NCBI GenBank assembly: GCA_018399555.1
Contig: JAGYOL010000013.1
Span: 1 to 33,393 of the forward strand
Length of the DNA: 33,393 nucleotides
Direction of reading: 5' to 3'
From: Kiritimatiellia bacterium
Lineage (GTDB): Bacteria > Verrucomicrobiota > Kiritimatiellia > RFP12 > UBA1067
Every line of letters starts with the position of its first letter. Position 1 is the stretch's first letter. The position numbers and the translations under genes were made by a program. Below the pieces are notes generated by a model. That model did no database searches and was not told the DNA's origin. It saw nothing but the letters and a program-made list of their open reading frames with translations. This document shows positions 1 to 33,393 of the stretch, piece by piece.

Positions 1-82
1 ATTGTTCAAGAATATCAAAACAAATGTCAAATATCTTAACTACGACCCCGCTTGGTTCCGGCTACGCTGGGTTAGGAGTGTT

Positions 83-958
83 ATGATTCTGAGAAAAAGA
101 GGATTTACTTTAGTTGAGCTGCTGGTGGTAATGTCAATTATCGGTATCCTGGCGGCCGCGTTGACGGTGAGCATGCCCAAAGTGGCTGAGCGCGCGCGTG
201 ATATGAAATGCAAGACCAATTTGAGGAATATCGGTCAGGCCGCGCTGGCCTATGCGGTTAATGTTGAGCATTTTCCGCACGCTTACCCGGGGGAGACCCG
301 TAATTATGAGGCGGGCCGGGGAGTTCGTTACGGAGAGGTCAAGGCGTGGGTGAACTGGACCGGCAATGGTGTCTGGCCGAATTACAGTCCGCAGAAGTCC
401 ATGATGGCGACCCCGATACTCACCGGTGACCTGGGCTATGAAGCGATTACGAATGGGGTTTTGTGGGACTATATCGGCAAGGATGCATCCTCCTATCTGT
501 GCCCGGCCTTTAAAAAACAGGCCGTTGCGCAGGGATTGACCGATATCTGGCGTTCGTATGTGATGAATCGTTTTTTTCACTGGCATAACGGCGACGGCAA
601 CGCCTTTTTCCGGCACAGCGATTTTACCAGAGAGCGCAATTTCACCACCAATAACGGACTACCTCCGATCCAGCGCAGCGCCGAAACCATTCTGATGTTT
701 GCCGAACTGCCAGCAGAACAGATCGACACCTCGACCGATGGCGGTGACGGCGTTCTGGACCCCTACGGCAAGAATGAGCATATCGGTTTTAATCACCGGG
801 TGGGCAAGCGCAATATATCGCATCTCGTTTATGCCGACGGACATGTGGGGGTTCTGCTTGAGCCTTCGGGTGGTTCGCCGCAGGAGCTGGTCAATCTTAC
901 CAAGCAACTCTGCCACGGCGAGCCGCTGGATCGCACCATGATGCAGAGAATGCGCTAG
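83..958 (+). CDS. Type II secretion/type IV-like pseudopilin (prepilin N-terminal methylation domain)
   Basis: The protein opens with a class III prepilin leader, MILRKRG followed by FTLVELLVV. Cleavage is expected after Gly7, with Glu at mature position +5, and a hydrophobic helix of about 20 residues follows. This is the signature of pseudopilins handled by the PilD/GspO peptidase and assembled at the inner membrane. The ORF track extends upstream to a TTG at base 2, but I chose the ATG at 83: AGGAG lies at 74-78 and the leader motif then starts at residue 1. The globular part (about 290 aa in total) has many aromatic residues. Near its end it reads ISHLVYADGHVGVL, like the C-terminal DG motif of PVC prepilin-type proteins with an H-X9-DG domain; here the upstream His of NHR is 13 residues from DG. 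Substrate and partners are not visible. The next gene, a giant secreted protein, has its own promoter, so co-function is only inferred. Confidence 0.88.
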   Translation: MILRKRGFTLVELLVVMSIIGILAAALTVSMPKVAERARDMKCKTNLRNIGQAALAYAVNVEHFPHAYPGETRNYEAGRGVRYGEVKAWVNWTGNGVWPNYSPQKSMMATPILTGDLGYEAITNGVLWDYIGKDASSYLCPAFKKQAVAQGLTDIWRSYVMNRFFHWHNGDGNAFFRHSDFTRERNFTTNNGLPPIQRSAETILMFAELPAEQIDTSTDGGDGVLDPYGKNEHIGFNHRVGKRNISHLVYADGHVGVLLEPSGGSPQELVNLTKQLCHGEPLDRTMMQRMR

Positions 959-963
959 GCGGT

Positions 964-972
964 TGGTATATT
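964..972 (+). promoter_or_regulatory. Extended -10 promoter for the giant secreted protein
   Basis: TGG followed by TATATT forms an extended -10 element, with no clear -35 box at the expected distance. Transcription would begin near 979, leaving a leader of about 48 nt before the ATG at 1028. The block TGGTATATTTTATGCTT recurs with one change upstream of the YugP gene at 10766, which raises confidence that it is a real promoter type in this genome. Confidence 0.45.
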
Positions 973-1027
973 TTATGCTTTTTACAGTTTTAAGGAACCT
1001 GAATCATAGATAGTGTGGATTATTGTT

Positions 1028-4000
1028 ATGAGAGGCAACTTCAGGATATCAATTTTATTTTTGAGCTTTTTGTTAGGGTTCAGGGTTTTGGCTTACAATA
1101 CTTTACCCGACAGCCGAATTCTGACATTCGATGACTACGATGATCCGGTCTGGACCCATACCGGTGATCCGGCCCCGGGGTTTATCGGGGTTAATCTTAA
1201 ATACGGAACGGTGCATGAACATAACGCGGGATGGCTGCTTACCAATGTGCGGTCGGGTCACGCCGGATCGTATGGCAGAACCGTGCCCCCTGTGGAGACC
1301 TCAAATTATGCCGCCAACCTGCGCAACGCCGACGGTGCCGAAATCATGTCGCCCTACTATACGGATGGCTTGGGGACGATTAACTTTGATGCTGTGAATT
1401 CAGAATCCGCAACCGCCATCGAGGTGTATATCGCCACCAATATGAATTACAGCGGCGGCGGTTTGGCCGGGATGCAGCCGGAAGAGGATGCCACGCACAC
1501 CTACAACTGGACGCTGATTGAAACAATCGCACTCAACCACAGTGCCAATTTCGGCAGGTACAGTGTCGCGGTAAATTATACGGGCGCAGCACGCTTCAGA
1601 ATCGTGCGACCCTCCGCAGCACCCATATCTTCGCTTGTGGACGATCAGTTCATTGTGGTGGATAACATCCAGGTCTCATATGTGCCGCCCTATGTGGGGT
1701 TGTCGCAAGCAGCTTCCGATCTTACCCCCGCCCCTGATTTTTCCTCGGGATCGCTGACACTGCGTTGCACGGTTGATCACTACAGTGCAGCTCACAGCGA
1801 TTTCAATAACACCACGGTTGAAGTCTGGTATCGGACAGCACCGGAAGCGGAAGGTCTGTTCGGGGATTGGAACACTCTGCCGGCCGATTATGTTGCAGGC
1901 ACGGGCGACGCCAACGGGAATGGGCGGGAATATGAGGTGATCATCGCTCTGGCGAAAGAGGGTGCAATCGAGTATTACTACTCCTGCAGCTTTGACGGCC
2001 ATTTTGTTCCGCAGGACTATACCGACACCGGTTACGACTATCCCTACTCCTCCGAATCGCTTGCACCGCAGCACCTCTATGCGGACGGCATGAATGGCAA
2101 TACACCTTTCAGCGACGAGTGGGCCTTCGGCTCCACTCCGCCTGTAACCGAACTGCCGAACAGCCGAATTCTGATATTGAATGACTACACCGATCCGAGA
2201 TGGACTCATCAAGGTGATGACTCCCCTGTATTTCTGGGAAAGGCTCTGCGCAACGGCACCTATCACTTCGATGATAACGGCTGGATACTCAGTGATGCCC
2301 GCTTTGGATTCGCCGGCAGTTATGGACGGATAGTTCCTCCGGTTGAGGGTTCCCCGCCGTTCTCTCTGTTCCCGCTTACAATTCCGACCAACAATGCCTG
2401 CTGTTTCAGAAATGTCGCGGGGGGATATATTGAGTCGCCGTACTATGAGGGCGGAGTGGGAACGGTGTATTTTGAGGCGGTGAATTCTGAAGCGGCCTCC
2501 AGCGTGAAAGTGTATTGGGCTACGGATATGGATCTGACCAACACGCCGACATATATCGAACATGCCCCTATTATGCCGGAGGAGGGTGGAGGCTATGTTT
2601 ACAACTGGCGGCTCCTGGATGACGTTGAGCTGAACTACTCTGTTTCGGGTGAATTTGCGCGATATCGCAGAAAACTCAACTACCGTGCTCCGGTAAAGTT
2701 TAAAATTGTGCGCCCGACGAGAGAGTCAATCAGCTCAGATCAGGACGACCAGTTTGTAGTGGTTGACAATGTCAGAATTTCGCCGCCGCCGGCGGATGTG
2801 ATTATAACCCGCTCCGAAGTGGTCAATAATCCCGGATATCCGAATGCCAATCAAGAGTTCACCGTGCGCTGTACTGTCGATAATGCCGACCTGAATGAGC
2901 CTACCGAGATGCGCTCTGTCTTTCTGGTGTCGCGTTGGCGCTATCTCGACCAGACGGTACAGGAGTGGCAGACCAATAAGATGGATTATGTGCAGGGGAG
3001 CGGTGATGCCGATGACAACGGCGAGGTTTATCGGATCACTGTGCCGCAGGTCGGCCAGGAGGGCGACCTGGAGTATTATTTCACCTGCTTCTTCGGCGGT
3101 TTCGTCTATGAATCGCCCGATTATACCGAAAGCGGCGTAAATTATCCCTATCCCACCGAGAATCTTTCGCCGCGCACTCTGCGTCAGACGGGGCCGGGCA
3201 TGGGCGACTGGAGCATTCGTCTGCGCCCCTATGATTCCCGCTACGGAGCGGTTTATATCGTTGCCGATCAGTATGAAGAGCCGATCGGGATGCGACTGGT
3301 GGGTGACTACCAGTGGCAGGGGATGGTGCCGCTGCCGCTGATATCACCGACTAATCTGACCTGGTGCCTGATGGCCGAGAAAGAACATCTGGACGGCGAG
3401 ACGAGTTTCGAGACAAACCGGCTTTACTGGGCGAACTCGGTTCCCTTTACCGGAGCCGTGCCGACGCTGCCGTACGGCGGACTTTGTGCGGAAACCAACA
3501 GTGCCGCGCGCACCGAGATCGCCGTGACAGACGGCGGCTATATGGAGGTGAATTTCAATACGGAAACCCTCGAATTTCTGGTCAACCGTGCCGAGTATCA
3601 GAACTTCAACGACTGGACATCCCGCGATGAATATTTTTCCGACAGCAGCGGACAGGTTGACAAACAGCGTTTTGAAAACACCTTCAATGAGTGGGAAATC
3701 AGCGAGGAGGATGTCTTCATAGAACCCTTTACCTCGCTGAGTGTAACGGATTTCAATTACAAACGCGAACCGTTTGCAACACCGTCCGACTGGGTCGGAG
3801 GCAGTGCCCGCTATGCGCAGGAGAGAACCCTCGATCTATTCTACAAGCCCGCGGGTATTCTGGACTACCGTAACCTGGCACTGCGTCTGCGTGGCGGTGA
3901 TCCGATTCTGGGCCTGGGATATGTCTATAATCAGGTTGCCGCACTGCCCGACGGATTGAAAGAGGTCAGATTCAAGGCACGCATCGGCCAGAGCACCGAT

Positions 4001-7000
4001 AATTTCGATATCAGCTACTATAAGAACAGCTTTACAGAGTTCAACTACGTTTTTCAAGCCAGTGTACGATGTGGAAAAATATCACCGGAAAACCCCTCTA
4101 TCTCGGTTGTCGGCTACTACTCCGATCCAGGCCAGTTTTATGAGTTACGGGTTACGCAGATCGAAGATGGCCGCGATACCGAGAACAACTTCCAGGACAA
4201 ACGTGTCGAACTGGCTCTGTACAAATGGGTCGGCGGCGTTTCAACCCGTCTGGGCAACAGTCAATTCTATAACAATTTCAATATGAAGGAAACAACACTT
4301 CCGATCAGAATCGGCTTCTACAATGTCAGCTCATCCCAAACACGCATCAAATGCTCCTATGGAACTGCCAGCTTCACCCGGCTGGATTCTTCCAGTCCGC
4401 TCACAATGGGATCGTTCGGTGTGCTTTCATCCGAATGTGAAGCTTATTTTGCGGCTATGAGGACGTATGTGGCCAACTCGGATGCCGATCCGGCCAATAC
4501 GTCGTATGCGGCCCTGATGACAGCGTCTGACTGGTTTACGCCGCTGAATGTCTATGAATACAGACCGTCGGGCAATCCGGAAGGAATCTACAAGATCATA
4601 CCCGATCAGAAGCTCGATATATATCTGCAGCCGGCTGACTACGAGACAACCACCGGAGCGTCGGCACCCGGCACCCTCGACTGGGTTCTGCACAGTCAGG
4701 AGACGGTCGCTAACTTCGAGTATGAAGAGATAGTCCTGGAGCTGAACAACTGGCAGGCTAATTATGTCCTGCTGCAGGTCGGTGCGGGCGGTAATGATGT
4801 GGCCGTCGATGAGTTGCAGCTCACCTCCTGGCACGGCAAAAAAATAGGAATCGGCGACATCGACGATGACGAGTGGTACACTGCCGAGGGCTGGGTTGTG
4901 CCGGATCTGACCGCTCCGGATATCACCAACAACCTGATGCGCCTTGATCTGACACGGGCAGATCCGGATGTGGATCAGGCGATCAGATCGCGCTATCTGG
5001 ATAACGGACTGGGCATGGTCGAGTTCAATTACAGGGTGATCACCCCTCCGGCCCGTATAACCGTTCAACACTCCCGCGAGTATGATCAGAATGATTGGTA
5101 CGATGTGAAATCGTTCTATGTTTCCAATGTGACGGACTGGGCGCACGCTTCGGCCTATCTGGGTTCCAGTACCAACGGGTATTTCCGCGTTCTAAACAAC
5201 CGTGAGGGCGGTTACGCCAATGCAGTGGTTGAGTTTGACAATGTGATCGTCTGGGATGAACCCTATGTGGATATCACATCCTGGAAAGCCTACAACACGC
5301 AGATAACTTCGACCGATCCACAACGTCTGCTGCTCGACGAGGGTAAGAGCTGCTACCTGAACAACAGCTATACCGACCAGGTCGATCCCACGCCGCTCGA
5401 TCGCGACGCGCCCAACCTTCAGAGCCCGGTCCTTGTCAACGGTTTCGGCAAGCTCTCACTGCTGGCCAGAGCTTATGAACCCGGTGAACCGGTGTCGGTC
5501 TATGTGTACGCCTCCACAAATGGCTGGCACCTGCCGGTCGATGAGTGGCCTCTTATCCACACCTTCGCCGATATTGACCATGAATACTATAAGCCGTACA
5601 GCTACAAACCGGTGGACGGCAGTATGTATGACGCCATCCGGCTTGAAACCGTCGCCGGAGTCGGCTTAAAACGCGCCTGCATCGATGAGGTTGTGATTTC
5701 CGAACCGGTCTACCCGGGCTTCGATATCGTCAATGTGAATCTCAGGCTGATGGAGCGCGACGGCAGTTTCGGCAGCCGCACACAGCCTCTGCCCTTCGAG
5801 GATGTCCATCTGGAGGCGACGCTGGCCAATCAGCAGCTTTCACCGTCGAACATAGTTCTGTATGTCAGTTACTATATCGGTGACGATATCTGGGGTGCGG
5901 AGAACTGGTTCAACTCGCCGGAAACGGTGACCAAGCGGATGCATCAGGTGGTCGGTGAGCCCAACCGGTATGAGACGCGGGATGATGACGGCGGTATCAT
6001 CGGCCTGCCGCAGAGTCAGATCGGCGGCATAACCGGAACCGATGCAGGCGAGGTCGTGCAGTATCGGGTCTGGGCCAGCTATATGGGAGGTATCCCCCTC
6101 TATGAATATCAGGAGATATTCATCAACCCCGTCTGGTACTACCCGGTCAACTTTAATGTCTCGCGTGCCGCCGAGGGCTGGTCACCATATTATATCGTTT
6201 ACAGCGTGCCGCCTGCCACAGTCTGGGTCAACGAGGTCAATGGCAGCGATCTGATCTGGGACAGCAGCTTTACAACCCAGCATGGAATCTGGGAGAATGC
6301 CTACATTGAAATCGCAGTGCCGGCCTGGCTTGATCTGGGCGGATGGAAGATCGATCTCGTGACCGGCAGCAGCTATAACAACCATACCATACAGATTCCG
6401 CCCGGGCTGCCCCAGCAGGTGGCGGTCACAAACGGCTACGCTTTCTTTGTCATCGCCGAGGCCATTCCTCCCTACCAGCAGACACCCGCACTGCCCAAGG
6501 TCGATTTCGCCTACGCCGGCCTGGCATCACTGATGCCGCAGATTGTGCCGGGCGGTATCCGCCTGCGTCGTCCCGAGGGCATGTATGAGCAGACAATCGC
6601 TTACGACGACGCCACCTGGAATACCGGCGGCGATTTCTACGACGGCAGTGTCTGGGCCGCTAACGATCCGGAAGGCTTCTTCACCTATGTCGGAGCCGAG
6701 AAGAATGAAGGCTCGCTCTCACGGGTCGGCCAGGGTGACTCAACCAACAGCTGGGTTTATCCGCTCTTCCCCGAATGGGGACAGGAAGATCCGAATTTCG
6801 CTCTGAACTACACCCCGGGTATGCCGAACGGAGCCCAGTGGCTGCCGGATGGCGACGAGTTGTTCCCCGGCACATCCAATGTGATGATCCGCTCGAATAT
6901 CACTCAGCTGCGTGCCAGTCAGAACGGCAAACGTGTGCTTGACTATTCGCTGCGGATGAGGGTCGGCTCACAGACCAACATCACCTACGATGTTGATTCC

Positions 7001-7630
7001 TGGTATCGGCTTGTGTCGGTTACCTCGAACGGTTTTGAGCAACTTCCGCCCGAGAGTGCCTTAACCGAGTACACCTACGGACTGAATAATATCGCCGGTG
7101 ATGTCCATCTGCAGGCTACTATCAATCTGCGTGAGGATCTGATCAATTATCAGGGCGACTCGTCGGTGTTGAACTGGATCATGGGCTTCCCCGAAGCACC
7201 GCTGGTGCCGATGTTCTACAACGGACGCGAACTGAGTCTCAAGGAGCAGTTCTGGCTGGACGCCAATCCGACTGCCTCCAATGAGTTCGCCTGCGTGATT
7301 CGTGATTTCGAATTCGACGACCAGACCAATCTGCATGTCAGGGTTGAAATGCGTCTCAATGACAACAACATGACCAATATTCAGGGCGACGCCGTGTTGA
7401 AGCTGGAGTCAAAAGAGGATATGCTCGCTGAAGAATGGGATATGATCAAACAGTTTTATCTCACTCCGGATTCGTTTGACATCAACAATCAGTGTCATAT
7501 GGTAATTAACAATCCTTTCGGATTCATTATCACCAATTATGGACGCGAAAGCTTCTTTATGCGCATTGTGATCGAACATCAGGATCCGCGTGTCAGAATC
7601 TACGAACTTGAAAATGAGCCCCCTGATTGA
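1028..7630 (+). CDS. Giant secreted multidomain protein with tandem 350-aa modules and C-terminal LTD-like region
   Basis: About 2200 aa. The track starts at GTG 1013, but ATG 1028 gives a cleaner signal peptide (MRGNFRISILFLSFLLGFRVLA, then YNT); neither start has a strong ribosome-binding site. Two modules repeat in tandem at about residues 26-354 and 376-722. Each begins LPxSRIL, continues with a WTHxGD segment and a GSYGRxVPPVE segment, and ends with a PYPTENLSPR-like stretch. Jelly-roll-like segments with DDQFxVVDN and YANAVVEFDNVxV motifs suggest carbohydrate-binding or similar beta-sandwich folds. Near the C-terminus, WVNEVNG, a YIEI segment, LDLGGWKIDL and a closing YTPGMPNG match the layout of lamin-tail (LTD) domains. 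There is no catalytic motif, transmembrane anchor or sorting signal that I recognise. The role is probably extracellular or cell-surface. It follows the pseudopilin, so export by a type II-like system is possible but unproven. Confidence 0.85.
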   Translation: MRGNFRISILFLSFLLGFRVLAYNTLPDSRILTFDDYDDPVWTHTGDPAPGFIGVNLKYGTVHEHNAGWLLTNVRSGHAGSYGRTVPPVETSNYAANLRNADGAEIMSPYYTDGLGTINFDAVNSESATAIEVYIATNMNYSGGGLAGMQPEEDATHTYNWTLIETIALNHSANFGRYSVAVNYTGAARFRIVRPSAAPISSLVDDQFIVVDNIQVSYVPPYVGLSQAASDLTPAPDFSSGSLTLRCTVDHYSAAHSDFNNTTVEVWYRTAPEAEGLFGDWNTLPADYVAGTGDANGNGREYEVIIALAKEGAIEYYYSCSFDGHFVPQDYTDTGYDYPYSSESLAPQHLYADGMNGNTPFSDEWAFGSTPPVTELPNSRILILNDYTDPRWTHQGDDSPVFLGKALRNGTYHFDDNGWILSDARFGFAGSYGRIVPPVEGSPPFSLFPLTIPTNNACCFRNVAGGYIESPYYEGGVGTVYFEAVNSEAASSVKVYWATDMDLTNTPTYIEHAPIMPEEGGGYVYNWRLLDDVELNYSVSGEFARYRRKLNYRAPVKFKIVRPTRESISSDQDDQFVVVDNVRISPPPADVIITRSEVVNNPGYPNANQEFTVRCTVDNADLNEPTEMRSVFLVSRWRYLDQTVQEWQTNKMDYVQGSGDADDNGEVYRITVPQVGQEGDLEYYFTCFFGGFVYESPDYTESGVNYPYPTENLSPRTLRQTGPGMGDWSIRLRPYDSRYGAVYIVADQYEEPIGMRLVGDYQWQGMVPLPLISPTNLTWCLMAEKEHLDGETSFETNRLYWANSVPFTGAVPTLPYGGLCAETNSAARTEIAVTDGGYMEVNFNTETLEFLVNRAEYQNFNDWTSRDEYFSDSSGQVDKQRFENTFNEWEISEEDVFIEPFTSLSVTDFNYKREPFATPSDWVGGSARYAQERTLDLFYKPAGILDYRNLALRLRGGDPILGLGYVYNQVAALPDGLKEVRFKARIGQSTDNFDISYYKNSFTEFNYVFQASVRCGKISPENPSISVVGYYSDPGQFYELRVTQIEDGRDTENNFQDKRVELALYKWVGGVSTRLGNSQFYNNFNMKETTLPIRIGFYNVSSSQTRIKCSYGTASFTRLDSSSPLTMGSFGVLSSECEAYFAAMRTYVANSDADPANTSYAALMTASDWFTPLNVYEYRPSGNPEGIYKIIPDQKLDIYLQPADYETTTGASAPGTLDWVLHSQETVANFEYEEIVLELNNWQANYVLLQVGAGGNDVAVDELQLTSWHGKKIGIGDIDDDEWYTAEGWVVPDLTAPDITNNLMRLDLTRADPDVDQAIRSRYLDNGLGMVEFNYRVITPPARITVQHSREYDQNDWYDVKSFYVSNVTDWAHASAYLGSSTNGYFRVLNNREGGYANAVVEFDNVIVWDEPYVDITSWKAYNTQITSTDPQRLLLDEGKSCYLNNSYTDQVDPTPLDRDAPNLQSPVLVNGFGKLSLLARAYEPGEPVSVYVYASTNGWHLPVDEWPLIHTFADIDHEYYKPYSYKPVDGSMYDAIRLETVAGVGLKRACIDEVVISEPVYPGFDIVNVNLRLMERDGSFGSRTQPLPFEDVHLEATLANQQLSPSNIVLYVSYYIGDDIWGAENWFNSPETVTKRMHQVVGEPNRYETRDDDGGIIGLPQSQIGGITGTDAGEVVQYRVWASYMGGIPLYEYQEIFINPVWYYPVNFNVSRAAEGWSPYYIVYSVPPATVWVNEVNGSDLIWDSSFTTQHGIWENAYIEIAVPAWLDLGGWKIDLVTGSSYNNHTIQIPPGLPQQVAVTNGYAFFVIAEAIPPYQQTPALPKVDFAYAGLASLMPQIVPGGIRLRRPEGMYEQTIAYDDATWNTGGDFYDGSVWAANDPEGFFTYVGAEKNEGSLSRVGQGDSTNSWVYPLFPEWGQEDPNFALNYTPGMPNGAQWLPDGDELFPGTSNVMIRSNITQLRASQNGKRVLDYSLRMRVGSQTNITYDVDSWYRLVSVTSNGFEQLPPESALTEYTYGLNNIAGDVHLQATINLREDLINYQGDSSVLNWIMGFPEAPLVPMFYNGRELSLKEQFWLDANPTASNEFACVIRDFEFDDQTNLHVRVEMRLNDNNMTNIQGDAVLKLESKEDMLAEEWDMIKQFYLTPDSFDINNQCHMVINNPFGFIITNYGRESFFMRIVIEHQDPRVRIYELENEPPD
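1103..2089 (+). repeat. Tandem protein-coding module, copy 1
   Basis: First copy of a module of about 330 aa inside the giant secreted protein. It opens at LPDSRILTFDDY and ends at the LAPQHLYADG stretch. Copy 2 begins 1050 bases later. At the start of both copies the DNA shares cagccgaattctga, and the order of motifs is kept throughout, so this is an internal duplication. Confidence 0.8.
2153..3192 (+). repeat. Tandem protein-coding module, copy 2
   Basis: Second copy of the duplicated module, from LPNSRILILNDY to LSPRTLRQTG. Against copy 1 the blocks WTHxGD, GSYGRxVPPVE, ESPYYExGxGTxxFEAVNSE, and DDQFxVVDNxxxS are retained in the same order. The amino acid divergence indicates an old duplication rather than recent slippage. 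Confidence 0.8.
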
Positions 7631-7650
7631 GAAGTGCCGCTGACATTAGC

Positions 7651-7680
7651 AGTTTGTCAGACTTTTAAGTCCGACAAACT
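7651..7680. terminator. 30-bp near-perfect palindrome between convergent ORFs
   Basis: AGTTTGTC and GACTT are followed by TT, then AAGTC and GACAAACT, giving a 13-bp stem interrupted by one A/C mismatch with a 2-nt loop. It begins 20 bases after the stop of the giant protein and lies between that gene and the convergent 46-aa ORF. Neither side has the T tract of a classic intrinsic terminator, so it could equally protect a 3' end or bind a dimeric protein. Confidence 0.4.
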
Positions 7681-7714
7681 GCCAGACGCCAATCCCGCAG
7701 GGAGGGATCGCTGA

Positions 7715-7736
7715 TTTTCAGTAAAAAAGCTGAAAA
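7715..7736. terminator. Short A/T-rich hairpin downstream of the 46-aa ORF
   Basis: TTTTCAG and CTGAAAA form a 7-bp stem around an 8-nt loop. On the - strand it lies about 60 bases past the stop of the 46-aa ORF. The stem is weak and the T tail poor, so a terminator role is only a possibility. Confidence 0.25.
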
Positions 7737-7792
7737 ATAACGCGGTTTCAAGTTTTGCTGACGGCTGGAATCGCGGAATGTGTCCGGCGATT

Positions 7793-7933
7793 TTATCGGC
7801 TCCTGATCACCATTGTGAGATAGCCCAGTACCAGCAGAAAAATAATGAGAAGGATGGTCCGGCGCTCGGCAGGAGTCGTTTCAACCCGTATTCTGTTATA
7901 CAGAGACGCTGCTATGCTCGAAAGTCTGCGCAT
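7793..7933 (-). CDS. Small single-pass membrane protein, 46 aa (not in ORF track)
   Basis: Reading the - strand from ATG 7933 gives 46 codons and a TAA. The N-terminus is basic and amphipathic (MRRLSSIAASLYNRIRV), followed by ETTPAERR and then a clear membrane helix (TILLIIFLLVLGYLTMVI) with a positive RSR tail. GGTG lies 6-9 nt before the start codon. An in-frame TAA eight codons upstream rules out extension to another start. It is divergent from leuS, with 92 bases between the starts, and convergent with the giant protein gene. From memory, the layout (basic stretch, T-x-x-ERR, hydrophobic helix) resembles the N-terminus of ComEA-type helix-hairpin-helix proteins. No HhH motif follows, so it is either a free-standing membrane peptide or the remnant of such a gene. 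The function is unknown. Confidence 0.55.
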   Translation of the reverse strand: MRRLSSIAASLYNRIRVETTPAERRTILLIIFLLVLGYLTMVIRSR

Positions 7934-7981
7934 TTGTTCACCAAAAGCAGAGTGTTACAATCTCCGCTGTGGATATCCTCA

Positions 7982-7994
7982 TATCATTGTGATA
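7982..7994. promoter_or_regulatory. Small inverted repeat between leuS and the divergent ORF
   Basis: TATCA-TTG-TGATA is a 5-bp inverted repeat 31 bases upstream of leuS, in the 92-base region shared by two divergent starts. It could be an operator or part of a leader hairpin. I see no T-box or other known leader structure here. Confidence 0.2.
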
Positions 7995-8025
7995 CCATAC
8001 CTGCCTTTAAAACCGAAGGTCGACT

Positions 8026-10596
8026 ATGCAAATAAGAGAATATGATTTTACCGCAATAGAGCAGAAATGGCAACGCTACTGGGAAGTTAACAAAACCTTC
8101 AAAAGCGAAGATTTTGTCGCAGACAAACCTAAATTCTACTGTCTCGATATGTTCCCGTATCCCAGCGGCGCCGGACTGCACGTCGGTCATCCCGAGGGTT
8201 ATACCGCAACCGATATACTTTGCCGCTACAAGCGCATGCGTGGATTTAATGTACTGCATCCCATGGGGTGGGATGCCTTCGGCCTGCCCGCGGAGCAATA
8301 TGCGGTTGAGACCGGAACTCACCCGGCTGTGACAACCACGAAAAACATCGATAATTTCCGTAAGCAGATCAAGGCTCTCGGCTTCAGCTATGACTGGGAT
8401 CGCGAAATCAATACGACCGATCCCGGTTATTATAAATGGACACAGTGGATTTTCGAGAAGCTGTATGAGAAGGGGCTGGCCTATATCGCCGAAGTTCCGG
8501 TCAACTGGTGCCCGGCACTGGGTACCGTGCTGGCCAATGAGGAGGTTATAGACGGGCGTAGCGAACGGGGCGACCACCCGGTTGAACGGCGTCCCATGCG
8601 TCAATGGATGCTGCGTATCACCGAGTATGCCGAACGGCTGCTGCATGATCTCGATGCTCTGGATTGGCCCGAAGGTATCAAGGAGATGCAACGTAACTGG
8701 ATCGGTAAATCAAGCGGTGCCGAGGTTGATTTTGAAATCGCCGGCGTGCCCGAAAAGATGACCGTCTACACTACACGACCGGATACCCTCTTCGGGGCCA
8801 CCTACCTCGTTCTCGCACCTGAACATCCCCTGGTTGGAAGAGTTACAACCGCCGACCGGCGCGATGCCGTGCGGAACTACTGCCGTGCGGCCGCCAATAA
8901 AAGCGATATGGACCGTACCGAGCTGAACACCGCTAAGAGCGGTGTGTTTACAGGTGCTTGCGCAATCAACCCCGTGACCGGAAATGAGATACCGATCTGG
9001 ATCGCCGATTATGTTCTGATCAGTTACGGCACCGGCAGCATCATGGCTGTACCCGCCCATGACACACGCGATTTCGAGTTTGCACAGAAATTCAACCTTC
9101 CGATTAAGTGCATCATCGCGCCCGATGCCGGCGAATGCGCCGCCGCCGGAGTCAACACGGAGGATGTGCTGGCCGGTAGGGTCTGCTGGAGCGGTGACGG
9201 AACAATGATCCACTCCGCTAACGACCGGGGACTCGATATCAACGGACTCGCGGTGAAGGATTCCAAACAGCGCACAATCGAATGGCTCGAATCACAGGGC
9301 CTCGGACAGGCGTCGGTTCAGTATAAATTGCGCGACTGGCTTTTCAGCCGCCAGCGTTACTGGGGTGAGCCCTTTCCTGTGATCCACCTGGAGGATGGCA
9401 GCACGCGACTGGTGCCGGTCGATGATTTGCCGCTAACGCTGCCCGAAATGGCGGATTTCAAGCCCGGTGCCGACGGTGAACCGCCGCTGGCCAAAGCCGC
9501 TGACTGGCTGGAATATATCGACCCGCAATCCGGTTTGAGAGGACGACGTGAAACTAATACTATGCCGCAGTGGGCCGGTTCCTGCTGGTACTATCTGCGT
9601 TATCTTGACCCGCGTAATGAGCAGGCGGCGTTCGACTCGGATTTGGAGAAATACTGGATGCCGGTTGATCTTTACGTCGGCGGAGCGGAACACGCAGTAC
9701 TGCATCTGCTCTATGCCCGTTTCTGGCACAAGGTCCTTTTTGATCTGGGATATGTTTCAACATCCGAGCCCTTCCGGAAGCTGGTCAACCAGGGTATGAT
9801 TCTCGGCATATCATATAAGGACAGCCGCGGTGCCCTGGTGCCCATGGACAGTGTTGAAATTCGACCGGACGGCACCTTTCACAGAGAGAGCGGTGAGAAG
9901 CTGATCGAGTTTCCCGCCAAGATGTCGAAGTCGCTGAAGAATGTGGTCAACCCGGATGATATCATCCGGGAGTACGGTGCCGACAGTATGCGCCTCTATG
10001 AGATGTTTATGGGACCGCTGGAGTCGGTTAAGCCCTGGAACACCAAGGGAGTCGAAGGGGTCTTCCGCTTTCTGAAACGCTCACACCGTATGATCACAAC
10101 CCAGACGCTGGTAGTAGAGCCTCTTGCGGATGAAGAGTTGCGGATTCTGCACGGCACGATAAAAAAGGTCACAGATGATCTCGAGTCGATGAATTTCAAT
10201 ACCGCCATCAGCCAGATGATGATCTTCATCAACCACTTTGCCGGTGCAAATAAAAAACTGAATCGCCAGGCAGCTGAAATTTATACTCTGCTGCTCGCAC
10301 CTTTCGCCCCGCATCTGGGTGAGGAGCTCTGGCAGTTTCTGGGACATGCCGAAACACTGGCCTACGCCGAATGGCCGCATTATGATGAGTCTGTCCTGAA
10401 AGTACGGCAGGTCGAGATTCTGGTTCAGTTTAAAGGTAAACCCAAATCACGCATTATGATGGATGCCGATGTCGACCAGCAGACCATGCGCGAGATTGCT
10501 TTGCAGGATGAAGCGGTGCAGGCCGCCGTTCAAGGCCGAAAAATCGTGAAGGTCATCTGTGTTCCCAACCGTTTGGTTAATATCGTCGCGCTCTGA
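8026..10596 (+). CDS. leuS: Leucyl-tRNA synthetase
   Basis: A class Ia synthetase that charges tRNA-Leu in the cytoplasm; 856 aa is the usual bacterial length. The HIGH box appears as HVGH at residues 52-55 within [16 protein letters not shown], and the KMSKS loop is intact at 632-636. The CP1 editing domain is present: [12 protein letters not shown] carries the threonine-rich region and [19 protein letters not shown] carries the editing-site Asp. The C-terminal anticodon-binding region and the small terminal domain ([15 protein letters not shown]) complete the protein. The usual Cys in the DGxCxRC-like element after ANEEVIDG is Ser here, so this copy probably lacks that zinc site. The start at ATG 8026 is supported by GAAGGT about 6 nt upstream. 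It is transcribed away from the small membrane ORF. Confidence 0.97.
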
Positions 10597-10765
10597 GCTG
10601 CGCCGACGTAGCCGGAACCTGTGTCCGCCGTGTAGCTCAGCAGTATGAGACATGAGACAAAATGACTCTGCGAAATGAGACAGAGATATCCCGTACACAG
10701 TTAAAACGGGAGTGAATATCGAGCTGATCAGTTGAATCAGAGGTATTTTTGCCGGTTGAATCCGC

Positions 10766-10774
10766 TGGTATATT
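10766..10774 (+). promoter_or_regulatory. Extended -10 promoter for the YugP-type protease
   Basis: TGG-TATATT forms an extended -10 element. The surrounding TGGTATATTTTCTGCTT differs by one base from the block upstream of the giant secreted protein. The -35 region is poor, as often seen with extended -10 promoters. The leader would be about 50 nt. The rest of the 235-base gap after leuS holds short ATGAGAC repeats near 10644-10681 and a weak 5-bp hairpin at 10690-10710, with no gene that I can support. Confidence 0.45.
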
Positions 10775-10831
10775 TTCTGCTTGTTCAGTTAGTGCTGTTT
10801 TTTTAGCGGCATACGGAAAGGTAAGTGAGAG

Positions 10832-11527
10832 ATGTTTTTCATAGATCCGTTTTATATTGTAATCATGATTCCGGCACTGGTTCTGGCCGGGGTGGCCTCG
10901 CTGACTGTTAAAACCACATTCAAAAAATACTCCAAGGTGCGCTCCTATTCCGGAATGACCGGTGCGCAGGCCGCCGAAAGGATGCTGCAGCGTAACGGAA
11001 TATTTGATGTCCGGGTTGAACAGACAAAAGGTTTCCTATCCGATCATTACGATCCGCGCGGTAAAGTGCTGAGATTGTCGCCGGATGTTTTCAGCGGCAG
11101 TTCGCTCTCGTCGATAGGTGTGGCCTGCCATGAGGCGGGACATGCCCTGCAACATGCTTCCGGGTACATTCCGCTGAGCATCCGTTCGGCAATGGTGCCG
11201 GTGACCAGTTTCAGCAGTTCGCTCTCTTTCTATGTTTTTTTCGCAGGCATGCTTTTCCGGTCGCAGATGCTGATGTACGCCGGCATAATCATGTTTGCGG
11301 TGGCTTTTCTCTTTTCAGTTGTTACACTGCCGGTGGAGTGGAACGCCAGCGCACGGGCAAAACAGTATATTGTCGATTCCGGTATCGTTTCGCCGTCACA
11401 GGCAGACGACAGCGGCAAGGTTCTGAACGCCGCATTTTTAACCTATGTGGCGGCGGCGGTCAGTTCACTGCTTACTCTGCTTTACTACCTGCTGCGCTCC
11501 GGTCTGCTCGGCGGCAGTGATGATTAA
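10832..11527 (+). CDS. yugP: YugP-family membrane zinc metallopeptidase
   Basis: 231 aa, the normal size of this family. The zinc-binding motif HEAGH is at residues 100-104 in VACHEAGHALQHASGY, and an N-terminal membrane helix (FYIVIMIPALVLAGVASLTV) anchors the protein. Further hydrophobic segments follow at about 125-165 and near the C-terminus (AAVSSLLTLLYYLL). The conserved family blocks MTGAQAAERML, DHYDPRGKVLRLS and LPVEWNASARAKQ are present. It is presumed to be an inner-membrane protease; substrates of this family are not well established. GTGAGAG lies directly before the ATG, and GAAAGG about 10 nt upstream is the more plausible ribosome-binding site. It sits 24 bases before htpG on the same strand, so the two may share a stress-related transcript (inference). 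Confidence 0.9.
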   Translation: MFFIDPFYIVIMIPALVLAGVASLTVKTTFKKYSKVRSYSGMTGAQAAERMLQRNGIFDVRVEQTKGFLSDHYDPRGKVLRLSPDVFSGSSLSSIGVACHEAGHALQHASGYIPLSIRSAMVPVTSFSSSLSFYVFFAGMLFRSQMLMYAGIIMFAVAFLFSVVTLPVEWNASARAKQYIVDSGIVSPSQADDSGKVLNAAFLTYVAAAVSSLLTLLYYLLRSGLLGGSDD

Positions 11528-11551
11528 AAAAGAAAGGATTACAATTTAATT

Positions 11552-13429
11552 ATGGCCAGAAAGAAACATACCTTCAAAGCGGAAATTCAACAGGTACTCG
11601 ATCTTGTTGTGCACTCACTCTATTCCAAAAAAGAGATTTTTCTGCGCGAGCTTATATCGAACGCCTCTGATGCGATCGACCGTGCCCAATACTCCGCACT
11701 AACCGATAAATCACTGCTCAGTGATGATCCTGACTGGGAAATCACTATCGTGGCCGATAAAAAAGAGAACACCCTGATGATCTCCGACAACGGCATGGGT
11801 ATGAGCGAAGATGAGTTGGATAAAAACCTCGGAATCATCGCCAGTTCCGGGACAAAAGCTTTTGTCAATGCCCTGAAAGCAGAGAAAGAGGTCGACGTGC
11901 CCGAGTTGATCGGTCAATTCGGTGTCGGGTTTTACTCCGCTTTCATGGTCGCCGAGCAGGTTGAGGTCATAACCCTCCGGCGCGGCAAGAATCAGCAGGC
12001 TGTTAAATGGGTTTCCGAGGGTACCGGTTCATATACAATCGAGCCTGCTGCCCGGGAGGTGCCCGGAACCACGATAGTTTTGAAGCTGCGTGAAGACCAG
12101 AAGGAGTATCTTGATCAGTGGAAAATACGCGAGCTGGTCAAGAAATACTCTGATTTCATAGCTTACCCGATACGCTTTGGTGAAGATGGTGAACCGCCGA
12201 AAGATGACAGTGAGCCTCTCAATGCGATGACGGCCCTCTGGAAACGACCAAAGGAAGAGGTCTCCGAGCAGGAGTACAACGAGTTTTACACCCATTTGTC
12301 TCATGATCATCAGTCGCCGCTGAAATTGATTCATCTCTCGGTCGAAGGGGTTGTCGAGTTCCGTGCCCTGCTGTATATACCGGCCCAGGCCGGATTCGAT
12401 CTGATGCTGCCTAATCAGAAACACGGCTTGAATCTATACGTCAGGAACGTTTTGATAGGTTCCGATTTCGAAATGCTGCTGCCCGATTACCTGCGCTTTG
12501 TCAAAGGTGTTGTCGACTCAAGCGATCTGCCCCTGAATGTCTCCCGCGAAATGCTGCAGGATGATGCGGTTGTCAGAAAGATAAGAAGCAGTCTGACCGG
12601 TAAAATCCTGAATTCGCTGACAGAGATGATGCGGGATGAGCCGGAGAAATACAGAAATTTCTATGTTGCGTTCGGCCGCATCTTGAAAGAGGGTCTGCAT
12701 AGCGACTGGGAAAACAGCGATAAGCTGAAAAAGCTGATCATGTTCCCCTCCGCTAAAACTGAACAGGGCTATATGATCTCGCTGACTGACTATGTGCAGG
12801 CCATGCCGCAGAATCAGAGTGAAATATATTACCTGATTGCCGAGGATGAAAAAACCGCACGCCAATCTCCGCTGCTCGAAATGCTCGCCGAGCGCGGTTT
12901 CGATGTGCTCTTTCTAATTGACCCGATCGATCAGTGGGTCGCGCAGTCATTGAATGAATTTGAGAATAAAAAATTCACGGCGATCGATAAAGGCGAGCTG
13001 CAATTCGGCGATGAGAAAGATCAGCAGGATCTCAAAGAGAAACTGCAGCAGAGTTCGGAGTCGTTCAAAGAGCTGATTGACTACATAAAAAATAAACTCA
13101 GCGATGATGTGAAAGAGGTGCGCCTTTCATCGCGGCTGAAGGGTTCTCCCGCCTGTCTGGTGGCAGATGAAAACGCCTTGAGCCCGGCTATGGAACGTAT
13201 GATGCGTGCGATGAATCAGGAGGTGCCCCGGCAACTGCGAATACTTGAGCTGAATGCCGAACACCCGTTGATCGGCAAACTCAAAAAGCTGTTTGAGGCC
13301 GACCCCTCCGACCAGCTGCTGAATGACTACCTGGAGCTGATCTTCGGGCAGAGCCTTTTGAGCGAAGGTGCGGCTGTCAAAGACCCGCAACGCTTCAATC
13401 AAATCTTGTCCGAGCTGATGCTCAAGTAA
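11552..13429 (+). CDS. htpG: Chaperone HtpG (bacterial Hsp90)
   Basis: An ATP-dependent Hsp90-type chaperone in the cytoplasm; 625 aa is typical of bacterial HtpG. The GHKL ATPase domain shows FLRELISNASDA with Glu33, Asn37 and Asp40, DNGMGM, the lid segment GIIASSGTK, and IGQFGVGFYSAFMVA. The middle domain follows with LYIPAQAGFDL and DSSDLPLNVSREMLQ, where the arginine contacts ATP gamma-phosphate. The C-terminal dimerisation domain ends without the eukaryotic MEEVD tail, as expected in bacteria. AAAGGA lies upstream of ATG 11552 at a rather long spacing. The stop codon is the three bases just before the stop codon of the convergent mnmA gene, leaving no intergenic space. Confidence 0.97.
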   Translation: MARKKHTFKAEIQQVLDLVVHSLYSKKEIFLRELISNASDAIDRAQYSALTDKSLLSDDPDWEITIVADKKENTLMISDNGMGMSEDELDKNLGIIASSGTKAFVNALKAEKEVDVPELIGQFGVGFYSAFMVAEQVEVITLRRGKNQQAVKWVSEGTGSYTIEPAAREVPGTTIVLKLREDQKEYLDQWKIRELVKKYSDFIAYPIRFGEDGEPPKDDSEPLNAMTALWKRPKEEVSEQEYNEFYTHLSHDHQSPLKLIHLSVEGVVEFRALLYIPAQAGFDLMLPNQKHGLNLYVRNVLIGSDFEMLLPDYLRFVKGVVDSSDLPLNVSREMLQDDAVVRKIRSSLTGKILNSLTEMMRDEPEKYRNFYVAFGRILKEGLHSDWENSDKLKKLIMFPSAKTEQGYMISLTDYVQAMPQNQSEIYYLIAEDEKTARQSPLLEMLAERGFDVLFLIDPIDQWVAQSLNEFENKKFTAIDKGELQFGDEKDQQDLKEKLQQSSESFKELIDYIKNKLSDDVKEVRLSSRLKGSPACLVADENALSPAMERMMRAMNQEVPRQLRILELNAEHPLIGKLKKLFEADPSDQLLNDYLELIFGQSLLSEGAAVKDPQRFNQILSELMLK

Positions 13430-14512
13430 TCAAGATGTTATAATGCCGCTGCCGACCACGCAGTCGCCGCTGTATAAAACCAGTGCCTGGCCCGGGGTTA
13501 CACCTAAGACCGGTGTTTCAAAACGCAGCTCCACCGAGTCATCTCCGGCCGCTGTTATCACGGCCCGGGTCGGGTGCTGGCGGTAACGCACCTGCGCATC
13601 GAGAGCCGTTCCGGCACCCGGCTTGTCACAACGCCAGGTGAAAGCAGATGCCTTGCAGCTGCTGCTACAGGCCGCTCGCTCATCCGCGCTCACGGTAATG
13701 GTACCGCTCAGCGGATCGATTGCCGTGATCTTGACCCTCCTGCCGGTTGCAAAATCCAGGCCGCGCCGCTGGCCTATCGTGTATCGGTGGATGCCTGTGT
13801 GATGACGCAGCACACGGCCATCTTCATCAATAAAAACACCGCATACCCTGTTCCCCGAAAATCTGCGGCAGAGAGAATCGGCAAAGTCACCCGGTTCTCC
13901 AGTAAAACAGAGGTCCTGGCTCTCCCGGAGCACCGCGCTGGCCAGCGCATTCTCCGCAGCAAGCCTGCGCACCTCTTCCTTGCGCATCTCTCCGAGTGGA
14001 AAGAGGATCCGCTCCAGGATATTCTGCGTTAGCCCAGCTAAAAAATAACTCTGCTCTTTATCCGGGTCAACCCCACGCTTCAGCAGGCATCTTCCTTGTG
14101 CATCGCGGCCTGTGCGGGCATAATGACCGGTGGCGATCATCTGCGCCCCCACACGGTCGGCAACGCGGATCAGCTCGGCAAACTTGACGGCATAGTTGCA
14201 GATGTAACAGGGGTTCGGTGTGCCTCCCTGCTCAAACAACCGCCAGCATTGATGCAGCACCCTTTGCTGAAAAGACTCGGAGCAGTCGACAATCTCCAGC
14301 GGCACGCCGAGCTCATCCGCGGTGCGCTGTGCCCGTTCCAATGCCTGCAAGTTGCCGCACTCCCGCTCGCTCGACCCCGGTGTCAGACCGCTGTGAATTT
14401 TCAGGGTAACCCCCAAAACATTGAATCTCCGTCTGAGTAGCAGCGCTGCCACCGATGAGTCAACCCCGCCCGATATCCCCACAACAACACTCTCTCTCTT
14501 GCACTCTCCCAT
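13430..14512 (-). CDS. mnmA: tRNA-specific 2-thiouridylase MnmA
   Basis: This enzyme puts the 2-thio group on U34 of tRNA-Lys, -Glu and -Gln, using sulfur relayed from a cysteine desulfurase. The PP-loop SGGVDSS is at residues 14-20. The catalytic cysteine pair is present: Cys102 in NPCYICN and Cys202 in ESQDLCF, which together form the transient persulfide and disulfide. Other family blocks are IATGHYAR, DKEQSYFLAGL, and GIHRYTIGQRRGL before the C-terminal beta-barrel. At 360 aa it is full length. The start at ATG 14512 is supported by the PP-loop position, but the ribosome-binding site is weak. The gene converges on htpG with abutting stop codons, and its start faces the exopolysaccharide locus across about 250 bases. 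Confidence 0.96.
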   Translation of the reverse strand: MGECKRESVVVGISGGVDSSVAALLLRRRFNVLGVTLKIHSGLTPGSSERECGNLQALERAQRTADELGVPLEIVDCSESFQQRVLHQCWRLFEQGGTPNPCYICNYAVKFAELIRVADRVGAQMIATGHYARTGRDAQGRCLLKRGVDPDKEQSYFLAGLTQNILERILFPLGEMRKEEVRRLAAENALASAVLRESQDLCFTGEPGDFADSLCRRFSGNRVCGVFIDEDGRVLRHHTGIHRYTIGQRRGLDFATGRRVKITAIDPLSGTITVSADERAACSSSCKASAFTWRCDKPGAGTALDAQVRYRQHPTRAVITAAGDDSVELRFETPVLGVTPGQALVLYSGDCVVGSGIITS

Positions 14513-14699
14513 TAACGCTCATTGTCTCAACTCTGTCGCGGAAAACAAATAAAAAATTAACAATTTTTTCAGGATTTGTCCTTGCTTTTTTGCTTCAGAG
14601 AGTGATAAGTTAACCACTGCTAGGAAAATTGTACTAGATTAGGATGGCATAAGATGGCTGACGCTGTTTGAACCGGCTTGATTTAGATTTATAATCTCC

Positions 14700-14729
14700 T
14701 TGATAATTTGCGCGAAAAGATGTTACTAT
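14700..14729 (+). promoter_or_regulatory. Sigma-70-type promoter for the exopolysaccharide locus
   Basis: TTGATA (14700-14705) and TTACTA (14723-14728) are separated by 17 bases; TACTAT with 18 bases is the alternative -10. It lies about 40 bases before the likely start of the OPX lipoprotein gene. The region between mnmA and this locus (14513-14766) is otherwise A/T-rich, and I see no further gene in it. Operator sequences are not evident. Confidence 0.4.
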
Positions 14730-14766
14730 CGACACGAATTTTCGGTTGATTGAAATTTTTGAATTT

Positions 14767-15474
14767 GTGAGAGATAAAAAGTTGAACCTGATATTGAGAT
14801 TTTGCGTTGCAGTGGCAATTGGTTTATCTGTTATCGGGCTCAGCGGATGCGCGACGATCGGTAAGTTTGCCAGTAGCTTTGGAGAGCACGACCCGACCGA
14901 TGATCCGGGGTTCGGTGTGCAGGCGGAGTTTGTCGAGTTTAAAGAGGGCCAGCCCCTGATCCGCTCAGGATTGACACTGCGGATCGGAGTGACAGCCTCG
15001 GGTGACTCGGCCGTCCAGGACGTGACCAAAGAGGTCGATCTCAACGGACAGATACTTATGCCGCTGATCGGCGCGGTCAAATGCGAGGGGTTGACGGTTA
15101 TAGAACTGCAGGAGGTGCTGACCGAAGCATATAGAAAGTATTTTATCGAACCTCAGGTGACGGTCAACTTTATGTACCAGCCTGGAATGAAGTCACCCTG
15201 GGGTACGGTGCTGATGACCGGTGAGGTTGCGAAGTTCGGTCCGGTGGATATGCCGTCAACACGTGATTTGACAGTGACCCGCGCACTGATGATGGCAGGC
15301 GGAACAACCCCGCTGGCCAACAAGAAGAAGGTGCTGGTCTGGCGCAGAGAAAAAAACGGAGAGCTGACAAAATTTGAAGTTGATATAGAAGCGATCGGCA
15401 AAGAGGGCCGGCAGGAGCTTGACATAAAGCTGAAACCAGGTGATGTGGTCTTTGTGCCCGAGTCGTGGTATTGA
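14767..15474 (+). CDS. Polysaccharide export lipoprotein, OPX family (Wza-like)
   Basis: A lipoprotein signal (LNLILRFCVAVAIG then lipobox LSGC) is followed by a poly-export domain (LRIGVTASGDSAV, VDLNGQILMPLIG, LTVIELQEVL, PQVTVNF) and one SLBB-like domain (TVLMTGEVAKFGPVDM, LTVTRALMMAGGTTPLANKK). It ends LKPGDVVFVPESWY, typical of this family. OPX proteins form or line the periplasmic/outer-membrane channel for capsular or exopolysaccharide. The start is uncertain. I chose GTG 14767, which gives a basic n-region (RDKK); TTG 14782 has GAGAG eight bases upstream, and TTG 14746 is the track start. At about 235 aa it has one SLBB unit, shorter than E. coli Wza, and lacks an obvious C-terminal outer-membrane helix. 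The barrel protein two genes downstream may supply that function. Confidence 0.88.
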   Translation: MRDKKLNLILRFCVAVAIGLSVIGLSGCATIGKFASSFGEHDPTDDPGFGVQAEFVEFKEGQPLIRSGLTLRIGVTASGDSAVQDVTKEVDLNGQILMPLIGAVKCEGLTVIELQEVLTEAYRKYFIEPQVTVNFMYQPGMKSPWGTVLMTGEVAKFGPVDMPSTRDLTVTRALMMAGGTTPLANKKKVLVWRREKNGELTKFEVDIEAIGKEGRQELDIKLKPGDVVFVPESWY

Positions 15475-15498
15475 ACTTTTACGTGAAGGAGTAGATAG

Positions 15499-16413
15499 AT
15501 GAAAAAATTAACATCAATATGTGTGATTGCGGCATGTATCTTCAGTTGCCTCGGTTTGCTCGCTCAGGGGGTTGAGCTCAAACGATCGCAGTGGCTCAAG
15601 AAAATCGGTGAGTCAGTTATGGATGCAAAGGTTCTTAACGACACCTTTGCTCAGATTCCGGATTCCGACAAAGTCGAATTTGTCGAACGCGCCATGAAGG
15701 CGGTTTCGCGGATGCCGGTCGAACCGGAGAAAAAGGCAGCCACCTTTGTAAATGTTGCCGTTGACTGTATTCAGGGTGCCAGAGGAGATATACGCTATGA
15801 TGTAATCGCCGAGGTCTTTGCGACCGTTCCGGTCGTCTTTCTGCCGGTTGTCACCGAGGAACTCTCCAAACGCTTCAATCAGGAGTTCAATAAACTTTCC
15901 GATGAAGACTATGAGAAGATTGCCACATCGGTTATGCGGATCGCTGCCGAGCGCAACACCCGTACCGCCGATCCCGCCGTACGGGATACCTTTGTGGCCC
16001 TTGCCTTTCTGCGCGGCACTGATAATACCAGACTGGAAGCGAAACTGCTGGGACTGATCGGTGATGAGAGAACCGAAAGACTCGTCGCCGGATGGCTGCC
16101 GGCAGCTCTGAACGGCGACTACGCCGCCCTGCTCGCCGCCGCCGATGTCGAACCGCTGAAAATCAATGTCCGGGAGTTTCAACGCCAGACCGGCCACTCC
16201 AATATAGAGGGTCTGGTATCCACCCTCCGTTCCGGCAGTGCCATGGAACAGCTTTTCGTTGACACCTGGGTCACCGATACCACCGGTTTTAACGAGCCGA
16301 CCGATTTCGGTGTCAACCGTACACCGCGGTACTATCCAGTTCCAACAGGTTACCAGAATCAGAAGATTAGTGTCATTAGATGCCCCTGGTGTTCCCCCTG
16401 TAAAATAAAATAA
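15499..16413 (+). CDS. Exported alpha-helical protein of unknown function in the exopolysaccharide locus
   Basis: 304 aa with a clear signal peptide (MKKLTSICVIAACIFSCLGLLA, cleaved near QG). The mature protein is predicted to be mostly helical, with repeated short helices such as EFVERAMKAVSRMP and YEKIATSVMRIAAERN, and has no catalytic motif that I recognise. It ends with CPWCSPCKIK, three cysteines in a CxxCxxC spacing right at the C-terminus, which could bind a metal or form a disulfide. I cannot name the family. AAGGAG lies 7 nt before ATG 15499, and only 24 bases separate it from the OPX gene. It is therefore probably co-transcribed and may be a periplasmic accessory of polysaccharide export. 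Confidence 0.85.
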   Translation: MKKLTSICVIAACIFSCLGLLAQGVELKRSQWLKKIGESVMDAKVLNDTFAQIPDSDKVEFVERAMKAVSRMPVEPEKKAATFVNVAVDCIQGARGDIRYDVIAEVFATVPVVFLPVVTEELSKRFNQEFNKLSDEDYEKIATSVMRIAAERNTRTADPAVRDTFVALAFLRGTDNTRLEAKLLGLIGDERTERLVAGWLPAALNGDYAALLAAADVEPLKINVREFQRQTGHSNIEGLVSTLRSGSAMEQLFVDTWVTDTTGFNEPTDFGVNRTPRYYPVPTGYQNQKISVIRCPWCSPCKIK

Positions 16414-16464
16414 CATCACCTTGAGTCGGCCTTAAGGCTCTAACCGGTTTACCATAGGCGCAAT

Positions 16465-16479
16465 ACCGTTTTTAACGGT
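16465..16479 (+). promoter_or_regulatory. Small hairpin in the gap before the barrel gene
   Basis: ACCGT-tttta-ACGGT forms a 5-bp stem without a T tail. It lies between the unknown exported protein and the barrel gene, which are 117 bases apart. It may slow transcription or define an mRNA end, but the evidence is thin. Confidence 0.2.
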
Positions 16480-16530
16480 CGAAAGAGAGCGATATGATGC
16501 AGTTCCAACATTTGAAGGAGTGCAAAAGTT

Positions 16531-17742
16531 ATGACAAATAAAAAACAATTAGTCGTGGTGATGACGGTTTTTACAGGGTTGTTGCTGATAGCTCAATCTT
16601 CCGGCGCGGAGGAGCCGAACGGGTTGAGATATAACAATCTTTCCGTTTCACCCTATGTGAATCTTGAGTATACCTATGACTCCAATGTGAACTACTCCAA
16701 GGATGATGAGGAGGATGACAATATCTTTTCAATTCACCCGGGTGTCGATCTGAATTACAAAGGCAATGATTGGGGCCTCAACGGTACCGCCTGGTACCGC
16801 CGTGACTTCTATCAGGACAACGACCGGCTGGATGAGAACAGCTACGGCGAAAATGTCGATTTCTACTGGGAATCGCCGCGTGGTCTCAGCTTCCTGCTCG
16901 GTCAACGCTATGTGATGAGTTCCCAGAGTGATTCGCTGACCTCCGAGCCGGACGGACGGGGCATGTGGCGTGACCGCAATGAGTTTGAGCTCAGCGGCGC
17001 CCTCTCCTACACCTTCAGCGAAAGAACCCGCGCCACCATCAACGCCATGTACTGCGATCTGTGGTACGATAACGATGGCGATCAATACCGCCCGCTCTAT
17101 GGCTGGGAGGAGTATTCGGTCGGCCTGCAGCTGGCCCGTCAATTGACCGCCAAGAGCGATTTTATTATCAATGGTTCGTACCAGGAGTATAAGAGCGACG
17201 GAGCGGTCGGCGGTGTAAGCCCCGACAGTGTCGGTTATACGCTCATGGCCGGTTTCGGTTCACGCGCCACCGAAAGAATCAAATACAATCTGCTGGCCGG
17301 CGCCTCGATGTTCGACTACGCCGAAGGTGATCAGCTGTACGGATTTGTCTATAATGCCAATGTAAGCTGGCTGCTCTCACGCAAGTGGGCCGCCACCTTC
17401 GCCGGCTCAAGTCAGTTCCAGCCCAGCGAGCGCGAAGCCAATCAGGCCACCCAGAACTATACCGCATCTTGCGGTCTGACTTACAAAATGACCCGCCGCC
17501 TGACTGCTTCGATGGATTTGGCCTACCGCCGTGAGGAAAACGAGTACAGCTACGATTACGGCAACGGAGTAGAAAGTTCAGGCAGCGACGACCGCTACTC
17601 CGCGCGTCTGATGACCCGTTATCAGTTGAAGAAATATGCATCACTCTACGCCGGTGTTGAATATGAGGATCAGCGCTCCGATGACGAGCAGAGCGAGTTT
17701 GACCGATTCCGCGGAAAACTCGGGTTGAGCCTGCGCTACTAG
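16531..17742 (+). CDS. Outer-membrane beta-barrel protein of the exopolysaccharide locus (BBP2-like)
   Basis: 403 aa with a signal peptide (VVVMTVFTGLLLIAQSSGAEE). The mature sequence alternates polar and hydrophobic residues in many short strands, for example GLNGTAWYRRDFY, YGENVDFYWES and RATINAMYCDLWYD. It starts with the VSPYVNLEYTYDSNV segment common in barrels found with OPX-type export genes, and it ends in LGLSLRY, where a terminal aromatic residue marks BAM-dependent outer-membrane proteins. AAGGAG lies 10 nt before ATG 16531. Its position between OPX and Wzy-like genes suggests that it provides the outer-membrane pore or exit site for the polymer. This is inferred from context; the sequence itself shows only the barrel. 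Confidence 0.87.
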   Translation: MTNKKQLVVVMTVFTGLLLIAQSSGAEEPNGLRYNNLSVSPYVNLEYTYDSNVNYSKDDEEDDNIFSIHPGVDLNYKGNDWGLNGTAWYRRDFYQDNDRLDENSYGENVDFYWESPRGLSFLLGQRYVMSSQSDSLTSEPDGRGMWRDRNEFELSGALSYTFSERTRATINAMYCDLWYDNDGDQYRPLYGWEEYSVGLQLARQLTAKSDFIINGSYQEYKSDGAVGGVSPDSVGYTLMAGFGSRATERIKYNLLAGASMFDYAEGDQLYGFVYNANVSWLLSRKWAATFAGSSQFQPSEREANQATQNYTASCGLTYKMTRRLTASMDLAYRREENEYSYDYGNGVESSGSDDRYSARLMTRYQLKKYASLYAGVEYEDQRSDDEQSEFDRFRGKLGLSLRY

Positions 17743-17771
17743 GTGACAGCCGGTTTGTATATCACTTTCGT

Positions 17772-17813
17772 AAAGGCGTCTGCGCGGTGTTGTAAGGCAT
17801 GCCAGGCGCTTTT
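17772..17813 (+). terminator. Hairpin with short T run between barrel and Wzy-like genes
   Basis: AAAGGCGTCTG (17772-17782) pairs with CAGGCGCTTTT (17803-17813), giving an 11-bp stem with two G/U pairs and a 20-nt loop, which contains GGCATGCC. The T run is short, so it would be at most a partial terminator that lowers expression of the downstream membrane protein relative to the barrel. Confidence 0.35.
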
Positions 17814-17835
17814 CTGATCAGAATATTGTTCAGCT

Positions 17836-19242
17836 ATGCTTCAGAGATTATTTACAAAATATTGGCTCGCGTTCAATATCGGATTCACCGTCGTTCTGAC
17901 ATGGCTGATTCTTCCGCAATCAATCAGATCATCCAGTTTTTCTTTTCTGCTCCTGATGTCGTTTCTTATTGTCGAGATGACACTGCTGCTGCCTTCGGTT
18001 TATCGCGGTGAGACGCTGCAGACCGCCAGGGTGCGCGCACTCTCAAATCTGACGCATGATGGATTTGCCTATACCGCCCTTTTCGTGCTTCTGTATCTTG
18101 GCGTCCAGTGGCTGAATGGTGGCTTGGAATCAGTTTACGATATCAGGGCCGGGGTGTGGGGCTATCAGGCACCCGATGCCGGATGGCTTCCCGGCAGCGT
18201 CAAAAGCGGTGATGCTTTTCGGGCCTTCAATGTTGCTGCCGCTCTCCTGATAATCGGGTGCGCTCTGCGCAATGCTGTGGGCAAACGGGCCAAACGGGCT
18301 TTACTGCAATGGCTCAGTGTGTGCAGCGGAGTCTTCGCTCTTTTTGCCGTAGCCAAAGGGTTGCTCGGCGGTGAGCCTTACTCTGCCTATATGCATACGC
18401 CACTGACATGCGGCTGGGGCACCTTTTTCGGTTTCTGGATGATTGTTGCGATCGGAGCATTTGCAGAGTCCCTTTCGGCGCAGAGCGGCAGACCATACCT
18501 GGTCTATGTTTTCGGCATAGCTTTCAATCTGATCGGGGTCCTGTTTTACGCATCTCTGCCGGCCATGCTCTTCTATAGCGCGTTAAGTATTATTCTGATG
18601 GTCTACGCTGGCATATCAATCGCATTTCATGCGCCTAAACATTTCAACGTCAAAATGTTCTTTCTTACCGTTCTTGTGTATCTCTCAATCTTAGGTGGCG
18701 GCTATTTTGCTTTGCCGGAAGGAGCGGTGGCATCCAAGATCAACAATGTTTCAGAGATAACGGAGCACTTTGAGCAGATTGCCGCCACCAGATCAGTGCG
18801 GATGGATGCGGCAATGCAGATCTGGCAGGATCACATTTGGTACGGCAGCGGAGTCAACGGTTTCGAACACTATCTCGGCTCCGTGCTTGATGATCAGGCC
18901 TGGAGCAAGGTACGTGCCGACAAAGGTTTTGTTTACAATGATATGGTGCAGATTCTCTGTGAGTTCGGTATTCTGGGATCGGCGGCCTTGGCAGCAGTGA
19001 TTGTCACCCTGCTTGTGCCGCTTTTTTATCGTGCCCATATCGCCTGGGTCAAAGATACCCGTGACGCCAATGCCGGACGTAAATATATATTGCGGATTTC
19101 GCCCTTTGTCGTCACCGGTGTGATCGCCACCCTGGTGTGCCTGGCGGAATCATTAGCCGCCAGTCCGTTCAGAATGCCAGCTATGGTTTTTTCTTTTTTT
19201 GTCGTCCTTTTAACAATGCCGGCCTTTCTGCCGGCTCGCTGA
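17836..19242 (+). CDS. O-antigen ligase/polymerase-like membrane protein (Wzy/WaaL family)
   Basis: 468 aa with about ten to twelve predicted membrane helices. The large periplasmic loop carries the family pattern: R near IAATRSVRMDAAMQIW, then IWYGSGVNGFEHYL, then VYNDMVQILCEFGILGS. O-antigen ligases and Wzy polymerases usually show GxGxxxF followed by HNxxLQxxxExGxxG; here the His is Tyr (YND), a conservative oddity worth noting. The likely role is to polymerise or transfer undecaprenyl-linked repeat units at the periplasmic face of the inner membrane. The start at ATG 17836 lacks a strong ribosome-binding site. It lies 33 bases before the Wzc-like gene and after the barrel gene, in the order usual for a Wzy-dependent export locus. 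Confidence 0.85.
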   Translation: MLQRLFTKYWLAFNIGFTVVLTWLILPQSIRSSSFSFLLLMSFLIVEMTLLLPSVYRGETLQTARVRALSNLTHDGFAYTALFVLLYLGVQWLNGGLESVYDIRAGVWGYQAPDAGWLPGSVKSGDAFRAFNVAAALLIIGCALRNAVGKRAKRALLQWLSVCSGVFALFAVAKGLLGGEPYSAYMHTPLTCGWGTFFGFWMIVAIGAFAESLSAQSGRPYLVYVFGIAFNLIGVLFYASLPAMLFYSALSIILMVYAGISIAFHAPKHFNVKMFFLTVLVYLSILGGGYFALPEGAVASKINNVSEITEHFEQIAATRSVRMDAAMQIWQDHIWYGSGVNGFEHYLGSVLDDQAWSKVRADKGFVYNDMVQILCEFGILGSAALAAVIVTLLVPLFYRAHIAWVKDTRDANAGRKYILRISPFVVTGVIATLVCLAESLAASPFRMPAMVFSFFVVLLTMPAFLPAR

Positions 19243-19275
19243 CTGTAACCGATTTTTTGACTGAGGAGATGTTTT

Positions 19276-21798
19276 ATGAGTGATGACCACAATTCCGGCA
19301 CTGAGTCAAGAGCCAGTCGCCCGATCTACTACGGTGGACAGACCCCGGCGGCTGAGGCCGCTTCTTCACCACATTCTTCGGCTCTCTACTACGGCGGCAG
19401 AAGCCCGGCTGCTTACGCCACCACAGCCAGATCACCGGCACTATATTACGGCGGTGCTGCGCCGGCGGCGGGATACCCTGGCTATGGCTATGGTGCTGGC
19501 GGCTACTACTACGGCGGTGCCGGCAGCGGTATCAGCGATGATGATGATTCACTGACCGGCGCAATTACCATCGGACGTATGATCCGTGTCTGCTCACAAC
19601 GCTGGATAACGATTTTTGTCTTCGTGATAATAGGGCTGGTTGCATCGTTCGCTGTCTTTAAAATTTCCCCGGTTGTGTATGAAGCACGCGCCGTCTTTGA
19701 AATGAGCTTGCGTCGTCCCTCGGTGCTTGGTCTGCGTGAGGCGGTAATCGACACCTCCCAGGGAACAATGAGTGAAGTTTTCAATACGCGTCTGGCCCGT
19801 CTGCGATCACGCGCCGTGATCGACCAGATTGTGACCCAGTACCGTAGCGATTACCCCAGTTCAACAGTCTCCGACGAGGAGCTGATCAGTACGCTGGTCA
19901 ACTCAAAAATGGAGTTGCAGCGCCGCTCGATGTTGATCACCATCACTGTGCAGTCCACCGATAAAAAACTGGCGGCCGATCTCGCCAATGCCTACGCCAA
20001 GGCCGCTGAAACCTTCACCGCCGAACAGAACCGCAATCAGTCTGAAATGGCCGTCGCCTGGCTGCACACAACCACCGAGCAGCAGAAACGTGCACTTGAA
20101 CGCGCCGATAAGGAGATGCTGGAGTACCGCGTCGCCCACCAGCTCGATACAATGGAGAATGAAAGCGAAATCGCCAAACAGTCGCTTGCAACCATCAATA
20201 CCGAAATAATGTCACTGGAAAGTGAGCTCACCAAAGCCCGCGAACTGCAGAAAACTCTGGAGGCAATCCAGAATGAGCCTGAAAAATTCGGCAGCCTGCC
20301 TGAGTCTATCCCGCGGACAGCCGAAATCGGAACAGCGTATGCCAAGCTGCTGAGTGCCCTGGCTGAAAAAAACTCTATGATGGCCCGCTATACCGCCAAC
20401 CACCCCGAAGTGAAGGTTAAAGAGAAAGAGGTTGAAATATTCCGCCAGCAGTTTGCCGATGTCGTCTATCGTGCCCTTGAAACCTGTAAGGCCAATGTCG
20501 ATCTGCTGCAGCGCCAGTTGGGCCAGTTGACCCCTGAACAGGAACGACTGATGAAGAAGATTTCAGAGCTTGAACTTAAAACCGTAACAGCACAGATGAA
20601 ACTTGATCAGTTGGCACGAGAACGCGAGGTCGCCGATATTAACTATAAAGCATTGCTGCAGCGTACCAATGAAGCCCAGCTCGATGCCGATCAGAACACC
20701 GCCCTGATTAAACAGGTGGAACAGGCCTTTGAACCAAACCGGCCGGTCAAACCCAATCCGATGATTATCTTTCCCGCCGGACCAGTGCTCGGCTTGATTT
20801 TCGGGGTCCTCTTTGTTCTGGTACTTGACCATCTGGAAGACAAAATCGTAGGGGTCTCCGATATCGAACAGCGCCTGCGTCTCAAAACACTGGCCGTTAT
20901 TCCGCATGTGCGCCGAAAGAAAAGAGAGCAGCTCGCGCTTGCAGTCAAAAACGAAAAATTCTCACAGTTTGCCGAGGCCATCGCCGGCTTGCGTAATCTG
21001 CTGGATTCACCCCGCTACGCTGAAATCAGCAAGGTCTGCCTGTGTATGAGCACCCAGCCAGGCGAGGGTAAAACCATCACCTCCTGCTCACTGGCAATAT
21101 CCTGCGCCCAGAGCGGACAGAAAACACTGCTGGTGGACTGCGATATGCGTCGGCCGCGTCTGGCCCGTATCTTCGAGAAAAAATCAGCGGAGTATAAAAG
21201 CCTGCCCCACCGCATACGCGAAGGAGGCGTCAGCAGCTTCGCCGATCTGTCGGTTGCCTCCGGCATCGAGAATCTGGATCTGGTGCTCTCAAAAGCCTCA
21301 TCGGAGATCAATCCCGCCAACCTGATGGGTAGCGGCTCCATCAACGAGTTCTTCGCCTGGGCGCGACAGAATTATGATCGCGTCTTTATCGACTCGCCGC
21401 CGTACGGTATCGTCGGCGATGTTATGGTGCTGGCCTCTCTCTCCGATGCGGTCATGATACTGTGCTGCCCGGACCGCACCCGCTTCCGCCCGATTAAACA
21501 TGCCGCCAGAACCCTGACCGAATCCGGCGCCCGCGTGATCGGTGTCATCGTCAACGATGTCGATTTCGGACGACGTAACCAGTTCAGCCAGTACGACTAT
21601 CACTACCGCTATGCCTACCGCTATACCTCCCGCTACGGCGCATACGGGCAGGGAAAAAAATTAAACATCGACGGAGTCGGCAAGAATAAAAAACAATCAC
21701 CCGAAACTGCTATGCTGGATGACGATGATCTCACCCCGTCGGCTGCGACTATGCCAAGGGATGTCGTTGACCATTCGATGATGGATGACGACGATTGA
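19276..21798 (+). CDS. Wzc-like polysaccharide co-polymerase and tyrosine autokinase
   Basis: 840 aa. The N-terminus (residues 18-81) carries four YYGG motifs about 20 residues apart in a Pro/Ala/Ser/Gly-rich stretch, placed before the first membrane helix (110-128) and so in the cytoplasm. A Wzz-type periplasmic domain follows, with a long coiled-coil region, roughly 225-460. A second membrane helix at about 496-518 follows the PNPM segment usual before it. The BY-kinase domain has Walker A QPGEGKT at 594-600, Walker A' LLVDCDMRRPRL and Walker B VFIDSPP. A tyrosine-rich cluster at about 773-793 (YDYHYRYAYRYTSRYGAY) is the usual autophosphorylation tail, followed by an acidic C-terminus. GAGGAG lies 7 nt before ATG 19276. 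It controls polymer length and export with the OPX protein; the N-terminal YYGG extension is unusual. Confidence 0.93.
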   Translation: MSDDHNSGTESRASRPIYYGGQTPAAEAASSPHSSALYYGGRSPAAYATTARSPALYYGGAAPAAGYPGYGYGAGGYYYGGAGSGISDDDDSLTGAITIGRMIRVCSQRWITIFVFVIIGLVASFAVFKISPVVYEARAVFEMSLRRPSVLGLREAVIDTSQGTMSEVFNTRLARLRSRAVIDQIVTQYRSDYPSSTVSDEELISTLVNSKMELQRRSMLITITVQSTDKKLAADLANAYAKAAETFTAEQNRNQSEMAVAWLHTTTEQQKRALERADKEMLEYRVAHQLDTMENESEIAKQSLATINTEIMSLESELTKARELQKTLEAIQNEPEKFGSLPESIPRTAEIGTAYAKLLSALAEKNSMMARYTANHPEVKVKEKEVEIFRQQFADVVYRALETCKANVDLLQRQLGQLTPEQERLMKKISELELKTVTAQMKLDQLAREREVADINYKALLQRTNEAQLDADQNTALIKQVEQAFEPNRPVKPNPMIIFPAGPVLGLIFGVLFVLVLDHLEDKIVGVSDIEQRLRLKTLAVIPHVRRKKREQLALAVKNEKFSQFAEAIAGLRNLLDSPRYAEISKVCLCMSTQPGEGKTITSCSLAISCAQSGQKTLLVDCDMRRPRLARIFEKKSAEYKSLPHRIREGGVSSFADLSVASGIENLDLVLSKASSEINPANLMGSGSINEFFAWARQNYDRVFIDSPPYGIVGDVMVLASLSDAVMILCCPDRTRFRPIKHAARTLTESGARVIGVIVNDVDFGRRNQFSQYDYHYRYAYRYTSRYGAYGQGKKLNIDGVGKNKKQSPETAMLDDDDLTPSAATMPRDVVDHSMMDDDD
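19327..19518 (+). repeat. YYGG-encoding repeats in the Wzc-like kinase
   Basis: Four YYGG motifs at residues 18-21, 38-41, 57-60 and 78-81 have spacings of 20, 19 and 21 residues. Three are followed by (x)xPAA and two are preceded by SSAL or SPAL. The codons tactacggyggy recur, so this is a low-complexity repeat that could expand or contract. It lies in the cytoplasmic N-terminus, where the tyrosines could be kinase substrates. Confidence 0.8.
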
Positions 21799-21805
21799 AG
21801 CCTGC

Positions 21806-21817
21806 GCTGTGCACAGC
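21806..21817. promoter_or_regulatory. Perfect 12-bp palindrome, possible activator site upstream of the sigma-54 promoter
   Basis: GCTGTGCACAGC is self-complementary and starts 8 bases after the Wzc-like stop codon. It lies about 145 bases upstream of the expected sigma-54 transcription start, a usual distance for enhancer-binding-protein sites. Weaker dyads follow at 21838-21848 (TCAC-GGT-GTGA) and 21884-21903 (AAGTG-N10-CACTT). Its use as an activator site is inferred from position only. Confidence 0.35.
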
Positions 21818-21933
21818 ACGCCTGCGTCATATGTGTATCACGGTGTGACATTGTGTCTGCCGCGATCAAGTGTTTATCGCTCAAAGTGGCCATTGTGGCA
21901 CTTGTTCTGTCAGATTATTCTGTTTTTCAGGGA

Positions 21934-21949
21934 TGGCACGCCTTTTGCT
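21934..21949 (+). promoter_or_regulatory. Sigma-54 promoter of the Cys-rich peptide gene
   Basis: TGGCACG, four bases, then TTGCT matches the -24/-12 consensus (TGGCAC-N5-TTGCW) at every defined position with correct spacing. Transcription should start near 21960, giving a leader of about 34 nt before the ATG at 21994. A TATATTAT stretch just downstream could be read as a sigma-70 -10 box, but no -35 box sits at the right distance. Sigma-54 promoters need an AAA+ activator; none is encoded in this window. Confidence 0.75.
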
Positions 21950-21993
21950 GAATATATTATACAAAGTTAACGTATTACAAAAGGAGATTGAAA

Positions 21994-22221
21994 ATGAAAA
22001 ACTTGATGATGTATATGGCGGTTGTTGCAGCAATGTTCATGGCACCTGCGGCGGTTGAAGCCCAGCAGTGCGGAGCACCTTGTAAGAAGGCTGCCAAAGA
22101 GAGTTGTACTGTACGTAAGAACTGTCCGGAAAGGGATAGCTGCAAAAAAGAGTGCAAAACTGAGTGTAATCAGAAAAAAGCGGCTGAGCGGAAAGCATGC
22201 TGCCCTAAAAACAAGGCTTAA
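21994..22221 (+). CDS. Secreted Lys/Cys-rich peptide, 75 aa
   Basis: The ORF track starts at TTG 21988, but ATG 21994 follows AAGGAGA with 6 nt spacing and opens a standard signal peptide (MKNLMMYMAVVAAMFMAPAAVEA, cleaved before QQC). The mature part is about 52 residues with nine cysteines and some fifteen lysines. Cysteines lie in short spacings (CGAPC, CKKECKTEC, and a final CC), and hydrophobic residues are almost absent, so there is no classical folded core. Such a composition could suit metal binding, a disulfide-knotted peptide, or electrostatic binding to anionic polysaccharide. I do not recognise a named family. The gene is a closed unit with its own sigma-54 promoter and strong terminator, directly downstream of the Wzc-like gene. 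The odd cysteine count allows an intermolecular disulfide. Confidence 0.85.
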   Translation: MKNLMMYMAVVAAMFMAPAAVEAQQCGAPCKKAAKESCTVRKNCPERDSCKKECKTECNQKKAAERKACCPKNKA

Positions 22222-22244
22222 AAACAACTGTTGAATAAAGTCAG

Positions 22245-22282
22245 AAAAGCCGGTCCCCGATGTGGCCGGTTTTTTTGTTTTT
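22245..22282. terminator. Intrinsic terminator after the Cys-rich peptide gene, probably bidirectional
   Basis: CCGG-T-CC pairs with GGCCGG across a 7-nt loop with one bulged T, and A-rich and T-rich flanks extend the stem. On + it is followed by TTTTTTT-G-TTTTT. On - it is followed by CTTTTCTGACTTT, so it may also end transcripts from the convergent M20 dipeptidase gene. Confidence 0.85.
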
Positions 22283-22321
22283 AGCCCTGAAAACTGCAGT
22301 TGCCATTTTGCCGTTAACAGG

Positions 22322-23689
22322 TTAAAACGCCAGTGCGCTCAGAATGGAGTATGACCACTGCATGACCTGCTTGAATTGATCAATCCCAAAAGATTCGTTC
22401 GGGCAGTGAATGCGATCTTCTTCGCGACCAAATCCCACTAGCAGCGGTGCCGCGCCGGAGTATTGCCGCAGGGTAGCGATAATGGGTATGGATGCGCCTT
22501 CCCACCTGAAAACCGCCCCACGGCTGTCCATGTCGCGCAAAACCCTCTCGGCAATCTGAAATATCGGCGTGTTCACAGCCAGTCGGAAACCGGGTGCTCC
22601 CTTCACAATTTCGGAAAATGAAATTTCAAGCCCGGGCGGACAGTTGCTTACAAGATGTTTCTTCAGCGCGGTCAGCGTCCGCTCAATCTGCTGACCAGGT
22701 ACCAGCCGCATACTCAGCTTGGCTGTGGCTTCGCTGGGAATAATGGTTTTAGGTCCCGTTCCCGTGTGCCCTGAAAAAATTCCGTTCACCTCGATCGTCG
22801 GATAAAAGCCAGCCCGCTCCACAGGCGGCAGAGCACGTTCACCCCCCAGCGGCGGACAGCCGGTCTCAGCTTGATAAGCATCCGCACTAAGCTGATCACG
22901 GTTGGCCAGAGAGCGCTCTTCTTCCGTCGGCTCTATCATGCCGTCACAGAACTCAGCTACGGCAATAGAACCGTCTTGATTGTGCAGCGTCGCCAGTAAT
23001 CGCGCCAGCCCCTGTGCAGGATTCGGTGCCACGCCGCCATGAACACCGGAGTGCAGATCATAGTCAGGACCCTTCAATGTTACGGTCATATTCTGTATGC
23101 CGCGCAGCGCGGCTATGATGGCGGGTTGCCCGTTGCCGGCACAGCAGGTGTCACTTACCAGCAGAACATCGGATCTGATCTGATCGCCCAGATGCGGAAC
23201 CATCTCAAGGAGTCCGGCGCTGCCGGACTCCTCCTGCCCTTCAATGATAAGTCTGATCGTAGGGATGCTTTCACCCTCTTCAATCAAAGCCCGAAGACCC
23301 TGAATAAACGCGAAGCTCTGCCCTTTGTTGTCCTGCGCACCCCTGGCGTAAACTCTGCCGTCACGCAGACAAGGTTCAAACGGGGGACTCTCCCATTTTT
23401 CCGCCGGATCAGCAGGCTGCACATCGTAGTGACCGTAAAACAATACGGTGGTGTCGCATTCGGATGAGACGCGTTCCGCAAAAAGTACCGGCACCGGCAG
23501 ACCCTGATGCGGTATCCGGATTTCAACCTCAAACCCCATGGCTTTGAGATACTTTTTAAGCCAGGCTGCCGTGCGGGCACAATCACTCAGACGCAGAGGA
23601 TCGGCACCAAGTGATGGCAGCTTGAGCAGTTTGAACCATTCAGATAAGATGTGTTCACGGTTCTTTTCAAAATAGTTGTCGATATCCAT
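22322..23689 (-). CDS. M20-family metallopeptidase (dipeptidase)
   Basis: 455 aa. It is a zinc-dependent exopeptidase of the M20 dipeptidase group, probably cytoplasmic as no signal peptide is seen. Metal and catalytic residues are in place: GHYDVQ with His87 and Asp89, Asp120 in ARGAQDNKG, the general base and ligand pair in EGQEESGS (Glu153/154), a later Asp in LLVSDT, and the conserved His in the HCPNE segment near the C-terminus. The dimerisation or lid domain shows DLHSGVHGGVAPNP. I chose ATG 23689 over the track's TTG 23710 because AGGAG lies 8 nt upstream and the family begins at about MDIDNYF. It is convergent with the Cys-rich peptide gene and lies downstream of the tRNA-Cys unit on the same strand. 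The exact substrate is not evident. Confidence 0.92.
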   Translation of the reverse strand: MDIDNYFEKNREHILSEWFKLLKLPSLGADPLRLSDCARTAAWLKKYLKAMGFEVEIRIPHQGLPVPVLFAERVSSECDTTVLFYGHYDVQPADPAEKWESPPFEPCLRDGRVYARGAQDNKGQSFAFIQGLRALIEEGESIPTIRLIIEGQEESGSAGLLEMVPHLGDQIRSDVLLVSDTCCAGNGQPAIIAALRGIQNMTVTLKGPDYDLHSGVHGGVAPNPAQGLARLLATLHNQDGSIAVAEFCDGMIEPTEEERSLANRDQLSADAYQAETGCPPLGGERALPPVERAGFYPTIEVNGIFSGHTGTGPKTIIPSEATAKLSMRLVPGQQIERTLTALKKHLVSNCPPGLEISFSEIVKGAPGFRLAVNTPIFQIAERVLRDMDSRGAVFRWEGASIPIIATLRQYSGAAPLLVGFGREEDRIHCPNESFGIDQFKQVMQWSYSILSALAF

Positions 23690-23752
23690 CACGCTCTCTC
23701 CTGAAATCAAAAATCCCGCTTGAAAATTACAGAGATTGAATTAGCCGCACAG

Positions 23753-23788
23753 ACAAAAAAAACCGCAAACTCAATCGAGCTTACGGTT
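23753..23788 (-). terminator. Intrinsic terminator after tRNA-Cys
   Basis: Read on the - strand, AACCG...CGGTT form the base of a stem of about 14 pairs with two G/U pairs, closed by a GATT loop between CTC and GAG. A run of eight T residues follows. It begins 7 bases after the CCA end of tRNA-Cys, so it ends the small-ORF/tRNA transcript before the M20 gene. Confidence 0.85.
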
Positions 23789-23794
23789 GTAAAA

Positions 23795-23868
23795 TGGAGG
23801 TGCGAAGCGGAATTGAACCGCTGTAGGAGGTTTTGCAGACCTCAGCCTAGCCACTCGGCCATCGCACC
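23795..23868 (-). tRNA. tRNA-Cys (anticodon GCA)
   Basis: 74 nt including an encoded CCA. The acceptor stem is GGTGCGA/TCGCACC with discriminator T73, as expected for cysteine tRNAs. The anticodon arm is GAGGT-CTGCAAA-ACCTC, giving GCA at positions 34-36. The T arm is AGCGG-TTCAATT-CCGCT, matching the TTCRANY loop. It lies 7 bases after the stop codon of the 31-aa ORF, so it is probably cut from a shared transcript by RNase P. Confidence 0.96.
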
Positions 23869-23875
23869 CGTTCAA

Positions 23876-23971
23876 TTATTTGCTGATAGCAGCGCGGATA
23901 CGCTCTTTAACGCGTTTCTTGTAAGCTTCACGACGCTGACGTTTGGTTTTTTTTCTGTGTTGTTGTCCCAT
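23876..23971 (-). CDS. 31-aa highly basic protein upstream of tRNA-Cys (not in ORF track)
   Basis: An ATG at 23971 opens 31 codons ending in TAA. About half of the residues are Lys or Arg, beginning MGQQHRKKTKRQRR and continuing with KKRVKERIRAAISK, which would form a basic amphipathic helix. No membrane or signal segment is present. The composition resembles small ribosome-associated or RNA-binding proteins; similar short basic ORFs occur in PVC bacteria as far as I recall, but I cannot name the family. A strong promoter sits only 10 nt upstream, so the mRNA would be leaderless or nearly so, which agrees with the lack of a ribosome-binding site. The tRNA-Cys gene follows 7 bases after the stop. 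Overlap with the antisense track ORF 23872-25011 is coincidental. Confidence 0.7.
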   Translation of the reverse strand: MGQQHRKKTKRQRREAYKKRVKERIRAAISK

Positions 23972-23981
23972 AAGAACTCAG

Positions 23982-24011
23982 AATATAACAAATCCACCCG
24001 CAGAGTGTCAA
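23982..24011 (-). promoter_or_regulatory. Consensus sigma-70 promoter of the 31-aa ORF/tRNA-Cys unit
   Basis: On the - strand TTGACA (24011-24006) and TATATT (23987-23982) are separated by 18 bases; shifting the -10 by one gives 17. The -35 is a perfect match. The ATG lies 10 nt after the -10 box, so transcription would begin about 2-4 nt before it. Confidence 0.75.
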
Positions 24012-24050
24012 CAAGCCGGATAAAATAATTTCCGTTCGCAAAATGGCCAC

Positions 24051-24088
24051 TTAACCTTCTTGTCTTTTCCGGCAGAAGTTGAGATGAT
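24051..24088 (+). repeat. 38-bp repeated upstream element, copy A (before the sensor kinase)
   Basis: The segment TTAACCTTCTTGTC... through CGGCAGAAGTTGAGATGAT matches 28712-28749 at 34 of 38 positions without gaps; three of the four differences are C/T. Within it, TTGTCT and GATGAT are 17 bases apart, so it may be a promoter. It lies 77 bases upstream of the kinase start. Confidence 0.65.
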
Positions 24089-24165
24089 GATAACTGCCTG
24101 AGTTGTAGGTACTGCCTAAAAGTGCCGAAACATAAGACAGCAGTTGATATCGGTGGCGACCCAGT

Positions 24166-27100
24166 ATGAAAAATAAAGCTCACAGTGTTGTCCGGTGCTC
24201 CCGGAAAGTGGCGCAGATTGCGCGAAATTGCGGATCTCTTGTGCTTTTGACCGGCTGGCTGTTTCAGAGCGGTGTTTATGCTGCTGAAAAACCTGAACTG
24301 ACGGTCAGTGCCGGTTGCGAGGTCAACTATCCCCCTTTCTGCATTGTGCACTCGGATGGAAGAGCTGACGGATTTGCGGTTGAGCTGCTGCGTGCGGCAC
24401 TGGATAAAATGGATTGCCGGGTCACATTCCGGACGGGAGTATGGAGTTCGGTCCGGAGCTGGCTTGAGCTTGGTGAGGTGCAGGTGCTGCCGCTCGTGGG
24501 CCGAACACCGGAGCGTGAGCCGCTCTTCGATTTCACCTTCCCGTATATGACCATGCACGGTGCGATCGTTGTTCGCAAGGATGTGCGGAACGTGCATCAA
24601 TTGTCCGATCTGAAAGGTTGTACTGTCGGTGTTATGCAGGACGACAACGCGGAGGAGTTTCTGCGGCGTGAGCAGCGGGATTTCGGGATACTGGCAACAC
24701 CTACCTATCTGGATACCTTTCGCGCACTTCAATCTGGACAGTGTGACGCTGCTGTGCTGCAACGGCTGGTGGCCGTGCGGCTGCTGGCCGAAAGCGGCCT
24801 GAACGATCTGCGTATCGTAGAACGACCCATCCGTGAGTTTGCTCAGGATTTCTGCTTCGCGGTTCAGAAAGGCGACAGCCAGATGCTGTCGCTGCTCAAC
24901 GAGGGACTGGCCCTTGTGATGGCCGACGGCACCCACCGCCATCTGCACGATAAATGGTTCGCTCACCTTCAACTGCCGCATGACCGACCGATCATTGTGG
25001 GAGGTGATCATAACTACCCGCCCTTTGAATTTCTTGACGAAACAGGACGTCCCGCCGGTTTTTCAGTCGAATTGACACAGGCGATTGCACGCGAGGCGGG
25101 ATTGGATGTCAGGATTCGCCTCGGACCCTGGCAGAGTGTCGTCAGCGGGTTGCACGAAGGCAGTATCGATGCACTCGAAGGTATCTTTTATACCCCCGAA
25201 CGTGACGCTCTGCTGGATTTTTCACCGAAATATATAGTGGTCGATTGTGTGAGCGTTGTGCGTAAAGATGCCGGTGATCCGCCCGTCAGTTTTGAGGAGC
25301 TGCGTGGACGCGAGCTGGTTGTGCAGGCCGAGGATGCCATGTTCAACAAAATCATGGAGCACGGTCTTGATCAGCGGGTCATAGTTGTCAAAACCCAGGA
25401 GGAGGTCGTGCGCACGATTGCCGAAGGTCGCGGCGACTGCGGCCTGGTTACGCGCTTGAGTACTCTCTATACAATTCGGAAACATGGCTATACCAATTTG
25501 AAAGTCGCAGAAAAAGCGCTCTACTCCGGGCAGTACTGCTATGCGGTTTTAAATGGGAACGATGCGCTCCTGACTAAATTCACCGAGGGACTGCAGGTTG
25601 TCAAGAACTCGGGGGAGTATCAGCGCCTCTATGAAAAGTGGATGGGTGTTCACGAACGTCATTTATCAATTGGCGAGGTCATCAGATATGTTGCCTCAGT
25701 CGCTCTGCCGCTGCTGCTGCTGGTGCTGCTTGCTCTGCTGTGGTCCTGGACTCTGCGACGGCGCGTCGCGGCCAGAACACACGAACTGAGCGTCGCCAAC
25801 CGGCAGATGCAAGAGAGTAACGAGAGCCTGTTGAAAACCCAGGAGACCCTGCGGCGTAGTGATGAACGCTTCAGCTTGGCCCAGGCACTCTCCGGTGTCG
25901 GCGCCTGGGAGTGGAATTTGAGCACCAATGAGGTTTACTGGTCCGATAAACTGATCGAGCTCTTCGGTTTAGCAGCACATAAGGATAAATTCGATGGCGC
26001 GTTCGATTCAGTGACCAAACACATCCACCCCGATGATATCCCCGTCTGGCGCAACAGCGTTCGGGAGTGTGTCGATAATGGCCGGGAGCACTGCATGGAA
26101 TACCGTGTTCTGCTGCCTGGCGGCAGGCTTCGCTGGATCGGGGTTTTCGGTAATGCGCAGCGTGATGCCGACGGCAAAGCGATCCGTCTGGTCGGAGTGG
26201 CAATGGATGTGACCGAACGTAAATTGGCCGAACAGGCCCTCAAGGAAGCATACGAAATTATTAACCGCAGTTTTTCCGTCGCGTTAACTTGGCGGAATGC
26301 CGAGGGCTGGCCGGTTGAGTTTGTCTCTGAAAATGTGCTGAAGCTGCTAGGTCATAAAGCGGAGGATTTCACACAAGGACGAATTTCCTACCTTGAATGT
26401 GTGCATCCGGATGATCTGCTGCGTGTTAAACGGGAGTTCTCCGCTGTACTTGTCGACAGAAACATCGAAGAATTTATTCATCAGCCCTATCGTGTGACCG
26501 CTAAAGACGGCACACTTAAAGTTGTACGCGACTGGACCTTTGTTGTCAGAAACAACGAGGGCCGGGTCACTCAGTTCAAAGGCATCGTCGAGGACATAAC
26601 CAGCCAGCGCAATCTTGAGAATCAGCTGGCTCAGTCACAGAAAATGGAGGCGGTAGGTCGTTTGGCTGGCGGTGTGGCACACGATTACAATAATATGCTC
26701 AATGTGATTATGGGCTACACTGAATTGGCCATGGAAAATGAGCAGCTGCGCGAACCGTTACGGGAATATCTGCAGGAGATAGCCGCCGCCGCCAACCGCT
26801 CCAAGGCAATCACAGAACAGTTGCTGGCTTTTGCCCGTAGAGAGACAATCGCTCCGCAACTGATGGATATGAACACCTCCGTGACTAAGATGCTCGCGAT
26901 TATCCGTAAACTCATCGGTGAAAATATCGAATTGGCCTGGTATCCCGGTGAAGGACCGCTGCCGGTCTTGCTAGATCCCTCGCAGCTTGATCAGATATTG
27001 GTGAATCTGTGCGTGAACTCGCGTGACGCCGTTGAGGATGTCGGCAGAATAACGATCGAAACAAGCAGCATTAAGATCGATGGCGATTACTGTGCCGCGC

Positions 27101-27774
27101 ATGCCGATTTCATGCCAGGTGATTTTGTTCAGCTGGTCGTCAGCGATGACGGTATCGGTATGGATAACGAAACACTGGAACATATCTTCGAACCCTTCTT
27201 TACCACTAAAAATGTTGGCGAGGGTACGGGGCTCGGCTTGCCGATGGTTTACGGAATTGTCAAACAGAACCATGGTTTTATCAATGTCTACAGCGAACCT
27301 GGTCGCGGTACAACATTCCGGATATATCTGCCCCGTCAGGTGGAAGAGATTCCTGAAGAGAATCAGAAGCCGCCGGATGAACCGTTTAAAAGCGGCAGAG
27401 GCATCACGGTGCTGGTGGTCGAAGATGAGGAGTCGATCTTAAAACTGACCGACCAGATTCTCTCACGCTGTGAATATAATGTTTTAACCGCCGATTCTCC
27501 CGCGAACGCTCTGGAAATCGCCCGCAGTTATCCCGGTGAAATTGTTTTGCTTATAACCGATGTTGTCATGCCTGAGATGAACGGCAGAGATTTGGCAGAC
27601 CAGCTGCGAAAACAATATCCCGATCTCAAGTGCCTTTTTATGTCGGGTTACACCGCCAATGTGATCGTCCAGCGAGGGGTGCTTAAAAAAGGTGTGCATT
27701 TCATCCAGAAACCATTCGCGGTTAAAGCATTTATCAAAAAGGTGAGTGAGGTTCTGAATAAACCTGGCGACTGA
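24166..27774 (+). CDS. Hybrid sensor histidine kinase with tandem periplasmic SBP domains (BvgS/EvgS-like layout)
   Basis: 1202 aa. A signal or membrane segment (about 23-40) precedes two solute-binding SBP_bac_3 domains, at about 43-268 and 273-500, each opening with an NYPPFxxxDxxGRxxGFxVEL pattern. A membrane helix at about 505-528 leads to a short coiled region, two PAS domains (about 566-690 and 695-820), HisKA with phospho-acceptor His839 in GGVAHDYNNML, and an HATPase domain (NSRDAV, DDGIGM, GEGTGLGLPMVYG). A C-terminal receiver follows with phospho-acceptor Asp1132 in ITDVVMPEMNG and the conserved Lys in IQKPF. Venus-flytrap sensors of this kind bind small solutes such as amino acids, but the ligand here is unknown. 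No response regulator or Hpt protein is encoded nearby, so the output partner is elsewhere. The start at ATG 24166 has only a weak ribosome-binding site. Confidence 0.94.
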   Translation: MKNKAHSVVRCSRKVAQIARNCGSLVLLTGWLFQSGVYAAEKPELTVSAGCEVNYPPFCIVHSDGRADGFAVELLRAALDKMDCRVTFRTGVWSSVRSWLELGEVQVLPLVGRTPEREPLFDFTFPYMTMHGAIVVRKDVRNVHQLSDLKGCTVGVMQDDNAEEFLRREQRDFGILATPTYLDTFRALQSGQCDAAVLQRLVAVRLLAESGLNDLRIVERPIREFAQDFCFAVQKGDSQMLSLLNEGLALVMADGTHRHLHDKWFAHLQLPHDRPIIVGGDHNYPPFEFLDETGRPAGFSVELTQAIAREAGLDVRIRLGPWQSVVSGLHEGSIDALEGIFYTPERDALLDFSPKYIVVDCVSVVRKDAGDPPVSFEELRGRELVVQAEDAMFNKIMEHGLDQRVIVVKTQEEVVRTIAEGRGDCGLVTRLSTLYTIRKHGYTNLKVAEKALYSGQYCYAVLNGNDALLTKFTEGLQVVKNSGEYQRLYEKWMGVHERHLSIGEVIRYVASVALPLLLLVLLALLWSWTLRRRVAARTHELSVANRQMQESNESLLKTQETLRRSDERFSLAQALSGVGAWEWNLSTNEVYWSDKLIELFGLAAHKDKFDGAFDSVTKHIHPDDIPVWRNSVRECVDNGREHCMEYRVLLPGGRLRWIGVFGNAQRDADGKAIRLVGVAMDVTERKLAEQALKEAYEIINRSFSVALTWRNAEGWPVEFVSENVLKLLGHKAEDFTQGRISYLECVHPDDLLRVKREFSAVLVDRNIEEFIHQPYRVTAKDGTLKVVRDWTFVVRNNEGRVTQFKGIVEDITSQRNLENQLAQSQKMEAVGRLAGGVAHDYNNMLNVIMGYTELAMENEQLREPLREYLQEIAAAANRSKAITEQLLAFARRETIAPQLMDMNTSVTKMLAIIRKLIGENIELAWYPGEGPLPVLLDPSQLDQILVNLCVNSRDAVEDVGRITIETSSIKIDGDYCAAHADFMPGDFVQLVVSDDGIGMDNETLEHIFEPFFTTKNVGEGTGLGLPMVYGIVKQNHGFINVYSEPGRGTTFRIYLPRQVEEIPEENQKPPDEPFKSGRGITVLVVEDEESILKLTDQILSRCEYNVLTADSPANALEIARSYPGEIVLLITDVVMPEMNGRDLADQLRKQYPDLKCLFMSGYTANVIVQRGVLKKGVHFIQKPFAVKAFIKKVSEVLNKPGD

Positions 27775-27864
27775 GCCTGTTGGCACCCGGGAAACAGTAA
27801 TGAGCTAAACGCAAAAAAGAACAAAACACACAAAAACAAAGATGAACTGCGGCTGAGAGCAGCT

Positions 27865-28359
27865 TTAGTTGCGACAGTTCAATTGCAGCACTCCCGGGTT
27901 CAGATAACGTTGCGACAGTAGATATCGGTCATCGTGAATCAGCGCGTAGTGACGTAGTAGCACCAGAGGTGCCAGTAGCGGGTAAATCCCTTCGTGAAAG
28001 CCCGCAATCACATCATGAAGTTCCCGCTTCTCGGTTGCGGAAAGTAGCTTCTTGAAATAACCGCTGATGTGATCAAGGGTGTTCGTGTGCTTGCGTCTGG
28101 TGGCCGGCGTGGATAGTGACCGCATAAGCGCGGCACGATACTGCGGTGCGATGCTTCTGGCACTATCGGAACTCTCTGCAAGCAACCGCCCGAGTCGGGA
28201 GACCTGCGCGGGGTTGTGCGCCATGATCAGATACTTGCAGGAAGCATGAAAATCTGTCAGAGCTCCGCGTTTAAGACGCGGAGTGTTTATCAGCTCCTGC
28301 AACTCTGCGTAGGTGCTGACCTTATCGATAAACGCTTCACGTAGAGCCGGATCGTTCAA
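27865..28359 (-). CDS. DUF1722 (YbgA-family) protein
   Basis: 164 aa, close to the length of stand-alone E. coli YbgA. Conserved blocks are LKRGALTDFHASCKYLIMAHNP, ATRRKHTNTLDHISGYFKK, and GIYPLLAPLVLLRHY. The function of the family is not firmly established. The start is a TTG whose last three bases with the next base (TTGA) overlap the stop of the upstream DUF523 fragment by four bases. GAGGAGG lies just before it, so coupled re-initiation is possible. In many bacteria DUF523 and DUF1722 form one protein in which VEEEG is followed directly by LNDPALRE. That order is kept here but in two frames, which points to a frameshift in a once-fused gene. This half looks intact. Confidence 0.75.
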   Translation of the reverse strand: MNDPALREAFIDKVSTYAELQELINTPRLKRGALTDFHASCKYLIMAHNPAQVSRLGRLLAESSDSARSIAPQYRAALMRSLSTPATRRKHTNTLDHISGYFKKLLSATEKRELHDVIAGFHEGIYPLLAPLVLLRHYALIHDDRYLLSQRYLNPGVLQLNCRN

Positions 28360-28628
28360 GCCCCCTCCTCTTCTACCGGGATATCAGGAAAAGCCCGGAT
28401 GAAAGCTGCAGCAAAGATGCCGGTTCCCTTTTTCTGCGGCATGCTGTCGGCTGAGGTGAAAACCTTGACGCGGTAAAGACCGGAACTCGGCGACTTACTT
28501 TTGAAAACAAAACCGCAGAGTTGCTCGTCAGCCAAACGCCTCAAAGTAGGTTTGATCCAACGCCGCATCTGCGGAGTTATATCCTTTCCGCTCTTAATCG
28601 TCACCAGATGCAACCAAACTTGGCTCAT
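28356..28628 (-). pseudogene. DUF523 domain fragment lacking its N-terminus
   Basis: 90 aa from ATG 28628. The C-terminal half of DUF523 is clear: LVTIKSGKDITPQMRRW, LCGFVFKSKSPSSGL, VKVF, and KKGTGIFAAAFIRAFPDIPVEEEG. The N-terminal half, which in this family carries a CLxGxxVRYDG-like cysteine motif and a CPE motif, is missing, and the upstream bases do not encode it. The track start at TTG 28643 adds only five unrelated residues. The end runs into a G-rich stretch (GAGGAGGGGG) and stops four bases into the DUF1722 gene. Most likely this is the beheaded, frameshifted first half of a former DUF523-DUF1722 fusion. A working truncated protein cannot be excluded, since the reading frame itself is open. 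Confidence 0.65.
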
Positions 28629-28711
28629 TAAATTAGCGCACAAACTGTAATATTAGCCCGGACAGATTAAAAAGGATAAAAACCATGTTCATCCGCTCTG
28701 ATTATTTAAGT

Positions 28712-28749
28712 TTAACTTTCTTGTTTTTTTCGGCAGAAGTTGAGATTAT
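28712..28749 (+). repeat. 38-bp repeated upstream element, copy B (before pncC)
   Basis: This segment matches 24051-24088 at 34 of 38 bases without gaps, with the core CGGCAGAAGTTGAGAT unchanged. TTGTTT and GATTAT are 17 bases apart inside it, a plausible promoter. It ends 34 bases before the pncC start and about 84 bases from the beheaded DUF523 fragment on the other strand. Confidence 0.65.
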
Positions 28750-28783
28750 AGCAGTCAATGGTGCTATTCTGAGAGAGTTGACT

Positions 28784-29260
28784 ATGAATAAAAAACCGGA
28801 GGAAGAACTGGTTCAGCAGTTCCTGAAAAGCAAACTTACTCTGGCCGTTGCTGAATCCTGCACAGGAGGATTGCTGGGAGCGGTGTTAACCTCTGTGCCG
28901 GGTGTTTCGAATGTGTTCAAAGGCGGTGCGATCTGCTATGCGAATGAGATTAAAAACAGAATTCTCGGAGTTTCAAATAGAATCCTGGATTCAGATGGCG
29001 CGGTAAGTGATGCGTGTGCCCGGGCAATGGCATGCGGTGTTCGTGAATTGTTTGCAACCGATGTCGCCGTTGCCATCACTGGAATTGCAGGCCCCGGAGG
29101 TGGCAGTTCGGAGAAACCGGTCGGATTGGTTTACATCTGCGTAACAAACGCGGCAAATACAATCAGCAGGGATTTTGAATTTTCTGGTGACCGTAAGGCA
29201 ATCAGAGAACACTCTGTGCGCTGCGCCCTGCGTATGCTTGCGGAAACGTGCTGTTTATGA
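28784..29260 (+). CDS. pncC: Nicotinamide-nucleotide amidohydrolase (CinA C-terminal domain protein, PncC)
   Basis: 158 aa, the stand-alone CinA-C/PncC form without the N-terminal molybdopterin-binding-like domain. The family hydrolyses NMN to nicotinate mononucleotide in pyridine nucleotide recycling. Signature blocks are [21 protein letters not shown] with the conserved Ser, [33 protein letters not shown], and [21 protein letters not shown]. The track ORF begins at ATG 28685, but that start would put the 38-bp promoter-like element inside the coding region. ATG 28784 follows GAGAGAG at 7 nt and begins [14 protein letters not shown], matching the family start. It is divergent from the DUF523/DUF1722 pair. 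Confidence 0.92.
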
Positions 29261-29267
29261 ATAACGC

Positions 29268-29288
29268 TATCCGATCTGACAGCGGATA
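29268..29288 (+). promoter_or_regulatory. Inverted repeat just upstream of the LTD-CotH gene
   Basis: TATCCG and CGGATA form a perfect 6-bp inverted repeat with a 9-nt loop, ending 12 bases before ATG 29301. It could be a small operator or an mRNA hairpin near the translation start, which lacks a clear ribosome-binding site. Confidence 0.3.
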
Positions 29289-29300
29289 TGGTGCGAAATT

Positions 29301-32300
29301 ATGCTGAATTTTTTTTATCGTAAACTTTTATTGCTGGCATCGCTACTTTGTTTCATGACAGCGTTGGCCTCAAATGCTGAAAATACCCAAATCGTGATTA
29401 CGGAAATTCTGGCTGACAATGAAGAGGGTATCCGTGATGAAGATGGCGACCGCAAGGACTGGATTGAACTCTTTAATGCCGGTACCAACCGTGTTGAGTT
29501 AACCGGGTGGTCGCTGACCGATAAAATTGATGATCCTGCTAAATGGCAGTTTCCTTCGATGATAATTGATCCGGGGCAATACCTGTTGATATGGGCTTCC
29601 GGTAAGGATCGCCGCCACCCGGCTAGGCCGCTGCATACAGACTTCAGCTTGTCCAAGAGGGGTGAGTATGTGGGACTCTATCGACCCGATCCAGCCGACG
29701 GTACGCCTGTCCTCGTTGATGAATACGCACCCTCGTTTCCGGCGTTGCCGCCGGATGTCTCTTATGGTTTGAGCTTTGCCGCGCTCGAAACAAACCTTGT
29801 GCGCACCGGCGATTTTGTGCGTTACAACGTCCTTTCAATTTCACAGGGAGACGCCTTTTATTTCGGCAACGACTACGGAGCCGGTCACCTGGGGCACGGC
29901 CGCCCGGATGGCTGGAATGCGACGTCCGCTTTTGATGATGCCGCCTGGATTTCGGCGCGAACCGGAATCGGTTATGATTTGAACGGCGACTATCTGATCT
30001 GGCTGGGTGATTCACCCGCAAGTAATTGTCAGAGTGCTTTGCGAGGCATCAACACCTCTCTGTGTCTGCGCCGAACTTTCATCGTCGACAATGCGGCTGA
30101 TCTGCAAAAACTGACGCTGAAAATGAAATACGAAGACGGGTTTGTCGCGTTTGTCAACGGCTTTGAGGTGGCAAGGGCCAACTGTACGACCGCAATGGCT
30201 TATAACACCAAAGCGGATGCAGCGCGGAACGAGGAACTTGTAAGCAGATGGACCGAATACAACATCCCCATTGAGCTGATCAACGATGGAGCTAATCTGC
30301 TGGCAGTTCAGGCGATGAACAGCACGATCAGCAGTTCGGATTTCCTGATCATTCCTGAGATCGAAGTCGCTGTGATTCAACCGCCGCGCTACGGTTACTA
30401 TTCAATGCCCACTCCCGGTGAGGCCAACGGAGCGCCGGTCACAGGTGCACTGCTTTTTGATGCCCAGCCGTCGGACCCGGATATTCCCCGCCCCACCGGC
30501 AACCCTTTCAGCCCACTGCTGGCGGTTTCCGTCAAAGTCAGACCTACTGCGGCCCCCCTTGCCGCAGTTAAGGTTTTCACCAGAATCATGTATGACGAGG
30601 AGAATCCCCCGGTCCTGATGCACGACGATGGCATCGCGCCCGATTTCATCAGCGGTGACGGAATTTACAGCGCCTGGATCAATACCGGCACGGTGGGCAG
30701 CGGCGAAATGCTGCGCTGGCGGTTTGAGGCGCAGGCTGCCGACGGTACGGCGACCCGCCTGCCCGCTTATCTGGATGTTGAAAACAACTCGCAGTACTAT
30801 GGAACGGTGGCCATGGATGGTAGTGTCGCGACAAGCCAACTCAACACTCTCTACTGGTTCGTACAAAATGCCCCCGTGACCGGTCCGGCCTGGGCTGACT
30901 TCCGCGGATCATGCTACTACAAAAGCAATTTTTATGACAATGTCGGTCATACTATCCACGGACAGTCAACGAAAAATTTCCCGAAAAAGAGTTATAACTT
31001 CGATTTCACCGACGAAGATCGTTTTCTTTGGCAAGAGGGTGAACGACGGGTTAAAGATATTAATCTTCTCTCCAACTATGCCGACAAGACCAAAACACGC
31101 AACACAATCGCGCACTGGGCCGGCGAACAGATGGGCACCCCCGCGCACTTCTGCTATCCGGTGCGCGTGCATCTCAATACTGACTTTCACGGTGTGATGG
31201 ATTTGATGGAAGACAGTGATGACCGCATGCTGAAACGCAATGGCCTGGATCCCGAAGGGGCACTTTATAAAATTTACAATGTCGATCTGTTGACAAATGT
31301 TGACAAGAAAACCCGCAAAGAAGAGGATAATCAGGACCTCATCGACCTAGCTGCAGGACTGAGCATCACCCGGCCTCTGACTGAACGCACAAGCTATGCC
31401 TATGACAATATGGACATTGCTGCTCTAGTCAACTACGTTGTTGCGCGGCAGATAACCGCCGACAGTGACCACGGACACAAGAACTTTATGATGTATCGCG
31501 ACACGGAGAATACCCTCGAGTGGCAGCCGATTGTCTGGGATGTGGATCTCTCTTTCGGACATATGTTTACAGCGGAGGAGAAATATTTTGATGATACGCT
31601 CTATTACCAGCCGCCTCAAATATCATTGACGCGCGGTGCGGGCAGTGTGGTTTATAAAGTGCTCTATGACAACCCTGAGATTCGCATGATGTGGGCGCGA
31701 CGGATGCGTACACTGATGGATCAGTGGATGCAACCGCCCGGCACAGTCAATGGGGCCTTCGAAAACAAAATGCTCGAAATAGTCGATGCAATAGATCCCG
31801 ATCCAACCCATAATTCCGGCTGGACCGATGCCGATCTCGATACTGCCAAGTGGGGTATCGATCCACGCTGGGATTTGCTGAACGATCCGCGCCAGGAGCT
31901 GAACCGTGTTGTCACGGAGTATTATCCCAGCCGCCGTGACTACCTCTTCAAAACCGATGATGCCCGTCCCGCGATCTACGGCACCGTGATCCCCGCAAAC
32001 TCTCAGATAAACTATGAAAACATGATTGTGATCAGCACAATCGAAAACATGCCTGTGAGTCAGTTGCTTGCGGAAAAATTCATTATTCTCCAGAATATGA
32101 GTGATGTGGCTGTTGATCTTTCGGGTTGGACGATTGAAGGGGCTCTCACACACACACTGCGTCCGGGAACAATCATTCCAGCCGGATCAGGATTGGCGCA
32201 GGATAACTATGTCGGGCTGCTGCATGTGGTTAAAGACGCTGCAGCCTTCCGCTTTCGGGAAACCGGGCCGACCGGCGGTGAACGCCGTTTCGTCCAAGGT

Positions 32301-33344
32301 AATTTTGAGGGGTGCCTCCCCGCTGCCGGAGGCGACCTGACGCTGCGTGACAACGCCGGCACAATGATATTCACCACGAATTATACCGGACAGCTTTCGC
32401 CTTCGCAGCAGAGTCTGCGGGTGACAGAGATCAGCTATCATCCGGCTGATCCGACCCCCGAGGAACTGGCCGTTTTCTCATGGCTCGGCGACGGCGACTT
32501 TGAATATCTTGAACTTAAAAACAATGGCACGCTCACTCTTAATCTGACGGGAGCCGCCTTTGTGCAGGGTATCAAATACATATTCCCCGATTTTTGCCTG
32601 AATCAGGATGAGCGTATTCTGGTCGTCCGTAATCCAGCTGCCTTCAGCCTGCGTTATCCTGATGCTTCAGCACCGATCTTCGGTCCCTTTGAAGGAGCCC
32701 TCGACAACTCCACCGATCATCTGGTTCTGATCGATGCCGGCGGTGAGACGGTTCTGGATTTTGAATATTCAGATGCCTGGTACGACCTGACCGATGGATC
32801 AGGAAGATCGCTGGTGCTGCGTGACGAAAATCTCCCAGCTCATCTTCACGGCGATCCCCTGCAATGGAATGTAAGCTGGGACCCCCTGGGCAGTCCGGGT
32901 GCGGGCGAGGAGAAAACGGCCCAGTCATACAGCGGATGGCTCTATACAAGGTTTACTGCAACAGAGCGAGGTGATCCGACAGTCAGCGGTCCCTTTGCAA
33001 ATCCTGACTATGATGGACGTCCGAACTGGGTGGAATATGCACTTGGCTCTGATCCGAAACGTGGCACATCCGGAACGCCGCTCTACTTTGAATGGCTTGT
33101 TTACGGGGCTAACCGCTATGTCGGCCTCTCTTATATGCGCGCTAAAAACGCGGTGGATCTCAAATTCTCGCTGCTCTTCAACGATGATCTGACCTCCGGT
33201 GAATGGCTGCCGGCAGAGGTGCAGCTTTACTATGCGGCGAGTGTGAGCGGTGAACGGGAGTCTTTGAATTATCGTGACACTTCGACAGCTTCGGCACCAC
33301 ACCGTTTTTATACCCTCCGGCTGGAATACAGCGGGGATGAGTGA
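29301..33344 (+). CDS. Large secreted LTD-CotH-LTD protein
   Basis: 1347 aa with a signal peptide (LLLLASLLCFMTALASNA, then ENTQ). The first lamin-tail domain spans about 31-160 (VITEILADNEEG, DWIELFNAG, LTGWSLTD). A beta-sandwich region follows (LTLKMKYEDGFVAFVNGFEVA), closed by PTPGEANGAP, then a short Ig-like part with DDGIAPDFISGDGIYSAW. The CotH kinase-like domain is at about 540-800: KNFPKKSYNFDF, NLLSNYADKTKTRN, HGVMDLMEDSDDRML, and IVWDVDLSFG with Asp747 and Asp749. Two further LTD-like domains follow (AVDLSGWTIEG; FEYLELKNNGTLTLNL). The C-terminus has NPDYDGRPNWVEYALGSDP, a calcium-loop-like motif common at the ends of secreted PVC proteins. Bacterial CotH domains can be protein kinases, but activity here is unproven. 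It probably acts outside the cell or on the surface. Confidence 0.9.
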   Translation: MLNFFYRKLLLLASLLCFMTALASNAENTQIVITEILADNEEGIRDEDGDRKDWIELFNAGTNRVELTGWSLTDKIDDPAKWQFPSMIIDPGQYLLIWASGKDRRHPARPLHTDFSLSKRGEYVGLYRPDPADGTPVLVDEYAPSFPALPPDVSYGLSFAALETNLVRTGDFVRYNVLSISQGDAFYFGNDYGAGHLGHGRPDGWNATSAFDDAAWISARTGIGYDLNGDYLIWLGDSPASNCQSALRGINTSLCLRRTFIVDNAADLQKLTLKMKYEDGFVAFVNGFEVARANCTTAMAYNTKADAARNEELVSRWTEYNIPIELINDGANLLAVQAMNSTISSSDFLIIPEIEVAVIQPPRYGYYSMPTPGEANGAPVTGALLFDAQPSDPDIPRPTGNPFSPLLAVSVKVRPTAAPLAAVKVFTRIMYDEENPPVLMHDDGIAPDFISGDGIYSAWINTGTVGSGEMLRWRFEAQAADGTATRLPAYLDVENNSQYYGTVAMDGSVATSQLNTLYWFVQNAPVTGPAWADFRGSCYYKSNFYDNVGHTIHGQSTKNFPKKSYNFDFTDEDRFLWQEGERRVKDINLLSNYADKTKTRNTIAHWAGEQMGTPAHFCYPVRVHLNTDFHGVMDLMEDSDDRMLKRNGLDPEGALYKIYNVDLLTNVDKKTRKEEDNQDLIDLAAGLSITRPLTERTSYAYDNMDIAALVNYVVARQITADSDHGHKNFMMYRDTENTLEWQPIVWDVDLSFGHMFTAEEKYFDDTLYYQPPQISLTRGAGSVVYKVLYDNPEIRMMWARRMRTLMDQWMQPPGTVNGAFENKMLEIVDAIDPDPTHNSGWTDADLDTAKWGIDPRWDLLNDPRQELNRVVTEYYPSRRDYLFKTDDARPAIYGTVIPANSQINYENMIVISTIENMPVSQLLAEKFIILQNMSDVAVDLSGWTIEGALTHTLRPGTIIPAGSGLAQDNYVGLLHVVKDAAAFRFRETGPTGGERRFVQGNFEGCLPAAGGDLTLRDNAGTMIFTTNYTGQLSPSQQSLRVTEISYHPADPTPEELAVFSWLGDGDFEYLELKNNGTLTLNLTGAAFVQGIKYIFPDFCLNQDERILVVRNPAAFSLRYPDASAPIFGPFEGALDNSTDHLVLIDAGGETVLDFEYSDAWYDLTDGSGRSLVLRDENLPAHLHGDPLQWNVSWDPLGSPGAGEEKTAQSYSGWLYTRFTATERGDPTVSGPFANPDYDGRPNWVEYALGSDPKRGTSGTPLYFEWLVYGANRYVGLSYMRAKNAVDLKFSLLFNDDLTSGEWLPAEVQLYYAASVSGERESLNYRDTSTASAPHRFYTLRLEYSGDE

Positions 33345-33383
33345 TGCGCCGTCAGTGTAGGATGTGGAAAGTGGAATGTAAAA

Positions 33384-33390
33384 AGAGGAG
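33384..33390 (+). promoter_or_regulatory. Ribosome-binding site for a gene beyond the window
   Basis: AGAGGAG lies three bases before the window end, with no start codon yet visible. A + strand gene probably begins within the next ten bases. The 40 bases between the LTD-CotH stop and this site show no clear promoter or terminator. Confidence 0.4.
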
Positions 33391-33393
33391 AAT

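Follow-up and report, generated by a model that had tools for sequence, protein, structure and literature searches.

A predicted sigma-54-transcribed gene for an exported cysteine- and lysine-rich peptide in a Kiritimatiellia genus, and its possible tie to cysteine supply

A short gene in the genome of a Kiritimatiellia bacterium encodes a peptide rich in lysine and cysteine that is predicted to be exported, and the gene appears to be transcribed from a sigma-54 promoter that is also found before its orthologues. The gene, the orthologues, the promoter footprint and an operator-like motif with a genus-specific distribution are all read from the genomes. Under the explanation that fits best, RpoN (sigma-54) would drive a single-gene transcription unit conserved in the genus. 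The product would leave via Sec and be cut after AxA to give a strongly basic peptide of 52-71 residues with 8-15 Cys and no His, which would buffer thiols or metals in the cell envelope in the manner of a metallothionein. A TATCAC-N3-GTGAYA site upstream would probably be bound by an XRE-family protein whose two-CW tail is rich in Cys. Since the promoters of sulfate-assimilation genes, cysK and a sulfatase carry this site as well, production of the peptide would keep pace with the cysteine supply pathway. This whole reading, of a sigma-54-transcribed, exported, thiol/metal-buffering peptide coupled to cysteine supply, is tentative and stands somewhat below an even chance.

The window, that is the whole 33,393-nt stretch of DNA that was analysed, comes from an incomplete 2.86-Mb assembly (82% complete; G000), and the genus sample consists of this genome and two others (G017 and G018). 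The gene content around the unit fits a PVC affiliation. An earlier note on this DNA had described a closed unit of promoter box, ribosome-binding site, signal peptide, mature part with nine Cys, and terminator, and all of these parts are present in the sequence. With their surroundings they are:

19276..21798, + strand: Wzc-like gene, a neighbour outside the unit (Pfam GNVR, AAA_31 and Wzz; orthologues in G017 and G018)
21836..21850, no strand assigned: candidate regulator site TATCACGGTGTGACA, one mismatch to TATCAC-N3-GTGATA
21934..21949, + strand: predicted sigma-54 -24/-12 promoter TGGCACGCCTTTTGCT, that is TGGCACG-CCTT-TTGCT, with GG-N10-GC spacing and in register with the boxes of G018 and G017
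21980..21987, + strand: ribosome-binding site AAAGGAGA, read in the sequence
21994..22221, + strand: 75-aa ORF for the exported Lys/Cys-rich peptide (ATG at 21994, stop at 22219-22221)
22242..22285, + strand: Rho-independent terminator-like hairpin (22242-22277) with a T run
22322..23710, - strand: M20 peptidase gene, a convergent neighbour (Pfam Peptidase_M20; TTG start called; syntenic in G017)

The precursor has a signal peptide at residues 1-23, likely cut after VEA (VEA↓Q), and the mature part (residues 24-75, beginning QQCGAPC) is 52 aa long with nine Cys, 15 Lys/Arg and 6 Asp/Glu, which gives a net charge of +9. It contains no His, no aromatic residues and almost no hydrophobic ones. 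Diverged orthologues of the gene bring its occurrence to three of the three genus genomes. That of G017 (94 aa, 49% identity) is syntenic and lies beside the same convergent M20 peptidase gene, and that of G018 (87 aa) was matched by a two-sequence profile with an E value of 4.9e-13. Compared with shuffled sequences, the mature parts are similar at z scores of 4.2 (G000-G017), 5.9 (G017-G018) and 2.8 (G000-G018). Both orthologues share the ribosome-binding site AAAGGAGA. A lenient scan for terminator hairpins on its own gives a chance-level count (1 found versus 0.9 expected); a hairpin with a T run can also be seen in the sequence at the end of both orthologous units. The ORF goes beyond chance because it is kept in both sister genomes, with the box in register within divergent upstream DNA, and it is practically certain to be a real gene. 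A mobile-element or viral origin of the unit was rejected, with no plasmid matches and no viral relatives, and an Rfam scan found nothing on the unit itself.

The predicted box reaches the maximum of the weight matrix used here (18.2 of 18.2; 0/1000 shuffles of the 250-bp upstream region), a matrix made by hand from the published consensus. An exact TGGCAC-N5-TTGCW occurs only once in the 33-kb window and three times in the whole assembly; if up to one mismatch is allowed, 1.48 matches are expected in the window. As a genome-wide regulon finder in G000 the exact box was discarded as weak (3 matches versus 2 for the control, one intragenic). The distance from a TGG-N10-GC box to the ATG is 45 nt in G000, 49 nt in G018 and 51 nt in G017, and a three-way alignment of the upstream regions places these boxes in register, with TGG and TGCT kept and the flanks diverged. 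The in-register boxes score 18.2 in G000, 14.8 in G018 and 8.4 in G017, with shuffle frequencies of 0, 0.004 and 0.03. Each of the three genomes has a gene for RpoN (PF04552), and G000 has seven strong matches to the sigma-54 activator domain (PF00158). The orthologous boxes 45-51 nt before the ATG, together with RpoN in the three genomes, make the box very probably real, and it is in all likelihood the sigma-54 promoter of the peptide gene. The sigma-54 control proposed in the earlier note is in this respect well supported by footprinting and by the RpoN genes, and transcription by RpoN from this box would be expected to start near 21960.

An ordinary sigma-70 promoter with a coincidental -24/-12 match would have (A/T)TGGCA as its -35, a spacing of 16 nt and TATTAT/TAAATT as its -10. 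These 9-of-12 matches overlap the box and are placed alike relative to it in G000 and G018, but sigma-70 matches of such quality arise by chance in these stretches. The sigma-70 reading also leaves the GC at -12, the exact GG-N10-GC spacing in three genomes and the perfect -24/-12 score unexplained, which makes it quite improbable.

The weak in-register box of G017 is accompanied by a strong one (16.1) 206 nt before the ATG, with a terminator-like hairpin between that box and the gene. It is possible that this upstream box drives a short sigma-54-dependent RNA, or that it is a remnant. In this stretch (L002:1934-1800, minus strand) the hairpin lies about 110 nt after the strong box. A relaxed box pattern matches 8, 12 and 23 times in the three genomes, versus 4, 5 and 0 times for reversed-pattern controls. 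A second target conserved in all three (L033, L098, L122; G000:C271, G017:C47, G018:C173) has its box 12 nt before a gene for a DUF5060-like secreted protein, which is divergent, at 23-26 nt, from a sugar-transferase-like gene; the DUF5060 assignment comes from a test of the G000 protein, which those of G017 and G018 resemble by eye.

The second upstream element was first noticed by eye when upstream regions were compared, and was then tested. In G000 TATCACGGTGTGACA (TATCAC-N3-GTGACA) lies 98 bp upstream of the box and 158 bp before the ATG. In G018 TATCACACAGTGACA, also with one mismatch, lies 139 bp upstream of the box and 203 bp before the ATG. The site at 21836-21850 is the sole match to TATCAC-N3-GTGATA with up to one mismatch in the window. 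Genome-wide, the three members of the genus have 3, 3 and 8 occurrences of TATCAC-N3-GTGAYA, and the 109 other genomes of the family that were scanned have about 13 between them, most of these within long ORFs. TATCAC-N3-GTGATA is highly likely to be a genus-specific operator. That it controls the peptide gene, which has a candidate site in two of the three genomes, is reasonably likely; this link is drawn from two genomes because the best copy at the G017 gene has three mismatches, which is the level of chance. The earlier note was partly right in its reading of the region, and missed this palindrome with its tie to genes for cysteine synthesis and sulfate assimilation.

The operator also stands at the start of an XRE-family gene, exact in G000 and G017 and with one mismatch in G018. 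The genes for these XRE/two-CW regulators are:

G000:C126:148-573 (L140)
G017:C99:568-978 (L143)
G018:C63 (L144:5295-5702)

Their products are 135-141 aa long and have an MqsA-like HTH and a two-CW-like tail with 8 Cys, both of which are matches that fall short of curated cut-offs. In G018 another operator stands at the start of a DUF2061 gene that is followed by cysH, cysD, cysNC and sulfite reductase, and in G017 one is read in the sequence at the start of a DUF2061 gene. The operator of cysK in G017, TATCACCACGTGTTA, was caught by a looser pattern, and in G000 an operator is found at the start of a sulfatase gene. An apparent sigma-54 box behind this last operator was discarded, since it falls inside the sulfatase ORF. 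The position of the site within the -35/-10 spacer of the regulator and DUF2061/cys promoters suggests repression; cysK and the sulfatase gene have promoters that match sigma-70 less well. The copies at the peptide gene, unlike those at the regulator and cys promoters, lie outside a sigma-70 -35/-10 spacer. From this arrangement the XRE/two-CW protein is a candidate repressor of sulfate assimilation, and it may bind the site at the peptide gene as well, with a direction of action that could differ there. In CymR/CysB-type control, one regulator governs sulfate assimilation and cysK. The likeness here is a single regulator over the same two functions; the difference is that the candidate is an XRE protein with an MqsA-like HTH, a two-CW Cys-rich tail and TATCAC-N3-GTGATA as its operator. 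A narrow literature search found no description of an XRE/two-CW regulator. In G018 operator copies also precede large secreted proteins (L147, L162, L163, L145; one of them RHS/DUF6531-like) with no evident link to sulfur. Upstream of the G018 peptide gene, L038:299-353 (+ strand) is a sub-threshold match to the Acido-Lenti-1 RNA, at 26.5 bits where the gathering threshold is 37.

The export that the earlier note had claimed is supported at the sequence level by signal peptides in all three genomes that end in AxA↓Q or NA↓Q, with cleavage contexts (VEA↓QQC, VSA↓QCC, VNA↓QSGSC) of the SPase I type; the envelope would then be a plausible final location. Across the three peptides the mature part ranges from 52 to 71 residues, with 12-21% Cys, a net charge of +7 to +14, no His and 0-1 aromatic residues. 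The number of Cys is 9 in G000, 15 in G017 and 8 in G018, their spacing differs, few Cys columns are invariant, and CxC motifs occur in the G017 peptide only. A fixed Cys framework was therefore rejected. The earlier note had tied its proposal to a Cys pattern conserved in relatives together with an upstream box: the box is kept in all three genomes, and the pattern has largely been lost in both count and spacing. Such variability counts against a defence peptide held in a fixed disulfide knot and favours a metal/thiol or loosely cross-linked peptide.

Buffering of thiols or metals fits best because of the composition and the cysteine link, with a cross-linked envelope peptide next, and as the function of the peptide it falls a little short of an even call. 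Metallothioneins such as SmtA and MymT are short, rich in Cys and Lys and poor in aromatic residues, no fold is expected of them without a ligand, and CxC motifs are typical of them. The window peptide resembles them in being short, Cys/Lys-rich and aromatic-poor, and differs in that it is predicted to be exported rather than cytoplasmic, has no His and, within the genus, few CxC; Pfam, NCBIfam and PDB sequences gave no metallothionein match. Bufferins (BufA, DUF2282), another group of small exported peptides with Cys, have been proposed to handle copper. The window peptide is likewise small, Cys-containing and predicted to be exported, but it does not match DUF2282, and a Pfam search of neighbouring proteins revealed no DUF692-type maturation gene. 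No metal-resistance gene was found beside the peptide gene. More tentative still than the buffering function is the suggestion of an undescribed exported Cys/Lys-rich family under sigma-54 and XRE/two-CW thiol/metal sensing, in which buffer and cysteine synthesis are co-induced. If the buffering reading is true, an orphan peptide acquires a hypothesis of thiol/metal handling in which promoter, regulator and jointly controlled pathway are all named, and Chlamydia is joined by another lineage where sigma-54 drives a Cys-rich envelope peptide. A regulator and operator of cysteine synthesis would also be proposed for an uncultured group in which no description of either was found.

A disulfide-linked peptide of the envelope or matrix, a kind of small OmcA that is cross-linked by oxidation and adheres to anionic material of the envelope or to exopolysaccharide, is rather unlikely, although it has a precedent within the PVC bacteria. 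In Chlamydia trachomatis sigma-54 directly controls omcA and omcB, which encode Cys-rich, cross-linked envelope proteins (PMC7482065), and sigma-54 has a general association with the bacterial exterior (PMC3162934). In each of the three genomes the box before the gene for the DUF5060-like secreted protein, with its divergent sugar-transferase-like neighbour, points the same way. An odd Cys number, or one that varies, is also no obstacle to polymeric cross-linking. The window peptide shares with OmcA and OmcB a Cys-rich product and a sigma-54 box, and is unlike them in having no Pfam relation that was found, far more Lys, a variable Cys count and no adjoining OmcB-like partner gene. A lipobox with Cys at +1, as in OmcA, is absent from the three peptides, which have SPase I-type sites instead. 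The linkage to exopolysaccharide is lost in G018, and co-regulation with the cysteine pathway is compatible with a cross-linked envelope peptide but not needed by it.

A sink for cysteine or sulfur is improbable. Here the regulator would, on cysteine excess, repress the synthesis genes and activate the peptide gene, with the surplus exported or stored. The site in the -35/-10 spacer of the regulator and cys promoters is what repression predicts, and the peptide gene's site, some 100-140 bp ahead of the sigma-54 box, has an activator-like position; yet a Lys-rich peptide is a costly way to export cysteine, other controls on biosynthesis are usually enough, and the G017 gene has no site. An antimicrobial or defence peptide, as small, secreted, cationic and Cys-rich features might suggest, is very improbable, as no immunity, transporter or maturation genes were recognised beside the gene in the loci read, there are no PADLOC or viral relatives, the three peptides lack the even, conserved Cys number and spacing of defensins, and the mature part is almost without hydrophobic residues.

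Searches of Pfam, NCBIfam, PDB sequences and PADLOC gave no family match to the window peptide. AlphaFold, run from the three sequences, returned a helical model of medium confidence (mean pLDDT 66.7), which had no match in a PDB fold search. Other genera of the family had no convincing members, and a search of 346 genomes of the class added weak matches only. A separate match in the contig search, L021, covers the signal peptide only. Weak look-alikes that are short, exported and Lys/Cys-rich occur in other families of the phylum (G198, G207, G208, G164, G597). The G198 similarity to the genus peptides is slightly above shuffles, and against G017 the mature parts of G207 and G597 score no higher than shuffled sequences. 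A common operator or box was sought in the five and not found, save for a weak box in G198. Asr, the acid-shock protein, is repetitive, basic and without cysteines. The likeness to Asr lies in an exported, short, repetitive and basic peptide, and G198 is a weak sub-threshold match to it (E 0.007), whereas the window peptide is Cys-rich and has no match to Asr. In G164, L047:1501-1827 encodes an exported protein, rich in Cys, in which one stretch (LSDEQKEKI) resembles CpxP/Spy by eye.

The exopolysaccharide link of the earlier note is weakened to a positional one. Two sugar-nucleotide genes separate the Wzc gene from the peptide gene in G017, and in G018 the peptide gene is on another contig, where it adjoins a TonB-dependent receptor; a strict tie to the exopolysaccharide locus was rejected on account of this moved copy. 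Within that locus, positions 15499-16413 of the window hold a 304-aa ORF with no Pfam matches, and a similar exported ORF is found at the equivalent place in both G017 and G018.
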